This document shows, piece after piece, positions 1 through 64,000 of a stretch of 64,000 nucleotides of DNA (its first letter is position 1; the number at the start of each line of letters is the position of its first letter). A program made the translations under genes and the position numbers. The notes beneath the pieces were generated by a model. That model ran no database searches and was not told the DNA's origin. It was given only the letters and a program-made list of their open reading frames with translations. The stretch comes from Candidatus Nitrospira kreftii (GTDB lineage Bacteria > Nitrospirota > Nitrospiria > Nitrospirales > Nitrospiraceae): positions 2,294,001-2,358,000 of the forward strand of contig CP047423.1 of the NCBI GenBank assembly GCA_014058405.1. Reading direction: 5' to 3'.

Positions 1-957
1 GGCGATATGCGTGGTATCGATGAGGTTGCACACATCTCCCACCGCAAAGATGTGTGGCTGAGACGTCCGCATGCGGCTGTCCACGCTGATACGGCCTTGA
101 TGGATCGTTACCTGTGCGGCATCAAGATTGAGCCCATCGATATTCGGTCGACGGCCGAAGGCGGCTAGAATTTCTTCGCCGGAGACAGTTCGATCCTGAC
201 CTCGATGGGAAAATCTCACGGATTTCAGCCGGTGGTGCCGACCCACCTCTCGAAGGATTGTGCCGGTAAATAGCTCTGCCCCTTCAGCCCGCAGCGCTTC
301 TTCAAGCGTTGTTCCAATCTCCTCGTCTAAGTGAGAGAGCACTCGTAACCCACGTTGAATGAAGTAGACCTTCGTCCCGATCCGAGAGAAGAACTGCCCA
401 AGCTCCAAAGCCACTGGACCACCACCGAGAATCAGTAAGGAGTTGGGTTGATCACGGATATCAAGCAACTCGTCGCTGGTGAGGTAGCCTATATTGTCCA
501 ATCCTGGGAGCGCCTCGACACGCGGGACTGACCCCGTCGCGATGATGAACGCACGTGCCGTTAATTGTCGGCCGCCTACCTGAATGGCTGTAGGAGAAAT
601 GAACCTGGCCGCGGCTTCGTAGAGCGTGTGGGAAGGACCTCGAAGTTGGTTGATCCGATCGCGCGCAAACTCGCGAACCAGCCGATCTTTCCGATCGACG
701 ATCGCACCAAGTCCGGCCTTGATGTCGACTGGGGATAACCCGAATTCTTTTGATCGCCGCATGAGCGCGGCAACCTCTGCTGAGCGTAGGATGGTTTTTG
801 ACGGCATGCAGCCTCGAAGGATGCAGAGACCTCCCAAGGGGCCTGGATCGACGATCGCCACATCGGCACCATCCTCGCGGGCGGCGCGGGCCGCAGCATA
901 CCCTGCGGACCCTCCGCCGATCACGATGACATCATGTTGAATTGGCTTACATTCCAT
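1..957 (-). CDS. FAD-dependent pyridine nucleotide-disulfide oxidoreductase (mercuric reductase / dihydrolipoamide dehydrogenase type), 3' end cut by window
   Basis: The first 319 residues of a class I disulfide oxidoreductase; the gene runs off the left edge, so the C-terminal dimerisation domain is not visible. An FAD Rossmann motif VIGGGSAG lies at about residues 11-18. The redox-active pair is in GGLCILRGCMPSK near residue 45. A second nucleotide-binding motif, ILGGGPVALELG, comes later, followed by the ATG/FAD-type motif IFAVGDV close to the edge. The family transfers electrons from NAD(P)H through FAD to a disulfide or metal substrate. No extra N-terminal metal-binding domain is present, so mercury reduction is not implied. 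It lies about 100 bp downstream of a metallothionein-like gene on the same strand, which suggests a metal or redox stress role. The exact substrate is unknown. Confidence 0.85.
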   Translation of the reverse strand, partial: MECKPIQHDVIVIGGGSAGYAAARAAREDGADVAIVDPGPLGGLCILRGCMPSKTILRSAEVAALMRRSKEFGLSPVDIKAGLGAIVDRKDRLVREFARDRINQLRGPSHTLYEAAARFISPTAIQVGGRQLTARAFIIATGSVPRVEALPGLDNIGYLTSDELLDIRDQPNSLLILGGGPVALELGQFFSRIGTKVYFIQRGLRVLSHLDEEIGTTLEEALRAEGAELFTGTILREVGRHHRLKSVRFSHRGQDRTVSGEEILAAFGRRPNIDGLNLDAAQVTIHQGRISVDSRMRTSQPHIFAVGDVCNLIDTTHIA

Positions 958-1058
958 AAACGATCGATCATGACATCCCGCTTGACCGCTTTGGGAATGC
1001 ATCCCGATGGCCATGCACTGATAGGGTCCTTCCAAACATGTCCAAGCGCATGAAGCCG

Positions 1059-1208
1059 TTATCGACGGCGCTCGGTTCCACAGCCCGAATGACCGCAGGG
1101 GCATCGACTCCCTGTGCCTGTTGCGTTCCGGCAGCTCTCTGAGCAAAATTCTTTTCCCGGTTCCGCGTGACAAGTGCAACCAGGGTGCGCGCAGGGTTTC
1201 GTGGTCAT
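1059..1208 (-). CDS. metallothionein-like small Cys-rich protein (SmtA type)
   Basis: A 49-residue protein with nine Cys and three His, arranged like bacterial SmtA metallothioneins. It begins MTTKPCAHPGCTCHAEPGK, continues with EFCSESC, and ends with CPCGHSGC before a basic tail. The family binds Zn, Cd or Cu in a tetrahedral cluster in the cytoplasm. The start is an ATG preceded by a strong AAGGAGG box six bases away, which makes this a real gene despite its size. It precedes the disulfide oxidoreductase on the same strand and may share its transcript. The central block is shorter than in the cyanobacterial proteins. The spacing of the Cys pairs makes another zinc-ribbon type less likely. 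Confidence 0.75.
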   Translation of the reverse strand: MTTKPCAHPGCTCHAEPGKEFCSESCRNATGTGSRCPCGHSGCGTERRR

Positions 1209-1328
1209 GCCAATACCTCCTTTTTCGTTAAGGCCTATCTTCGAGCCGGCCTTACTCGACGTCCCTTGTGAATTCTTCCTGTTCTATTCTCCCCCGTGAG
1301 ACAGATACCTGACCTTTTTCACCATTCG

Positions 1329-1529
1329 TCAATCCAGGACAAACGTGATCTTCAGATCAACGCGATACAAGGTGACTTTGCCTTGCTCGACCACGACCTG
1401 TTGCTCCTTCACCCAGGCTGATTTGATGCCATGAATGGTTTTTGCTGCTCGGGCAATTCCCTGAGTGATGGCATCCTCAAAGCCCTTAGTCGAATCGGAA
1501 CTCAGCTCGATGATCTTTGCGACGGACAT
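1329..1529 (-). CDS. dodecin family flavin-binding protein
   Basis: A 66-residue protein of the usual dodecin length and pattern: a short strand (VAKIIELSSDS), one amphipathic helix (GFEDAITQGIARAAKTIHGI), then two long strands with the typical W in KSAWVKEQQ. Dodecins form hollow dodecamers that store riboflavin, FMN or related flavins and limit their photoreactivity. The start ATG is preceded by GGGAGGAG. It lies in the same direction as the neighbouring metallothionein-like, TPP-enzyme and SOD genes, consistent with a general stress group in which flavin homeostasis supports the FAD enzymes. Family assignment is secure; which flavin is bound is not shown by the sequence. Confidence 0.9.
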   Translation of the reverse strand: MSVAKIIELSSDSTKGFEDAITQGIARAAKTIHGIKSAWVKEQQVVVEQGKVTLYRVDLKITFVLD

Positions 1530-1671
1530 AACACTCCTCCCTTTCTATTATGCGCATAAGCGCTTGTGATGTTTTCTGACCCAACATCTGGCAGGACGTT
1601 CAGGACGGTGGAGACCAGAGCCCATTTAGCCAGAAGCTTGGTGTTTGAGCCATATCCCGAAGTTTCCCTTT

Positions 1672-3420
1672 CTAGATGAGTTCACGGACAGTATCCGACA
1701 AGACCGTCCAGGCGATCCGTTCACGGTTCGGCTGACCTTTCACCAAGGCCTGGGCAAATTTAACCGTTTGCTCCAGGCTCGCTTTCGGCGGAAACGGTGG
1801 AACAAATGGATCTACCACCGCTTCCACAAGGACCGGACCCCGGGTACCTAAGGCTTCGTCAAGCACAGGGCCGCATTCTTCAGGATTCTCGATCGTAAAC
1901 CCGGTGCCGCCGCATGCCCGAGCAACGGCCGCAAAATCGATCGGAGTCAAGTCGCACCCAAATTCGGGGTGTCCTAAGAACACCATTTGTTCCCATTTGA
2001 TCATACCGAGCGAATTGTTCTTGATCACGACGACCTTGATCGGAAGCTCATACTTGACGGCGGTGGCAAACTCTCCCATGAGCATGGAAAACCCACCGTC
2101 CCCGACGAAGGCCACAGATTGACGGTCAGGATAGGCAACCTGCGCGGCAATGGCATAGCAGAGACCATTGGCCATAGATGCTAATGTGCCCGAGAGTGAA
2201 AATTGTTGTCCTCGCTTGGCTTGAATCTGTCGTGCAAACCATGTCGAGATGGTGCCGGAGTCGGATGAGACAATGGCCTTATCGGACAGCCGTTTCCCCA
2301 GTTCCCAGGCGACGACCTGCGGTTTCATGGGCCGGTCCCGTTTCGTTCCGCGTTCTTCCATCAGCTGTCTCCATTCGGCCATGCCTTTCTGAGCGTGAGC
2401 GAGGAATGAGCGGTCTGGTCTCTGATCGAGCAACGGCAGCAGCGCCTGAAGCGTGCGCCGACTGTCCCCGACGAGTCCGACTTCCACCGGATAACGCAGA
2501 CCGATTCGAGCTGGGTTCAGGTCGACCTGAACCGCTCGGGCCTGGCCGGGCCTCGGGAGAAACTCGATATACGGGAAGGAGGTCCCGATCATGAAGAGCG
2601 TATCGCATTCTTCGATGGCCTCCTGAGATGGCTTGGTGCCGAGGAGACCAATTCCGCCGGTCGTATAGGTACTGTCGTCCGGAACGGCTGCTTTGCCCAA
2701 AATCGTCTTGACCACCGGTGCGCCTAGCCGCTCAGCTACCGCTTCAAGCTCGTCCGTTGCCTGCAAAGCCCCTTGCCCGGCAAGGATAGCAACCTTTCGA
2801 CCAGTATTGAGGATTCGGGCCGCCCTCCCTAGATCCACGTCGGAGGGAAGCATGGCTCCGCGGGAGTATACTTCCGAAGCATACCCGGCGACGTTTCGTT
2901 TGGACCGAACATCAACCTTCTGCTCTTGCAGATCCACCGGAAAGTTGATATGCGCGACTCCTCGCGCTGCCAATGCAGTCCGACAGGCAAGATTAGTAAC
3001 CGGCTCAACATGCGCCGCTCCCATGATCCGAGTATTGTAGACGGCCACATCGGCGAAGACTCGGTCTAAACTGATGTCCTGCTGGGCATGTGTGTCGATC
3101 AGATCATGGTAGTGATGCCCAGTGATCGCGAGTACGGGAGCTCCATCCAGCTTGGCATCATACAGACCGTTTAACAGGTGCAATCCGCCTGGGCCGGATG
3201 TGGCAAGACAGACTCCGAGTTTACCCGTATATTTTGCATAGGCACAGGCCATGAATGCGGCCGACTCCTCATGTCGAACCTGGATGAATCGGATCTGATC
3301 CTGTCTGATCCGCAACGCTTCCATAAGGCCGTTGATCCCGTCGCCTGGTAATCCGAAGATCACCTCCACGCCCCAATCCGATAGTGTTTCCATCATGAGA
3401 TCCGCTGCGTTGTTCGCCAT
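1672..3420 (-). CDS. thiamine-pyrophosphate enzyme, pyruvate oxidase (PoxB)-like
   Basis: A 582-residue three-domain TPP enzyme. The catalytic Glu is in RHEESAAF near residue 51. The central FAD/NAD-like domain includes AILAGQGAL, and the C-terminal TPP-binding motif runs from VGDGGF near residue 440 to the paired Asn of KNNSLGM. Family members decarboxylate pyruvate or related 2-oxo acids; the overall pattern, with GDGINGLMEAL at the N-terminus, is closest to pyruvate oxidases rather than acetolactate synthase. The ATG at 3420 was chosen because a GGGAG box precedes it; an upstream in-frame Met would overlap the proline-rich gene. No signal peptide. It sits among redox-stress genes. The exact 2-oxo acid and electron acceptor are not determinable here. 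Confidence 0.88.
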   Translation of the reverse strand: MANNAADLMMETLSDWGVEVIFGLPGDGINGLMEALRIRQDQIRFIQVRHEESAAFMACAYAKYTGKLGVCLATSGPGGLHLLNGLYDAKLDGAPVLAITGHHYHDLIDTHAQQDISLDRVFADVAVYNTRIMGAAHVEPVTNLACRTALAARGVAHINFPVDLQEQKVDVRSKRNVAGYASEVYSRGAMLPSDVDLGRAARILNTGRKVAILAGQGALQATDELEAVAERLGAPVVKTILGKAAVPDDSTYTTGGIGLLGTKPSQEAIEECDTLFMIGTSFPYIEFLPRPGQARAVQVDLNPARIGLRYPVEVGLVGDSRRTLQALLPLLDQRPDRSFLAHAQKGMAEWRQLMEERGTKRDRPMKPQVVAWELGKRLSDKAIVSSDSGTISTWFARQIQAKRGQQFSLSGTLASMANGLCYAIAAQVAYPDRQSVAFVGDGGFSMLMGEFATAVKYELPIKVVVIKNNSLGMIKWEQMVFLGHPEFGCDLTPIDFAAVARACGGTGFTIENPEECGPVLDEALGTRGPVLVEAVVDPFVPPFPPKASLEQTVKFAQALVKGQPNRERIAWTVLSDTVRELI

Positions 3421-3440
3421 CTCACACTCCCTTTGAGGCC

Positions 3441-3662
3441 CTATACGAATCTCCCGCTTTTGTTCATCCAATCACATCTATATCTCGTACCCGTGCGTAC
3501 ACCGCGCACGGTTGGAATAGGCGGACGTGTCGGGGGTGGGTCAGGTTTGGGAACTGGTTGAGGAAAAGGCGGAGGCTGGGGCGGTGGAAATGGATCCGGA
3601 GGAGGAGGCTGAGGAGAAAACGGATCCGGATCCGGCTGTTGGAACGCACCTGCGATTGCCAT
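3441..3662 (-). CDS. small proline-rich protein
   Basis: A 73-residue reading frame whose central half is a low-complexity run of Pro with Asp, Phe and Gln (PDPFPPPQPPPFPQP and similar). It is followed by a short basic tail with a single Cys. A GGAG box seven bases before the ATG supports translation. It ends 20 bp upstream of the TPP-enzyme start, so the two may be co-transcribed. There is no membrane segment or signal peptide. Proline-rich peptides like this can be extended linkers or SH3-like ligands, but no function can be assigned. A reading frame in GC-rich repetitive DNA could also be fortuitous. Confidence 0.5.
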   Translation of the reverse strand: MAIAGAFQQPDPDPFSPQPPPPDPFPPPQPPPFPQPVPKPDPPPTRPPIPTVRGVRTGTRYRCDWMNKSGRFV

Positions 3663-3822
3663 GAGACTGCTCCCATTCTAGAGATTTGTCCTCGGCGTCT
3701 GTGCCTAACCGGTCCCCACATACCGGTTATGATGTCGGCCTTGGCCTGAAAGGGTGGGCCAACGCAGCAGCAGATCTCTGCGGCTGATCGCGGACGGCTC
3801 ACTGGTAGACAAAACGCCGTCG

Positions 3823-4446
3823 CTAAATCGTTGGAACACCTAATTCCATCCGCTCCTCAACCATCTTCCAATGCACGTTCGAAAAAAAGGCCTCGATATA
3901 ATCGGCCCGCTCCGACGGCTTGTAATCGAGCAGATAGGCGTGCTCCCACACGTCCATCACCAGCAGAGGAACAAATCCCGCGATGTTTCCCTGTTCATGG
4001 AGGCTGATCCAGTGGTTAGACACCGTGCCGCTTGCAGGATCCAGATAACAGATGGCCCATCCGACGCCTCGCATCATGCCCACACCGGAGAAATCGGTTT
4101 TCCAGATGTCGAACGATCCAAAACTATGCTCCACAATCTGTGCGAATGGACCATGTGACTCCGGTTGGGCATTCGATTCACGCTTCAAGTTGCTGAAATA
4201 ATATTCGTGGAGCACCATTCCGTTGAACTCGAACCCGAGCCGCCTAGTGAGTTCAGAATATGCGGGCATTTCCTCTTGGTCCACTTTCGCGTCTTGAATG
4301 ATTTCGAATAGTTGTGCCCGCAGCTTGTTGGCCGCTCGCACATAACCCTCGTAGAGCTTGAAATGCATCTCGAGCGTTTGATCGGAGATGCCGTTGAGTC
4401 CGTGCAGATCGAACCGTTCTGCTTGACGTGGTTGAGGTAGCTTCAT
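3823..4446 (-). CDS. sodB: superoxide dismutase, Fe/Mn family
   Basis: A 207-residue Fe/Mn SOD, which converts superoxide to hydrogen peroxide and oxygen. Metal-ligand positions are visible: His in TLEMHFKLYEGYV, His in GMVLHEYYF, and the Asp and His of the MDVWEHAYLLDY signature near the C-terminus. Length and domain order (helical hairpin, then alpha/beta domain) are normal, and the protein appears cytoplasmic because no signal peptide is present. The ATG at 4446 follows a GGAGGA box; an upstream Met overlaps that box and is unlikely. Iron versus manganese preference cannot be settled reliably from sequence. The gene symbol is by family only. Confidence 0.9.
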   Translation of the reverse strand: MKLPQPRQAERFDLHGLNGISDQTLEMHFKLYEGYVRAANKLRAQLFEIIQDAKVDQEEMPAYSELTRRLGFEFNGMVLHEYYFSNLKRESNAQPESHGPFAQIVEHSFGSFDIWKTDFSGVGMMRGVGWAICYLDPASGTVSNHWISLHEQGNIAGFVPLLVMDVWEHAYLLDYKPSERADYIEAFFSNVHWKMVEERMELGVPTI

Positions 4447-4797
4447 GAGTCGATCCTCCTTCATGATTGATTCTGCATGTCTGAGGTGTAGGGGCTAATG
4501 GAGATGATAGCCGTCGGAGTCCTCCCAAGGTACTGGACAGAACCCTTGAATCCTTTTTTGTGCTTCACAAGCTGAGGCACACGGCACAGCTATCCTGAAA
4601 CTTACCGACACATTACTCACTTCAGACTCTTCTCCTTCCATGTCCGCGGCAGCTCCCATCCTCACCTTGCGCAAAATCCTAAATCCTTGGGTGAAACGAT
4701 GCTCGGCATGTATACTCATCACACTAGTGATCATACGTAATCACACTTTTACACCATGTGATCTGCACGACGACATGATGTCCTGCGTGGCACACTC
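4447..4797. other. intergenic region between the SOD gene and the kinase operon
   Basis: No convincing gene. A 79-codon minus-strand frame (4495-4734) lacks a ribosome-binding site and any recognisable motif. The 70 bp before the kinase start contain overlapping palindromes: ATCAC-ACTA-GTGAT followed by GTGAT-CATACGTA-ATCAC. They could be an operator for the two-component operon that follows. No clear sigma-70 or sigma-54 promoter was identified. Confidence 0.4.
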
Positions 4798-6063
4798 ATG
4801 ACCGCTTCCAGAGCCCCTCAGTCGGCCACATTTCAATTCGACGTGTGGTCGCTTCAGAAATTGACCCACTTCATCCAAGACATGGAGCACCCCACTAACC
4901 TCCCCGACGTCGCGGAGCGCATTCTTGCGGGACTCCTGGACATTTCCCAGAGCTCTCATGGGGCTATGTACCTATTTGACCACGATCATGAAAGATATCG
5001 CCAAGTACGTTCCCATGGACAACTCGACACCATTTCTGTAATCCCTGTTGTTCCCCTCTCCGATCCGCTTGTCCAGAAACTCGTCCAATGTCACCAGATT
5101 CTGGCCCCTGCCAGTCTCGCCTCCGATTCCCCTATGGTTTCCATAGACGCTGCCACACCCACTCTGCTCGGCACTTTACCCGTAAATCTAGCTATTCCAC
5201 TGGTGACTCAGGGACGCGTGATTGCTTTTGTTGTCGCCCACTCAGAACGAGACGCGTGCCTCAATAAGGACCTCCTGCTTGCCATGGCCCAGTGTGCCGC
5301 CAACGCACTGGATTCTCTGATACGTTATGAGGATCTTCGTCGATCTCACACGCTGATGCGTCGCGCTGATCGATTGCGCTCGCTGGAAATCATCGCCAGC
5401 AGTTTTGTACACGAGATCAGAAACCCGCTCACTTCGATCAAAACCTTCATTCAACTGGCTCCCGAACGGAAACATGATAGCCGGTTCATTGGAGAGTTCA
5501 GCCAAATTGTGCTCGAGGACGTCTATCGAATTGAGCATGTAATCCAAGAACTTTTCGACTATGCGCGTTATATGGAGCCTCAATCGACCGATGAGGACCT
5601 GAATGAAATCGTCTCGTCATGCGTCTCCTTCGTCCAAGCACAGGCAGACAGGCGGGGGATCAAGTTTGAAAAAGAGTTGGCGTCTGAGCTTCCCCGTGGC
5701 ATGTTAGATCGGCAACAGATCAAACAGGTCATTGTCAATCTCCTTTTGAATGCCATGACTGCTATAGGAGAGAGTTTCGGAACGATCCGTGTGCGAACCC
5801 ATCGGCTTCAGAAATCGAATGGGCAGCAGTGGGTGCATATCGAAATCGAGGACACCGGGCGTGGAATCCCATCGGAACACCTTACCCACATCTTCGAGCC
5901 GTTCTTTACGACCGAGCAGTCGAGCGTCTTCAGCGAAGGGACCGGTCTTGGACTGACCGTTGTGCGACAGATCGTTCAGGAACACAGGGGAGACATTCAG
6001 ATTCAGAGTACGGAAGGGCTGGGCACGACGGTTCGCATCCAGCTTCCTTCTCATCACTCATAG
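4798..6063 (+). CDS. soluble sensor histidine kinase with GAF domain
   Basis: A 421-residue cytoplasmic kinase without membrane segments. Residues about 30-170 form a GAF-type sensor domain (MYLFDHDHERY, then VNLAIPLVTQGRVIAFVVAHS). The dimerisation domain carries the phospho-accepting His in SFVHEIRNPL near residue 205. The ATPase domain shows the N box (NLLLNAMTA), G1 (EDTGRGIP) and G2 (GTGLGLT). It ends two bases after the stop of no other gene and 16 bp before the start of the sigma-54 response regulator, so the two form an operon and almost certainly a cognate pair. The ligand of the GAF domain is unknown. The start is the first ATG of the frame, without a strong ribosome-binding site. 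Confidence 0.88.
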   Translation: MTASRAPQSATFQFDVWSLQKLTHFIQDMEHPTNLPDVAERILAGLLDISQSSHGAMYLFDHDHERYRQVRSHGQLDTISVIPVVPLSDPLVQKLVQCHQILAPASLASDSPMVSIDAATPTLLGTLPVNLAIPLVTQGRVIAFVVAHSERDACLNKDLLLAMAQCAANALDSLIRYEDLRRSHTLMRRADRLRSLEIIASSFVHEIRNPLTSIKTFIQLAPERKHDSRFIGEFSQIVLEDVYRIEHVIQELFDYARYMEPQSTDEDLNEIVSSCVSFVQAQADRRGIKFEKELASELPRGMLDRQQIKQVIVNLLLNAMTAIGESFGTIRVRTHRLQKSNGQQWVHIEIEDTGRGIPSEHLTHIFEPFFTTEQSSVFSEGTGLGLTVVRQIVQEHRGDIQIQSTEGLGTTVRIQLPSHHS

Positions 6064-6079
6064 AATGTCAGGAGCTATT

Positions 6080-7510
6080 GTGGAGAATGTGATCGCAAAA
6101 AAGCGAGTCTTGTTGATCGACGATGAGGCACGAGTTCGAACCTCGCTTAAAATGGTTCTAGAACCGCTCTACGACATTCTCCAGGCCGGTGATGGGCATG
6201 AGGGGCTCGACGTCTTTCGAAAGGAAGAGCCGGACCTGGTTCTTCTCGACGTCATCCTTCCAGGAACCGACGGCCTGGCCGTGCTTCAAACGCTCCGCAT
6301 GGAAGGGAAAGTCACCCCGGTTATCATGCTGACTGGCACCAAATCGGTGAAGACCGCTGTGGATGCCATGAAACTGGGCGCATCTGACTACCTTGCAAAA
6401 CCGTTTGATGTCGACGAGCTTCGAATCGTCATTGATCGCACCTTGAACTCGTCTGAACTCGAGCGAGAGGTCAAACAGCTCCGGGCACAGGTCGTCCAGC
6501 GATACGCCTTCCATAATCTGATCGGAAAAAGCGAGGGCATGCAGGAGATCTACTCAAAAATCGAACAGGTGGCTGACAGTCGAACCACGGTGCTCATTAC
6601 CGGAGAAAGCGGCACAGGTAAAGAACTGGTTGCCAAGGCTCTGCATTATAACAGCGCACGGCGGGATCGTCCTTTTATTGCGCTGAACTGTGCGGCGCTC
6701 CCTGAAACCTTGATCGAAAGTGAATTGTTTGGCCATGAAAAGGGCTCTTTTACGGACGCCACTGCGAGACGTGTCGGACAGTTCGAATTGGCACACACCG
6801 GAACATTGTTCCTCGACGAGATCGGCGATTTGAGCGCAGTCACGCAGGCAAAACTTCTGCGCGTCATCCAAGAGCGGGAATTTACAAGAATCGGCGGTGT
6901 TCAGTCGATCAAAGTTGATGTTCGCATAGTCGCGGCAACTAATAAGAATCTTGACGAATTGGTTCGCAAAGGGCAATTCCGAGAAGATCTTTACTATCGG
7001 ATCAACGTGATTGCGCTCTTTCTTCCTCCTCTTCGAGAACGGAGTGAAGATATCCCCCTGCTTGCCAAGCACTTTCTTGAAAAACGGCTGGAAGAGGGAC
7101 GACGCTCCCGCATCGAATTCGGGAAGGAGGCAATGGAACTTTTAACTCGATACTCCTGGCCGGGAAATGTTCGCGAGCTGGAAAACTTCGTCGAGCAAGC
7201 GTTTATCTGGTCCCAACATGCCACAGAAATCACTCCTGAACACTTACCTGCGTCGATCAAGAGCGACTCTCGGTCAACATCCCTTCGAGACGATACTCTC
7301 GCAGGGCGTATGTCGCTTGAAAAAGCCGTGATGGAGTTCGAACGGGAAATTATTCTTGACGCCCTCAAACGAACCAATTACGTCCAGACACATGCCGCAA
7401 ATCTACTTGGCATCAGCCGGCGGATGTTGAAATATCGTATGGACACGCTGGGTATCGGTCGTCCGGATAGCTCTCCCCCTTCGGAACCAGATACTTTAGT
7501 GCAGGAATGA
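6080..7510 (+). CDS. sigma-54-dependent response regulator (NtrC family)
   Basis: A 476-residue three-domain activator. The receiver domain has the DDE acidic pair, the phospho-Asp in VLLDVILPG near residue 57, and the Lys of LAKPF. The AAA+ domain has Walker A GESGTGKE, Walker B LFLDEIGDL and the sigma-54 contact loop, here GSFTDA instead of the usual GAFTGA. A Fis-type helix-turn-helix lies at the C-terminus (AANLLGISRRML). A GTG at 6080 was chosen as start because AGGAG lies five bases before it; an ATG at 6065 is in frame but has no such box. It follows the kinase in an operon. A good sigma-54 promoter lies just downstream of the gene, before the REC-HD-GYP gene, making that gene a likely target. 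Confidence 0.87.
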   Translation: MENVIAKKRVLLIDDEARVRTSLKMVLEPLYDILQAGDGHEGLDVFRKEEPDLVLLDVILPGTDGLAVLQTLRMEGKVTPVIMLTGTKSVKTAVDAMKLGASDYLAKPFDVDELRIVIDRTLNSSELEREVKQLRAQVVQRYAFHNLIGKSEGMQEIYSKIEQVADSRTTVLITGESGTGKELVAKALHYNSARRDRPFIALNCAALPETLIESELFGHEKGSFTDATARRVGQFELAHTGTLFLDEIGDLSAVTQAKLLRVIQEREFTRIGGVQSIKVDVRIVAATNKNLDELVRKGQFREDLYYRINVIALFLPPLRERSEDIPLLAKHFLEKRLEEGRRSRIEFGKEAMELLTRYSWPGNVRELENFVEQAFIWSQHATEITPEHLPASIKSDSRSTSLRDDTLAGRMSLEKAVMEFEREIILDALKRTNYVQTHAANLLGISRRMLKYRMDTLGIGRPDSSPPSEPDTLVQE

Positions 7511-7660
7511 CACACATGCGCACGAGGATGTCACATTTATACACATATTGTCCTCACGGCCATGTGGATAAAGTAGGCATCCTAACAATTATGATCATAT
7601 ATGTGGTGGATAGATATTATAATGATACTATATATAGATTATCATCGTAAGTATATGAAA

Positions 7661-7676
7661 AGGAACAATAATTGCT
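7661..7676 (+). promoter_or_regulatory. sigma-54 (-24/-12) promoter
   Basis: The sequence AGGAACAATAATTGCT has GG at 7662-7663 and GC at 7674-7675, separated by exactly ten bases, with TT before the GC and T after it, as in the TGGCAC-N5-TTGCT consensus. It lies about 40 bp before the REC-HD-GYP gene in an AT-rich 200-bp spacer directly after a sigma-54 activator gene. The upstream part of the spacer has AT-rich dyads that could hold activator sites. Confidence 0.65.
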
Positions 7677-7714
7677 TCTATCCTTAGTGTTTTTCAGATG
7701 TCTATCATTTACAA

Positions 7715-8836
7715 ATGACCTCTGTACAGACAGTCCCACAACCTACTGTACTAGTAATTGATGATGAAGCAGGCCCCCGTGATGCCCTGAAGGTTATTCT
7801 TCGTCCATTTTTCAACATTCGTTCTGCAGAAAACGCTCAGTCTGCGCTGGATGTTCTTCGTCACGAACCCATCGACATCATTACACTCGACCAGAGACTT
7901 CCAGATCGCCACGGGTTGGACCTTCTCCACGAGATCAAACATGATCATCCGGATGTGGAAGTTGTCATTGTCACAGGATATGGCAGTTTAAAATCCGCCA
8001 TGGAAAGTATTCGACAGGGGGCCACAGGGTATTTGTTGAAACCATTCAACGTGAACGAGCTTATCACTCTGACTCAGCAGACGATGGATAAAAAGCGCCG
8101 GCTTGATTTTCTTCGCCGGAGCCTTCGCGCTACACCTGAACTATGGGGATTGGGAGAAGGACACGCACGCTCCTGGGACACTCTGAAATCAGAATATTTT
8201 ACTCTCTACCTCAGTGCGCGAGGCAATTCCGTTTTGCCGCAGGAAGAGATGTCTCTCGTCCCTCTCTTATCGGATATGTTGGAAGCCACAGACCGTCACC
8301 TACTCAATCACTCGAGTCGGGTGAGTTTCTACGCTACATTGATGGCTGGCCGACTGGATCTTACCCTCGCTCAGCAGAAATCACTGGCTATGGGGGCTTT
8401 TCTTCATGATATAGGAAAAACGAGTTTCCCGGCATATCGATTTTCAGAGGACCAGATCATCCTGTCAGGCGAACCAGTCGTCTGCCGGGAACATTGCGAG
8501 AGAGGTGCTCGAGCATCGATCACCCTAGGGTTATCAAAAGAGGTGCATGACATCATTGCATACCATCATGAGCGATGGAACGGGCAAGGCTATCCTCATG
8601 GAGTTTCGGGTGCCGATATTCCGGTGTTAGCCCGCATTGTCGGTATCGCTCAAGCTTTTGACCATCTGACGGCAGATGCTCCTGGGCGGTCTTGTCTGTC
8701 CACAGAAACTGCAATCCAGCAGATCACGCTCCACTCCGGTACCCATTTCGACCCGCAACTACTCGAAATATTCCTCAATGTCGTAAAAGATTCAGCCGCT
8801 TCTCTTCCCATGACGGCCGTCGTTCCCGCCGCGTGA
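7715..8836 (+). CDS. response regulator with HD-GYP output domain
   Basis: A 373-residue REC-HD-GYP protein. The receiver domain has IDDE, the phospho-Asp in IITLDQRLPD near residue 60, and the Lys in LLKPF. The C-terminal domain keeps the HD signature AFLHDIGK near residue 231, a further His in CREHCERG, and HHERWNGQGYPHG near 284 with the GYP tripeptide. HD-GYP enzymes hydrolyse cyclic di-GMP, so this protein probably lowers that messenger on phosphorylation. It stands alone behind a sigma-54 promoter and is likely controlled by the activator immediately upstream. A PilZ-like protein at 37320-37673 could be a distant part of the same signalling network. Convergent with recN. Confidence 0.87.
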   Translation: MTSVQTVPQPTVLVIDDEAGPRDALKVILRPFFNIRSAENAQSALDVLRHEPIDIITLDQRLPDRHGLDLLHEIKHDHPDVEVVIVTGYGSLKSAMESIRQGATGYLLKPFNVNELITLTQQTMDKKRRLDFLRRSLRATPELWGLGEGHARSWDTLKSEYFTLYLSARGNSVLPQEEMSLVPLLSDMLEATDRHLLNHSSRVSFYATLMAGRLDLTLAQQKSLAMGAFLHDIGKTSFPAYRFSEDQIILSGEPVVCREHCERGARASITLGLSKEVHDIIAYHHERWNGQGYPHGVSGADIPVLARIVGIAQAFDHLTADAPGRSCLSTETAIQQITLHSGTHFDPQLLEIFLNVVKDSAASLPMTAVVPAA

Positions 8837-8837
8837 T

Positions 8838-10517
8838 CTATTCGTGTGCTCCCGCAATTAACTCCGCCGCTGTCGCCCGGGTCTTTGGGGTCACTCGCTC
8901 TCCACCAAGCATTCGGGCAATCTCCCCCTCCCGATTGATCCCGCTTAGCGAACGTACCGTCGTCACCGTGCGTCCTTTCGCTTCCGACTTTTCGACGCAG
9001 AAGTGATGGTGGGCTTGGGAAGCGACTTGCGGGAGATGAGTAATACAGAGCACTTGGTGATACTGCCCCAACGCCCGTAAGCGTTTTCCAATCGTCGCGG
9101 CAACGGCGCCACCAACCCCTGTATCAATCTCATCAAAAATGACGACCGGAACATGATCAACATTGGCGACCACGGACTTGAGTGCGAGCATGAGGCGAGA
9201 GATTTCTCCACCGGATGCCACCCGCGACATCGGTTTCAAGGGTTCGCCGGCATTGGCGGCCAAAAGAAACTCGACACGATCAATCCCGTCTGAGCCATAG
9301 ACGTCGTTCTGCTCGTTTGGCACAACCTGAACCATAAACTGCACCGATCCCATTTTCAGCGCATCCAATTCTTTGCTCACCAACTTCGTTAACCGCTTAG
9401 CAGCCTCTTTTCGCTGGTGGGAGAGTCGACGTCCTAACTCAGACACGTGTTGTTGCTGTTCTTGAATGAGACGATCATAGTCAGCAAGTTGGGCTTCGAC
9501 TTGAGAAAGCCGTTCCTGCTCCTCCTGGACCCGAGTGTAGGTCGTCAAAACAGCGTCGATAGTCCCTCCGTATTTTTTCTTCATCTTTTGAATGACGGCC
9601 AAACGATCCTCCACAGCGCTTAACCGTCCAGGATCAGCATCCACACGTTCCGCGTAGCTACGAAGAGAGTCGGCAACTTCCCTCAAGAGAACCTTCGCCT
9701 CGGATGCGAGGCGGGTCGTTGCTTCCATTGCTGGGTCGATCTGAGCCAGTTCACCCAATAAGCGCTCTGCGACCACAAGGTGTGTCAACACACCTTGGCC
9801 GTCATCGTGAATTCGCTCCTGCACTTCGGACACCAGTTCAGCCAGGCGGCCCGAGGACCCCAAGCGTTGTCGCTCCGCCTGCAGCGCCTCTTCTTCGCCG
9901 ATGCGACAACCAGCTTCCTCCAACTCCTGTCGCTGAAATTTTAAGAGATCTTCTCGCTGCGCGCGGTGCTGCATGGCTGTCTCGACTTCTGCACGCGCGT
10001 GGCGTGAGCCGAGCCACGCTTGATGAATAGCTCGGTACTGGTCGCGCAACTCACGGATTTGTCCAAACGCATCCAACACCTCAAGCTGAGCCACGCTGGA
10101 CAAGAGAGACTGTTGGTCGTGCTGACCATGAATATCGATCAAGGTACCAGCAAACTCCTCCAGTACATGGACCGGGGTCAGTATCCCATTCAAATAGACT
10201 CTATTTCTTCCCGATCGGGCGATGATCCGTCTGATGACGAGATGAGAGTCCTCAGGACCAAGAATCTCCTGGGCTTTCAACTTATCAAGGATAGGATGTG
10301 AAAGCGGTATTTCAAACGATGCTTCGAGGTGTGCTTCGTCTTCGCCGAATCGAATTTGCTCACTTGAGGCTCGGCCACCAACCAGGAGCGTGACGGCATC
10401 GATCAACAGAGACTTACCGGCCCCGGTCTCTCCGGTCAACACGGTAAAGCCTGAGTCGAGCGTCAGACTCAGGCTCTCAATCACGGCAAAATTGGTGATT
10501 CGCAGCTCAGTGAGCAT
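8838..10517 (-). CDS. recN: DNA repair protein RecN
   Basis: A 559-residue SMC-like ATPase of the usual RecN length. The Walker A motif GETGAGKS is near residue 33 in the typical opening LTELRITNFAVIESL. The middle is long coiled coil (about residues 150-370). The ABC signature VASGGEISRLMLALK and Walker B VVIFDEIDTGVGG follow. RecN acts at DNA double-strand breaks, holding ends together for RecA-dependent repair. It is followed in the upstream direction by the thioredoxin gene with an 17-bp gap, so both are probably co-transcribed. Assignment is secure. No clear ribosome-binding site is present, which may reflect coupling to trxA. Confidence 0.96.
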   Translation of the reverse strand: MLTELRITNFAVIESLSLTLDSGFTVLTGETGAGKSLLIDAVTLLVGGRASSEQIRFGEDEAHLEASFEIPLSHPILDKLKAQEILGPEDSHLVIRRIIARSGRNRVYLNGILTPVHVLEEFAGTLIDIHGQHDQQSLLSSVAQLEVLDAFGQIRELRDQYRAIHQAWLGSRHARAEVETAMQHRAQREDLLKFQRQELEEAGCRIGEEEALQAERQRLGSSGRLAELVSEVQERIHDDGQGVLTHLVVAERLLGELAQIDPAMEATTRLASEAKVLLREVADSLRSYAERVDADPGRLSAVEDRLAVIQKMKKKYGGTIDAVLTTYTRVQEEQERLSQVEAQLADYDRLIQEQQQHVSELGRRLSHQRKEAAKRLTKLVSKELDALKMGSVQFMVQVVPNEQNDVYGSDGIDRVEFLLAANAGEPLKPMSRVASGGEISRLMLALKSVVANVDHVPVVIFDEIDTGVGGAVAATIGKRLRALGQYHQVLCITHLPQVASQAHHHFCVEKSEAKGRTVTTVRSLSGINREGEIARMLGGERVTPKTRATAAELIAGAHE

Positions 10518-10534
10518 GGCTGCGACAAGTCGTG

Positions 10535-10882
10535 CTAGGCAGTCCCCGCATGTTGAGCCAGCAGTGAGTCGATCATTTCTTTGAATTGACGTTTCGGTCT
10601 CGCGCCCACCAGCTTTTCAACCGGTTGGCCATTCTTAAAAAACAGAATAGTCGGGATACTCATCACCTGATACCGGCCTGCGACTTCGGGATTCTCGTCA
10701 GTGTTGAGCTTGCGCACTTTAAGCTTTCCGGCATACTCCGTGGCCAATTCATCAACGATCGGAGCAACCATTTGACAAGGTCCACACCACACGGCCCAAA
10801 AATCGACCATGACGAGTTCGGAGGCTTTCATGACTTCAGCATCCCAGGTCGAGTCTTCAACTTTCAAGGCATCACCACCCAC
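10535..10882 (-). CDS. trxA: thioredoxin
   Basis: A 115-residue thioredoxin with the active site WAVWCGPC (Cys 33 and 36) and the cis-proline segment MSIPTILFF, which are the marks of a general cytoplasmic disulfide reductase. There is no signal peptide. The start is a GTG preceded by GGAGG seven bases away. The gene is the first of a pair with recN. A role in maintaining reduced cytosolic proteins, for example ribonucleotide reductase or methionine sulfoxide reductase, follows from family knowledge. Confidence 0.95.
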
Positions 10883-10969
10883 GTGTTCCCCTCCTTCAAT
10901 ATTAAGATCACTCTCACTTTCATAACCTTCCCATCGTACCCTACCGCTGATTTTAGTGTCAATTACGGA

Positions 10970-13435
10970 TCATCGCCGACCCGGATTTCCGACCGAGCCC
11001 TCCTCTGCTTCCGAAGCTTGAGGAGGAAGACCATAAGGTCCTCCTGGTACGGCCCAGGGGAGACCACGCTCGCCCCACAGTAAGGGACTCAACAACGTTC
11101 GCATGAGGGCCGTGCCTGCGCTGTCGGTCCAACCGATCCCCGTGAGACTGAGCATGGCGCTGTACTGCTCTCGATCGGGAAACTTCAAGTAGTAGAATCC
11201 GATCGACCAACACTTGCATGGATTCTGATACAGCGCAACCGCATCCAATTCAGGACTTCGGCCGTTTTTCACGTCGTAATAGGCCTTGGCTCCGAACGTC
11301 CAACCCCATGGAGTTCGGAACGCGCCGCCCATCGTGGCAAACTGAATCTCTTTCGTCGGAGCAAAGACCTCATTGAATGAGATGGGATTCCAAATATCTC
11401 CTCTCCGCACTCGATTGCCGTCTCTCGTGTACCGTTGGCCGACTTCAAAGTACCAGTTGGTTCCCTCCTGAAACCGAAGGTCGGTATTGAACTGACTGAC
11501 TCCGGGCTGATATGGATCGAAGAAGGCATCGACAGTCAGATACCGATTGATGGGCGGTCGCAACGCCCACGCCTGCGCGGCTCTCCCAAATATGGGGGCA
11601 TCCAACTGCGAAACTCCAACTCGTGGAGGAAGATTGTTCCCGATCACGGCCCGCATCCAGATATCAGAAAACTTTCTTCCTTGTATGGCCACGGTGGCCG
11701 GCTGGAGTGGCTGGGTCAATGACCCCAGAAAGGGAAGTGCCCCAGGCGTAAAATCTCTAGCCCTCGTTTGCACCTCACCCACGTGATAGCTTTGAGCCAC
11801 CGTCAGATCAAGCCAGTTGAAAGCCGTGAGTTTATCCTGCTCCAGCACGCGGCTGCGCAGCATGTAGGTCATGAGGTTTTTCTTCGGCAGATCATCAACC
11901 TGGTCGATGAGAGGCAAGGTGGATTGATTCGTCGACGGTACATACTCATACATGACCGAAGGTTCCAGGGTGTGGAGAACAGCTCCGCCGTCAGCGAGCG
12001 CAAAGCGCCGTGTCAATTTCGACATCGCTTCCACACCCACCCAAAAAGTCTCTCGATGCTGTCCCTCTTCCGACTGCGCGCCTCGTGTGTAGTAGACTTC
12101 TCGAAATTTTGCTTGGGGCCGGATCCCGATCATGTGTCCAAGATGAATGACCTCCGTCTCAATACCCGGCACCACATTAATCCGATTGAGCGTAAATCCC
12201 TGATCTCGATAAAAATTGACGTGGTGCCCCTCCATCCCAAATAAGATGGGCGACTTGAACAAGGACGTATACGGGAGCTCATAACCGGCTTCCGGCAGAC
12301 GTTGGAATGTATCCTTCCCTCCGGCTTGTAAGGGTTGTAGATAGAGGCCCAAGAGATACAGATTGCCATAGGGTAATCGCTGCGTGGCTATCAGATTGGA
12401 TTCGGTACTGGGTAGCGCTCGCAGAACACCGGAATTGCTCAACTGCTGAAAAAAGTTGGGGTCCGTCACTAGGTTCGCTTTGGTCCTGAGCAAGAGCGTA
12501 TCCGTGATAAATTGCGTGTGGCTTCCCGTGAGTGTAGCTCGAGTCTTTTCGGCATGCGCCCCGGTCTCACCCACCCCGGAGACATTGGGAAGCTGCGTCT
12601 GTTGCAAAAAGCTCAGATCCCATTTTCCGCGGGATCGTCGGTCCAAAACGTACCGATATTGGAAATCCGACCCATACCCTAAATCACTGTAATACTTCGG
12701 TGAGACCGTCAGGTCTTGGCTCGGATTGATAGCCCAAAAAAAACTTCCTTGCATGTGAAACCCAAAACGATTGTCGTAGGTGACCGTCGGAATCAGAAAT
12801 CCGGTCTGTCGTTTGGTGAGTGGATAGGAAAACGTCGGTAACGGAATCATCGGCACATCCAACAGACAGAACCAACCCCCTTTTGATGCTAAGGTGTCTC
12901 CGACTCCCATATCGAGATCTTTAAATCGGAATCGCCACGCCGGCACTTCTCCTCCTTGCGCATCGCAGTTCGTAAAACTGCCTTCCTTCACACGATAATG
13001 GTATTCGGAAAATCTTTGCAGCAGACGACCGGAGACCAACGTGTTCGTCGACGGAAGGTACAGTTCCGCATGCGTGGCAATACCAGCTTCAGTATTCACG
13101 TTGATTTGCATCCGTTCCGCAGTCACATCGGCCTGGGGATCCGTTAAATGCACGTGGCCGACAGCCGTCAGAATCCCAGGAAGCACCTGGATGGTGACAT
13201 GGTCGGCAGTCAACGTAAGCGTGCCTTGCCGGATCACGACGGATCCAGTGGCGTCATAGACGTCCTGATCTTGACGGTAATCGAGACGCTCTGCCGTGAC
13301 ATCGAGAGGATCGGACCCGGAAGATGAAGCGCCCACTCCGGATCGGTTGTCCGCGGCTGACGCAGGGCACGGTGAGAGCGCGAGGAGAACAACGAGAAGG
13401 GACCACCGGAAGATCCACGCGGGAGGATCCGCCAT
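10970..13435 (-). CDS. lptD: LPS-assembly protein LptD
   Basis: An 821-residue outer-membrane protein that inserts lipopolysaccharide into the outer leaflet. It has a signal peptide ending about SPCPASA, an OstA-type beta-jellyroll domain (about residues 30-160, DVTAERLDYRQDQDVYDATG) and a large C-terminal beta barrel. The ATG at 13435 directly follows the folC stop codon and gives a proper signal peptide; a GTG 33 bases upstream would lie inside folC. Translation is therefore probably coupled to folC. It proves a diderm envelope. LptE was not seen in the window. A typical Cys pair pattern was not analysed in detail. Confidence 0.93.
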   Translation of the reverse strand: MADPPAWIFRWSLLVVLLALSPCPASAADNRSGVGASSSGSDPLDVTAERLDYRQDQDVYDATGSVVIRQGTLTLTADHVTIQVLPGILTAVGHVHLTDPQADVTAERMQINVNTEAGIATHAELYLPSTNTLVSGRLLQRFSEYHYRVKEGSFTNCDAQGGEVPAWRFRFKDLDMGVGDTLASKGGWFCLLDVPMIPLPTFSYPLTKRQTGFLIPTVTYDNRFGFHMQGSFFWAINPSQDLTVSPKYYSDLGYGSDFQYRYVLDRRSRGKWDLSFLQQTQLPNVSGVGETGAHAEKTRATLTGSHTQFITDTLLLRTKANLVTDPNFFQQLSNSGVLRALPSTESNLIATQRLPYGNLYLLGLYLQPLQAGGKDTFQRLPEAGYELPYTSLFKSPILFGMEGHHVNFYRDQGFTLNRINVVPGIETEVIHLGHMIGIRPQAKFREVYYTRGAQSEEGQHRETFWVGVEAMSKLTRRFALADGGAVLHTLEPSVMYEYVPSTNQSTLPLIDQVDDLPKKNLMTYMLRSRVLEQDKLTAFNWLDLTVAQSYHVGEVQTRARDFTPGALPFLGSLTQPLQPATVAIQGRKFSDIWMRAVIGNNLPPRVGVSQLDAPIFGRAAQAWALRPPINRYLTVDAFFDPYQPGVSQFNTDLRFQEGTNWYFEVGQRYTRDGNRVRRGDIWNPISFNEVFAPTKEIQFATMGGAFRTPWGWTFGAKAYYDVKNGRSPELDAVALYQNPCKCWSIGFYYLKFPDREQYSAMLSLTGIGWTDSAGTALMRTLLSPLLWGERGLPWAVPGGPYGLPPQASEAEEGSVGNPGRR

Positions 13436-13436
13436 G

Positions 13437-14735
13437 TTAACCACGAATCGGTGATAGGCCACAGCCACGTACGGCCGCTTTGACCTCCCCTACGAGCATG
13501 AGCGATCCGGCAATGCAGATGAGATCATGTGGAGTGCATCTGCCTTTGGCCAGCGTCAACGCATCCATGGGAAAGACGGCTTCCGACACCGGACCCGGCC
13601 AGGTATCCAGTGCGAGACGAAGTTCATCGACGGTCGCAGACCGTGCAAGCGCAGTTTGAGTCAAGACGATCTCCGAGACGAGTGGGAGCAGCGGTGTGAT
13701 GAACTCCCGGTGATCCTTATCCCGCATCATGCCCCACACGAGCATAATTCGAGAGGTGGGGTGAGACGAGGCATATTCCTGAAGATACTGTGAAAGCACC
13801 TTCGCAGCAGGAGGATTGTGCGCACCATCAAGGAGGACTTTCGGATGTTCTTCAATTGATTCCAGGCGACCTTCCCATGACACCGTCCGCAAGCCATCAC
13901 GCGCAGCCGGCGCGCTCGTATGGATTCCAACACGATCGGCAGCCTCAAGAAGCGCCAGTGCACAAGCAGCATTGTCCCACTGGTGGCGTCCTGCGAGACC
14001 ACACAGCAGATCATCCACCACTTGGCTCGCTCCTCGATACAGAAATCGTTGTGAGCCCTGCGCTTCGATATGAAAATCGTGACCGAGCTGCCACAGTGGC
14101 GCCGACAACTCGGTTGCGATTCGGCGCAGCACTCCACCCGCTTGGGTCCCCATTCGTCCAATCACGATCGGTACATGGGGTTTGATGATCCCTCCTTTTT
14201 CAAAGGCGATCGCCTCCTCCGTCTTCCCCAAATGCTCCTGGTGATCCAACCCAATCGTCGTAATCGCACAGGCGAGTGGTTGTGGCACAACGTTGGTCGC
14301 GTCAAACCGTCCACCCAACCCGACCTCTATCACGGCGACATCGACGTTCGATTCCGCAAAATGGAGAAACGCGATGGCCGTCGTCATTTCAAAAAATGTC
14401 GGCTGGAGATCATGGCCGAGGGTGGCTCGAACGCGCGAGACCAGCTTTGCGACTTGCTCCTCCGTGATCATGCATCCATTCACGCGAATGCGCTCTCGAA
14501 ACTCGACGAGATGAGGTGAGGTGTACAGTCCGACACGTTTGCCGGAGTGCTGGAGCATAGCTGCAGCCATCGCCGCAGTCGATCCCTTGCCGTTGGTGCC
14601 GCCGATATGCAGCACGCGGAGTGCGCGTTGGGGATGGCCGACCTGCTCCAACAGGAGGTGGATCGTCTCCAAACCCAGCTTGATGCCGTGCTGTTGAAGT
14701 CCGTAAAGGTAGTCAATGGCGAGGGAATAGCTCAT
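13437..14735 (-). CDS. folC: bifunctional folylpolyglutamate synthase / dihydrofolate synthase
   Basis: A 432-residue Mur-ligase-type enzyme that adds glutamate to dihydropteroate and folates. The opening SYSLAIDYLYGL is typical. The P-loop HIGGTNGKGST is near residue 45, and the family segment FEMTTAIAFLHFAE follows. The C-terminal domain has LLDGAHNPPAA. The ATG at 14735 was selected because it begins the conserved opening; no strong ribosome-binding site is visible. It lies 25 bp after accD and its stop abuts the lptD start, giving an accD-folC-lptD order. The accD-folC pairing is also common in other bacteria. Confidence 0.94.
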   Translation of the reverse strand: MSYSLAIDYLYGLQQHGIKLGLETIHLLLEQVGHPQRALRVLHIGGTNGKGSTAAMAAAMLQHSGKRVGLYTSPHLVEFRERIRVNGCMITEEQVAKLVSRVRATLGHDLQPTFFEMTTAIAFLHFAESNVDVAVIEVGLGGRFDATNVVPQPLACAITTIGLDHQEHLGKTEEAIAFEKGGIIKPHVPIVIGRMGTQAGGVLRRIATELSAPLWQLGHDFHIEAQGSQRFLYRGASQVVDDLLCGLAGRHQWDNAACALALLEAADRVGIHTSAPAARDGLRTVSWEGRLESIEEHPKVLLDGAHNPPAAKVLSQYLQEYASSHPTSRIMLVWGMMRDKDHREFITPLLPLVSEIVLTQTALARSATVDELRLALDTWPGPVSEAVFPMDALTLAKGRCTPHDLICIAGSLMLVGEVKAAVRGCGLSPIRG

Positions 14736-14760
14736 GCACAAGCCGGTAGGATGCAGAGGG

Positions 14761-15597
14761 CTAAAAGTGAGCCACGAGGGTGCCGACCGTCTCCTTGAGA
14801 CGCTTCCGCTCAACGATCATGTCGATCATGCCGTGTTCGAGGAGAAATTCCGCCCGCTGGAACTGGTCCGGCAATTGTTGCTTGATCGTTTGTTCGATCA
14901 CCCGAGGCCCGGCAAATCCTATGAGTGCCTTCGGTTCGGCGATGATGACATCACCCAACATTGCCACACTCGCCGTCACGCCGCCGAATGTTGGATCGGA
15001 GAGGATAGAAATAAACGGCAGTTTGGCTTCACCAAGTTTCGCGACCGCCGAAGAAGTTTTAGCCATCTGCATCAGCGAAAGAATGCCTTCCTGCATACGG
15101 GCGCCCCCGGAAGCGGTCACCAAAATGACCGGCAATGTCAGTTCTAACGCCCGATCGATCGCGCGACAGAGTTTTTCACCGACCACGGACCCCATACTCC
15201 CGCCCATAAAACTGAAGTCGAACACACAGAGCACCACACGACGGCCATTGACCAGGCCTTCACCGATCACGAGCGCATCTTTGCGGCCTGTTTTTTCTTG
15301 ATGCGCTTTCAGTCGCTCTCGATAGGGCTTGGTGTCGTGAAAGGTCAGGGGATCCTGCGCTTCCAACTGAGCATCCCACTCTTTGAACGTGCCAAGATCA
15401 ATCAGTAATCCGATTCGCTCTGTGACCGAGATGGGGAAGTGATACTCGCATTTCGGACATACTTTGTTGTTTCGATCGACTTCTTTCCGATAGACGATTT
15501 CGCGACAGTGGTTACATTTCAGCCACATCCCTTCACTGCCTTTCGAGCGCGGCGGTGGAGTGGATGCAATCGGTTTGTCTTTCTTAAACCATGCCAT
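14761..15597 (-). CDS. accD: acetyl-CoA carboxylase carboxyltransferase subunit beta
   Basis: A 278-residue AccD, the beta half of the carboxyltransferase that makes malonyl-CoA for fatty-acid synthesis. The N-terminal zinc ribbon is visible with Cys 28, 31, 47 and 50 ([14 protein letters not shown]). The crotonase-like fold follows with the oxyanion-hole glycines in [11 protein letters not shown] and PTFGGVTAS. Length is normal. It is the first gene of the accD-folC-lptD group. Assignment is secure. Confidence 0.96.
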
Positions 15598-15719
15598 CGT
15601 AAGCTCTCTTCATCAGAGGTCTTCGCATCACACGCTGATGAGCGATATCAATTGAATGGGACGTGTGTCCCTGTCCGTCTTCGCTTCCTTCTCAACGAAG
15701 AGGCCGGAGGACGCTCGCC

Positions 15720-16430
15720 TCACGAAGCCCCCGCGAACAAGGTCAATTTGACCAACATCCACACGCCCACCAAGACACTCGCAAAACTAGAGATGCCTTG
15801 CACGGCGATAAAGAGCCGCTGGCTGATTGAGCGAGAATACATGACGGGGACACTGATGGTGAGCCCGATCAGCATCATCCCGACGATCGAGCCGACACCG
15901 AAAATGAGGATCGATAACAGCCCGGCCCCGACCTCCTTCGTCGATGCCAGAATCACCAACATCAGTGCCGCTGAGCCGGCGAGGCCGTGCACCATACCGA
16001 TACACAGCGGGCGGATCGACTGGGCCATCCAATGCCGATGTCGATGATCTTCCTGTCGCTGGTGGCTGTGAAAGTGAACATGCGGGGCGCCATCGTGATG
16101 GTGGCTGTGCACATGCCATCGTTCACGGTACAACCTTACGGCGAGTGTCCCGCCGAGCACGAGCAACAGAACGGCCACCCCGGACTCAGCCATAAACTCA
16201 AATTCATCAGGAATCCGAATCCCCCAGGCCAGCACCATCGACCCGACGAGCAACAAGGTCAGGGTATGACCGATTCCCCACCAGAGACCGACCGCACCTG
16301 ATGCAAGAAACGAGGGTCGTTCGGCCAGCACGGTCGAAACGGCTGCGAGGTGATCACTGTCCAAGGCATGCCGAAGTCCGAGAAGAAAACCGACTCCCAG
16401 GAGAGTCAACAATTCAGTTTCCGGCGCCAT
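15720..16430 (-). CDS. nickel/cobalt-type permease (NiCoT/UreH-like)
   Basis: A 236-residue membrane protein with about six hydrophobic segments. The first carries the nickel/cobalt transporter signature H-x4-D-H (RHALDSDHLAAVST, His 21 to His 27). Between the membrane segments lies a His-rich loop (HVHSHHHDGAPHVHFHSH), typical of metal delivery. Family members move Ni(II) or Co(II) across the inner membrane, and the shorter UreH-like group is often found near urease or hydrogenase genes; neither is present here. The specific metal is undetermined. It sits between accD and moaA with short gaps. Confidence 0.8.
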   Translation of the reverse strand: MAPETELLTLLGVGFLLGLRHALDSDHLAAVSTVLAERPSFLASGAVGLWWGIGHTLTLLLVGSMVLAWGIRIPDEFEFMAESGVAVLLLVLGGTLAVRLYRERWHVHSHHHDGAPHVHFHSHQRQEDHRHRHWMAQSIRPLCIGMVHGLAGSAALMLVILASTKEVGAGLLSILIFGVGSIVGMMLIGLTISVPVMYSRSISQRLFIAVQGISSFASVLVGVWMLVKLTLFAGAS

Positions 16431-16533
16431 GTTCTAGGAAGTCCAACCCATTGATGATCCGGTCTCACATGATCGATCGCAATGGAACCATTGAGGATGG
16501 AGGCCCATTGTAGCAGATATGCGGAACAGAATC

Positions 16534-17598
16534 TCATCCCCCACGGGCATGCATTTCCAAGTGAGGATCTTCACGAAGCCGATCAATGTCGATGAGCCCT
16601 CCTGATCGAAGTCCGACGCGCTCAAGGGCTTTGCGTTCCTCAGCTCCACGATTGTGACGAGCGGTCCACACAGTCCGAATCAGCTCCCGCATCTCCATTG
16701 CGCTTGCACCCAGACGGAGCGGTTTACACAAGTCCACTCCCGACATTGCGTACAGGCACAAATACCATACGCCATCGGCTGTCACACGACTACGATCACA
16801 ATGCGCACAGAACGGCGCCGTCGTCGAGGGAATAATCCCAAAGATTGTCCCATCCGGCAAGCAAAATCGTTGCGCCGGGGCAGTGCCTCGTTCCGGAACA
16901 GGAATGATCCGTCCATACTGTCGGCCTAAGAGATCGAGGATCCTCTCCTGGGACAGCACCTTCTCCGGACTCCACTCGTTTGCGCCTCCGACGTCCATAT
17001 ATTCGATAAAACGAACCTCGGCCTGATAGTGTTTCGCGAACTCGACGAGCGGACCGAGTTCATCCTCGTTGAACCCACGAATGGCGACTGTATCGAGTTT
17101 CAGATTGTCGAAGCCGGTCTTCCCCACGGACTCAATCCCCTCAAGGACGCGTGAAAATTCGTCGCGCCCGGTGAGTTGACGAAACCGCTCCGGTCTGAGC
17201 GTATCGAGACTGACCGTCACACGGTCAAGTCCGGCCTCGTAGAGTTCCTGTGCGTGATCGGCCAAGAGAACCCCGTTCGTCGTCAACGCCACTTCGGTAA
17301 TCCGCCGATCCTGCCGCAAGAGCCGTACGAGCCGCGCCAGATCTTGCCGCAACAGCGGCTCACCGCCGGTCAGTCTGACCTTCTCCACCCCCAGGTCGGC
17401 AAAGTATCCGGCGAGGGTCGCCATTTCTTCAAAACTCAGGATATCCGCTCGTGGAAGCCAGACGTACTCGGGTTCCGGCATGCAGTAGCTGCAGCGAAGA
17501 TTACAACGATCCGTGACCGACAAGCGCAGGCTCCCGAGCGGCCGACCGAATGTATCCTGTACCACCGCTCGCGCCGCGCTGTTCATACGTTCATCCAT
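16534..17598 (-). CDS. moaA: GTP 3',8-cyclase MoaA
   Basis: A 354-residue radical SAM enzyme for the first step of molybdenum cofactor synthesis. The N-terminal cluster motif is TDRCNLRCSYC (Cys 32, 36, 39). A second Fe-S site is in the C-terminal half (FCAHCDRSR and, further on, YLCLY). The protein ends in Gly-Gly, as MoaA proteins do, and that tail is important for activity. Either ATG at 17598 or 17586 may be the start; neither has a strong ribosome-binding site. It lies close to the moaD-moaE fusion and moaC on the same strand, forming a Moco operon. Molybdoenzymes such as nitrite oxidoreductase would be users in a Nitrospira host. Confidence 0.94.
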   Translation of the reverse strand: MDERMNSAARAVVQDTFGRPLGSLRLSVTDRCNLRCSYCMPEPEYVWLPRADILSFEEMATLAGYFADLGVEKVRLTGGEPLLRQDLARLVRLLRQDRRITEVALTTNGVLLADHAQELYEAGLDRVTVSLDTLRPERFRQLTGRDEFSRVLEGIESVGKTGFDNLKLDTVAIRGFNEDELGPLVEFAKHYQAEVRFIEYMDVGGANEWSPEKVLSQERILDLLGRQYGRIIPVPERGTAPAQRFCLPDGTIFGIIPSTTAPFCAHCDRSRVTADGVWYLCLYAMSGVDLCKPLRLGASAMEMRELIRTVWTARHNRGAEERKALERVGLRSGGLIDIDRLREDPHLEMHARGG

Positions 17599-17725
17599 GG
17601 CGTTGTACTTCAACTTTTCAACACTCACAGTTGAATCTGCGCTATGCAAGAAACTTGGACCGCCCTATGCCCGATCATCTCTTCAACTGCCGGCAGGTTT
17701 TCTTACGCTTTACGCTTCACCAGAC

Positions 17726-18415
17726 TCAGGGGTGTTCTTCCACCCAGACTTCCCCTTCCGGGGTATGTTCCAATTTCCAGATCGGCGTGATCTGCTTGAG
17801 CTCATCGATCGCCCACCGACACGCAGCGAACGCATCGGCGCGATGCTCGGCTCCAGCAATGATCAGGACGATATTTTCTCCGATCGTGATATCGCCATAT
17901 CGGTGAACAATGAGCAGCTCCAAGATATCGAAATCTTTCAACGCCCGTTCTCGAATCTCGAACAGCGTCTTCTGCGCCATCCCTTCATAATGCTCGAAGG
18001 TGATGCTGTCCACATCGCGACCTCGAGATCGATCACGGGCTATCCCCAAAAACGTGGCAATTCCACCGATCCGTTTGGATCGACTGCGGACCCGATCCAA
18101 TTCCTGGTCAATGGAAAAATTCTCCCGCTGGACACGGACAAACTGATCATCAGTCTGATCCGACGCCCCTCCGGCAAACGGCGGGAGCAAGGCGATTTCA
18201 TCGCTCTCCTTGATGACCGTGTCTGCGTGCGCAATTTCCTGATTCACCGAGACCAGTACTTTTTTCTTCTGAATCAATTCACCAATCTCGGGATAGTCGC
18301 TCTCAATCGCGCCGACTAAATCCTTGACCTGCCGACCATCGGCCACATCCAACGACAAAGACCCCTGATTCCCCGCCATTACTCTCGTCATGCCAAACAA
18401 CTTAACCGTCAGCAT
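17726..18415 (-). CDS. fused molybdopterin synthase, MoaD-MoaE
   Basis: A 229-residue fusion. Residues 1-83 are a MoaD-type ubiquitin-like fold ending in the PPFAGG motif, with the glycine pair at 82-83. Residues about 95-229 are MoaE (GIATFLGIARD, FEHYEGMAQKTL, IVHRYGDITIGE, AEHRADAFAAC). Molybdopterin synthase transfers two sulfurs to precursor Z. In separate MoaD the Gly-Gly is the C-terminus and carries the thiocarboxylate; here it is internal, followed by ASDQ. The mycobacterial fusion MoaX is known to be cleaved after this position, so processing is expected here too. It lies 12 bp after moaC on the same transcript. Confidence 0.92.
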   Translation of the reverse strand: MLTVKLFGMTRVMAGNQGSLSLDVADGRQVKDLVGAIESDYPEIGELIQKKKVLVSVNQEIAHADTVIKESDEIALLPPFAGGASDQTDDQFVRVQRENFSIDQELDRVRSRSKRIGGIATFLGIARDRSRGRDVDSITFEHYEGMAQKTLFEIRERALKDFDILELLIVHRYGDITIGENIVLIIAGAEHRADAFAACRWAIDELKQITPIWKLEHTPEGEVWVEEHP

Positions 18416-18427
18416 CGTCTTTGACCC

Positions 18428-18922
18428 TCACGACTTCCTGATATAGGTGCCGGACTTCCCACCCGACTTGGTGAGAAGGCAGACCTCACTGAAGCTCATC
18501 TCTCGATCGACCGCCTTACACATGTCATAAATCGTCAGCGCCGATACAGACGCCGCCGTCATCGCTTCCATTTCGACACCCGTCGGCCCAGTCGTCTTTG
18601 CCGTAGCCGTAATGGTGATCGAACAGCGGCCCTGGGAGTCCGGGTGAGGTTCTTCCTTGAAGGCAATATCAACACTGGTGAGCAGAATCGGGTGACACAT
18701 CGGGATGAGGTCCGGTGTCTTCTTGGCCCCCATCACACCGGCCACTTGGGCTACCGATAACACATCGCCCTTCGCAATCTTGCCGCGTTGAATCTTTTCA
18801 AGCGTGTCAGGACGCAAAAAAACCTTAGCCTGAGCCGTGGCTAGCCGTTCAGTCGAATCCTTCGCGCTGATGTCGACCATACGAGCCCGTCCGGACTCAT
18901 TGAAGTGGGTGAATTCAGCCAT
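18428..18922 (-). CDS. moaC: cyclic pyranopterin monophosphate synthase MoaC
   Basis: A 164-residue MoaC, which acts after MoaA to form cyclic pyranopterin monophosphate. Family motifs are clear: RMVDISAKDSTERLA, IPMCHPILLT, TGVEMEAMTAASVSALTIYDMCKAVD and the C-terminal KSGGKSG. The ATG at 18922 is chosen because it gives the normal length and starts just before the conserved block; 30 upstream codons have no family similarity. It is the first gene of the moaC-moaDE-moaA group. Confidence 0.95.
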   Translation of the reverse strand: MAEFTHFNESGRARMVDISAKDSTERLATAQAKVFLRPDTLEKIQRGKIAKGDVLSVAQVAGVMGAKKTPDLIPMCHPILLTSVDIAFKEEPHPDSQGRCSITITATAKTTGPTGVEMEAMTAASVSALTIYDMCKAVDREMSFSEVCLLTKSGGKSGTYIRKS

Positions 18923-19145
18923 TTTGTCCGTTGAATCAGTATGTTGTGGCCGACTGTCAGTGGGATTATAGGTGCCGCTGGAGAAGAAGGTCAAGGAAGG
19001 GCGTGCCCCCATGTGGCGAAAGACACGGATGCATCGAGGTGGAAAATTCCATCTGAGTTTCAGTACACTCTGCGTTGATGACTACCGCCTTGCTGGACTG
19101 AAGAACTGTCGCTGAACCTCTTATCCACTCTTAATAGGGAATGTC

Positions 19146-19556
19146 ATGGGGATCTTGAGTAGACTGTTCAACATGCCGTCGTTCAACGGCGCCACCAACG
19201 CTCTCCTGGTTGAGTTGGTCCTACCTGAGCTCACGGAAGCACAACGCGCCCAGCTGAAGGGCCGGGCCATCGACCTCTTTAAAGCCCATAGGTCGTCAGA
19301 TGGGCCACCGGAGGCCGTCCTAATGGAACTGAACCAAATGCCTCGCATCTTCCAGTTAAACGTGTTGGCCCTTGCGATGAAAGATATTGGCCACCCCCTT
19401 CCGCTGAAGAAAGAAAAGTTTCAGAAGATCACGGATCCCTTCGATCCAAGCCACGCGGACGAGTACGCCTTGCGAGCGGTCGCACGACGCCTGAAGTGGC
19501 ACTATGGTATCGAGGTCTGGATCGCAGAAGAGCCGATCAGTTTCGATTCATGGTAG
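19146..19556 (+). CDS. hypothetical protein
   Basis: A 136-residue soluble protein I do not recognise. The start ATG follows AGGGA at good distance. The sequence is mixed helical, with LPELTEAQRAQLKGRAIDLF near the N-terminus and a C-terminal segment ending WHYGIEVWIAEEP. No Cys, membrane segment or signal peptide. It has codon use like its neighbours and lies between the divergent moaC group and the Skp-like gene, with which it may be co-transcribed. Confidence 0.75.
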   Translation: MGILSRLFNMPSFNGATNALLVELVLPELTEAQRAQLKGRAIDLFKAHRSSDGPPEAVLMELNQMPRIFQLNVLALAMKDIGHPLPLKKEKFQKITDPFDPSHADEYALRAVARRLKWHYGIEVWIAEEPISFDSW

Positions 19557-19638
19557 CCGAAGGATCGCTTGACAGACCTCTGAGGCACGGTTATTCTTCC
19601 TCCGCGCTTTAATTTGGTCAGGAGGCATAAGAGACACG

Positions 19639-20184
19639 ATGCGTAATCCCGCTGTGCGAATGCTGTTCTTCCTGGTGCTCCTCGTTCCCGTTTTGCTGCT
19701 GATGCCGAACGCTCAAGCGGCCGACTTCAAGATGGGCGTGGTAGACCCGCAATCCGTGCTGGAAAAATCCAAAGCCGGTAAGCGAGCACTCGACGGATTG
19801 AAAGAATACGTCTCAATCAGGCAGAAGTTGCTCGCCAAGGATGAAGAAGATCTTCGGAATCAAGAAAAGCAATTGAAAGAACAGGCGCCCAAGTTGAGCG
19901 ACGCGGAAAAGAAAGAGAAAGAGACCCAGTTCAGGGCAAAGGTTCAGGACTTCCAAAAGCGCGCGCAGGACTTCAACCAAGAACTCCAGAAGAAACAAAA
20001 GGAGTTGGTCGACGAGTACATGAAAAAAATCTCCGTGGCGACACAAACCGTCGCCGAAAAAGGAGGCGTGGCGCTTGTCGTCGATAAGGGCAGTGAGCAG
20101 ACCGTCAAGATCGTCATCTACAATAAGGATACGATCGATCTCACCGATCAAGTCGTGAAGGAGTTTGATCGCACGAATAAGTAA
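19639..20184 (+). CDS. periplasmic chaperone, OmpH/Skp family
   Basis: A 181-residue exported protein with a signal peptide ending at about PNAQA, followed by the typical opening ADFKMGVVDPQSVLEKSKAG. Residues about 55-130 form a highly charged coiled coil (KDEEDLRNQEKQLKEQ), the tentacles of the Skp trimer. The C-terminal strand region contains KGGVALVVDKG. Skp holds unfolded outer-membrane proteins in the periplasm and would serve LptD and other barrels. The start has an AGGAGG box eleven bases upstream. Length is near that of the family. Confidence 0.88.
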   Translation: MRNPAVRMLFFLVLLVPVLLLMPNAQAADFKMGVVDPQSVLEKSKAGKRALDGLKEYVSIRQKLLAKDEEDLRNQEKQLKEQAPKLSDAEKKEKETQFRAKVQDFQKRAQDFNQELQKKQKELVDEYMKKISVATQTVAEKGGVALVVDKGSEQTVKIVIYNKDTIDLTDQVVKEFDRTNK

Positions 20185-20204
20185 CCCTCGTGAGGACCTT
20201 CACG

Positions 20205-20570
20205 CTACTCCACTGGGTACCCCGCCTCTCGCCAGGCCCGTATGCCTCCCTCCATTGATCGTACCTGTTCATACCCCATCTGCTGCAAGGCATCTGCCGC
20301 GAGCACCGAGCGAAATCCGCCTCCGCAATAGAGCACGATCGCATCCTGCTTGTCAGACACCACCGTCTCGATATCCCGCTCGATAATCCCTTTTCCAAGA
20401 TGTTGCGCGCCTCGAGCATGATCCGTGGCGAATTCATGGTCCTCTCGAATATCAATAAAATGGAACGGCTCTCCTCGGTCAAGACGAGCCTTGACCTCCG
20501 CCACAGTGCACTCCGTGACACGTTGTTTTGTCTGCTCGACCAGTCGCAAGAATCCTGGATTATGTTTCAT
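20205..20570 (-). CDS. rhodanese-like domain protein
   Basis: A 121-residue single-domain rhodanese. The substrate loop LYCGGGFRS holds the active Cys, and the family marks FIDIREDHEF and MEGGIRAWREAGYPV are present. Rhodanese domains carry persulfide sulfur on the Cys and transfer it to acceptors. There is no signal peptide. A GAGGAG box precedes the ATG. It follows the radical SAM gene with a 13-bp gap, so the two are probably co-transcribed. The acceptor is unknown. Confidence 0.88.
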   Translation of the reverse strand: MKHNPGFLRLVEQTKQRVTECTVAEVKARLDRGEPFHFIDIREDHEFATDHARGAQHLGKGIIERDIETVVSDKQDAIVLYCGGGFRSVLAADALQQMGYEQVRSMEGGIRAWREAGYPVE

Positions 20571-20583
20571 ATCTCCTCACTCT

Positions 20584-21597
20584 TCAAAACAGCGATCCCT
20601 GTTCCACCCCCGGACGACGAAATGTCTGGGGAATCTCCATGGCATGGTTATCAGTAAATCCAGCCCTCCGCTTGGACAGGGTAAATAGCTGCTCGATCAA
20701 CTCCCAATAAGGTCCATGCCCCGCCTGCCGATTGAAGAATCGACTCTCCGTCAACGCCCCACCCCTCACCTCTCTCAGTCGGTTCGTGATCTTTCCGATC
20801 CGATCCGGAAAGGCCTCCTGCATCCGCTCCAAAAACACCGATTCCACACTGCCCGCCAATCTCAACAAACTATACGTCGCAGTACAGGCCCCAGAGTGAC
20901 GCGCACGTTCCAATAGTTCGGCAATGGCATCATCATTCAAACCAGGAATGATCGGCGCGATCGAAATACCGGTTGGAATTCCCGCGTCGGCAAGCGTCTT
21001 CATGGCAGAGAACCGTTTACTCATCGACGGAGCCTGGGGCTCTACCTTCCTGGCCATCTCGTCTGACGCAAAGGGAATACTGAAGTAGACCAGGACCCAC
21101 GCCTCGCGATGCAATCGTATGAGTACATCAAGATCGCGCAGAACCAACGCGCCTTTCGTAATAATTCCCACAGGATTGCGATAGTCCGCACAGACCTGCA
21201 AACAGGCACGGGTCAACCCGTATGCTGCCTCAATCGGTTGGTAGCAGTCGGTGTTCCCTGAAAAGACGATCAGCTCTCCAGACCAGGAACGTTTCTCAAA
21301 CTGCTGCCGAAGTAATCGTGGGGCATCTTCCTTCACTATAATTTTGCTCTCGAAATCAGTGCCGGCGCCGAATCCCCAGTACTCATGCGTCGGGCGCGCA
21401 TAACAGTACGCGCAGGCATGAAAGCAGCCTCGATAGGGATTGACACTCCATCGAAACGGTAAATCCGGGCTATCGTTGCGGCTCAAGATCTCCCGTGTCT
21501 CGTCTGTATACACCATCAATTTCGGCGACGCAGGCGGTTCCAGAAGTTCACGATGTCTGGATTCGAACGGATTCGGAGGATTGGCAATGTGACGCAT
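20584..21597 (-). CDS. radical SAM protein, spore-photoproduct-lyase-like (PA0069 family)
   Basis: A 337-residue radical SAM protein with the cluster motif C-x3-C-x2-C in [14 protein letters not shown] near residue 55, followed by [15 protein letters not shown], which is typical of the PA0069/SplB-related family. The family resembles spore photoproduct lyase, but its reaction outside spore formers is not established. The ATG at 21597 follows GGAGAGG; an in-frame upstream Met overlaps the box. It is divergent from serS, whose true start is outside this gene. Confidence 0.86.
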
Positions 21598-21734
21598 CCC
21601 AACATCCTCTCCTTCACACCAGTTCGATGTCAATTCGCCTACCGGAGTGGCCGTTCACGTCGCCTGGACTGGCCACTTCATTGACTCTCCAGAAATCGGG
21701 TGCTAGATTCCAACCGCTTTTTGAGGAGCAATCT

Positions 21735-23012
21735 GTGTACGACCTGAAGCACCTTCGCGAAAACCTCGACGACATCCGCACCGCTCTTGGACGACGTGGA
21801 AACGATGTTCCGTGGGATGCTCTTCGCACATTGAGTGAAGAGCGACGGACACTCACCATGCAAGTCGAACAGCTGAGACGGGACCTTAATAAGGGTTCTG
21901 AAGACGTGGCTCGGCTGCGGCGAGCCAAAGAGCCGGCCGATCAGGCGATGGCGGCCATGAAGGGCCTAGGAGTTCGCATTAAGGACGTCGAGGGGAACCT
22001 GCGCAAGGTTGAGGAGACGCTCGGTGACGTCGCTCTCCGTATCCCCAATCTCCCCCATGCCTCGGTCCCTGCGGGAAGCGACGCAACTGAGAACGTCGAA
22101 GTCCGACGATGGGGCTCTCCTCCTTCTTTTTCGACTCCACCCAAACCGCATTGGGAAATCGGAGAGGGTCTTGGCATTGTGGACTTCGATCGAGCGGCGA
22201 AGATTGCCGGGGCACGGTTTTCCGTCATGACGGGAGCCGGGGCAAGGCTGGAACGCGCACTGATCAATTTCATGCTCGATACACACACCACCCAACACGG
22301 GTATCGAGAAGTGATTCCTCCGCTCATGGTCAATCGAGCATCGATGACCGGGACGGGACAGCTCCCAAAATTTGAAGACGATCTCTTTCGGCTCAAAGAC
22401 GAAGAGTATTTCTTGATTCCAACTGCGGAAGTGCCGGTGACCAATCTGCATCGGGAAGAAATCCTCACTGGAGACAGCCTGCCCCTTCGCTATACCGCCT
22501 ATACACCCTGCTTTAGGCGAGAAGCAGGATCGTACGGAAAGGACACGCGAGGCCTCATCCGGCTGCATCAGTTCAACAAAGTCGAACTCGTTTCCTTTAC
22601 GACCCATGATCGGTCGTATGAAGAACTGGAGCGGTTGACGAGTCACGCGGAGTCCATTTTACAGAGCTTGAACCTTCCCTATCGTGTGATCACACTCTGC
22701 ACCGGGGATATGGGATTCTCCGCCGCCAAAACCTACGATATCGAAGTATGGTTACCTTCCCAGCAACAATACCGAGAGATCTCGTCTTGCAGCAACTTCG
22801 AAGCGTTCCAAGCCAGACGCGCTGGCATCAAGTACCGGCCAACTGGGGGAAAGAAAGACACGAAGACCGACTTTGTCCACACACTGAATGGCTCTGGTCT
22901 GGCCGTCGGACGAACAGTGGTGGCGATCTTGGAGAATTATCAGCAGGCGGACGGTTCGGTAGAGATTCCTGAAGTGCTGCGGCCATATATGGGGGGGTTG
23001 GATAAGATATAA
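21735..23012 (+). CDS. serS: seryl-tRNA synthetase
   Basis: A 425-residue class II synthetase that charges tRNA-Ser. The N-terminal coiled-coil arm (about residues 30-105) is present. Class II motif 2 ([17 protein letters not shown]) and motif 3 ([19 protein letters not shown]) are clear. The start is GTG at 21735, set by a GAGGAG box and by the family opening [13 protein letters not shown]; a longer frame upstream would overlap the radical SAM gene. The stop codon TAA (23010-23012) lies inside the 8-bp target duplication of the adjacent ISL3 element, so the insertion did not change the protein. Two tRNA-Ser genes lie further right. Confidence 0.96.
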
Positions 23013-23013
23013 G

Positions 23014-24318
23014 GGCGCTTCCGGGTTTAGCATGGGTACAAGTTGAGCCCTCCGCAGTGGAAATAGATCGCCGTCTTGAAATGCTCGATGTTGCGGAAGC
23101 CGTGGGCCATGTGCTTGATCTTCTGGATCTGGCTGTTGAGCCCCTCGCTCATCGCGTTGGTGACCGGATGGTGGTAATAGGTCAGGATGTTCTTGATATG
23201 CCGGCGGATCGTTTCTGCTGCCTTGCGCATCGGTTCCAGTCGGCTGTGTGTCGCCCAGACGTACCATCGCTTCCAGCACTTCCAGCCTGACGCCGGATAG
23301 ATGTAGCACCAGAGACACCGCAAGGCTTCTTTGATCGCCCATGCCCGGCCCACCTTGAGCTCCTGGCGTCTCAGTGCGGCGAATTCCTCCCGCCGTCGCT
23401 CCGGCACGTTCTCTTGGTTGTAGAGCCACAAGTACTTACTGCCCTTGAGCGTCTCGTCGCCTGACGCCATCAACGCACGGTGCTCGTGCTTGCGCACCGT
23501 GTCCACGGCTTTGCCAACATGCCCCATGACGTGGAAGCGGTCGAAGACGATCTTGTCCTCCGCATCGGGGACCTGCGCCCGCGTCGCCTGAATGTACGGC
23601 TCCCACATGTCCATCGCCACCGCTTCGATGCCGTCGAGCTGCTCCGGCGTCAGCCCGGCGTAGTAGCTGTCGAGACTCGCCTGGGTGCGGTCTTCAGCGA
23701 TGTGCTCCACTGTGCCTTCATCCAAATCGCAGACCAGTGTCAGGTATTTGTGCCCCTTGGCCGCCGCCTTTTCATCGACACCGATCCGCCGCACCGTTCG
23801 CGCCTGCTTCCGGGCTCGCCCCCGTGTGACTGCCCGCTGCATTACCCCCCAGGCTTCGTCCCAGCTGATCCGTAAGATTCGCGTGGCCCCACTCACGTCG
23901 CATTGGTGCAACACATCGATAGCCAGGCGCTCGAACAGCAGCGTGAATCGCGACCGCGGCGTGGCCCATGGCACCAGGACCTGGACCACGCCATGCTTGC
24001 CGCAGGTTACACGAGGGATGCTCGCATGGAGGTAGGTCTGAAACTGGCAGCTATCCAAATGCCGCCAGGTCCGTTCCTCGGCGTGGTCGTAGAGTGGGAG
24101 CGTTTCTGCGCAGTGCGGGCACAGCCACTTGGCCTCCTCCGAATGCTCGGCCCAGACATCCACACGCTGCTTGTTCAGATCCAGATTCACACGGCTCACG
24201 GTCCATGGCGACTGCAGGCCGAGCAGGTACTGATAGAGTGCGGTGTCTTGCATGGTCGGGCCCTCCTTGGCCGACCATATTATCCCTTCCGCCTACCCAC
24301 GGAGAACCCGGAAGCACC
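23014..24318 (-). mobile_element. complete ISL3-family insertion sequence (1305 bp)
   Basis: The element is bounded by imperfect inverted repeats: GGCGCTTCCGGGTT at the left end and, read inward from the right, GGTGCTTCCGGGTT, each followed a few bases on by GGGTA. It is flanked by a perfect 8-bp direct repeat GATATAAG at 23006-23013 and 24319-24326, the duplication length expected for ISL3. It encodes one intact transposase. Intact ends and duplication point to a recent insertion. Confidence 0.92.
23027..24253 (-). CDS. ISL3-family transposase
   Basis: A 408-residue transposase of normal length. An N-terminal zinc-binding region is seen (WLCPHCAETLPLYDH, then RVTCGKHG), followed by a helix-turn-helix part and the DDE catalytic domain: Asp in RIGVDEKAAAKG, Asp in AVAMDMWEPY, and Glu in AMSEGLNSQIQ. 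All three acidic residues are intact, so the enzyme is probably active. It fills the element between its inverted repeats. The GC-rich composition is like that of its neighbours. Confidence 0.94.
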   Translation of the reverse strand: MQDTALYQYLLGLQSPWTVSRVNLDLNKQRVDVWAEHSEEAKWLCPHCAETLPLYDHAEERTWRHLDSCQFQTYLHASIPRVTCGKHGVVQVLVPWATPRSRFTLLFERLAIDVLHQCDVSGATRILRISWDEAWGVMQRAVTRGRARKQARTVRRIGVDEKAAAKGHKYLTLVCDLDEGTVEHIAEDRTQASLDSYYAGLTPEQLDGIEAVAMDMWEPYIQATRAQVPDAEDKIVFDRFHVMGHVGKAVDTVRKHEHRALMASGDETLKGSKYLWLYNQENVPERRREEFAALRRQELKVGRAWAIKEALRCLWCYIYPASGWKCWKRWYVWATHSRLEPMRKAAETIRRHIKNILTYYHHPVTNAMSEGLNSQIQKIKHMAHGFRNIEHFKTAIYFHCGGLNLYPC

Positions 24319-24340
24319 GATATAAGAGAGAATAAAAAGA

Positions 24341-24377
24341 GGAGGCGGCCGAACGTGCTGGCCTTGAAATCCCCCGG
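24341..24377 (+). pseudogene. tRNA-Ser-like fragment
   Basis: A 37-bp stretch resembles the D-arm to anticodon-arm part of tRNA-Ser(UGA) at 28741-28830. Both share CGGCCGAACGTGC exactly and then a near-identical anticodon arm containing CTTGAAA. The acceptor, variable and T arms are absent, so it cannot be a working tRNA. It lies 15 bp beyond the target duplication of the ISL3 element. It may be the scar of an old integration or rearrangement. Confidence 0.55.
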
Positions 24378-24750
24378 TATTAATCCTCGAACTCCGCGAA
24401 CAATCGAGAAACCCCTCGTGAACACTGGCGGCAATGCCGCCTGCTATCGTCTACCTGCCGTTGTCCCCGTATCTCTCCCCTGCCCCAGGGTAAACTTTAT
24501 TTCTCGCTAGCTGCGATAGACAACATAGACAACAATGCTGCCAGAGGAGCAGTCGAATAGTTGTGCCTATCCGCCTCGATTTTAATGGAACACAGGTGTA
24601 TCTTCAGACGGTTCAAAATAAATAATAGTAACCCTCTTCTTGGCTGAGAAGCTAGGAACTTGACGGGCAACGGAAAGCAGGACCTATGCCGCTCCCTCTG
24701 CCGATTGAGATTAGGGCGAATTGCATTGCACAAAAGAAGAGTGCACTTCC
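24378..24750. other. intergenic region upstream of the lipoprotein gene
   Basis: No gene seen. A short perfect hairpin GGCGGC-AAT-GCCGCC lies near 24430. The last 100 bp before the lipoprotein start are AT-richer and could hold its promoter, but no clear boxes were identified. Confidence 0.4.
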
Positions 24751-27444
24751 ATGCAATGTTTAGGTTCATTGTGGCGCTTGGCCGTCGCGGTCAGTCTGTT
24801 CGGTCTCATAAGCGCAGCAGGATGTACCTCGACACTCTTTAACCAAATCGACTCATTGTCGGGTTGGAGGACCGAAGACCTGCGAGAATGGGTCCGTCAG
24901 GATGCTTCTAGGGACAAACTGATCGTCTTCGTGCACGGCTTCAATTCCAGCAAGGGTACTGCGTGGGAAGAATTTCCAGCACTTCTTTTGAAGGATGACG
25001 ATTTTAAGGAGTTCAACATTCAGTTGTTTGGATATCCCACAGATCTCTGCCGCAGTACCGATAGCATCCGAAAGCAGGGCGAACTCCTGGCATCCTTTCT
25101 CACGAGCCAGTTCAAAAGTACCCAGCCAAAGTATCGCCAAGTGAGCTTGGTCGGCCATAGCATGGGAGGCCTCGTGATCTTGCATGCTTTGGTAAAACTG
25201 GAGCGGGATAACGTTCAACTCCTTCGAGATCAGGATGTGAAGGTGCTTACTTTTGGAACTCCTTATTATGGTGTGGAGAACACTGTCCTAGCGCCATGCA
25301 AGAGCTTGCAAGTCGAAGACATGACTGTTCTCAACGATGCGCTTGGAGACTTAGCGAAGGAATGGGACCAACGCTTTAATAAGAATATAGCAGGCGATAG
25401 GAAAGACACCCCACAGATCCCAGTCTATGCATTTTACGGTACGAAGGATCGCTTTATCAGCAAGACCAGTGCCTGTGGCTACTCGCAGACTCTCTGTGAA
25501 TCGGTCGATGGTGATCATTACTCCATCGTGAAACCGAGAAATCGTGATCACCTCGCCTATCAAAAACTAAGCGACCTCGTCCGAACGCCGAAAGTCCCCG
25601 CGACTCCTGAGAATAAGATCGGCATTTGGATAGCACGGCTGACAGGGGATGATGGCACACATTCAGCTCAGCGCGATCTGGCTCGACGGCTAGAGGACTA
25701 CATCCCCAGGGAGGAACCAGAGCTGCAAGGTCTCGTGGAGATTCGTGAACTCCCGGCTGATGTGGTTGGCAACACGATAGAAGAAAAGGAAATTGAGGCG
25801 AAACGCCTGGGGACAATTTATCACGCCTCAATCGTGATCTGGGGGGACGTGACCGGACCTTATTTTCATCCAAGGATTAAGCTTGTAAAACCCGACCACT
25901 TGAGAACGAAGACCATCCTATTGCCGGGCTCCGAGATATACCAGACTTCCCAGATGACCACACTGCCGGAAAATGTGACTGCTCCATCACAAAAACTCAA
26001 GAGCCCTTTGCAAATGGCGCGTTTCGTCTTTGCATTGATTTCTCTGAACCAAAGGCACTGGACCACCGCTGCTCGCCAGTTGGATAAACTCATGACAGAG
26101 GGGTTTAAGTCAGGTGTGAGGACAGCGGATATCGACCTCGCAGCAGGGTTCGCCAATCTCAACATCTATCTGACCTCTGGCTCTATCCAGCTATTGGACA
26201 ATGCGCGTGGCAAATACGAATCGGCACTCGACAGCTACAAGCAGGACGACGATTCCCCTAACTATCTTATTGCTCAAAATGATCTTGGACTCATCTACCT
26301 GTTCTACGCGGACCGCGGGATGGATTCCAAAAAGCACTTCCCACTTGCCGCGTCAACCCTCAGTGATGTCGCCTCTCGGCACATGGAACTGCAGAACTGG
26401 GACGGCTATGCCAAGGCACGGAGCAACCTAGGACTCGTTTACATGTTATCCGCAGTTCAGGGTGTGACGCCCAAAGACAACCTCCAGAAGGCGTTGTATG
26501 CTCTTAGCGACGCCGCCCTCCAATTCAATGATCAGCAGAACTGGGAAGACTACGCCATTGTTCAGGTCAATCTCGGAAGCACCTTCAGATTACTCGCGGA
26601 GTATGGGTTGGGACCTAAAGACGATACCCTGTCTGCTTCAGCACCGGGAGAAAATCTTAAAAAGTCTGAGGAGGCTCTTCTCGATGCCACGAATCGGTAC
26701 ACGGAACTGCAGAACTGGAATGGCTACGCAATGGCCCAGAACAATCTCGGACTTACTTACCAGTCGTTCGCGCAACATCAAATGGACCCTGTGAGGAACT
26801 TAATGAAGGCCGAAGAGGCCATTCTGAATGCCGCTTTTACATACAAAGAAGAGCAAAACTTGGCAAACTATGCTTTGACTCAGATGAACATCGGAATTAA
26901 CTATACGTTGCTTGCACAGCAAAACCTGCAACCAAGGGAAAACCTGCAGACAGCCATGGACATCCTCCTCAAAGTAGCGCAACGGCACAAAGAACAGGAA
27001 AACTGGCCCGCCTATGCTAAGGCTCAGATGGTTCTTGGAGTGACATATCGAGCGCTTCTGTTAATTAACAACGATCCTGAGACAAATCTTAAAAAGGCCA
27101 TAAAATCTTTGCAGGACGCTTCGGCACGATTCAAGGCGCAGGAACACTGGAGCGGCTATGCAGCTGCTCAGGCCAGTCTAGCGGAAAGTTATCAGCTCCT
27201 CGCTTCCCGCGGTGTGTCACCCAAGGCAAACCGCCAAAAGTCTATAGACGCACTTTGCGAAGCTGCCCGTGTGAGCAAAGACCAGGACAATTTGTTGATG
27301 TATGATCGGATCCGAGAAAATCTTAGATTCATTCTTTGGTATCACGGTTACAGCAGATCCACTGTGATGCCCATAGTCAACCTTCTGCATTCCGTAGAGA
27401 GTCTTTGCCATGCTGAACTTCCACGCGCGGGGGCTCAGAACTAA
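24751..27444 (+). CDS. lipoprotein with alpha/beta-hydrolase domain and TPR-like repeats
   Basis: An 897-residue protein with three parts. The N-terminus is a lipoprotein signal (LFGLISAAGC). Residues about 40-290 form a lipase-like alpha/beta hydrolase: FVHGFNSSKG, nucleophile in GHSMGG near 135, likely Asp in YGTKDRF near 232, likely His in VDGDHYS near 256. The second half (about 430-880) has roughly seven degenerate repeats of 55-60 residues with the core W-x2-YA-x-AQ-x2-LG-x2-Y, resembling tetratricopeptide repeats. A central part (about 295-410) resembles a nucleotide- or effector-sensing domain of unknown kind. The ATG at 24751 follows AAGAAGAG. The architecture suggests a membrane-anchored esterase that docks partner proteins; substrate unknown. 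Confidence 0.82.
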   Translation: MQCLGSLWRLAVAVSLFGLISAAGCTSTLFNQIDSLSGWRTEDLREWVRQDASRDKLIVFVHGFNSSKGTAWEEFPALLLKDDDFKEFNIQLFGYPTDLCRSTDSIRKQGELLASFLTSQFKSTQPKYRQVSLVGHSMGGLVILHALVKLERDNVQLLRDQDVKVLTFGTPYYGVENTVLAPCKSLQVEDMTVLNDALGDLAKEWDQRFNKNIAGDRKDTPQIPVYAFYGTKDRFISKTSACGYSQTLCESVDGDHYSIVKPRNRDHLAYQKLSDLVRTPKVPATPENKIGIWIARLTGDDGTHSAQRDLARRLEDYIPREEPELQGLVEIRELPADVVGNTIEEKEIEAKRLGTIYHASIVIWGDVTGPYFHPRIKLVKPDHLRTKTILLPGSEIYQTSQMTTLPENVTAPSQKLKSPLQMARFVFALISLNQRHWTTAARQLDKLMTEGFKSGVRTADIDLAAGFANLNIYLTSGSIQLLDNARGKYESALDSYKQDDDSPNYLIAQNDLGLIYLFYADRGMDSKKHFPLAASTLSDVASRHMELQNWDGYAKARSNLGLVYMLSAVQGVTPKDNLQKALYALSDAALQFNDQQNWEDYAIVQVNLGSTFRLLAEYGLGPKDDTLSASAPGENLKKSEEALLDATNRYTELQNWNGYAMAQNNLGLTYQSFAQHQMDPVRNLMKAEEAILNAAFTYKEEQNLANYALTQMNIGINYTLLAQQNLQPRENLQTAMDILLKVAQRHKEQENWPAYAKAQMVLGVTYRALLLINNDPETNLKKAIKSLQDASARFKAQEHWSGYAAAQASLAESYQLLASRGVSPKANRQKSIDALCEAARVSKDQDNLLMYDRIRENLRFILWYHGYSRSTVMPIVNLLHSVESLCHAELPRAGAQN

Positions 27445-27790
27445 AAAGGTGACCCAATCATTAATGATTTGGCCCCTCAGTTTTCCCACCGGTTAACTTT
27501 GACGACAAACGCGCGAATGGAATTCGGGGTCTGATCTTGTATTGTGCGTGCCACACAGAATAGGCATCGGGTAATCGGTGTGATTCGAGGGTCTGAATCT
27601 AATCTCCAAGCAAGTGCGTTGATCAGGCCTCCTTCGCTTAATACTTTGGAGTCTTGAGCCAACAGTCTCAACAATGTCCAGCACCCTAGCGCCGATTCTT
27701 CTCACCTTGAATTGGGAGTCCAACTCGTGTACAACCCCCCTCCGCTAAGACACGCTCACGGAAAGAGCACCATACAACAAAGGAGTCGAA
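27445..27790. other. intergenic region with possible REP-associated remnant
   Basis: A hairpin near CCAATCAT-TA-ATGATTTGG (about 27454-27472) follows the lipoprotein stop and may end its transcript. The stretch around 27528-27560 (CGGGGTCTGATCTTGTATTG) resembles the common sequence next to REP-associated transposase genes, but no such gene remains. No supported coding region. Confidence 0.4.
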
Positions 27791-27988
27791 ATGGGAGCAC
27801 AGTGGTCCCTGAGTCAAGAAGAAGAAGACCTCCATCGCCAGCGTCTGTTTCGAAAGGCGAGAAAGGGCGACGAGAAAGCCCAGGCGGAATTACAGGAAAT
27901 CTATGGCGTGCGACTATGGTCAGAGCATGAACGCGCAGAGTTGGTGTATGAGAATCCCCGACACGCTGCCAAACGCGGGAAAAAGTGA
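27791..27988 (+). CDS. small hypothetical protein
   Basis: A 65-residue charged protein with no hydrophobic segment (LSQEEEDLHRQRLFRKARKG, ending HAAKRGKK). AAAGGAG six bases before the ATG makes translation likely. Predicted to be two helices and basic at the end. I do not recognise the family. It lies in the accessory region between the lipoprotein and the small membrane protein. Confidence 0.65.
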   Translation: MGAQWSLSQEEEDLHRQRLFRKARKGDEKAQAELQEIYGVRLWSEHERAELVYENPRHAAKRGKK

Positions 27989-28157
27989 CCGTTACTCCCC
28001 CATCCGTCTCCAACAAGTTCGCCGCACTCAGCACGCGCTGCATCGTGCCAGCTAGGTAACCGGTGGTATTGCGTTCGACCGAAGATGGTGACTATGCTGA
28101 ACGTACGGTCCCGATACCGGTCACACTTCCCACCGGACCTGAGAACGGAGCGAACTC

Positions 28158-28532
28158 GTGGATTCACTGGTCACATGGACGAAGGTCGTGTACGCCCTAC
28201 ATGCGTTCAGCCTGCTGACCGGCATCATTGGCACTGCCACGGTGGTCGGTGCATTCCTGACCGGCTGGCCGTCGATCATTGCGGTCGTTCTGAATTACAT
28301 CAAGCGGAGCGACGCTCGAGGCACGTGGCTTGAATCGCACTTTCGCTGGCAGATTCGAACCTTCTGGTTTGGACTGCTCTGGATGTCCCTCTGCGGAGCC
28401 TTCATCATCGCGACCCTTGGGATCGGTCTCCTCTTCGTGTGGCTCCCGATCACGCTGGTTGGACTGTGGTTTGTGTATCGCATCGTTCGCGGCTGGGTCA
28501 CTCTTAGCGACCGTCGGCCAATGTACGTGTAA
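28158..28532 (+). CDS. small integral membrane protein
   Basis: A 124-residue protein with three to four hydrophobic helices. The first part reads YALHAFSLLTGIIGTATVV, and a loop ESHFRWQIRTFWFGLLW is followed by two more helices. This layout, with the H-F-x-W-Q-I-R-T-F-W pattern, is common in small bacterial inner-membrane proteins of unknown role. The start is a GTG with GGAG eight bases upstream. It ends about 210 bp before tRNA-Ser(UGA). Confidence 0.78.
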   Translation: MDSLVTWTKVVYALHAFSLLTGIIGTATVVGAFLTGWPSIIAVVLNYIKRSDARGTWLESHFRWQIRTFWFGLLWMSLCGAFIIATLGIGLLFVWLPITLVGLWFVYRIVRGWVTLSDRRPMYV

Positions 28533-28638
28533 CCGTAACGGCCTTTAGGAGCGCTCTGACCCCGGTCCGCACCCGCGCACTGGTCCTGCCTCTCTTGCGC
28601 GACCTCACAACCGCTTCCGAAGAAAAGCGAATGGGTGT

Positions 28639-29445
28639 TTACCAAACCCAGGAGAAAACCGTATACTGCGCAATCTCGTATCTGCAATATCCCGTCGCCA
28701 AGAACAATCTGATTGGCTCCGGGTCGAGCAAGCTTGGGTTGGAGGGGTGACGGAGCGGCCGAACGTGCCGGTCTTGAAAACCGGAGATGGGGTAACTCAT
28801 CCGCGAGTTCAAATCTCGCCCCCTCCGCCATATATCAATAGGCTGTGAATTGGCTTCAGTGCTATTCACCACTTCAACCAACTCTGGTGTCACCGTAAGT
28901 GTAACCTTTTTCTCCTGGATGTACCGATTGAGCCGCTTCGCTGCCTCACGAAGATCATCCTCACTCGTGATGTTATCACGGTCAAACACCGACCGTGTTT
29001 TGTGACCACTGTTCTTCATTGCGACAGTTTCAGGCACCCCTGCTCTTATTAAATTCCTCACTCCCGTGCGTCGCAGGTCGTGAAACGTCTTGCTTTGCAC
29101 CCCAACCCGCTTGCAGGCCGTTTTCCAGCCTTGAATCAGGTTGCTGAACGGCTGACCATTCCGATGACACACATAGGGGCAAGAGGGGAAATCACGTAGC
29201 TGAATCTCTCTGGCTTTCCTCATCACAAGCAGGAAGTCATCGGCCATGTAGATGACGCGGGGCGTTTTGGTTTTTGTCTGACATGAGGAGAGCCGGATAC
29301 TCCCTTCCTCAAGGTTGACCTGATCCCACCGGAGGCCCCGCTCACTAATGATTTCCCTCAGCCTCATCCCCGTGTAATACCCAATCGTCATCGCTACCTT
29401 GAGATGATCCGGCCTCACCCTGAGCACTTTTGAACAACTTATCAT
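28639..29445 (-). pseudogene. tyrosine recombinase (phage integrase) remnant, catalytic Tyr lost
   Basis: A 268-codon frame matching only the catalytic domain of a tyrosine recombinase. Arg is in YYTGMRLREI and HxxR in FHDLRRTGVRN, and the box GHKTRSVFDRDN follows. At the position where integrases have the nucleophile Tyr (usually DRYN), this one has Asp (GAT for TAT). The N-terminal core-binding domain is missing, and a stop codon lies directly before the first ATG. The C-terminal 60 codons simply read through tRNA-Ser(UGA) on the opposite strand. The gene points at the tRNA 3' end, the usual place for an island integrase. It is almost certainly inactive. Confidence 0.85.
28741..28830 (+). 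tRNA. tRNA-Ser(UGA)
   Basis: A 90-nt class II tRNA with encoded CCA. The acceptor stem GGAGGGG pairs with CCCCTCC. The anticodon stem-loop CCGGT-CTTGAAA-ACCGG gives anticodon TGA at 28775-28777. A long variable arm is present, and the T loop is GTTCAAATC. Its 3' end is the junction with an integrase pseudogene, making it a likely attachment site. Confidence 0.96.
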
Positions 29446-29608
29446 CTATCCAGAGGTATCCTCCTTAGTTTATCCTGTGAGTGACAGTCGGCTCAGCACC
29501 ATTCTGACTCCCATGGAGGAAATTGCTGGACTGGCGACAATCATCATCAACCGGTTACAGGGTCTCCCGATTCGTCTTATTCCTTTGATGTCTCTAATCA
29601 AGGACACT

Positions 29609-29929
29609 ATGCTGGGCTACAAAGTCTTCATCACTCATGCCAAGCAGCTGCCGTTCACGACTGAGCAGAGACTTCGAACGTTCGTAAGAGATCATCATCC
29701 CGCCACAATTGCCTTTGTGCAATCCGGTGACGGAGGTTTGACCATGATTGAGGTGGCCACTCCTGAACAGGCCAAGAAGGTTGCGGCAGCACTCGCCTCT
29801 AGCAGCCTAAGTACAGAAGCTCTAGCCATTGTTCTGGGCGATTCCCTGCAAGGCCAACACCTTGCCGAACTTTTCACTGAGCTAAAGCAACGAGAGCTGG
29901 AAATCAATTGGACCAATCGACAATGGTGA
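29609..29929 (+). CDS. hypothetical protein
   Basis: A 106-residue protein from the ATG at 29609, which has AAGGA just upstream; the frame is open from a GTG at 29477, giving 150 residues. The N-terminal half looks like an alpha/beta sandwich (MLGYKVFITHAKQLPF, then TIAFVQSGDGGLTMIEVATPEQAKKVAAAL). No Cys-rich, membrane or signal segment. Not recognised. It lies directly behind the dead integrase and may be cargo of the former island. Confidence 0.6.
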   Translation: MLGYKVFITHAKQLPFTTEQRLRTFVRDHHPATIAFVQSGDGGLTMIEVATPEQAKKVAAALASSSLSTEALAIVLGDSLQGQHLAELFTELKQRELEINWTNRQW

Positions 29930-30008
29930 CGACTGACTGCTCTCGTCGGACGCCCGTATGGTTCGAACATAATCTATCTGGGGTTGCCCAATTTCACGAC
30001 GCAGACGA

Positions 30009-30062
30009 TGCCGTTAGGGGGATCAGGTGTTAATAGGGTATTGCTGAGAGCGACAAAACGGC
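30009..30062 (+). repeat. dispersed repeat of about 50 bp, copy 1
   Basis: This stretch (CAGGTGTTAATAGGGTATT and the following GCGACAAAACGG) is similar to 32071-32121 (CAGGTGTTATGAGGGTATT and GCGACAGGACGG). Both encode a similar peptide, G-V-x-R-V-L-L-x-A-T, if translated in the same frame, so it may be the remnant of a repeated gene. Confidence 0.5.
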
Positions 30063-30191
30063 CTCGCTCCCTCCAACCTGATGCTCGTGACGCCGCGAGC
30101 AGATGCCGATCGGGTATATGATGGCGCACAGAGCCCAATTCCGTTAGGACCTCTTTCTCTCCTGGGTGGACAGGTGTAGCGAATTTTGCCA

Positions 30192-30540
30192 GAGCTTGGC
30201 ACTAGGAAAGTGCCTAGCCCGCATTATTCATGACAGTTCGTAACGAAACCGCTAAGACGCCATGCGAGATGGGCACGCGGAGCCCCGAGAGACCGAGGCA
30301 TACTTGAAACAGTATGTCGAGGCCACGAGGGGCGAGCCTGCCCGCCTGGGCGCAGCCAGCCCGCGGCCAGGCTTGTCGCAGCGGCGTATCGGCGGGTGCA
30401 GTAGAAGTGCTCGTGAATAATGCGGGCTAGTAGAAGGCGAGCCGTATTCGTATGCAGTGCCTAGGCCGCCTTTTATCCTGGTGGTGCAAACGAAATATGG
30501 GTCTCATGCCTAAGCCGTGGCAGGGAGTGCCGATAATGGG
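30192..30540 (+). repeat. dispersed repeat, copy A, interrupted by a MITE-like element
   Basis: About 136 bp of repeat when the insertion is removed: GAGCTTGGCACTAGGAAAGTG, then GAAGGCGAGCCGTATTCGTA, then CAGTGCCTAGGC and a less conserved tail. A second copy without the insertion is at 33426-33554. It contains small dyads (GGCACT-AGGAA-AGTGCC) and no coding sequence. Function unknown. Confidence 0.7.
30218..30426. mobile_element. 209-bp MITE-like element with 16-bp terminal inverted repeats
   Basis: The ends are CCCGCATTATTCATGA (left) and its inverse CCCGCATTATTCACGA (right), matching at 15 of 16 bases. CTAG directly flanks both ends as a 4-bp target duplication. The paralogous repeat at 33426 has the same site uninterrupted with a single CTAG. 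The GC-rich interior has no long frame. The end sequence recalls IS1380-type elements, but that assignment is from memory. Confidence 0.8.
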
Positions 30541-30629
30541 AGAAATTGATCGATGTGGTCGTGCGCTATTGCCTGTATCACTCCTGTACACTATGGGTTA
30601 AAGTTTGGAAGGTAGTCTCTTCGATCAAC

Positions 30630-31217
30630 TCAAAAAAACCTCACGCCAAAATAAAGCCCCGGCATCACATTCGTGTGAAAATCGACTTCTTGCCCTGCAA
30701 CACGGACGTTCTGTCCAAGCGCCGTGATATTGAGCAGGAAGTCGGCCGTCAGGGACACGTTGTTACTCACGGCATGGTCAATTCCGACGCCGAGAGGAAT
30801 CAGGAACGAACCGTACGTATCACCAAATCCGATCTCAGGTTCCCTCACGCCAGCACGTGCGAAGCCGATCCCGCCTTGCAAGACCAGCTTGGTTTGGTTG
30901 TTCGTGTCAGGAATCGCCCACCAATATTTGCCCTGTACCGTGAGCCCAAACAGAAAATCGTCGCCCGCACCGGCATACTGGACTAAGGGACCGATGGAGA
31001 AGTCCTCCCCCATGAAATAGTCCAGGTGCCCATTGAGGGCGAACTCTACCCCGTCAGGCGTGCCCCCCAAGAAGCCGATTCCAGTCCCACCTGACCATCG
31101 TCCCATTGGACCATTGTCAGGGTTCTGGGCTGAAACCAGCCCGGTGGGCATCATGATCAGCGCGGCAAGGAACAAGAGTAGCACCAGTGGGCAACGTAGA
31201 ATGATGAGGTGTATCAT
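30630..31217 (-). CDS. outer-membrane beta-barrel-like protein
   Basis: A 195-residue exported protein. The signal peptide ends at about TGLVSAQ. The mature part alternates polar and aromatic/glycine strands (TGIGFLGGTPDGVEFALNG, DFLFGLTVQGKYWW) and ends in Phe (YFGVRFF), as expected for a small eight-stranded outer-membrane barrel. The ATG at 31217 follows GGGAGAGG. Its first 101 bases overlap the 3' end of the DedA-like gene in another frame. The role is unknown; similar proteins are porin- or OmpW-like. Confidence 0.75.
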   Translation of the reverse strand: MIHLIILRCPLVLLLFLAALIMMPTGLVSAQNPDNGPMGRWSGGTGIGFLGGTPDGVEFALNGHLDYFMGEDFSIGPLVQYAGAGDDFLFGLTVQGKYWWAIPDTNNQTKLVLQGGIGFARAGVREPEIGFGDTYGSFLIPLGVGIDHAVSNNVSLTADFLLNITALGQNVRVAGQEVDFHTNVMPGLYFGVRFF

Positions 31218-31920
31218 GCGGGCCTCTCCCTTCATGGATGGTCGTAAGTGTCTGCTCATTTTCTCTCATAGGTTTGACACTGAGATTCGCGTGGCCTGCG
31301 TGGGAGGTCATAGATTGCATGCCTACATCCCATGATGGATATGCTTTCCCCCGAACGACGAGGAGTCCGATGAGAACCACTAGTGCAATGCCTCCGGCGA
31401 CTGCAAGACCTTGCTGAACTGTGGCGGATGTAAGCGCCCATGCTCCCCCTAACCCATAGCCCAAACTCACAAACGTTGCCGCCCGTATGAGTGCCCCCGT
31501 ATAGGCGAAGGGCATAAAGATCGCCAATGGCAAGTGTGAGGATCCGGCCACGATGGCCACGAGATGTCGAACACCCGGCACGAAGTAGCCGATGAAGAGG
31601 GCATATTTCCCCCAACGCACATACCAGGCGTTGACTTTGTCCATATCGTCAGGCCCAATTCCCAATCTACGGCCAACTGTATCGACGAAATACACCCCCA
31701 GACAACGACCGGTAAGGTAACTTATGGTGATTCCGCAGATGCTTCCCAGAAATGCGGTGACCAATGTTGGCATGGGCGCAAGCTGATTTGTGTAAATGAG
31801 GTAACCAGAAAAGGCTAGCAAGGTTTCATCTGGAATTGGTAACCCCACAAGGCCGAGCATGAGCAAGACGAAGAGGGCGGGATAGCCATATAATGGGATC
31901 CAGGTGAATATCGCATCCAT
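31117..31920 (-). CDS. DedA-family membrane protein
   Basis: A 267-residue inner-membrane protein. Family marks are visible: LVGLPIPDETLLAFSGYL, a glycine-rich segment FLGSICGITISYLTGR, and the motif RWGKYALFIGYFVPGVRHLVAIVAG with charged residues typical of DedA proteins, which move or sense lipids and support proton homeostasis. The last 65 residues (from about GMQSMTSHAG) are hydrophilic and have no family similarity; they run 101 bp into the next gene. A frameshift or lost stop codon near the end may have created this tail. Confidence 0.85.
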   Translation of the reverse strand: MDAIFTWIPLYGYPALFVLLMLGLVGLPIPDETLLAFSGYLIYTNQLAPMPTLVTAFLGSICGITISYLTGRCLGVYFVDTVGRRLGIGPDDMDKVNAWYVRWGKYALFIGYFVPGVRHLVAIVAGSSHLPLAIFMPFAYTGALIRAATFVSLGYGLGGAWALTSATVQQGLAVAGGIALVVLIGLLVVRGKAYPSWDVGMQSMTSHAGHANLSVKPMRENEQTLTTIHEGRGPHDTPHHSTLPTGATLVPCRADHDAHRAGFSPEP

Positions 31921-32238
31921 GGCGTCGATTATCAGCGAGTGGCGATCAATATCTAGGTATTTGAAAAAGAATATCTTAGTTATGCATTCTGCAGTGTATG
32001 TACTCCACTGGTAATACTCCTAGTCTATGATTTGGACGCCTGAACCAATGACGGGTATAGGTGCGCGATTATGCCGGGTGTGGCAGGTGTTATGAGGGTA
32101 TTACTGGTGGCGACAGGACGGGCTGAAATGCTGCGAACCGGTAGGAAGTCAGACTACAACGAAATTAGCTCTGTGATTGAAGGGAGAAGGACTGCCCAAA
32201 TCTTCAATGACATGGGCAATCCCTTTAATCAGTGTTCG
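31921..32238. other. intergenic region with second copy of the 50-bp repeat
   Basis: Contains repeat copy 2 at 32071-32121 (see 30009-30062). A 76-codon plus-strand frame (32071-32301) covers it but overlaps the lipoprotein gene on the other strand, has no ribosome-binding site and is not supported. The part next to the DedA gene is AT-rich and may hold its promoter. Confidence 0.45.
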
Positions 32239-32721
32239 CTAGTTCATCCGTTCTGGCGTGGTCTTCGCCGTGAGGTCCTGTATGTCTGTTTCTCCTTCTG
32301 ACAGATCATCCCCTAGCTTAGCTTCCTTTATTACTGGTAGAGCTTGGGGACCTCCACTCGTCCGTTGCCCGCTGCTACCTCGATAGTTCCATGTTGTCGC
32401 AATGCCATCGCGGTCATATGTGTACAAGACATGGTGCTCCCATGATTCGCCGACCCCTCCAGGGCAGTCAGGCTCTCTATGGATAAGATCCGATGGGCAG
32501 CTGAGAGAGGCGCTTGCTATACCATTGGAAACCCATTCACAGACTTCGCCCCCAGTATTCAAGACAGTGCACGTATCCGGGGGGCCTATAACATTTATTC
32601 GCACATCCTTTGTCTTGCCTAGCCATAGATCGAATCTCGCGTCCATGGGATGTGTGAGGCATCCAGTGAAGCTTCCGGAGATGACTAACAGAACGACTGA
32701 CAAGATGCGATTGAGGCTCAT
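32239..32721 (-). CDS. small lipoprotein
   Basis: A 160-residue protein with a lipoprotein signal (VVLLVISGSFTGC). Next comes RFDLWLGKTKDVRINVIGPPD, a segment like that of SmpA/OmlA-type small lipoproteins, in which a W-x-G helix precedes a G-P loop. Four further Cys follow. AAGGAG lies six bases before the ATG. The C-terminal third is low in hydrophobic residues and probably disordered. Function not known. Confidence 0.72.
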   Translation of the reverse strand: MSLNRILSVVLLVISGSFTGCLTHPMDARFDLWLGKTKDVRINVIGPPDTCTVLNTGGEVCEWVSNGIASASLSCPSDLIHREPDCPGGVGESWEHHVLYTYDRDGIATTWNYRGSSGQRTSGGPQALPVIKEAKLGDDLSEGETDIQDLTAKTTPERMN

Positions 32722-33054
32722 AGATACTCCTTCGTCCTACCGTCCCTAGGCTATGTCTATATTGTCCAGGAGACAATTATTCGAAAGGTGGGACCCGACT
32801 TACGGCCCCTGTGTCGTACTGGGTGGTCCTTTTTATAATTTCAGAAACAATCTAGACGCCTCATCGGGGGTGGCTAAACTGTGGCTTGAGTTCTCCTGTG
32901 TTGCTTGCCTGCTGACAGCTTGGAAGTCGCCGAGTACCGCAAGTTTTTTCAATCCCTCTCCTAGATCAGCCCCGCACACAATAGCAGCATAGCGTGAAGA
33001 CCTCACTCGGACTTGCCAGCCAGTTACATAAGCAGGGTGAAGAAAAACTGAAAC
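32722..33054. other. intergenic region
   Basis: No supported gene or clear regulatory element. Short open frames on both strands lack ribosome-binding sites and family features. Confidence 0.4.
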
Positions 33055-33411
33055 CTAATTCAGCGGAAAGTCCGTGGGAACGGGCTTGGCAGTCTCCGAC
33101 TCTGGGGCAAGGCCACGAACGCTTGTCCGTAATGCCGTTCGCTCAAGTTCACTGTGCTGAGCAGATGCCCAGGCGAGCGCCCATTTCCGTTCTGCTTTTG
33201 CAAACTGCATGTCGTACGTGATTTCTGTTGTCACCCATGTCTCCACACGATCGGCCGGCGGAGGCACACGTGAGTGGAGAGGTTCATTAGCAGACCAATC
33301 CCCCCGTACCCAGCCTCGCGGAGTCAGATGCCACTCAAAATGGACGATGTCTTTGCTCATGAAGAAGAATTTGACTAAGGGCTTGGCGTTTCGCGCTGCG
33401 CGACTAAGCAT
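33055..33411 (-). CDS. hypothetical protein
   Basis: A frame of 118 codons. A start at 33360 (MSKDIVHFEW) would give 101 residues and may be correct; no start has a strong ribosome-binding site. The segment HFEWHLTPRGWVRGDW and the later WVTTEITYDMQFA suggest a small soluble beta-rich domain; the C-terminus is polar. No signal peptide or Cys. Unknown family. Confidence 0.55.
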   Translation of the reverse strand: MLSRAARNAKPLVKFFFMSKDIVHFEWHLTPRGWVRGDWSANEPLHSRVPPPADRVETWVTTEITYDMQFAKAERKWALAWASAQHSELERTALRTSVRGLAPESETAKPVPTDFPLN

Positions 33412-33425
33412 AAGATAACCTGAAG

Positions 33426-33554
33426 GAGCTTGGTACTAGGAAAGCGCCTAGGAGAAGGCGAGCCGTATTCGTACGCAGTGCCTAGGCTGCCTTTGTCCTT
33501 GTGCTGCAAAGCCAATATGGAACCGTTACCCATGACGGCGGCAGGGTGCGCCGA
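33426..33554 (+). repeat. dispersed repeat, copy B (uninterrupted)
   Basis: Matches copy A at 30192-30540 but without the MITE-like insertion: GGAAAGCGCCTAGGAGAAGG reads straight through the site, with one CTAG at 33448-33451. It lies between two minus-strand hypothetical genes. Confidence 0.7.
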
Positions 33555-33630
33555 AGTCGACCGACAGCAATTTCAAAGAGAGGCACGGCAAAGCAAACAA
33601 ACTGGCAATTTATGAGAGGCTCACTGGGCC

Positions 33631-33972
33631 TCACTTCTTCAGACGGCGGAGGACCCCGCCCGCAATGTTTTCGGTTTGAAACGTGTCGGCAGGCTGTTCC
33701 ATGATTGGTTGCATCGCGTCAGTCGTCAGATGTAGCTCCACCGTTCCGGCGTTGCCCATCTGTAGACCGCTATTGAACAAGTCGCTGAGTGCGATCAGCA
33801 CGTCCCTGGTGATCTGACGAAGTTCTTGGTCCGAATATCGTACAGGAACAAGTCGCCGCCGCTGCCACCCTCGGAGGACGTAGGTGCGCCCCATCTGTCG
33901 ATAGGGCCGCTCACATCCCATCACGAACTCTCTTCCCTTGTCGTCTTCGAGAATGAACCCCTTCACATGCAT
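33631..33972 (-). CDS. hypothetical protein
   Basis: A 113-residue protein beginning MHVKGFILEDDKG, with the ATG preceded by GGAGGAGC. It has an N-terminal beta part (EFVMGCERPYRQMGRTYVLRGW) and a C-terminal helical segment (ELRQITRDVLIALSDLFNSG). The frame is open further upstream but without a start signal. Not recognised. No membrane segment. Confidence 0.62.
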   Translation of the reverse strand: MHVKGFILEDDKGREFVMGCERPYRQMGRTYVLRGWQRRRLVPVRYSDQELRQITRDVLIALSDLFNSGLQMGNAGTVELHLTTDAMQPIMEQPADTFQTENIAGGVLRRLKK

Positions 33973-34034
33973 CTTGGGCGCTCCTCCACTCCATGCAGCC
34001 TGCTGTCGACTGACGAACGCGTCGCTCGAACTCC

Positions 34035-34277
34035 TCACGAGAGAATCGCCGCGAGACTGTGCCTTTTCACAGAGGCACAGGCGATCGACAGATGATCGAT
34101 CCTGGTCCACGACAACACCGCCATTTCAGGCTCGGCACAACACGACTGGAACAGCAGAAGCACACCGAGAAAGACGCCAAGAATGATAGGCCAGATCATT
34201 GAGAGAGCTCCGACGACCAAGAAGAGGGTTCCTGCCGTCGACAGATACTGGACGAACTGGCTCTTAACTGTAATCAT
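34035..34277 (-). CDS. small membrane protein
   Basis: An 80-residue protein with one or two membrane helices (LFLVVGALSMIWPIILGVFLGVLLLF). The start has AAGGAGGG seven bases upstream. The tail after the helix contains Cys pairs (QSCCAEPE). Unknown role. It lies in the same direction as the neighbouring hypothetical genes. Confidence 0.6.
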   Translation of the reverse strand: MITVKSQFVQYLSTAGTLFLVVGALSMIWPIILGVFLGVLLLFQSCCAEPEMAVLSWTRIDHLSIACASVKRHSLAAILS

Positions 34278-34767
34278 GCGGCCCTCCTTCATCTGCTCTC
34301 GACTCGAACAGTTCACAATCAGTGATTGGGTGGGTGCCATCCGGTTTATAATGAGACATCGCATCTAACCAGTTTGACGACCAATAGCGTGCCACATAGG
34401 CCAGTCTTTCTCGGGACGCGATTCAATAGGGGGGAATCACCCGCAACGACCATGCCACGTTAAATCCGTGGAAGGTGTACGAATTTCAAGGGATACCCTG
34501 CTGACGAGAGGGGTCGTCGGTATCTAGATACGTATCTTTTTAGATTCAGCGCATCCAAAGAGATTCAGAGATGACCTGTTGGGGTGTGGCGTTGGCATCA
34601 TCCGGGAATGCGCTACGCAAGCGAGAAAGTCCTCGGGGATAGTGAAGTTAACAAATCTGATCGAGCTATCATCTTTAGGTGTGGGAATAGGATAAAGGCG
34701 GCGTACCCTTTCGGTTGAGCCATCAACCAACGCTTCGGTTGTAGCCGAGGGGAAAGGATACGCCACC
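34278..34767. other. intergenic region including the left flank of IS256-type copy 1
   Basis: No gene. The last 110 bp before the transposase start (GAATAGGATAAAGGCGGCG and following) resemble the sequence before copy 2 (near 38575-38654), so the element probably begins within this stretch. Clear terminal inverted repeats could not be picked out by eye. Confidence 0.45.
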
Positions 34768-36049
34768 ATGAGGGAGAAAACCAGCACTGAGGCCGTCGAG
34801 TCAAACGCCGTGTGTTATGACACGCTGGAGCAGTGGGCACGGGAGAACATCCAGGTCCAACTGCAGGAACTTCTGGAGGAGGAAGTGCCCACGTTCCTCG
34901 GCCGCGTCCGACATGCGCGCCGCAGCACGGTACCCCCGGTTGATCCGCCTGTCGGGAGCCGAAACGGCTACGGGAAGCCGCGGCAGTTCTCAATGATGAC
35001 CGGGACTGTCACGGTTCGTCGCCCACGAGTGCGGGATCTCGCGGAACGGTTTGCGAGCAAGATTCTCCCGCTGTTCAAGCGGCGGACGACGGAAGTCGGC
35101 GTGCTGCTCCCGGAGCTGTACCTGCACGGGTTGTCCTCTGGAGACTTTGAGCTGGCGCTGCGTGGCCTGTTGGGCGAGGGGGCGCCGCTGTCGGCGAGCT
35201 CGATTCAGCGACTGAAGGCCCGCTTCGAGCTCGAGTACGAGACGTGGACCAAACGGAATCTGTCGGATTTGGAAGTCGTCTACTGGTGGGCCGATGGTCT
35301 CTACGTGAAGGCGGGTATCACGGACCGTAAGAGCGCGCTCCTCACGATTGTCGGGGCACTGACGACGGGGGAGAAGATCGTTCTGGCCTGCGAGCGCGGC
35401 GAGCGAGAGAGCAAGGACTCGTGGCTGACGGTGCTGCGCCGCCTGCGGGAGCACGGATTGAAGTTTCCGCGACTCACGGTGGCTGACGGTCACCTGGGCA
35501 TCTGGGCCGCGCTCGGGGAAATCACCCCCCACCGGGGAGGAGCAGCGGTGCTGGAACCACACGATCACCAATGTCCTCGACGATCTGCCGAAGCGGGTCC
35601 AGCAGAAGGCGGCCGAGTGGCTGAAGGCGATGCCGTATGCGGAGACGAAAGCCGAATGCGAGCGGCGGCGTGACGAATTCGTGCGGACCTACCGGCGGAC
35701 GGAGGGGAAAGCCGTCGACACGCTGCTGCGGGACTGGGACCGCATGGTCACGTTCTACTCGTTCCCACAAGCGCACTGGCGCCATCTGCGGACCACGAAC
35801 ATCGTGGAATCCCCCTTCGCCTCGGTGCGGCTCCGAACGGATGCGTCCCGCCGCTACAAGCGCGTGGAGGGAGCCAAGGCGATCATCTGGAAGATGCTCC
35901 GGGTCGCCGAGAAGTCATGGAGGAAGTTGAACGCGCCGGATCTGTTGCCGCTGGTGGCCTCCGGCATGACGTTCAAGGACGGGATCAGGCTGAAGTCAGG
36001 ACACGAGAGGCAGGATATGAACCATCAGCCAGAGAGGACCGCCACCTGA
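34768..36049 (+). pseudogene. IS256-family transposase, frameshifted (copy 1)
   Basis: An almost full-length transposase (about 426 codons) broken by one extra base in a run of six C at 35525-35530. The first frame ends at 35673, the second continues to 36049. Catalytic residues are present: Asp in WWADGLY, Asp in TVADGHLG and Glu in NIVESPFASV. Compared with copy 2, GEIHPSGEKQGCWNH corresponds here to the shift site. Programmed frameshifting is not usual for IS256, so this is probably a decayed gene. Confidence 0.85.
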
Positions 36050-36276
36050 ACTCATGTACACGCCTCTGACAGTGGCTCCGTTGATGCACCGCTTCCGTCT
36101 TGTGGCCAGTCGGTTTCATTGCAACCGAACGGGGCTCCCCTGCCCGCTCAAAATTCCGCATGGCTGTTCGCCGAGTCGTGGGGAATTCGTCAATAAGTAG
36201 AGCAATGCCGTGATGGTCGGATCGTTCTTCGCGAGAGCAAGGCTACACGAAACAGTTATGGCCTCGAACTTTTTGT

Positions 36277-37062
36277 CTATCGCGCAAGGATTTCCAGGAT
36301 TTCGTCTATCGGGCGGATGGAGCCTAAGAGTAACGGATTACCAAACCGTTGATTATGATGATTTTCTCTTACCTTCAATAAGCCAATCACGAGATCGTTG
36401 AAGTCGTCCAGCTTTGCTGTCTCAAAATATGTGATGAAATCAAGATCGTCCAACCCGCTGGAATGGTACAACTTGCGTTTCACGGTCTTCAGATATGGTA
36501 CTGTTGCCTCCGTGTGCTCCTTCATCAATGCATTGCGGGGATCTTGCCCAGTCTTCCACCACTCGGCATCTTTGCGAATAGGCACAACTATCATGTATGG
36601 ACTGCCCTGGGGTGGGGGAGTTTTTAGTTCCGCCTTCAGTTCTTCCGTGAAGCTCGGCACATAATTTAACGCTTTCGTAATACCGTTAAAGGTATCGGTG
36701 TTATGAAGAGTTTGCCCAAATGTCGTGCTCATAAAGTCCAACAGGAAATTCTGGTTGTACACCATTTCCCGGGAGTGAATCCTGATCATGAAATCGGATT
36801 TTTCTGACAGGCCCCGCAGCAAGTGAGTATCAACAGTGATCTTGTCTGCATGCTTCTGAAACACCGCTTTCACTTCCGCCACGGATCCAGACCTGGCTTC
36901 CCGATCCATTGCCCACCATCGATCACCAACCTTAAAGACTGCAAACGTTGCGTATACGCCGGTGTCCTTCAACAACTTCTCCCGATCAACTTCGGCGCCG
37001 ACAGATTGGGCGAGAACCAGAAGGGCCAGCACTGTCAGAGTTAAGACATATCGGTGGCGCAT
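36277..37062 (-). CDS. cld: chlorite dismutase, periplasmic
   Basis: A 261-residue heme enzyme that converts chlorite to chloride and oxygen. It begins with a signal peptide (VLALLVLAQSVGA) followed by VDREKLL, and matches the pentameric Nitrospira defluvii enzyme closely from memory. The segment KKD/RKDAEWW, then MKEHT, TVKRKLYHSSGLDD and FITYFE are visible. The His of KEHT and the Arg of TVKRK are 13 residues apart, as are the heme-ligand His160 and catalytic Arg173 of that enzyme. The ATG at 37062 has AAGGAGA upstream. The gene lies between two IS256-type transposase remnants in the accessory region. Confidence 0.93.
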   Translation of the reverse strand: MRHRYVLTLTVLALLVLAQSVGAEVDREKLLKDTGVYATFAVFKVGDRWWAMDREARSGSVAEVKAVFQKHADKITVDTHLLRGLSEKSDFMIRIHSREMVYNQNFLLDFMSTTFGQTLHNTDTFNGITKALNYVPSFTEELKAELKTPPPQGSPYMIVVPIRKDAEWWKTGQDPRNALMKEHTEATVPYLKTVKRKLYHSSGLDDLDFITYFETAKLDDFNDLVIGLLKVRENHHNQRFGNPLLLGSIRPIDEILEILAR

Positions 37063-37319
37063 GAAGATCTCCTTAGTAGTTGATAGCAATTCATAATGAT
37101 AACACGCCTAAACGCCAATCGCTCGCGAGGAATCCCTCACCTCACACATCGATTCCACCAGTGTCCTGTCCGGCCATAGACCAATAGCTCCCGCGTACGA
37201 TCAGCAGGCTGTTGATACCACCTTAGTCGGGCTTCACCACCTACCAGGGGAGTAGTCCAACCTCCCCTCGCTGTAATACCGTGCAAACACCATTGCGCCT
37301 CCCTTCAAGAGGAGAAAAC

Positions 37320-37673
37320 ATGCCGTCAGCATTGCTCTCAAACATCGAAATCGATTGCATCCTCTCAAACGGAAATAACAGCTTGACAGGCGATGGCTGC
37401 ATCTATGACCTCTCCTCCTCCCCCACCATTTCACAACCTGAACGTCTGCACCCCGGTGACTACGTCAAACTTCGCCTGTGGCTACCTGATGAAAGCTCGT
37501 GCATCTTCGTCGAATTAGCAGAGGTCCAATGGGTAAAGCATCATTGGATCAAGGTCGACTTACTCATTACATCGCCGGAGGACCAAGCGCGTCTCAGACA
37601 GTTCGTTGCCGTTGAGGATCGGTCCTCACTGTCTTCCCGCAGGAAGAGCGAGCAGATCTTGATTCGTGCATGA
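37320..37673 (+). CDS. PilZ-like domain protein
   Basis: A 117-residue protein with the ATG after AAGAGGAG. The segment GCIYDLSSSP and then HPGDYVKLRLWLPDESS, ELAEVQWVKHHWIKVDLL resembles the beta barrel of PilZ domains, which bind cyclic di-GMP. The N-terminal RxxxR motif needed for ligand binding is not visible, so binding is uncertain. It is next to chlorite dismutase in divergent orientation. A REC-HD-GYP protein in the window degrades the same messenger. Confidence 0.6.
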   Translation: MPSALLSNIEIDCILSNGNNSLTGDGCIYDLSSSPTISQPERLHPGDYVKLRLWLPDESSCIFVELAEVQWVKHHWIKVDLLITSPEDQARLRQFVAVEDRSSLSSRRKSEQILIRA

Positions 37674-38037
37674 GAACGGCATCGCCTCGGTATTTCTCAT
37701 GTAGGAGAACGATCACCTTACCTTCTACATAAATTTTTGATGAAATAAGACTTGGGTGAAGGTCGCTCCTGTGGATGCCCACCCACGGGTAGCACAAGGC
37801 TTCTTCTCCTCCCGAAGAGGCCTACCTTCACCCATAATCCCTGTATCACGGATACCTGACGAAGAAGCAGACCCGCCGCTGAGAAACACGACTCACCGCT
37901 TCAGATCGAGCTTCGAAAACGATTGGCCCCTCTTTGGCTCATGTCATCGTACCTCCTCGGTATTTGCGACTCACCTCTAGCGGTTTATTCTCAGGCCAGT
38001 CAAACGGCACCATCGCCACTTCGGATGGAGAACAATA
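37674..38037. other. intergenic region
   Basis: No supported gene. Weak minus-strand frames lack start signals. The 25 bp before 38038 hold the ribosome-binding site of the zinc-ribbon gene. Confidence 0.4.
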
Positions 38038-38238
38038 ATGGGGAAACTCGAGGACACGGCAAGACCTATCTCGAAAGAGGTTCACGGAAGAGCCTGTCCG
38101 TTTTGTGGAGGGAACACCTATCAACTCATCCTCAGGAGCGCGAGCGTAACAGATGCTTCGAGCTTGTTTGTTCGTTGCTGCCGATGCAGTCATCCTGGGA
38201 ACTTGGATGCTGAGTTCAAGAATGCCTTATGGACCTAA
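38038..38238 (+). CDS. small zinc-ribbon protein
   Basis: A 66-residue protein with a treble-clef-like zinc site: CPFCGGNTYQL and, 24 residues on, CCRCSHPGNL. GGAG lies eight bases before the ATG. Such ribbons often bind nucleic acid or proteins; function unknown. It ends about 420 bp before IS256-type copy 2. Confidence 0.65.
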   Translation: MGKLEDTARPISKEVHGRACPFCGGNTYQLILRSASVTDASSLFVRCCRCSHPGNLDAEFKNALWT

Positions 38239-38654
38239 ATCTCAAGCGTTCGTATTTGGGCAACATCATTCCTACTCACGGAGTCTATACGATGGTGATT
38301 CACCACTTTCAGGCATACTTCGACCGCAAGCACAAGAAACGAAAAACGCTCCAGATGCTGGCGCTCAGCGGAGTCGTGCGCCCAAGTCACGTCGAACTCC
38401 GCTACACCATCCCTCTCCTAAGAGTAGAAGGACCAACCGACTCATTCCAGAACCCGCCTGGTCCAGCCACGACTCAATCGAGTCTTCTCAGGCAGATCAT
38501 GGAGTTGGTGCGTCGACTCATGATGGACCTGCAATCACTTCGAACGTACCTCCACCTCGCGGTCTCGTCTTTCTGTGTAAAAATAGGATCTCGGGGGCAT
38601 ACCCCTTCATCAACGACCGCATTGGTGGTCTCTGAGAGGAACGGATATGCCGCC
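38239..38654. other. region between zinc-ribbon gene and IS256-type copy 2
   Basis: The transposase frame is open back to 38229, but residues before 38655 have no transposase similarity. A second frame (38153-38635) is also open and reads as low-complexity Ser/Arg/Pro. Probably the remnant of a truncated gene plus the left end of the element, not a coding region that can be supported. Confidence 0.45.
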
Positions 38655-39935
38655 ATGCAGGATGGGGTCCACCACGGGATCATCGAGTCAAGAGCGGCAG
38701 GTGACGACAGGCTGAAGCAGTGGGTGAGAGGTAAGATTCAGGTCCAGCTGCAGCAGGTCCTGGAGGAGGAAGTAGCCACGTTCTTCGGTAGAGTTCGGCA
38801 CCGGCACCGAGACACTGTGCCGCTGGTTCAACTCCCCGTTGTGAGCCGAGACGCTTATGGAACACCTCATCCGTGTTCAGTAATGGGTGGGACCGTCACG
38901 GCCCTTCACCCAAGGGTACGAGACCTCGCCGAGCGCTTTCAGAATAAGGTTCTCCCGCTGCTCACCCGGCCGCCTCGTGAAGCCGGTAACATGCTCCCGG
39001 ATCTGTATGTGCAGAAACTAGCCACGGGAGACTTCGACGAAGCGTTGCGGAGCCTGCTGAGCGATGGTGCGCCGCTGTCAGCGAGCTCAATCCAACGGCT
39101 CAAGACCTTCCTCCAACTGGAGTCTGAGGCGTGGAGGAAGCGGGATCTGTCGGACTTGGCGGTCATCTACTGGTGGGCCGACGGCCTCTATATCAAGGCC
39201 GGCATTGAAGATCGCAAGACTGCGCTTCTCACGATCGTCGGCACGCTCGTCACCGGGGAGAGAATTGTGCTGGCCTGTGAGAGCGGTAACCGAGAGAGTA
39301 AGAGAAGTTGGCTCAAGCTCCTGCTCGACCTCAAGCACCGTGGGCTCACCTTTCCTCAGCTCACAGTGGCCGATGGGCGCCTCGGCTTGTGGGCAGCCCT
39401 GGGCGAGATCCATCCTTCCGGTGAGAAGCAAGGGTGCTGGAATCACAAGATCGCCAATGTCCTCAACGCACTCCCTAAAAAATCCAGGCCGAAAGCGAGT
39501 GAGCTGCTGGAGGCAATGCCGTGCGCGGAGACACAGACCGACTGTGAGCGGCTGCGAGACACATTTGTGCGGAGATACAGAAAGACGGCGGGAAAAGCGG
39601 TGGCGATGCTGTTGCGGGACTGGGAGCGAATGGTGACTTTCTATTCGTTTCCGCAGGAGCATTGGCGTTATCTCCGCACGACGAACATCGTGGTCTCGCC
39701 ATTTGACTCGATGCAGCTCCGCACAAACGCCTCCCGACGCTATAAGCGCGTCAAGGGAGCCAAGGTGATCATGTGGAAAATACTCCGAGTCGCCGAGAAG
39801 TCGTGGCGGAAGCTGCAGGCGCCGGAGTTATTGCCGTTGGTGGCCTCCAGCGTGCCGTTCAAAGACGGGGTGATGACACAGTCGGAAGCTTTCGTCCATG
39901 CCGCGAATCCTCAACCGGAGAAGACCGCGGCGTGA
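38655..39935 (+). CDS. IS256-family transposase, catalytic Glu replaced (copy 2)
   Basis: A 426-residue intact frame from the ATG at 38655, matching copy 1 along its length at roughly two thirds identity by eye. Asp residues of the DDE site are kept (WWADGLY, TVADGRLG). The motif NIVESPF of copy 1 reads NIVVSPFDSM here, so the presumed catalytic Glu is Val (GTC for GAA). The protein is therefore probably inactive although the frame is complete. It points the same way as copy 1, with chlorite dismutase between them. Confidence 0.85.
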   Translation: MQDGVHHGIIESRAAGDDRLKQWVRGKIQVQLQQVLEEEVATFFGRVRHRHRDTVPLVQLPVVSRDAYGTPHPCSVMGGTVTALHPRVRDLAERFQNKVLPLLTRPPREAGNMLPDLYVQKLATGDFDEALRSLLSDGAPLSASSIQRLKTFLQLESEAWRKRDLSDLAVIYWWADGLYIKAGIEDRKTALLTIVGTLVTGERIVLACESGNRESKRSWLKLLLDLKHRGLTFPQLTVADGRLGLWAALGEIHPSGEKQGCWNHKIANVLNALPKKSRPKASELLEAMPCAETQTDCERLRDTFVRRYRKTAGKAVAMLLRDWERMVTFYSFPQEHWRYLRTTNIVVSPFDSMQLRTNASRRYKRVKGAKVIMWKILRVAEKSWRKLQAPELLPLVASSVPFKDGVMTQSEAFVHAANPQPEKTAA

Positions 39936-40168
39936 CTCCTCTTTTCTTTTTCTCTGGAGGGCGACTCCCGACCTACCACATCAACGTATCCTCAGGCTCC
40001 GCATGTTGGCGTCTCTGAACATGTGCCCTTCCCCTCAAGATCGCCTGATCCTGATTCCTCTCTTGTGCCCTTCACATAGGCTGAGGTAAGATGCCTCCTC
40101 GTCAGCGATGTCCCGCCCTATCGACGGTTTCCGTTATGGATGCGGCGTGATCCTCTGAATTATGACGT

Positions 40169-40261
40169 GGAGAGGTGGCCGAGTGGCCGAAGGCAGCGGT
40201 TTGCTAAACCGCCGTAGGGACAAAATCTCTACCGAGGGTTCAAATCCCTCCCTCTCCGCCA
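40169..40261 (+). tRNA. tRNA-Ser(GCU)
   Basis: A 93-nt class II tRNA with encoded CCA. The acceptor GGAGAGG pairs with CCTCTCC, and the anticodon arm GCGGT-TTGCTAA-ACCGC gives anticodon GCT. A long variable arm and the T loop GGTTCAAATCC follow. It marks the right border of the accessory region. Confidence 0.96.
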
Positions 40262-40404
40262 CTCTTTCCGATTCACATCTCTCTAGATAGTCAACCTAGG
40301 GCTTTCTTTGTGCGCAGTGCTGTAAGATTTCTGTTGTGAGATGAGAACGTGTATCGTATTCTTACGATCTACATTATCCCCTCATAAGAAAGGATCATTT
40401 ATCC

Positions 40405-41091
40405 ATGTCATCCATGCGAATTCATGCCCTGTGCCTGGCCACTGGGCTCTGTCTCCTGACAGCTCCAGCGCTCGCAGCCTCGTCGGATCCCAGTAATGAT
40501 GACCAGAAAACGTTGTATGCCCTTGGATTAGCGATCAGTCAGTCATTAGGAACTTTTTCGTTGAACGAGACCGAACTTGATATGGTCAAGCACGGAATAA
40601 CCGACGGCGTGCTCAAGCGCCCTCAAAAGGTCGATCTCCAAACATTTGGACCAAAGATCCAACTGCTGCAACAGTCTCGCCTCGCGATGGTCGCCGAAGG
40701 TGAAAAGAAGGCGGGCGCCGCATTTTTGACAAAAGCGGCTTCGGAAAAAGGGGCAACCAAGACGGAGTCAGGCATCGTCATCGCCCCCATCAAGCCAGGC
40801 TCTGGTGCGACACCAAAGGCAACGGATACCGTCAAGGTCCATTATCATGGCACATTAACCGATGGGACAGTATTCGATAGTTCCATCAAGCGAGGAGAGC
40901 CGGCCACCTTTCCCCTTGATAAGGTCATCAAGTGTTGGACGGAAGGCGTCCAGCAGATCAAGGTCGGTGGGAAAAGCCGGCTGGTTTGCCCGGCCAATCT
41001 GGCCTATGGTGACGCGGGATCACCACCGGTTATTAAGCCGGGATCCACCTTAGTGTTTGAAGTCGAGCTACTGGAAATCGTCAAGAATTAG
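40405..41091 (+). CDS. FKBP-type peptidyl-prolyl cis-trans isomerase, exported
   Basis: A 228-residue protein with a signal peptide ending in APALA. An N-terminal dimerisation part (about residues 30-110) precedes the FKBP domain: TVKVHYHGTLTDGTVFDSS, PLDKVIKCWTEGVQQIKVGGKSRLV, PANLAYGD and a final strand TLVFEVELLEI. This is the FkpA/Mip layout, a periplasmic folding catalyst. A likely terminator follows nine bases after the stop. Confidence 0.92.
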   Translation: MSSMRIHALCLATGLCLLTAPALAASSDPSNDDQKTLYALGLAISQSLGTFSLNETELDMVKHGITDGVLKRPQKVDLQTFGPKIQLLQQSRLAMVAEGEKKAGAAFLTKAASEKGATKTESGIVIAPIKPGSGATPKATDTVKVHYHGTLTDGTVFDSSIKRGEPATFPLDKVIKCWTEGVQQIKVGGKSRLVCPANLAYGDAGSPPVIKPGSTLVFEVELLEIVKN

Positions 41092-41099
41092 ACAGCGCC

Positions 41100-41128
41100 G
41101 GTGCCGCTTCTTTTTCAGAAGCGGCACC
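41100..41128 (+). terminator. hairpin after the FKBP gene
   Basis: Perfect 12-bp stem GGTGCCGCTTCT / AGAAGCGGCACC with a TTTTC loop, eight bases after the stop codon. No U tract follows, so it may terminate weakly or protect the mRNA end. Confidence 0.7.
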
Positions 41129-41196
41129 CCGCTCGTGCATTCGAGAACCTGCCGCACCCAGAACACATACCCTCGACTGTATTCAATCGCTGAATC

Positions 41197-42510
41197 GTGA
41201 ATGAACCATTACCAAGCGGCATGGAATCCTCGCCACCCTCTCCTCTGCGCTGGTTGATTCTCGGGCTCCTCTTCGCCATTAGTGTCGTCACTTACATCGA
41301 TCGTGTGAATATCTCCGTCACAGCCAGGCACATGATGCCGGCGCTGGGACTGACCGATCAGGACATGGGCCTGATTTTTTCGGCCTTCGTCGTCGGGTAC
41401 GCACTGTTCCAAATCCCTGGTGGCTGGCTCAGCGATCGCTGGGGCATTCGTATCGTGCTGACGATCGCTCTGGTCTGGTGGTCCATCTTCACCGCCTGGA
41501 CAGCCATCGCGGCGACATCATTTCTGGCCGGGCCGTTGGGAGTGGTCGGTGCTCTGGCTTGTATCAGATTTCTTCTTGGAGTGGGAGAAGCGGCGGCACT
41601 GCCGACATTTAATCGCGCCGTTACCGACTGGCTGCCGGTACATGAACGGGGGCTCGGCATCGGCATAGCCATCGGTGGAATCGGAATCGGCGCCGCCATG
41701 ACTCCACCCCTCACCGCGTGGATTATGGTCAACTATGGCTGGCAGACGGCGTTTTATCTCTCAAGCGGCTTAGGGATAGGGCTCGCCGTTATCTGGTGGC
41801 TCTTGGCTGCGGATCGCCCGACAAGTCACCGATGGCACGACCATCAGAACGCAAGCCTGCATAGCGTGTCTGTTCCCGTCACCCAGCCATCGATTCCTTG
41901 GACCACCTTCCGAAAGACACCGAGCGTCTGGTGGCTCGTATTGAGTTACGGATGTCTGGGCTATGTCGCATATGTCTACATGTCATGGTTCTATCTCTAC
42001 CTCGTCAATGAGCGGGGCTTTACCATCTTACATGGCGGGGTGTTTGCTGCCGCTCCATTTCTCACCATCCTTATCTCATGTCCAGTCGGTGGATGGGTCA
42101 CCGATCGGTTGGCGATGCGCCACGGCATCACCAAAGGCCGCCGGATTGTGGGTATGACCGGCATGGGGCTAGCCGCAACTTCGATCGCGCTCGGTGCGAG
42201 CGTGGACTCTCCCTATCTGGCCATTGCCGGCCTCTCATTGGGAGCAGGCTGGCTCTACTTCACTATCGGCGCCTATTGGTCTTCGACGAGCGATCTTTCG
42301 CCTGCCCATGCCGGTAGCTTGTCAGGTCTCATGAATATGGGTGCCAATCTCGGCGGAGCCCTTTCTCCTACAGTCACACCATGGCTCGCTCACCAGTGGG
42401 GATGGCCCGCTTCGCTCGGCTTTGCCGCAGCCATGGCCCTTGTCGGTGGAATCATGTGGCTCGGCATCACCCCAGGGGACGGACTCGCAAAAGATGGTCC
42501 CGAGCCGTGA
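41197..42510 (+). CDS. MFS transporter, anion:cation symporter type
   Basis: A 437-residue protein with twelve predicted membrane helices. The loop motif GGWLSDRWGIR and the opening WLILGLLFAISVVTYIDRVNISVTA are typical of the ACS group that takes up organic acids, sugar acids or phosphate esters. Substrate unknown. The frame starts at a GTG; an ATG at 41221 is also possible, and neither has a clear ribosome-binding site. Confidence 0.84.
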   Translation: MNEPLPSGMESSPPSPLRWLILGLLFAISVVTYIDRVNISVTARHMMPALGLTDQDMGLIFSAFVVGYALFQIPGGWLSDRWGIRIVLTIALVWWSIFTAWTAIAATSFLAGPLGVVGALACIRFLLGVGEAAALPTFNRAVTDWLPVHERGLGIGIAIGGIGIGAAMTPPLTAWIMVNYGWQTAFYLSSGLGIGLAVIWWLLAADRPTSHRWHDHQNASLHSVSVPVTQPSIPWTTFRKTPSVWWLVLSYGCLGYVAYVYMSWFYLYLVNERGFTILHGGVFAAAPFLTILISCPVGGWVTDRLAMRHGITKGRRIVGMTGMGLAATSIALGASVDSPYLAIAGLSLGAGWLYFTIGAYWSSTSDLSPAHAGSLSGLMNMGANLGGALSPTVTPWLAHQWGWPASLGFAAAMALVGGIMWLGITPGDGLAKDGPEP

Positions 42511-42577
42511 CGGAATGAATTTCGCGAGTCGTTTCCAGTCCTTGTTATCGAGAAGACTGCCTTGATACAGTCAGACC

Positions 42578-43099
42578 ATGAGCATGCAGTTTCAAAAGAA
42601 AGATCCTCGCATCACGATTAGGACGAGGCTCGGTGACATCAAAATTCGTCTCTATTCTGACGCGGCCCCGCGTCATGTCGAGAACCTTCTCAACCTCGTC
42701 AAGATCGGCTTTTATGACGGCACGACCTTCCATCGAGTGGTGCCCGGGTTCATTATCCAAGGCGGCGATCCGCTGAGCAAGCATCCCGATCGCCTACTCC
42801 ATGGAACGGGAGGGCCAGGGTACTTTCTTTCACCGGAGACGAGTGACTATCCGCACAAACGCGGCGCCTTGTCCATGGCCAAAATGCCCAGAGAGAGTAA
42901 CAGCACACGCGACTTCAACGACAATGGCTCACAATTTTTTATCTGCGTGGACGACAGCAGCGGTCTTGATCGTCGCTATACGGTGTTTGGCGAAGTCTTT
43001 CGGGGAATCGAAGTCGTCGACAAGATCGTCAGCGTCCCTCGCGATGAGCGAGACAATCCGTTAGAGCCGATCTTCATCACCATGAGCGCAAAGGAATAG
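42578..43099 (+). CDS. cyclophilin-type peptidyl-prolyl cis-trans isomerase
   Basis: A 173-residue cytoplasmic cyclophilin: FYDGTTFHRVVPGFIIQGGDP, MAKMPRESNSTRDFNDNGSQFFIC, and YTVFGEVFRGIEVVDKI. Residues of the active site (Arg, Phe, Gln) are in place. No signal peptide. It overlaps nothing and is followed at once by the Sua5-type gene, with which it probably forms an operon. Confidence 0.92.
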   Translation: MSMQFQKKDPRITIRTRLGDIKIRLYSDAAPRHVENLLNLVKIGFYDGTTFHRVVPGFIIQGGDPLSKHPDRLLHGTGGPGYFLSPETSDYPHKRGALSMAKMPRESNSTRDFNDNGSQFFICVDDSSGLDRRYTVFGEVFRGIEVVDKIVSVPRDERDNPLEPIFITMSAKE

Positions 43100-43120
43100 T
43101 TGATCGGGCATCGGCACGGC

Positions 43121-44128
43121 ATGCTTATGGACGCAGAGACCCATCTTCCCAAAAGGGCTATCCTCTCCGCATCAGATACAGCCTCCATTCGTCTGGCAGG
43201 CAACATCATCAGGACGGGCGGGCTTGTCGCATTCCCAACGGAAACAGTCTATGGCCTTGGCTGTGATGCCATGAATCCAGAAGCAGCAGCGAAGGTCTTC
43301 GAGGCCAAACAACGTCCACAGTTTGATCCGCTCATCGTGCATCTTGCTGATCGAACCCAAGTGGATGCGGTTGTCGCATCACAGCCACCCATGGCTCAAA
43401 GACTCATGGATGAGTTCTGGCCTGGCCCGCTCACGCTGGTCTTGCCAAAGCAATCCGTCGTCCCTGATCTCGTCACAGCCGGCTTATCGACGGTTGCAGT
43501 TCGGATGCCGAGCCACCCCATAGCGCAAGCTCTCATACGAGAAGCAGGCACCCCGATTGCCGCTCCCAGCGCCAATCTCTTCGGCTATGTCAGTCCCACG
43601 AATGCGCGCCATGTGTCGGAAAGCCTTGGAAACAAAGTGGACATCATTCTCGACGGTGGACCCTGCCAAGTCGGTGTAGAATCAACGATCGTCTCGCTGG
43701 TCGGCCTTGAACCAGAATTATTGCGGCCCGGCAGTATCACCCTTGAACAGCTCACGGCCGTGATCGGTCCAATGCGTGGCCGATCGTCGAACGATAATCA
43801 TCCAATCGCCCCTGGTCAATTGGCGCGCCACTACGCGACGCTCACTCCCCTGACCATTCTCGCCTCTGTCGGGACCAGACCAGTCTTGAGACCTGACGAG
43901 CGTGCGGGCCTGCTGCTCATCTCCCAATCGAAAGAGAGGAAAAGCGGCTTTGCTGCTATTGAGGTCTTGTCCCCTGCCGGTGATATCCGAGAGGCAGCAC
44001 GAAATCTCTTCGCCGGCCTTCGGAGATTGGACTCTCTTGGTCTGGATCGAATCTATGCGGAACCTTGTCACGAAATGGGTCTGGGACTGGCCATCATGGA
44101 TCGCCTGCGCCGCTGCGCGGCACGTTAG
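43121..44128 (+). CDS. threonylcarbamoyl-AMP synthase (Sua5/YrdC type)
   Basis: A 335-residue enzyme of the long Sua5 form, with the YrdC domain (about residues 20-210: GGLVAFPTETVYGLGCDA, FEAKQRPQFDPLIVH, SAPSANLFGYVSPT) and a C-terminal Sua5 domain. It makes threonylcarbamoyl-adenylate for the t6A modification of ANN-decoding tRNAs. The ATG at 43121 is preferred; the frame opens with a TTG at 43100 that would give seven extra residues. Confidence 0.9.
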   Translation: MLMDAETHLPKRAILSASDTASIRLAGNIIRTGGLVAFPTETVYGLGCDAMNPEAAAKVFEAKQRPQFDPLIVHLADRTQVDAVVASQPPMAQRLMDEFWPGPLTLVLPKQSVVPDLVTAGLSTVAVRMPSHPIAQALIREAGTPIAAPSANLFGYVSPTNARHVSESLGNKVDIILDGGPCQVGVESTIVSLVGLEPELLRPGSITLEQLTAVIGPMRGRSSNDNHPIAPGQLARHYATLTPLTILASVGTRPVLRPDERAGLLLISQSKERKSGFAAIEVLSPAGDIREAARNLFAGLRRLDSLGLDRIYAEPCHEMGLGLAIMDRLRRCAAR

Positions 44129-44286
44129 TACAAAATGCGTCGCGATGCTGATTGTGGGAACATTCGTGTTTTCCAGGAGAATGCGCAGCTCAGAAACATG
44201 ACGTGTTGGAATTGATGGAATCGTGGGAATCAGCCGTCAAAGCATCGCCGAATCGGGACAATTGCATGGCGGAGTCTGCATGCCTT

Positions 44287-44727
44287 TTATTTCGCAGCTC
44301 TCAAGGATCGTATCGCTGACCGAGCCGCTGAACGGGCCTTGATGGCCGGATTTAAGAGCAAGCCAGGATCGGCATGGTCTCCTATCTCCGATACTCGTTT
44401 ACATTGGCGGATCACCTCATTGAGCGGCACGACAGTGTCTTCTCGATCTGGATGGGATATTGATACTTCCTTGATGAGCGATTCCGCATATCGAGCAGCC
44501 TCTCCACAATGCTGAACAATGGCCTTGGCATCGCCCATTCCACCGTGAGCCACCATATCTTCAGCATTTCGTAACAACCCATCACGCTGTTCATGGAGCT
44601 TCTCATCCAACTCGGCGGCTCCTAGCATCGCTACCATTCCAATTGAAACACTGGTCGACGTGAGAAGCACACTGACTATTGATTTCATGCACAGCCGTCG
44701 TCGCTGCGACAGCGCCCTTCCGGTCAT
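44287..44727 (-). CDS. SmbP-like small metal-binding protein, exported
   Basis: A 146-residue frame whose ATG overlaps the stop of the preceding gene as ATGA, with a plausible ribosome-binding site; a second start at 44688 gives 133 residues. A signal-like segment (SIVSVLLTSTSVSIGMVAMLGAAE) is followed by repeated helices with the pattern AEDMVAHGGMGDAKAIVQHCGEAARYAE. This resembles the helical hairpins of SmbP, a copper-binding protein of ammonia oxidisers, but with fewer His. The RRR-L run before the hydrophobic part could be a Tat signal; uncertain. It is the last gene of a three-gene unit with a cupredoxin-like protein. Confidence 0.62.
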   Translation of the reverse strand: MTGRALSQRRRLCMKSIVSVLLTSTSVSIGMVAMLGAAELDEKLHEQRDGLLRNAEDMVAHGGMGDAKAIVQHCGEAARYAESLIKEVSISHPDREDTVVPLNEVIRQCKRVSEIGDHADPGLLLNPAIKARSAARSAIRSLRAAK

Positions 44728-45233
44728 CGGTACCGCCTTTCCGAGTTGATATGTGCCGAGGTGAGATCTCGATAGAGAAGATGAAATGCTTCTGTGCTCA
44801 ACTCTGGATCACGCAGCTTTTCCAATGCTTCCTGGCTGATGGAATACTCGACGGTGTCGTCATAATTGGACGAGGCAATCGTGATGAATCGTGGAGGAAA
44901 TAATCGTTCCGGCAACAAGATCGTAACACCCAAGTTATACTTGAGTGCCAGCCGGATCGCCTCTCGCGCTTTCTCGGCGGTGACTTCCCGACCGAGTCCG
45001 ATGTTTTGTGGCGGTTGCCCCATCCTAGCAAATTGGAAATGCACGTTGGCAAACCCAGCCTGCGAAAAATCCTGTTTGAGTTCGGCTTCACGAGTCCGAT
45101 ACTGGTAGGCTAATACCACCTCGACACGGCTCACGGCTGGCGCTGCCGCGACTTCTCCACGCTCGGCGAAAACCGTGTTTTCACCAATGGTACCCACCAG
45201 TAGCACACCGAAGAGACAGCGCTGCAACCACAT
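44724..45233 (-). CDS. hypothetical exported protein
   Basis: A 169-residue protein with a signal peptide (CLFGVLLVGTIGENTVFA). The mature part begins VSRVEVVLAYQYRTREAELKQDF and contains no Cys. It may be an alpha/beta sandwich (VTILLPERLFPPRFITIA). Not recognised. It lies three bases after the cupredoxin-like gene and overlaps the SmbP-like gene by four bases, so all three are co-translated. Confidence 0.72.
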   Translation of the reverse strand: MWLQRCLFGVLLVGTIGENTVFAERGEVAAAPAVSRVEVVLAYQYRTREAELKQDFSQAGFANVHFQFARMGQPPQNIGLGREVTAEKAREAIRLALKYNLGVTILLPERLFPPRFITIASSNYDDTVEYSISQEALEKLRDPELSTEAFHLLYRDLTSAHINSERRYR

Positions 45234-45236
45234 CGA

Positions 45237-46016
45237 TTATTTCCCCTTAAACGCAAACTCGACTGAACTCGTGCTACCTGCCGCGATCGTGATCTCCTGA
45301 TCTTGTTCTCCAAGTGCCGGGTGCCAGGCTCGGATTCGGTAGGTACCTGGGGGAAGATCTCCGATATCAAACAGCCCTTCGCTCCCCGTCACCGCATAGT
45401 AGGGATTATCTACGGCAAGTCCATGCCCCTGCATGTACGGATGCATCCCGCATTGCATGATGACACCACGCCGATCCCCTGTAAAACGAACAATATCCTG
45501 AGTCCCGCCTTTCGTCAGGGCAGGGCGATGAAACATGATGAAGACATGTTCCCAGTCTCGTTCATAGACTTGCAGATCATGTGCGATGGAATCGAGGTTT
45601 TTCACCGTCATTGGATGCTCGCTGCGCATGACCGACACATATGGCACAAACTGACAGATATTGGCTTCTACCTTCGTTTCTTCGAGTTCAAATGGCTTCC
45701 CTCTCGTGACGCCCACGATCGTCACGATCGCGTCTTTCAATCCACCTTGCGCATCCACCATCACCTCACGTAGCAGGCGATAACCTGACCCATCGGACAG
45801 GGCGCCACAATACACTTGGTCCGGATAGCGGTTCAGTTTGAAGGCAGACGGATCAGGCAGGTTGCCGGTGAAATACACCCTCCCTTTGATGGACCCTCCA
45901 TTGACGACCGACATGGATTCGTATGCGGAGGCATCGACTGTCCAGACGATGCTGAGAATGAAGATGAAAATAGCCCTGAGAACAATACGCCCGGGCCATC
46001 GTGTAATGCAGCGCAT
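45237..46016 (-). CDS. exported cupredoxin-like / carboxypeptidase-regulatory-like domain protein (paralogue A)
   Basis: A 259-residue exported protein. After the signal peptide (to about VDASA) comes a beta domain with SVVNGGSIKGRVYFTG, then the segment NLDSIAHDLQVYE and VIMQCGMHPYMQGHG, and a C-terminal domain ending FDIGDLPPGTYRIRAWHPALG, typical of carboxypeptidase-regulatory-like folds. The C-x2-H-x2-M spacing (CGMHPYM) matches the loop of amicyanin-type blue copper proteins, and the His of IAHDLQ could be the fourth ligand. Copper binding is an inference. AGGAG precedes the ATG at 46016. Two paralogues are at 61713 and 62661. Confidence 0.72.
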   Translation of the reverse strand: MRCITRWPGRIVLRAIFIFILSIVWTVDASAYESMSVVNGGSIKGRVYFTGNLPDPSAFKLNRYPDQVYCGALSDGSGYRLLREVMVDAQGGLKDAIVTIVGVTRGKPFELEETKVEANICQFVPYVSVMRSEHPMTVKNLDSIAHDLQVYERDWEHVFIMFHRPALTKGGTQDIVRFTGDRRGVIMQCGMHPYMQGHGLAVDNPYYAVTGSEGLFDIGDLPPGTYRIRAWHPALGEQDQEITIAAGSTSSVEFAFKGK

Positions 46017-46040
46017 AGCTATCGCTCCTGTAAAAGACAC

Positions 46041-46060
46041 TGGGGAGCGAGGGCTCCCCA
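46041..46060 (-). terminator. hairpin upstream of paralogue A
   Basis: Perfect 8-bp stem TGGGGAGC / GCTCCCCA with a GAGG loop, read on either strand. In the minus direction it is followed by TCTTTT. It lies between the large oxidase gene and paralogue A. Confidence 0.55.
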
Positions 46061-46092
46061 ATTGAGTACATCTCAACTGACTGAGCAGGACG

Positions 46093-46126
46093 GCGGCATA
46101 CCCTCCTCGGGAGGTGGGTACGCCGC
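46093..46126 (-). terminator. hairpin after the large multicopper oxidase gene
   Basis: A long imperfect stem (GCGGC-x-TACCC / GGGTA-x-GCCGC with a further TCC/GGA stem inside) directly behind the oxidase stop codon. There is no T run. Together with the hairpin at 46041-46060 it may end or attenuate transcription before paralogue A. Confidence 0.6.
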
Positions 46127-46132
46127 AGATCT

Positions 46133-49100
46133 CTACTTCTTGGCTTTCAGCGATGTCGCAGACGCTTTGGCCTTACCCGACGGCTTCTCAGCCGTTTTTA
46201 AGGGAGGAACTTGTGGCATTAACGGTTTGATCCGTTGGTCATCGACCGGGAGAACTTTGAACAGGCCCCACTGCCCTGCATTGGCATAGGCCGGTCGTTG
46301 ATTCTTCCATAAATAGTCACCCACGATCCTGTTTGGACCGCCGGCACCACCGGTAAGATGGGCATTGATGATTTCGGACCCCCCAAACTCCATGGTGCTC
46401 ACTTGATCAGCACCCTGCATGTACGGCTCATGTGGCCATTCATGTCCATCGATCGTAAACAGTTGCACCTGCTCACTGAAAGCACCCAGGACGTGAACGG
46501 CCACTGGGTCACCAACATGTGCCTGAAGCAGCGGAGTCGATGGCGTTTCCCCTGCTTTGACGCAAGCGAACACTTCAGGAATGTCACAGCCTTTTTCCAT
46601 CCGCCATGCCGTCGGCTCCGAGCGGTAGTTTACCGCCGTAATACCGGCCACCTGTTGGATATAGGGCATGAAGCTGACGCCGACGATGTTGTCCTCGTCC
46701 TGGAACATCAACGAGAAGTCTCGATAATTCTTCCGGTTATCGTTGCCCGGAATAGTCCGGTCAACGAGCACATCGGCACGCCAACTGCTCTTCATCGTAA
46801 TATCCTCGCCAGTCACTGGGTCTCGATAGCGAGAGCCCTTCGGACCAACGATGATAGAACCAAAGAGCCCGTTCCGTGGATTCTCCACGACGTTCCCCCA
46901 ATCCTGAATCAACGCAGCAAGTTCGCCATATTCAGGGTGAGCATAGTACGTGTAGGTCTTGCGCTCACCGGGACCAACAGTTTGGTCACCAGGATTGTTG
47001 CCCACATTGGCACCGAACGAGTCCTTCGGGTCAAACGCCATCATGTCGACGTGGAACCCTGCGCGATCCTTGGCCATCTCATTTTTTAGATTAATCTTTA
47101 CACAATCACCGACATTGACGTGCAAAGTCAGCGGGCTCGGCTTGAGTTCTCCGGCCTTGACCCGCCCACGATCTCCGTCGAGCACATACATCTTGCCCTG
47201 CTCGTTGCCGAAGACCATCTTCCGCTCAAGATCGACTTCCATCACACCAGGCGCCCCTTCATTGTACCGAATCTGTTGATCGACCGCGGAGACATTGAAC
47301 GACTTCACCGGCGCATCAGCCGGACACACCGACGGAGCAGACTTTTGAATCTGCTCATGTCCAGGCAACGGCTTCAGATCTCCCTGCATTTCATCGAACA
47401 CTCGGAACAGACCCCAGCTGCCTTCCGCAAAATGCGACGCACGACCGCTGTAGTAGAGATAGTCGCCCGCCTGCTTTTGCGGACCACCAGCCGCTGGAAT
47501 AGCCGGATCATACCGCTCACCGATCACCAAATGGACCGTACTGCGCGGCATGGCATCCTTTCCGTACCGTTCCATCGGGAACCAATGTCCGGTCACGTGC
47601 CAGGTATGCACTTCATTGGCAGACCCAACGAGCGCCCGCACAAGAATCGGGTCACCGAGGTACGCCCGTAGCAATGGCGTCCCTGGATCACCATGAATTC
47701 CGGAGACGAACAGTTTGGACGGGTCAGGATTGTTGGCAAGTCGCACGCTCAACGGCTCCACACGCATGCCATAGCCGCTCCCCGTCGTGGCCTCACCCCC
47801 GTTCAAAAACCACATGGCAGACTTATTGATTTTCTCAGGGAATTGATGCGATGGGGGTCCATCCACCGTCACGGCATTCATCTTTGCTTGAGGATTGTCT
47901 GTCGTGATCAGCTCCGCCGTTCGGGCGTTGCTGTCCATGATATGCATCATGACTTCGCGGAAACTCCCACGAATATGAGCAGACACCGGTTCCAGCGTAT
48001 GGATGTCCGCGATGGGGCCGCTCCGGATTTCTTTCCCGGTCACCGGATCATGATAGGTCGACCGTGGCGGCTCAGTGATGAAAGCCGAGAAGAGGCCATG
48101 GCCCCAGGTATCGGTACCAAACACATGATCATGCCAGTACACGGTGCCGAGATCCGCATCCACATACCAGCGCTCACGGATGAACTCCACGCTGGCAATG
48201 TCATTCTTCTTGTGCCCGTGTTTCAACGGCGCATCGAAGGTGATGGTCTTGCCGTTGATGGTCTTAATCCGTGCCACCTCGAAGAACTTCGGATCATCCA
48301 TCCCAACCCCAAGTTCCGTGTTCACATGGAACTTGGACGTATCCGCGACGGTGATGCTCCGGGCCCCGGCCTTGGTATCTGCCGTCAACACCGTGTTGCC
48401 TGGGAGCGGCATACCCTTGTCCGGTTGTGGGTCTTTCAGCATCGTGAACGCCCTGAGAGACATGTCGTACGAGAAGCCGATCGTAGGACCATCGGACGCA
48501 CTCGTATCGAACTGGAAGAAATGCGGATGGAGGTTGATCTTGTTCGACCATCCAGTGCGCGCATCGTCAGGAATTTCATTCTTGAAGATGACATCTACGC
48601 AATCATACACGTTGCCGCGAATGACCAGCGGCACTTGTTTATCTGGATTCTTCCGAACTTCTGCCTCCTCTTCATGGAGAACATAAATCATCCCGATGGG
48701 ATCCACGAGCGCCGGTGTGTTTGCCGTTGCTGGTTTCAGGGTGATTGGGAGAGTAATGGAATGGATCGTAAAGTATTTCCGCGGAGCATTGTCCGGACAC
48801 AAGCTCCATGGACCCTGCGCTCCTGGCTTCGGTGGCTCCGTATCTCTCGTCCCATCTTCTCGAACACGAAACGGTTCTAGCCAGGGTGCGCCACCGTGGT
48901 TCGGCGCAAAGGGTGGACGCTTTCCGAGGTGCGGACGCAACCAGGGGAACGCAAGCTTACCCGTTTGTGGATCAAACGTGATCGGCAGGCGCTTCAGAGG
49001 AGCAGGCGAGACATAGTCCGCCCACTTATGCGGAGTTTCCGGCTCATTCAGCGCTAACGCGCCTTCCCACTTCCAGTTCACCACCGTTGGATCGTTGGCC

Positions 49101-50878
49101 TTGGCTTGCTTCACTTGATCCTCTGTTTTACCAGGCAATCCCTGCGGAGGAAGCATGTACTCCACCCAATCCTTGATGGAGACCTTGACTGGATTGGCTT
49201 TCCAATCCGTCTTGTCCTTGGTGATCTCATACTTCTTGCCGCCGTACCAATCGACCGTGGTGCCGACCAGCTTATCGGAGCTGATCGCAGCTTTAATCTT
49301 GCCTTGCCGATCCGGTAGCTCGACAAGGGGCTTCATCACATCGGTCTGGAATCCGGGAGACTGCAATGTGTTGTACACGCGCCAGAATCCCCACATGCCC
49401 GTGACATAGTGCTGTGGAATATGGCAGTGGAATACGAATTCGCCGGCCAATGCTTGCAACCCGCCGGATCCGCCCTCGATCACCTCATCATAGATTTCCG
49501 AGGGACCGATCGACTGCACGTCTAACCGATCGGAGGTGTCGTTGATCAGAGGGAACTTGACGGGACCATTCTTCGACAGGGTCGGATCCAATTTACTGGT
49601 GCCGGGCTGTCTTGCCCAGCGGATCGACCCACCGTGGAGGTGGTGAGAATGGACGATCTCTGACCCGCCGACCATCCGGAACTTCGCTGGGTCGCCCAGA
49701 TAGGAGCGTGGAATCGTCGTGGCTGGGTCACCGAATGTATAGGAGCCATAGCCCTGAGATTCATCAGCAAAGCCTACCAGATGCTCTTGCATCTCCAATC
49801 GAGTGCCATGCGGCTCACTCCGGTAGTTGAGCAACCGGGCCGCAGGCCGATAGGTGTCGGTATGGGGATCGCGCTGGGGCAGCATATCCCCTTTACGATC
49901 CAACAAGCGAAATGTCTCATCGCCGGCTTCATGATAAAAAATCACAAACTCTCGGAAGTCTGACCCGTTCGCCACATCGATCATGGCTTCCCAACCGCTC
50001 TTCATGTCTTCACCCGTGAAGGGACTCAGGAAACGTGACCCTCGCGGCTCAACCACGAGGGAGCCGAGCAGTCCGAGCGAATACTGATCTCTCGTGGCAT
50101 GACTATGAAAAGCATGCCCTCCTTCCTGCGTATCCGGCTGGATATACCACTCGAATTCTCCAGTTTTTCCCGACGGTACCAGTGCATCCGGGTTATTGGC
50201 TGTCGCCGGTTTTCCATTACTGGCCACCAACATCTGGGATCCATTGATGATCATATTGGTGGGTTCACCTTCGATCTGATTCCGAAGGATCACCCGCAGA
50301 CAGTCTCCCTGATTTGCTCGGATCACCAAAGGCTGAATTAAATCACCCTGCAAGCCGTTGGACACCGCACCCTCGGCGAACGTCGGATCCTCACTCTCTC
50401 GTGCCGCCTTATTCTTCGCTTCTTCTTCACGCACCCCGGCCACGTTCTCGGTGAGCACATACATGAAGCCGGGGTAAAAATCTCCGAACCGATTGACCGT
50501 GATTTCAACGTTCATCGCAGTCACATCGTAGGAACGGACTGGTGCGTTGGCTTGGCATCGGCCGCCCTGCGTCACCTTCACCTTGTCCATGTCATCCGCG
50601 ACGAGCAAGATCCCTTGCTGCATCGCATGGGCACTCGCTCCCTGGAATGGCCCTCGTGTTTGAACCTGCCGCTCGATCTGCTCAATAGCCTTTGTCATCT
50701 TGTCCTGAAGAATAGGACCGGCCTGCGCATGGACCGGTTTCACCACATCTCCCGTTGCAGACTGAGAAACATGAGCATCGTGAGACATGATTGCCCCTGC
50801 CGGCAGCGCCCCAGCCAAGAATAAAAAGGCCGTGAGCCCGCAGACCGCTGACTGAACCCACTTTGTTGACTCACCCAT
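46133..50878 (-). CDS. giant multicopper-oxidase-like protein (1581 residues)
   Basis: An exported protein with a signal peptide (SAVCGLTAFLFLAGALPAGA) and about six to eight cupredoxin domains in three repeated blocks. Block 1 has GGHAFHSHATRDQYSLG near residue 255, EIVHSHHLHGG near 411 and VFHCHIPQHYVTGMWG near 486; the last is a full type 1 copper site (Cys, His at +5, Met at +10). Block 2 has NLHPHFFQF near 784, VYWHDHVFGTDTWGHG near 919 and VHTWHVTGHWF near 1094, but no HCH. Block 3 is degenerate (GDYLWKNQRP). Substrate unknown: large oxidases of this size oxidise metals or other small donors with oxygen. The ATG at 50878 follows AAGGAGGAGG. A sigma-54 promoter and activator lie upstream. 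Confidence 0.88.
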   Translation of the reverse strand: MGESTKWVQSAVCGLTAFLFLAGALPAGAIMSHDAHVSQSATGDVVKPVHAQAGPILQDKMTKAIEQIERQVQTRGPFQGASAHAMQQGILLVADDMDKVKVTQGGRCQANAPVRSYDVTAMNVEITVNRFGDFYPGFMYVLTENVAGVREEEAKNKAARESEDPTFAEGAVSNGLQGDLIQPLVIRANQGDCLRVILRNQIEGEPTNMIINGSQMLVASNGKPATANNPDALVPSGKTGEFEWYIQPDTQEGGHAFHSHATRDQYSLGLLGSLVVEPRGSRFLSPFTGEDMKSGWEAMIDVANGSDFREFVIFYHEAGDETFRLLDRKGDMLPQRDPHTDTYRPAARLLNYRSEPHGTRLEMQEHLVGFADESQGYGSYTFGDPATTIPRSYLGDPAKFRMVGGSEIVHSHHLHGGSIRWARQPGTSKLDPTLSKNGPVKFPLINDTSDRLDVQSIGPSEIYDEVIEGGSGGLQALAGEFVFHCHIPQHYVTGMWGFWRVYNTLQSPGFQTDVMKPLVELPDRQGKIKAAISSDKLVGTTVDWYGGKKYEITKDKTDWKANPVKVSIKDWVEYMLPPQGLPGKTEDQVKQAKANDPTVVNWKWEGALALNEPETPHKWADYVSPAPLKRLPITFDPQTGKLAFPWLRPHLGKRPPFAPNHGGAPWLEPFRVREDGTRDTEPPKPGAQGPWSLCPDNAPRKYFTIHSITLPITLKPATANTPALVDPIGMIYVLHEEEAEVRKNPDKQVPLVIRGNVYDCVDVIFKNEIPDDARTGWSNKINLHPHFFQFDTSASDGPTIGFSYDMSLRAFTMLKDPQPDKGMPLPGNTVLTADTKAGARSITVADTSKFHVNTELGVGMDDPKFFEVARIKTINGKTITFDAPLKHGHKKNDIASVEFIRERWYVDADLGTVYWHDHVFGTDTWGHGLFSAFITEPPRSTYHDPVTGKEIRSGPIADIHTLEPVSAHIRGSFREVMMHIMDSNARTAELITTDNPQAKMNAVTVDGPPSHQFPEKINKSAMWFLNGGEATTGSGYGMRVEPLSVRLANNPDPSKLFVSGIHGDPGTPLLRAYLGDPILVRALVGSANEVHTWHVTGHWFPMERYGKDAMPRSTVHLVIGERYDPAIPAAGGPQKQAGDYLYYSGRASHFAEGSWGLFRVFDEMQGDLKPLPGHEQIQKSAPSVCPADAPVKSFNVSAVDQQIRYNEGAPGVMEVDLERKMVFGNEQGKMYVLDGDRGRVKAGELKPSPLTLHVNVGDCVKINLKNEMAKDRAGFHVDMMAFDPKDSFGANVGNNPGDQTVGPGERKTYTYYAHPEYGELAALIQDWGNVVENPRNGLFGSIIVGPKGSRYRDPVTGEDITMKSSWRADVLVDRTIPGNDNRKNYRDFSLMFQDEDNIVGVSFMPYIQQVAGITAVNYRSEPTAWRMEKGCDIPEVFACVKAGETPSTPLLQAHVGDPVAVHVLGAFSEQVQLFTIDGHEWPHEPYMQGADQVSTMEFGGSEIINAHLTGGAGGPNRIVGDYLWKNQRPAYANAGQWGLFKVLPVDDQRIKPLMPQVPPLKTAEKPSGKAKASATSLKAKK

Positions 50879-51290
50879 ACGTTTCGCCTCCTCCTTAGGA
50901 TCCAACATTCCGATTCGTCACTGTACTGATGTCAATCATCTCGTTATGAGTCTGGTAGGGCCCGATTGTCACCGGATGGTTTTCGAGGAGGTCGGTCCTT
51001 TCGTTCCCAGTTCCCCACCAGCCAGGTCAGACACTTGATCACACACAAATCGCTTGATCTCGTGCAGTGGGATGGAGCAAATTCCATTCCTAGCGATCTC
51101 GAGACGAATCAACCGACTATTTCGAGTGATTTTTACCAGAGCACTGTGTGAGACGAAGCGCATTTGGGGCACAGTCGCCCCATAGCTTGCGCATTACCTA
51201 TCAAAGTGTCTGATTAGAAAGATGATTGTGATGGATACCGTAAGACAGGAAATGGGGAGGAGATGCCCCATTTAAAAGCAGCTCGCACGA
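50879..51290. other. regulatory region of the large oxidase
   Basis: No gene. Contains the ribosome-binding site of the oxidase and a sigma-54 promoter candidate (51076-51092). Leader of about 180 bp. The rest, up to the regulator stop, could hold activator sites, but no clear palindrome stands out. Confidence 0.45.
51076..51092 (-). promoter_or_regulatory. candidate sigma-54 promoter for the large oxidase
   Basis: On the minus strand TAGGAATGGAATTTGCTC has GG and GC separated by exactly ten bases, with TTT before the GC and T after. The -24 part (AGGAATG) is weaker than consensus. It is about 200 bp before the oxidase start and 200 bp beyond a sigma-54 activator gene. Confidence 0.5.
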
Positions 51291-52706
51291 TCAGAATGAT
51301 CCACGCAAGCCATGCTTCTTGACCATCCGCTCAATCGTTTTGCGATCCACACCCGCTTCACGCGCCGCTCGACTCATATGCCCATCGTTGCGTTTGAGCA
51401 GCTCTAAGAGAAATTCCCGCTCAAATGCTTCCACGGCTTGTTGCTTCGCCTGTTTAAATGATGCGCCTTCCGGTGGCAACACATCTTTTTCAGTTGACTG
51501 CACAAGACGTTCGGGGAGATGCTCGCTCCTGACCATGGCACCGTCGACCAACACCGCCGCGCGCTCCATGACATTCTGCAACTCCCGTACATTCCCAGGC
51601 CAAGAATATCGCATCAGGATATCAGCTGCCGACGAGGCGATGGTCGGGACCGCATGACCGTCGGATCGAACCCGTTGCGCAAACCTGGTCAAAAATTCAT
51701 TGGCTAGGAGAAGAATATCTCCTCCGCGTGATCGGAGAGGCGGAAGCATGATGGAAATGACGTTCAGTCGATAATAGAGATCGTGCCGAAACGTCCCTTG
51801 TTTACATTGCTCTTCGAGGTCTTGGTTGGAGGCGGCAATCACGCGAACATCTACAGGGGTCAGACGAATCCCCCCCACGCGACGCACATGTCGTTCTTGT
51901 AACACGCGCAAGAGACGAGCTTGAAGATTCGCAGTCATCCCGCTGACTTCGTCAAGAAAGATGGTTCCTCCGTTTGCCGCCTCAAATAGACCAGACTTCG
52001 CGACATGTGCCCCGGTAAACGCTCCCTTCTCATGACCGAACAGTTCAGATTCTAAGAGCGAGTCCGGCAGCGAGGCGCAATCCAACGGAATAAACGGGCG
52101 GTCTCCACGAAGACTCGCTTCGTGAATCAAGCGAGCAACCATTTCCTTTCCGGTCCCGCTCTCTCCATAGACAAGCACGTTAGAATCCGTCGGAGCCACC
52201 CGGTTGATCAGCTTCACGACCTCATGCATTGCCGGGCTATTCCCCACTAACCGTCCGGTTTGTTCTGACCATCGGACTTGTGCTTGTCCGGAAGATACGT
52301 CGGCAAAGTATGGTGGCGCATCTCCACCGCCGGACGTCTTGCTATCGAACGCCCGCCGCGCTACCTGGATGAGCTCATCGCTGGTAAAGGGTTTCGTGAT
52401 GTAATCAAACGCGCCGTGCCGCATCGCTGTCACTGCCGTCTCAACCGTTGCATGGGCGGTCAACAACACGACCTGCACGGACGGATCCGTTCGTTTGGCG
52501 GCAGCCAACACTTCGATTCCATCGAATATCGGCATTCGCAGGTCCGTCAACACAAGACCGGGGCGCTCGCGCTCGATCAGTTTGACTGCCTCAGTTGGAT
52601 CGGAGGACACCACGCAATCGAACGGCACGCGACTGAGAATTCTTCGACAGTTTTCCAGGGCCTCTATTTCGTCATCGACTATGAGAACTTTGCCTGCGAT
52701 TCCCAT
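51291..52706 (-). CDS. sigma-54-dependent response regulator (NtrC family)
   Basis: A 471-residue activator: receiver domain with the phospho-Asp in VLTDLRMPIF, AAA+ domain with GESGTGKE, intact GAFTGA loop and IFLDEVSG, and a Fis-type helix-turn-helix (MSRAAREAGVDRKTIERM). Its start overlaps the end of the kinase gene by 28 bp, so the two are a cognate, co-translated pair. The large oxidase gene downstream has a possible sigma-54 promoter, making it a likely target. Confidence 0.92.
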   Translation of the reverse strand: MGIAGKVLIVDDEIEALENCRRILSRVPFDCVVSSDPTEAVKLIERERPGLVLTDLRMPIFDGIEVLAAAKRTDPSVQVVLLTAHATVETAVTAMRHGAFDYITKPFTSDELIQVARRAFDSKTSGGGDAPPYFADVSSGQAQVRWSEQTGRLVGNSPAMHEVVKLINRVAPTDSNVLVYGESGTGKEMVARLIHEASLRGDRPFIPLDCASLPDSLLESELFGHEKGAFTGAHVAKSGLFEAANGGTIFLDEVSGMTANLQARLLRVLQERHVRRVGGIRLTPVDVRVIAASNQDLEEQCKQGTFRHDLYYRLNVISIMLPPLRSRGGDILLLANEFLTRFAQRVRSDGHAVPTIASSAADILMRYSWPGNVRELQNVMERAAVLVDGAMVRSEHLPERLVQSTEKDVLPPEGASFKQAKQQAVEAFEREFLLELLKRNDGHMSRAAREAGVDRKTIERMVKKHGLRGSF

Positions 52707-54712
52707 ACGTTTTCCTCAACCATTCCGCTATGGCTAAAAGCAGGCATCGCCACGACAAACTGCGCGCCCGTTTCCCCATTCTTTGCCTCGATCCGCCCAC
52801 GGTGATCGGACACGATCCCATACGTCAAGAACAGACCGAGTCCCGTCCCTTGCCCACCCGACTTTGTACTGAAAAATGGGTCGAACACTCGGCCGATGAT
52901 CTCGCATGGGATCCCAGGACCGTTATCTGCTACCGTGATCTCAACCCAAGATTGCCCCTCCATCTGAAACGCCCGTGTCTGGATCGAGACGATACCACGC
53001 GCACCAAGGGGACTGACCGCATCAATGGCATTGTTGATCAGATTGAGGATCACCGTCTCTAATCGATCACGATCGCCCATGATCGGAGGGAGCGACGACG
53101 CCAGCAGCTGCACAAGCCGAACAGAAAGGGCTGATACCCTTTCACCTGCAATAGCGAGGCTTGAACGGACCACGCTATTGACATCGATCGGCTTGAGAGT
53201 CGACACCGTCCCGCGCGAAAAAGTCAGAATGCTTCTCGTCACCCGTACAATACGTTCGGCCTGCGCTCGGACCGCCAAAAGATCACGCCTCACCTCGGCG
53301 GGCAGCAGAGAGCGAGACGCATCGGCCTCCATACATTCGATGCGATTTAAAATAATCCCAAGAGGATTGTTGATCTCATGTGCGATCCCACTTGCGACTT
53401 TACCCAACGAGGCCAGCCGCTCGGCCAACTCCAGACTTCTCATGTGTCTGGTGATTTCCTGTGTCTTTTCCTCCACGCGACGGGCCAGGTCCTGATTCAG
53501 TCCTTCAAGCTCAGCGCGCGACGCCTGCAACCGATCCGCCATCCGATGGACGGCCACGGCCAGTTCTTCAAATTCATCACCCGTATGGATGTGAAGCGGA
53601 CGATCATAGGTCCCCTGACTAATTGCCTCAACACCGGCTTGCAACAGCTGAATCGGACGGGCAATGCGCGCGGCGACATACCGCCCAATGGCCCATAGGA
53701 GCCCCAGCATGACAAGCCCAATGATGGCCAGATTTCGTAGTTGATCACGGATCGGCGCATAACTCTCCGCGGGCTGTTGTCGGACAAACACATGCCATGG
53801 ATTGTCCGGCAATCGAAGCTGAGCAACCGGCGCATACCCCACAACCGTATCGGTTGCGCCATGCCCATCATCTTCTGCAATTCCCCACCCCGGCTGCGAA
53901 GACACAATCATCGTCATCAGCTGACCCGGGATACGATGGGCTTGCCGAGGGAGAATCGGACAGACCAGAGGATTCCCTGCGTCGTCATACAACATGGCAT
54001 GCCCCGTCTGTCCGATGCGAATTTCCTTAATCATGGCGAAGAGGGTATCGAATCGGTAGGAGGCTTTGACCGCTCCGATGACCACCCGTTGCCGTTCGTC
54101 AAGAATCGGCACGGCGATATCAATCGTTTCTTCTGATGTTCGAAATGACCCCTCTTGAGCCGGTATCAAGCTACTGACATACACCTGATCGCCGCTTCCA
54201 GCCACGACGGCTTTCCACCACGGTTCATCACCAAAATAGAAATGGTCGGGATCGGAGCTGGCGGCCACCAGGGCCCCGTGCTGATCCGCAATGAGCAGGC
54301 CGATGACTTTATCTCCCCCCCGAACTTTCGTTTCCAGCAAAAAGCGGGAGAGCTCCAAATCCAACAGATGCCCACCGCGCTTATCCCCCACTTGCCACAG
54401 CTGGGCCCGCTCCCCAATGACACGCTGCGCGCTGCTCATGTCCATGGGATAAGAACGATTGGCAGCCTCAACAGGCTGACGAACACGTAACGGAGCCGAT
54501 CCCAGTAGTCGAACAGCTTGTACTTCGCTCTGGACCAACATCGTCACTCGATCGGCGGCTTGGATCGCTACGGCTTGCAGATTCCCTCCGATGACATCGC
54601 GGAGGGACTGCATTCCCGAGACATACGCGAGAATGAGTCCGATCACCAAGGGAATACATCCCACCAGTACAATGGCCCATACGATTCTTCCACGAATGGT
54701 CCGCATCCTCAT
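52679..54712 (-). CDS. membrane sensor histidine kinase with Cache domain
   Basis: A 677-residue kinase. TM1 (IVWAIVLVGCIPLVIGLILAY) and TM2 (NLAIIGLVMLGLLWAIGRYV) frame a periplasmic dCache-type domain of about 280 residues (LLIADQHGALVAASSDPDHF, AVPILDERQRVVIGAVKASY). HAMP, a phospho-acceptor His in GIAHEINNPLG, and the ATPase motifs DNGPGIP and GTGLGLFLTYG follow. The extracytoplasmic sensor suits a system acting in the periplasm. The ATG at 54712 has AGGAGG before it. It is followed by its response regulator. Confidence 0.92.
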   Translation of the reverse strand: MRMRTIRGRIVWAIVLVGCIPLVIGLILAYVSGMQSLRDVIGGNLQAVAIQAADRVTMLVQSEVQAVRLLGSAPLRVRQPVEAANRSYPMDMSSAQRVIGERAQLWQVGDKRGGHLLDLELSRFLLETKVRGGDKVIGLLIADQHGALVAASSDPDHFYFGDEPWWKAVVAGSGDQVYVSSLIPAQEGSFRTSEETIDIAVPILDERQRVVIGAVKASYRFDTLFAMIKEIRIGQTGHAMLYDDAGNPLVCPILPRQAHRIPGQLMTMIVSSQPGWGIAEDDGHGATDTVVGYAPVAQLRLPDNPWHVFVRQQPAESYAPIRDQLRNLAIIGLVMLGLLWAIGRYVAARIARPIQLLQAGVEAISQGTYDRPLHIHTGDEFEELAVAVHRMADRLQASRAELEGLNQDLARRVEEKTQEITRHMRSLELAERLASLGKVASGIAHEINNPLGIILNRIECMEADASRSLLPAEVRRDLLAVRAQAERIVRVTRSILTFSRGTVSTLKPIDVNSVVRSSLAIAGERVSALSVRLVQLLASSLPPIMGDRDRLETVILNLINNAIDAVSPLGARGIVSIQTRAFQMEGQSWVEITVADNGPGIPCEIIGRVFDPFFSTKSGGQGTGLGLFLTYGIVSDHRGRIEAKNGETGAQFVVAMPAFSHSGMVEENVWESQAKFS

Positions 54713-54858
54713 CGAGGCCTCCTGCGAGAATGCCATATTTTACCCATCGTCAGCGGGAAAACTCCATGGGGCAGAATATCAGAAGGGACGCCTGTACCGA
54801 CCTTCTGAAAACACGAGATTCTGCAACAGAACAAGGAATCAGGGCGATCCTACGCCGT

Positions 54859-55902
54859 CTACTTTTCTCCCCCACCTAACACCACATGAAACGTCAGATC
54901 CGCATCGACTCGGCGAACTTTAACGGCAACCTCTTGGCCCGGGGTGGTGCGCTCGATCAGATAGTTTTTTAACTGGGCACCATCCACAATTTCCGTATTC
55001 TCTATTGCCAGCAGGATATCGTGCTTTTGAATACCTGCCGTCTTCGCCGGCTCCGCGACATCCTTCACCGCCATTCGCAACTTCGTCCCATCTTTCACCG
55101 ACGTCATATGGATCCCCAGTTTCGAGAACAGAAGCGGCTTCCCTGAAAGAGCGGCTTGGACGATACGCTCGGCGAGGCTTCCCGGAATGGCAAAAGCCAT
55201 GCGGCTACAGTACGCCTGGGTCTCTTCTTTATCCGTTTGAATGACCGCATGGAGAATACCGACAACTTCTCCTTGGGCATTGAACAGTCCACCTCCGGAG
55301 TTTCCACTGCAGACCGACAGGTCTGCCTGAATCAGTCGAGTATCGACGGTTTGCAGGAACGTGTTGGTATTGCCGAGCCTCCCAAAGGCCATCGTGGGCC
55401 CCCAGCCAAGCGGATAACCGACCGTGAAGACCTCCATTCCCGGTAAAACGTCCTCCGTCGAAAAGGATGTCTCAACCTGCAGTTTAGAGCGATGCTGTTC
55501 GACAATCCGATACACAACCGCATCCATAAATGCGCTATCCCCCACGAGGTCGGCGGAAAGCTCATGGAAATCATGCGTCAGTAGGCGGATCTGTTTCTGA
55601 ATGATCGTCCCTCCCGAGAGATCATGCTTTTCCGCGGCATGTCTTGCCGTAATCACATAGCCATCTCGTAAGTGAACCCCTGTTCCTCGGACTGCAATTT
55701 TTCCGGGCCTTTCCGGCACGCGCTGGTCCTGAGTCTCCGCCAGAATCCCCACCGTCACGTGCTTCGCTCGAAGAAATGCGTCCTGGCTGAGCGGCGAGAC
55801 TTCAGCTCTGACCTCGAGACTTGGCACCAATAATGTGGCCACACTCACGACACACGCGAATAGGCCCATGAACCGAACCGGCGCACAGACGAGATGACTC
55901 AT
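54859..55902 (-). CDS. periplasmic trypsin-like serine protease with PDZ domain
   Basis: A 347-residue exported protease. The signal peptide ends at about LEVRA. The catalytic triad is seen as His in ITARHAAE, Asp in SAFMDAVVYR and Ser in SVCSGNSGGGLF. One PDZ domain (about residues 255-340: AVKDVAEPAKTAGIQKHDILLAIENTEI) follows. This resembles DegP/DegQ but is shorter, with a single PDZ. Its place in the copper-protein cluster suggests quality control or processing of exported proteins. It lies upstream of the kinase in the same direction. Confidence 0.87.
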   Translation of the reverse strand: MSHLVCAPVRFMGLFACVVSVATLLVPSLEVRAEVSPLSQDAFLRAKHVTVGILAETQDQRVPERPGKIAVRGTGVHLRDGYVITARHAAEKHDLSGGTIIQKQIRLLTHDFHELSADLVGDSAFMDAVVYRIVEQHRSKLQVETSFSTEDVLPGMEVFTVGYPLGWGPTMAFGRLGNTNTFLQTVDTRLIQADLSVCSGNSGGGLFNAQGEVVGILHAVIQTDKEETQAYCSRMAFAIPGSLAERIVQAALSGKPLLFSKLGIHMTSVKDGTKLRMAVKDVAEPAKTAGIQKHDILLAIENTEIVDGAQLKNYLIERTTPGQEVAVKVRRVDADLTFHVVLGGGEK

Positions 55903-56118
55903 TCGACAATCCTTTCGAACCGTCCATCATCATGGACCACAATGAAATAGAATCAGCTGTTGTTCTCCCTGAAATCTTGCCAGCATACCGCATCACTCTT
56001 GTTTAATTCAGCCCTCATGAACACGTATCGAGGCTCTCCGCCTCCCTTGTAAGCCGTGGAACCTGAGCTTATAGTCTCACACAAAACGAGTCCTCATGAA
56101 CATCCCGGACAGCGCTTG

Positions 56119-57018
56119 ATGCCGAACCGTCACACGTCGTCTCTACTCTCCCTGTTTCTCCTTTTTGTCATGCCATGCCCTACGATGGCAGCCGCTGAAT
56201 CAAAACCCACTCCGGAACTGGCCAAGCATTTGATTCGGATCGCTGGACTGGCCCAACCATCCCCGATGGTGACCATCCCTGCCGGGACATTTTTGCTCGG
56301 TTCCAAGAGAGTCGATGGTGATCCATATGGAAAGTGGACACAGTTCGACGATACAGAACTCCCTCAGCAACAGGTCTGGTTGGATGACTACGAGATCGAT
56401 CGTGAGGAAGTCAGCCTCGGAGAATATCTCTCCTATCTGCAGAAGAAGAAGCTGCATCCCTCTTCTGAATTGCAGAAACTCATCTGGCATCTTATTACCG
56501 TCCATTTCGTTTCTGACCAGACGTTGAGCCGATGGCCTGCGCTCTATGTCACATGGGCAGAGGCACAGAGTCTCTGTACGGCAAAGCGCGCCAGACTTCC
56601 GACGGAGGCCGAATGGGAAAAGGCAGCACGCGGTCCTGCGGGTAACCTCTATCCATGGGGCGAAGCGCCTCCTACCTCCACTCTTGCCATGTTTGGGCAG
56701 CATCACGTTCATGAAATCCCCATTCTGGACGCCGTCGATTCACATGATGACGGAAAGAGCCCCTATGGCCTTCACCATATGGCAGGCAACGTGGCGGAAT
56801 GGATACAGGACTGGTTCGGCTTCGACTACTATGCCTATATGCCGGAGCGAAATCCGCCTGGCCCGACCGCAGGGCGCTACAAAGGTGTTCGCGGAGGCTC
56901 CTGGAAAAGTAAGCGGGTGATGCTCCGATCTGCGACCAGAGGCGGGGGTGCTCCGGATCAACGTTCGGCAACGATCGGATTCCGGTGCGCACGAGCCTCG
57001 ACTGCTCCGCTCCCGTAG
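56119..57018 (+). CDS. exported FGE/NirV-like (SUMF1-domain) protein 1
   Basis: A 299-residue protein with a signal peptide ending PTMAAA. The SUMF1 domain runs from VTIPAGTFLLGSKR to GFRCARAS: WAEAQSLCTAKRARLPTEAEWEKAARG, GNVAEWIQDWF, GVRGGSWKSKRVMLRSATRG. True formylglycine-generating enzymes have a Cys pair in the loop after RGGS; here it is absent. The fold is therefore kept but not that chemistry. Paralogues at 57733 and 58775. The start at 56119 is the best of several. Confidence 0.85.
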   Translation: MPNRHTSSLLSLFLLFVMPCPTMAAAESKPTPELAKHLIRIAGLAQPSPMVTIPAGTFLLGSKRVDGDPYGKWTQFDDTELPQQQVWLDDYEIDREEVSLGEYLSYLQKKKLHPSSELQKLIWHLITVHFVSDQTLSRWPALYVTWAEAQSLCTAKRARLPTEAEWEKAARGPAGNLYPWGEAPPTSTLAMFGQHHVHEIPILDAVDSHDDGKSPYGLHHMAGNVAEWIQDWFGFDYYAYMPERNPPGPTAGRYKGVRGGSWKSKRVMLRSATRGGGAPDQRSATIGFRCARASTAPLP

Positions 57019-57121
57019 CGACTCGCTTACGACGCAACTCCACGCGCTGTAGAATATCCACATTAATCAGCCGGCAGCTGGTGAGGAACATACGCTGATT
57101 CTTATGGTAGGATCTTGCACG

Positions 57122-57712
57122 ATGCGTCAGCTCTATTGGATATTCGTGCTGGTGTGGAGCGTACTCCTGTTTGGACAACAGGCTTCAGCCCTGGAGTTTA
57201 CCGCTGATCAGGTCACCAAGATCGATGGTAAGTTGCACAAAGCCTACATCTATTACCGTGATGCCATGTGGCGGATCGAACACCATAGCACGGGACCGGT
57301 GAACGTCAGCATCGTACGAAAAGACAAACAGATCGTCTGGCTTTTACTTTCAAGAATAAAACACTTCAAGACCATTCCCTACCGCCCTGACCATGACTTG
57401 AGGGTGCGTGTGCAGCTGGAGGGGGAAATCTCGCGTCAGGAGATCGGTTCTGAAGTACGCGAAGGTCATCCCACGGTGCTCTACGAAGTCACCACAAAAC
57501 AAGGGGAACGAGTCGATGCCTACTATCAGTGGGTCGCGACAGATCTACATTTCCCCATGAAGCTGGCCAAGAAAGACGGCAGCTGGATCGTCGAGTATCA
57601 ACACGTAAAAAAGCGCTCCGTTTCAGACTACCTGTTTAACTTACCGGTGAACTTTCAACCACTGGAAGCATTTGACACGCCGGAGCCCAAATCGAACGGG
57701 CCAACTATGTGA
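57122..57712 (+). CDS. exported LolA/DUF4412-like protein 1
   Basis: A 196-residue exported protein with a signal peptide ending QQASA. The mature part is a long beta sheet (YIYYRDAMWRIEHHS, VSIVRKDKQIVWLLL, AYYQWVATDLHFPMKLA), like LolA-type or DUF4412 lipoprotein-binding folds. Related in pattern to 61071-61706. It overlaps the next gene's region only by a few bases and is co-transcribed with both FGE-like genes. Confidence 0.72.
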   Translation: MRQLYWIFVLVWSVLLFGQQASALEFTADQVTKIDGKLHKAYIYYRDAMWRIEHHSTGPVNVSIVRKDKQIVWLLLSRIKHFKTIPYRPDHDLRVRVQLEGEISRQEIGSEVREGHPTVLYEVTTKQGERVDAYYQWVATDLHFPMKLAKKDGSWIVEYQHVKKRSVSDYLFNLPVNFQPLEAFDTPEPKSNGPTM

Positions 57713-57732
57713 GACACGAAGGAGGGTGGATC

Positions 57733-58644
57733 GTGCGAGTTTATCGACTTACCTTAGGCATGACACTGACGGGACTGATTGCGGTGGGGGGAGCACTTGC
57801 ATTGGACGTGGCCGATGTTGTCCGCCAGTGGACTCCTGAAGGAAAACGACTGGCGGAGGAGCGAGCCACACTTTCGGCGCATGACGAAATGATCATGATT
57901 CCTGCCGGTGAGTTTTTGATGGGAAGCGACAAAAAAGTTGATCGCAACGCCTACCAAGCCGAACTCCCACAGCGCAAAGTCTATCTGGATGCTTACGAAC
58001 TCGACAAATTTGAAGTCACGACCGTACAATATCTGAAATATGTCCTGGCTCATGATCTACCGCCTCTGATCGACTGGCAGTATGACGGTGGAAACTTCCA
58101 GGAAACGATGTCGAATCATCCCGTCATGCACATCTCCTGGGCTGAGGCCGACGCCTACTGCAAGTGGGCCGGCAAACGACTGCCGACGGAAGCCGAATGG
58201 GAGAAAGCCGCGCGCGGAGAGGATGGACGGATCTATCCCTGGGGCAATCAGATGGCCGGGTTGTCGCGAGCCAACTTCGGGCGGACTGGGCTGTCAGGCC
58301 CGGTACGAGATCGCCCCGAGCGCCTCTTGCTCTATCCCCCGATTATTTCTGTCGACAAGTACGACAATGCTGTCAGTCCGTACGGTGTCTTTCAGATGTC
58401 CGGTAATGTGGCCGAATGGGTCGCCGATTGGTATGACTCAAAATACTATGCCACGGCACCCGATCGAAATCCGAAGGGACCAGAGAAGGGAACTCAGCGG
58501 AGCTTCCGCGGCGGCAGCTGGATCGACAGCACCCCAAGCGTACGAACCGCGCAACGCAACGGGACCGACCCCAACACCAAGATGAATTGGCTCGGCTTCC
58601 GTTGTGCACGAGATGCGAAGGCGTCACCAGAAGCCCAGAACTAA
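57733..58644 (+). CDS. exported FGE/NirV-like (SUMF1-domain) protein 2
   Basis: A 303-residue protein starting at GTG 57733 after GGAGG. Signal or anchor segment LGMTLTGLIAVGGALAL. SUMF1 marks: MIPAGEFLMGSDKK, GKRLPTEAEWEKAARG, SGNVAEWVADWYDSKYY, FRGGSWIDSTPSVRTAQRNG, LGFRCARDA. The Cys pair of formylglycine-generating enzymes is missing. It lies close behind the LolA-like gene. Confidence 0.86.
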   Translation: MRVYRLTLGMTLTGLIAVGGALALDVADVVRQWTPEGKRLAEERATLSAHDEMIMIPAGEFLMGSDKKVDRNAYQAELPQRKVYLDAYELDKFEVTTVQYLKYVLAHDLPPLIDWQYDGGNFQETMSNHPVMHISWAEADAYCKWAGKRLPTEAEWEKAARGEDGRIYPWGNQMAGLSRANFGRTGLSGPVRDRPERLLLYPPIISVDKYDNAVSPYGVFQMSGNVAEWVADWYDSKYYATAPDRNPKGPEKGTQRSFRGGSWIDSTPSVRTAQRNGTDPNTKMNWLGFRCARDAKASPEAQN

Positions 58645-58774
58645 ACAGCCGCTGCATCGTCATACTACAGCGGAAACGGTCCAGATCGAGATGATGTGCT
58701 CGGACTGATGGCGCACGACGTGATCCCCTGAGCACATTCGAAAGGATCACGGATTGTAAGTGAGTGTCCGTTGA

Positions 58775-59620
58775 TTACTTCAACGGCGCATCAGCTGCAC
58801 AGCGAAACCCTGTCGACTCATTGCGCATCATCGGATCGCTCTCGACGCGGGTAAAGATGCGGACGGTGGGTGTTTCGTTTTGCCATCCTGCGCCACGAAT
58901 GACCTTCTTTGAACCAGTTTTTGGACCTTGCGGGTTCTTCTCTGGGCTCTTCTCATAATACTGAGCGTCATACCAGTCATTGACCCACTCCCAGACATTA
59001 CCGGCCATGTCGTATACGCCAAATGGACTTTTTCCTGCTTCATAACTTCCAACCGGCATGAGGGTTTTCTCTCCAATCCATCGTTGATTGTAATTGAGAT
59101 GCTTCGCCGTCGGTTCCACATTCCCCCATGGGAACCGCCTATCGGACGTTCCTTTGGCTGCCTTTTCCCATTCAGCCTCCGTCGGTAGCCGTTTACCCAC
59201 CCATGTGCAGTACGCTGCGGCATCAAACCAGTCAACGTTGATCACAGGCCGATCGATAAGGGAATCGGTGATATGGGCGCCTTGCCACAGATTTCGCGTT
59301 GGATTTTTGGGGTTCTGCGGTACACGATGCCCGGTAGACTTGACAAAGGCTAAATATGATCCATTCGTCACTTCATACTTATCGATCGCGAACGTGTCTA
59401 CAAACACTTCATGACGCGGATATTCATCCCGACCCCCGTCCCGATCTCCATCGGGTACACCCATTGGAAACGAGCCGGCTGGAATCACGATCATCGGGGC
59501 ACCATCCTTGGGAGCGAGGAATTCCTCTGGATCATGAGCAGATCGGTCATCGGCGAATGAACTGGACAGGCCAAGCACTAGACTCCACAGAACCGAGTAA
59601 ACCGCAAATCGCACAAGCAT
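58775..59620 (-). CDS. exported FGE/NirV-like (SUMF1-domain) protein 3
   Basis: A 281-residue exported protein (signal peptide ending SSSFA). SUMF1 marks: VIPAGSFPMGVPDGD, DKYEVTNGSYLAFV, GKRLPTEAEWEKAAKG, MAGNVWEWVNDWYDAQYYE, RGAGWQNETPTVRIFTRVES, TGFRCAADAP. It has GAGW in place of GGSW and lacks the Cys pair. AAGGAG precedes the ATG at 59620. Convergent with paralogue 2. It ends the operon of HEAT and cupredoxin-like genes. Confidence 0.86.
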   Translation of the reverse strand: MLVRFAVYSVLWSLVLGLSSSFADDRSAHDPEEFLAPKDGAPMIVIPAGSFPMGVPDGDRDGGRDEYPRHEVFVDTFAIDKYEVTNGSYLAFVKSTGHRVPQNPKNPTRNLWQGAHITDSLIDRPVINVDWFDAAAYCTWVGKRLPTEAEWEKAAKGTSDRRFPWGNVEPTAKHLNYNQRWIGEKTLMPVGSYEAGKSPFGVYDMAGNVWEWVNDWYDAQYYEKSPEKNPQGPKTGSKKVIRGAGWQNETPTVRIFTRVESDPMMRNESTGFRCAADAPLK

Positions 59621-59708
59621 CAAACACGCTCCTTCCGGAAAGTCATAAGACAATTGATCGTATCACACCACTGACGAGCGATGCCGAAACCAGACCGCAC
59701 CTTTACAC

Positions 59709-61067
59709 CTATCGGCTCGGTGCAGCGACTGCCAATAGTGCACCCCCTGCGGTAGCTCGAACGGCATCATCCTCGTCATGCAGATTGTGCGTGAACAACT
59801 CTATCGCGCGCGCGCCTTCGACCTTCGCGATCGATCGGATCGCTGCAATCCTTACACGAGGGACAGGATCCTGTACCAGTAGCATCAACGCCGACCGCGC
59901 CGGTTCTCGATTTGCCTGTCCCGCATGCCCTAAGGCCCTTGCCACGGCAGCACGAACCGCCGGCTCTTTCGTATTGATAAGTGTTCGAACCGAGCCGGCT
60001 ACGATCTCATACCGTTCATTGAGCTCGAGCAGCCCACCGATCACAAACGCCCTCACCGCGGCGTCGCGGTCATCGAGCGCATTATTCAGAGCCGACCGTG
60101 CGTCCGAACCCTGCATCTTGCCTAAACTCACCGCGGCAGCGATTCGAACCGGGATGAGTGGATCCCCCAGCAGTCGTGTCAATACGGGTACAGCTTGCGC
60201 AGGTGGCATATGGCCAAACCCTGTCGCGGCAGCTCCCCGCACTGAGGGTTGCTTGTGTTGGCTGGCTTCGATCAGGAGGGGATACACGCTTGAGGATGGC
60301 CGTACCACTAATGCGCGAATTGCCGACGTTCGTTCATCCGGATTCGGCGCTTTCGCATACCGCAGCAGCAAGTCACATGCCTTTGGACGTTTCAGCTGAC
60401 AGAGCACCTCGGCTGCCGCCACACGCACCCGTACCTCCGGGTCCTTCAGCAGTGGCTCAACCAGTGAGACGACCGACACATCATCTGACTTCGCAAACCC
60501 CTTGAGCACTGCCTCCTTTACGAGCACGGCTTGATCGCCAAGGGCCTGCCTGAACTTTGGTGAACTGCGTCCGGCGTCTATTTTAGCAAGCCCTTCAGCT
60601 GCCAACGCCCTGACAAGACCAGACCCATCACTGAGGCCATCCTCTAAAAATGGAATGGCCTCGGGATGCTGCCACTCTTTCAAAGCCGTATACGCCGCTC
60701 CACGCATCTGCTCTCGCATGTCCTTCGTAAGGACCACAATGAATCCAAGTGCCACCTCCCGAAGAATCATCCGATCATCTTGCTGTAACGACTGCGCCAG
60801 CCTGTCATATTCCGTGAGAGCATCGTTAGGATTGCCAAGCCTCACCAACGTTCGGACTTTGAGTCGGCGAGCGTCCGGTAAGCCGGATGTCTCTGTGTCA
60901 AGTTTGTCCGACTCCTCCAGAGCCTTTTGGTACTCCGCATTGTCGTACAGAGCTTGAATCTTCTGAAGGTCAGATGGAGTCCCGCCACATGCCGGTTCGA
61001 AGATGAGAAAAAGGCATGCGAGCGGAAACAAGGCCCACACAGCTCGACGAATGGACAAAGCGATCAT
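59709..61067 (-). CDS. exported HEAT-repeat protein
   Basis: A 452-residue exported protein (signal segment FPLACLFLIFEPAC). A TPR-like part (about residues 30-90: IQALYDNAEYQKALEESDKL) precedes about ten HEAT-like repeats such as LLKDPEVRVRVAAAEVLCQL and LLGDPLIPVRIAAAVSLGKM. Such alpha solenoids are scaffolds for protein complexes. The gene starts three bases after the LolA-like gene and precedes the third FGE-like gene. Confidence 0.88.
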   Translation of the reverse strand: MIALSIRRAVWALFPLACLFLIFEPACGGTPSDLQKIQALYDNAEYQKALEESDKLDTETSGLPDARRLKVRTLVRLGNPNDALTEYDRLAQSLQQDDRMILREVALGFIVVLTKDMREQMRGAAYTALKEWQHPEAIPFLEDGLSDGSGLVRALAAEGLAKIDAGRSSPKFRQALGDQAVLVKEAVLKGFAKSDDVSVVSLVEPLLKDPEVRVRVAAAEVLCQLKRPKACDLLLRYAKAPNPDERTSAIRALVVRPSSSVYPLLIEASQHKQPSVRGAAATGFGHMPPAQAVPVLTRLLGDPLIPVRIAAAVSLGKMQGSDARSALNNALDDRDAAVRAFVIGGLLELNERYEIVAGSVRTLINTKEPAVRAAVARALGHAGQANREPARSALMLLVQDPVPRVRIAAIRSIAKVEGARAIELFTHNLHDEDDAVRATAGGALLAVAAPSR

Positions 61068-61070
61068 CTC

Positions 61071-61706
61071 CTACTCCACCCGCCTCTGATTGGCCGCACT
61101 CAGTCGTTTTCTATAGCCTGGGGGCTCTTCAAAGTACATGGTAGGCTGTGACGACATACGCACCCGCTCATATTCAAACGACCAATCACGATCCTGGCTG
61201 ACCAACTTAAGCACGATCCCCGTCTCTGCATCGACCCATTCGTAGAATCGTTCAAGACGTCCGTGGCGTTCAGTTTGAACGTCGAACAACCGTGCGGCTC
61301 GACCAGCGACCTCATCATCCCCGACGGAGGCCCTCTGAGTCTCCCCAGCCAATTGAGGTCGAGTTGGGAGAACGTCTTCTGTCAACGGCGTCACCAATAA
61401 TTCTTTTCGTTGGGGAAGGACATACCATATTTCCCCGATATCCGGCCTGACGATCTCGATCGCGGCAAAGCCAAGCTCGGTTCGAATGGCGTACATATAC
61501 TCCAACCGGAGCCAATCGCCCTTGGCAAACACTTGCGCACGATATTGTTTCCCATTCACGCGTTTGATGAGCGTGCCTGAAAATTCCGGCGCGCCGGGAA
61601 GACTGTCGATAGCTTGTGACCTGGAGATCGGCCAACACAGCGCGCCGACACAGATGGACGCGCACACCACCAAGCTGCAGGCTTTCCTCGCAGCGCAGAA
61701 ACGCAT
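61071..61706 (-). CDS. exported LolA/DUF4412-like protein 2
   Basis: A 211-residue exported protein. Signal peptide, then EFSGTLIKRVNGKQYRAQVFAKGDWLRLEYMYAI, followed by IWYVLPQRKELLVTPL and RFYEWVDAETGIVLKLVSQ. Beta-rich like LolA-type or DUF4412 proteins. Related to the protein at 57122. Placed seven bases after paralogue B and co-transcribed with HEAT and cupredoxin-like genes. Confidence 0.74.
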   Translation of the reverse strand: MRFCAARKACSLVVCASICVGALCWPISRSQAIDSLPGAPEFSGTLIKRVNGKQYRAQVFAKGDWLRLEYMYAIRTELGFAAIEIVRPDIGEIWYVLPQRKELLVTPLTEDVLPTRPQLAGETQRASVGDDEVAGRAARLFDVQTERHGRLERFYEWVDAETGIVLKLVSQDRDWSFEYERVRMSSQPTMYFEEPPGYRKRLSAANQRRVE

Positions 61707-61712
61707 CGGCCG

Positions 61713-62636
61713 TCAATGCTGGTGTTCGAGCAGTGGTTGGATATCGATGGAGTATCCCAACGATTCGAGACCAAATCGTGGGTTGTCCACGACTTTATAC
61801 GCCGTTCGACTTCCCTTCGGAGCAGGCACCGACAGCTGCTCGACGAGTTTCCCATCCGGCTGCACCACGACGAATTTTGTTGTGCCCGGTCCCGTCTGTG
61901 GATGCCACACCACTAACTGATACGTGCCCGGCGGAATCTGATCGATCTTAAACGTCCCTTGAGCGTCGGTCAGCGCATAATAGGGATTGTTGACGGCCAT
62001 GGCCCAACTTTCCATATAGGCGTGAAATCCGCATTGCATATAGAAGGTACGGCGGCCCTTATTCAGATAGATCGGGCCGACCAGCGATTTACCGGGAGCA
62101 TGGTTATGCAACGCATGGAGATCTCCCCGTCGATGCTGATGGTTCATCACAAGCGGTGTGTTGAACAATACGCGAGCGCCCGCCTCCGGCGATGTTTCAT
62201 ACCCTTGAATGTCGTGCATAACAGGATCCATGTTGATCACTTCGACTGCATGCCCGTTCCGGACGACCGTCATAAACGGCTGGAACATGCAATCGCGCGC
62301 TTCGATCAACGGAACAGACACCTCGAAAGGTTTCCCGGCTTCGACCCCTTCCAGAAGCACAATGGCATCCTTTAATCCTCCCTGATGGCCCACGACAAAG
62401 TCATGGAGCAGGCGCCACCCACGACCGTTGGAAATGCGGCCACAATAGGCAGGGTCAGGAAACGTGACGAGATTGAACCCCTTTGGCTCAGGCACCGGCC
62501 CGTCAAGTCTGATCGTACCTTCAATCGTTCCGCCATGCTCAACCTCGACCACTTCATAGGCGTAACCAGGTACAATCCCCATCGATAGGACGAGGACCCC
62601 GATTCCAAACGCGAACGACGTACTTCTTGCGCTCAA
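61713..62636 (-). CDS. exported cupredoxin-like / carboxypeptidase-regulatory-like protein (paralogue B)
   Basis: A 307-residue exported protein: signal peptide ending GYAYE, beta domain VEHGGTIEGTIRLDGPVPEPKG, NMDPVMHDIQGYE, MQCGFHAYMESWAMAVNNPYY, and KIDQIPPGTYQLVVWHPQTG. The C-x2-H-x2-M and upstream His are as in paralogues A and C. Copper binding is inferred. It lies 24 bp after paralogue C and seven bases before the LolA-like gene. Confidence 0.72.
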   Translation of the reverse strand: MSARSTSFAFGIGVLVLSMGIVPGYAYEVVEVEHGGTIEGTIRLDGPVPEPKGFNLVTFPDPAYCGRISNGRGWRLLHDFVVGHQGGLKDAIVLLEGVEAGKPFEVSVPLIEARDCMFQPFMTVVRNGHAVEVINMDPVMHDIQGYETSPEAGARVLFNTPLVMNHQHRRGDLHALHNHAPGKSLVGPIYLNKGRRTFYMQCGFHAYMESWAMAVNNPYYALTDAQGTFKIDQIPPGTYQLVVWHPQTGPGTTKFVVVQPDGKLVEQLSVPAPKGSRTAYKVVDNPRFGLESLGYSIDIQPLLEHQH

Positions 62637-62660
62637 TTTCTTCTCCTCTTCCCGAGCTCT

Positions 62661-63596
62661 TCAGTGGCGCTGTTTCTCGATCATCGGATCAATTTCTTTC
62701 TTGGTTTCTTCGGTCACGTTGAACCGGTTGTACGCATGATCAAGCACCTCGTTGGCGTAGAGTCGCCCGGTCGGGGCCGCGACCACCAGTTGAGTGTCGA
62801 CGATCCCCTTTGGACCGACCGTCACTGTCTGTTCGGTGGTACTCCGAACATAGGGATGCCACACCACAAGCTTGTAGGTTCCAGGCGGCACATCAGTCAG
62901 GGTGAATCTCCCCTGCTCGTCGGTCTTGGCAAAGTAGGGATTCGTGACGGCAACCCCCCAACTCTCCATGTAGGCGTGAAACCCGCATTGCATGACGAAC
63001 ACCCGCCGGCCCTTGCTCAGGTTGACCAATTGTTTCATCGGCGCACCGGCCATATGTTTATGATACATCCCCGCGTCACTGCGGTCCTTTAGATTCCGAG
63101 GATGGGCCGGATTCATCGGAAGGGGGACATTGAATAAGACCCGTGGCCCGAGATGGGACGTCTCGTACGCTTGGATGTCGTGCATGACCGGGTCCATGTT
63201 GACGACCGTCACCGGCTGATTGTCACGAACGACTGTCGTGAAGGGGAGAAAGAGGCAATCTTTTGCCTCAATTTGCCGAGCGCCGTCATCCTCGAAGGGC
63301 TTCCCGGTCTCAACCCCTTCTAGGTAGACAAGGACCTCTCGAAATTCACCCTCAGGACCAATATTAAACGGCTGCAGGATGCGCCAGCCTTCGCCGTCAG
63401 AAATACGGCCGCAATAAAACTGGTCGGGCAGCGTCGTGAGATTGTAGCCTTTCGGCTTGGGCACCTGCCCATCCAGCTTTACGGTCCCGGTGAGGGTTCC
63501 GCCCTCTGAGACCGTTACTTCCTTGTAGGCATAGACCGGCGACCCGATCGCGAAGGTCATCACTACGGCAATTAAGGCATATCGTGTCAGATTCAT
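62661..63596 (-). CDS. exported cupredoxin-like / carboxypeptidase-regulatory-like protein (paralogue C)
   Basis: A 311-residue exported protein with a signal peptide ending SPVYAY. It shares GTLTGTVKLDGQVPKPKGYN, NMDPVMHDIQAYE, MQCGFHAYMESWGVAVTNPYF and LTDVPPGTYKLVVWHPYV with paralogue B, which it resembles closely along its length. GGAGGAG precedes the ATG. First gene of a five-gene operon ending with FGE-like protein 3. Confidence 0.72.
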   Translation of the reverse strand: MNLTRYALIAVVMTFAIGSPVYAYKEVTVSEGGTLTGTVKLDGQVPKPKGYNLTTLPDQFYCGRISDGEGWRILQPFNIGPEGEFREVLVYLEGVETGKPFEDDGARQIEAKDCLFLPFTTVVRDNQPVTVVNMDPVMHDIQAYETSHLGPRVLFNVPLPMNPAHPRNLKDRSDAGMYHKHMAGAPMKQLVNLSKGRRVFVMQCGFHAYMESWGVAVTNPYFAKTDEQGRFTLTDVPPGTYKLVVWHPYVRSTTEQTVTVGPKGIVDTQLVVAAPTGRLYANEVLDHAYNRFNVTEETKKEIDPMIEKQRH

Positions 63597-63704
63597 TGGT
63601 CTGCTCCTCCTACCATCTCTTATACAGATATTGAGCAGTCGGATATTGCATAAACCAGATTATACCGAGTTCCGCTCCAGATTGCAGGACTCGTCAGACT
63701 TGAT

Positions 63705-63742
63705 AAAAAACGGGGGAGCCGCGCATCCTGCACGGCTCCCCC
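63705..63742 (-). terminator. intrinsic terminator after the second oxidase
   Basis: On the minus strand a ten-base stem GGGGGAGCCG / CGGCTCCCCC with an 11-nt loop is followed by GTTTTTTA. It separates the second oxidase from the cupredoxin-like operon, which must have its own promoter. Confidence 0.85.
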
Positions 63743-63772
63743 TTCTCTTTCTCCGCAGAATTCCTGAGCGAC

Positions 63773-64000
63773 TTACTTCATCGCCGCAGGAATAGCCTGA
63801 GGTTGCTCCTGGGCTTCCGCGTGCTTAGCACCGACTCCACCAGCGCTCAGCGGCTGGAGCCGCTTGTCACCGCTCGGCAGAACTCGCAGATAGCCCCACT
63901 GCCCAGACTGCGAATACGGCAACCGCTGGTTACTGTAGACATAGTCGCCGGACAATCGGTATGGCCCTCCAGCCGAAGGAATAAATACATCGAGAGTCTC
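63773..64000 (-). CDS. second multicopper-oxidase-like protein, C-terminus only
   Basis: The last 75 residues of a protein that continues beyond the right edge. IPSAGGPYRLSGDYVYSNQR, SQSGQWGYLRVLPSGDKRLQPL closely parallels the end of the 1581-residue oxidase (AGGPNRIVGDYLWKNQR, ANAGQWGLFKVLPVDDQRIKPL). It ends in a polar Gln/Ala tail. Its copper sites cannot be seen. Confidence 0.72.
   Translation of the reverse strand, partial: ETLDVFIPSAGGPYRLSGDYVYSNQRLPYSQSGQWGYLRVLPSGDKRLQPLSAGGVGAKHAEAQEQPQAIPAAMK

Follow-up and report, generated by a model that had tools for sequence, protein, structure and literature searches.

In two-domain laccases such as SLAC and Ssl1, the copper centre forms where two subunits meet, from domain 2 of one and domain 1 of its neighbour. 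These enzymes are homotrimers; the oxidase described here is a single chain and, like them, is predicted to carry its centre at a block junction. Where three copies of the two-domain unit are present in one protein, a single junction would be active: that of domains 2 and 3 in MnxG, the Mn(II) oxidase of marine Bacillus, as in the present oxidase, and that of domains 6 and 1 in ceruloplasmin.

Vasin et al. (2013) placed the trinuclear site at domains 2/3 in all the bacterial six-domain oxidases analysed, and a mononuclear site in domain 2 only, with residual ligands elsewhere (PMC3600357). Their set includes Leptothrix proteins of 1569-2016 aa, and no Nitrospira protein is listed in the part of the appendix considered here (PMC3600357). 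'Two novel MCOs' were reported in each Manganitrophaceae genome, and these would need a periplasmic electron carrier for lithotrophy (PMC9040806). MnxG was reported in Nitrospira MAGs from a manganese-removing drinking-water filter, and Nitrospira was linked to manganese removal (PMC12070406).

The oxidase described here is encoded in a window of Nitrospira DNA, by which is meant the whole stretch of 64,000 nucleotides that was analysed. It is very probably an exported, MnxG-like six-domain oxidase with one working copper set, at domains 2 and 3.

Identity of the oxidase

The open reading frame, of 1581 aa, lies on the minus strand (46133..50878) and has no internal stops. A good ribosome-binding site, AAGGAGG, is found 5′ of its ATG, and inspection by eye points to an apparent signal peptide from residue 1 to about residue 29. 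Pfam Cu-oxidase_3 and Cu-oxidase_2 matched block 1 alone, and the NCBIfam model for MnxG, NF041487, gave a score of 132.6 bits, far below its equivalog cut-off of 3100. A sequence search of the PDB returned MnxG (9bxa) as the top solved relative (E 3.3e-92), in an alignment that runs collinearly from block 1 to block 3 over query residues 114-1358, with further repeats matched; two-domain laccases were matched over domain 2.

An AlphaFold model of residues 105-1178, comprising blocks 1 and 2, had a mean pLDDT of 74, with the five models ranging from 60.7 to 74.1. Its first fold match was 9bxa (E 2.9e-55, probability 1.00), at ~23% identity in the fold alignment. Ceruloplasmin, which has the six cupredoxin domains also predicted for the oxidase, was the second-best kind of match (E 7.7e-22), and two-domain laccases came lower. 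Judged by sequence and by model, the oxidase is distantly related to the manganese oxidase MnxG; it is very probably a further member of the MnxG-like bacterial six-domain kind, the design of which is already known. Its substrate, judged only from the kinship with MnxG, is most probably Mn(II) or another metal ion.

As in MnxG, the repeats are collinear, domain 2 carries a type 1 site, and the trinuclear motifs are divided between domains 2 and 3 in the order III-IV-I-II. A difference is the linker between blocks 1 and 2, which is longer in the Nitrospira oxidase, with ~185 residues (48809..49363, minus) and two invariant histidines, H650 and H661. The PHLGKRPPFAPNH segment of the linker was not found in the Priestia MnxG-like proteins. 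The pattern PHxGKR..F.PNHxGAP, at 48869-48946 (residues 645-670), contains both histidines; it also occurs in a Streptomyces relative and is missing in Priestia.

Likely copper ligands of domains 2 and 3

The exported oxidase would consist of three two-domain cupredoxin blocks. Since each block can contribute motifs I-II from its first domain and III-IV from its second, the motifs of a centre at the junction of two blocks run III-IV first and I-II second. This is the order found along the chain: motif III, HSHHLH (residues 410-415; 49634..49651, minus), and motif IV, HCHIPQHYVTGM (484-495; 49394..49429, minus), lie in domain 2 and are followed in domain 3 by motif I, HPH (784-786; 48521..48529, minus), and motif II, HDH (916-918; 48125..48133, minus). 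The I-II...III-IV order of three-domain laccases was not found.

The target was aligned with 91 Nitrospirota homologues, for a total of 92 proteins with identities down to 51%. Twelve residues of these motifs, H410, H413, H415, H484, C485, H486, H490, M495, H784, H786, H916 and H918, are identical in 92/92, a count that overstates the independent evidence because the set comes mostly from one class of one phylum. A better test is given by seven distant proteins from six lineages, at 25-32% identity: those of Streptomyces, two Priestia plasmids, Halomarina, Haladaptatus, Rubrobacter and Microvirga. All seven have the four motifs at the same places, including HSHHLH, HxH at motif I and HDH at motif II, with one exception in Rubrobacter, where the axial Met is replaced by Phe. 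The four motifs are thus common to Priestia, haloarchaeal, actinobacterial and alphaproteobacterial relatives.

Invariance alone is no proof of copper binding, since other histidines outside the copper set are invariant as well (H316, H412, H650, H661, H889, H927, H943, H1098, H1116 and H1462). In the 92-protein alignment 281 of the 1581 positions are invariant. The probability that ten chosen histidines would all fall among the 20 invariant ones of 51 is 1.4e-5 when the relatedness of the sequences is ignored. Further support for these residues as copper ligands comes from the motif pattern and the MnxG alignment. The domain 2/3 motifs stand in the MnxG order, and H490, the second His of the type 1 site, is aligned with position 340 of 9bxa, the title of which names the Mnx H340A variant.

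On these assignments, the four motifs are predicted to supply exactly one type 1 site and the eight histidines of one trinuclear centre. The type 1 copper of domain 2, held by H410, C485 and H490 with M495 as the axial ligand, would receive electrons from an outside reductant and pass them through the HCH motif to the trinuclear centre, where O2 would be reduced to water. The centre would be made up of H413, H415, H484 and H486 from domain 2 and H784, H786, H916 and H918 from domain 3. The four type 1 ligands are invariant; Cys is absent at the corresponding positions of domains 4 and 6. From the observed homology, invariance and motif positions we infer that copper occupies these sites in this geometry, that electrons follow this path and that the protein is an active oxidase. 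That the histidine pairs of domains 2 and 3 converge is argued from homology; in the AlphaFold model domain 2 is weak, with pLDDT ~35-48 in and just after motif III and 44-74 over motif IV.

The initial annotation had proposed that a trinuclear centre may form between blocks 1 and 2, in an order different from that of laccases, and that one type 1 site is fully kept in HCHIPQHYVTGM. All three proposals are supported by the invariance of the ligands, the agreement of the seven distant relatives and the conserved III-IV, I-II order. The arrangement split across blocks is not unusual, since MnxG and the oxidases of Vasin et al. (2013) share it: the bacterial and archaeal six-domain oxidases likewise have a domain 2/3 trinuclear centre, a domain 2 mononuclear site and remnants elsewhere (PMC3600357).

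Probable remnant motifs at other junctions

Every motif quoted in the initial annotation is present, and its placing of copper motifs at HSHHLH and HCHIPQHYVTGM in block 1 and at HPH and HDH in block 2 agrees with the ligand set given above. The annotation's reading of HSH as a working motif II of block 1 and of HTWH as a working motif III of block 2 is not supported, as both vary between subfamilies and are absent in the distant relatives. Compared subfamily by subfamily, the motifs of the alignment all change except the four of domains 2 and 3, and these are also the only quoted His motifs invariant in 92/92.

In domain 1, motif I is the degenerate NMIING (208-213; 50240..50257, minus), which reads HIH in many relatives and IN or VN in the subfamily of the target. 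The HSH of the same domain (258-260; 50099..50107, minus), at the motif II position, is HH, HY, HF or RH by subfamily. In domain 4, HTWHVTGH (1091-1098; 47585..47608, minus), which contains HTWH (1091-1094) and corresponds to motif III, is replaced by HHH, MTH or HTH by subfamily, and H1098 is its sole invariant His among the Nitrospirota homologues. SGRASH (1144-1149; 47432..47449, minus) stands at the motif IV position of domain 4 and is without Cys; its H1149 occupies the second type 1 His position. The non-invariant histidines are retained to different extents: H258 in 79/92, H260 in 61/92, H1091 in 72/92, H1094 in 60/92 and H1149 in 72/92. Neither HSH of domain 1 nor HTWH of domain 4 was found in the seven distant relatives, which keep the four real motifs. 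As working motifs both were rejected; because of their variation between subfamilies they are best read as remnants of equivalent sites at other junctions.

Block 3, consisting of domains 5 and 6 (46235..47326, minus), has no copper-site set. Its motif positions are without HxH or HCH and it retains isolated histidines only, H1276 and H1479, in agreement with the initial description of this block as having almost no copper motifs.

The remnants could instead form a second functional metal site, an extra mononuclear or substrate site made up either of the domain 1 HSH and residues of domain 6 or of H1091, H1094, H1098 and H1149 of domain 4 with H1276 of domain 5. Within the subfamily of the target (41 sequences, >80% identity) none of these last five histidines varies, and H258/H260 are retained in 40/41. 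Among the 92 proteins H1091 and H1149, which are at type 1 His positions, mostly covary (H/H in 70, M/K in 18, mixed in 4). A second site is unlikely, however: the type 1 position of domain 4 is without Cys, H260, H1094, H1149 and H1276 are variable or lost in other subfamilies, and neither domain 5 motif II nor domain 6 motif IV contains a His in the alignment.

It is also very hard to believe that oxidase activity has been lost and that the protein is structural or serves in metal storage. The many degenerate sites would agree with such a role, and activity data for the Nitrospira family were not found, but all 92 proteins share the twelve ligands of the complete site, as would be expected if catalysis were under selection. 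A ceruloplasmin-like trinuclear centre at domains 1/6, with the domain 2/3 motifs secondary, is next to impossible and was rejected for its missing ligands, since despite a ceruloplasmin-like overall fold and the retention of both domain 1 HxH motifs in some relatives, domain 6 has no HCH, only H1479 is strongly conserved among the histidines at its motif positions, and domain 1 motif I is lost in the target (NMIING). With one working copper set at domains 2 and 3, the remaining junctions would retain scattered remnant histidines.

Genome context

The genome is a single contig of 4.13 Mb in which an ammonia monooxygenase gene is clearly recognized (PF02461, E 4.5e-101). This gene, together with the occurrence of the nearest relatives of the oxidase in Nitrospira MAGs, indicates that the host is most likely a comammox-type Nitrospira. 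Two paralogous oxidases of 1610 and 1642 aa (L005:3773-8605 and L005:10590-15518), 53-55% identical, are encoded just outside the window, within ~25 kb. Both have the domain 2/3 copper set, and one of the two has HIH in domain 1. Two more cupredoxin genes adjoin the first paralogue. Several sulfatase-modifying-factor-like proteins with an FGE-sulfatase domain are encoded at scattered places around the oxidase genes, at 56056-58644 and, as recognized by eye, at L005:9575-10468.

The locus differs from the Priestia Mnx locus in having no small partner genes directly upstream of the oxidase. Instead, Pfam matches identify a sigma-54 response regulator and a dCache histidine kinase (51291..54736, minus), which may regulate the oxidase, judging from position only. 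A sigma-54 promoter 5′ of the oxidase was rejected: the best site has two mismatches, and there are 28 such matches in the window.

Directly downstream of the oxidase (45237..46076, minus) is a gene for a type 1 cupredoxin fused to a carboxypeptidase-regulatory-like domain, with the ligands H166, C209, H212 and M215, numbered from the ORF start. The His, Cys and His ligands are present in 90/90 homologues and the Met in 89/90. The model has a pLDDT of 91.6, and its PDB matches are pseudoazurin, amicyanin, plastocyanin and the Nitrosopumilus cupredoxin 5fc9. Of 82 testable oxidase genes, 59 have a cupredoxin homologue that starts ≤1.2 kb downstream; about seven cupredoxin copies are found in the genome. 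Gene order suggests that the oxidase may exchange electrons with the cupredoxin next to it. A further copy (G000:C1:3128833-3129522) lies ~24 kb from the ammonia monooxygenase gene match.

Two other small genes lie nearby. That at 44287-44727 is similar to SMBP, a small metal-binding protein (Pfam E 2.8e-5, below the cut-off), and has homologues at 33/79 loci. The other, at 44724-45233, codes for an exported-looking protein of 169 aa that has no Pfam match and is present at 41/79 loci.

Distribution and significance

A homologue of the oxidase is present in 195/197 genomes of the same Nitrospirota class. In a phylum-wide draw, 45 of 148 genomes gave a match. The class accounts for 40 of these, and the remaining five matches are weak (E 3.8e-5 to 1.2e-19). 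The family is close to universal in the class and almost missing from the rest of the phylum. Homologues with ~60% and ~53% identity occur in Candidatus Manganitrophus genomes, and the ~60% group of the Manganitrophaceae differs from the target in having HIH as well as HSH in domain 1. These homologues are probably the MCOs meant in the earlier report (PMC9040806).

Separation of the likely copper ligands from the other His motifs is useful for mutating and annotating Nitrospira 'MnxG' genes. The wider point is the near-universal presence in the class of a complete MnxG-like oxidase with a linked blue copper protein. The two proteins could form an electron-transfer pair that would deliver electrons, taken from Mn(II) or another metal, both to O2 and to a periplasmic carrier. 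We consider this quite improbable; if true, it would provide nitrifying Nitrospira and their Ca. Manganitrophus relatives with a metal oxidation that yields energy or is protective. For the periplasmic carrier called for in Manganitrophaceae (PMC9040806), the linked cupredoxin is a candidate that can be tested.
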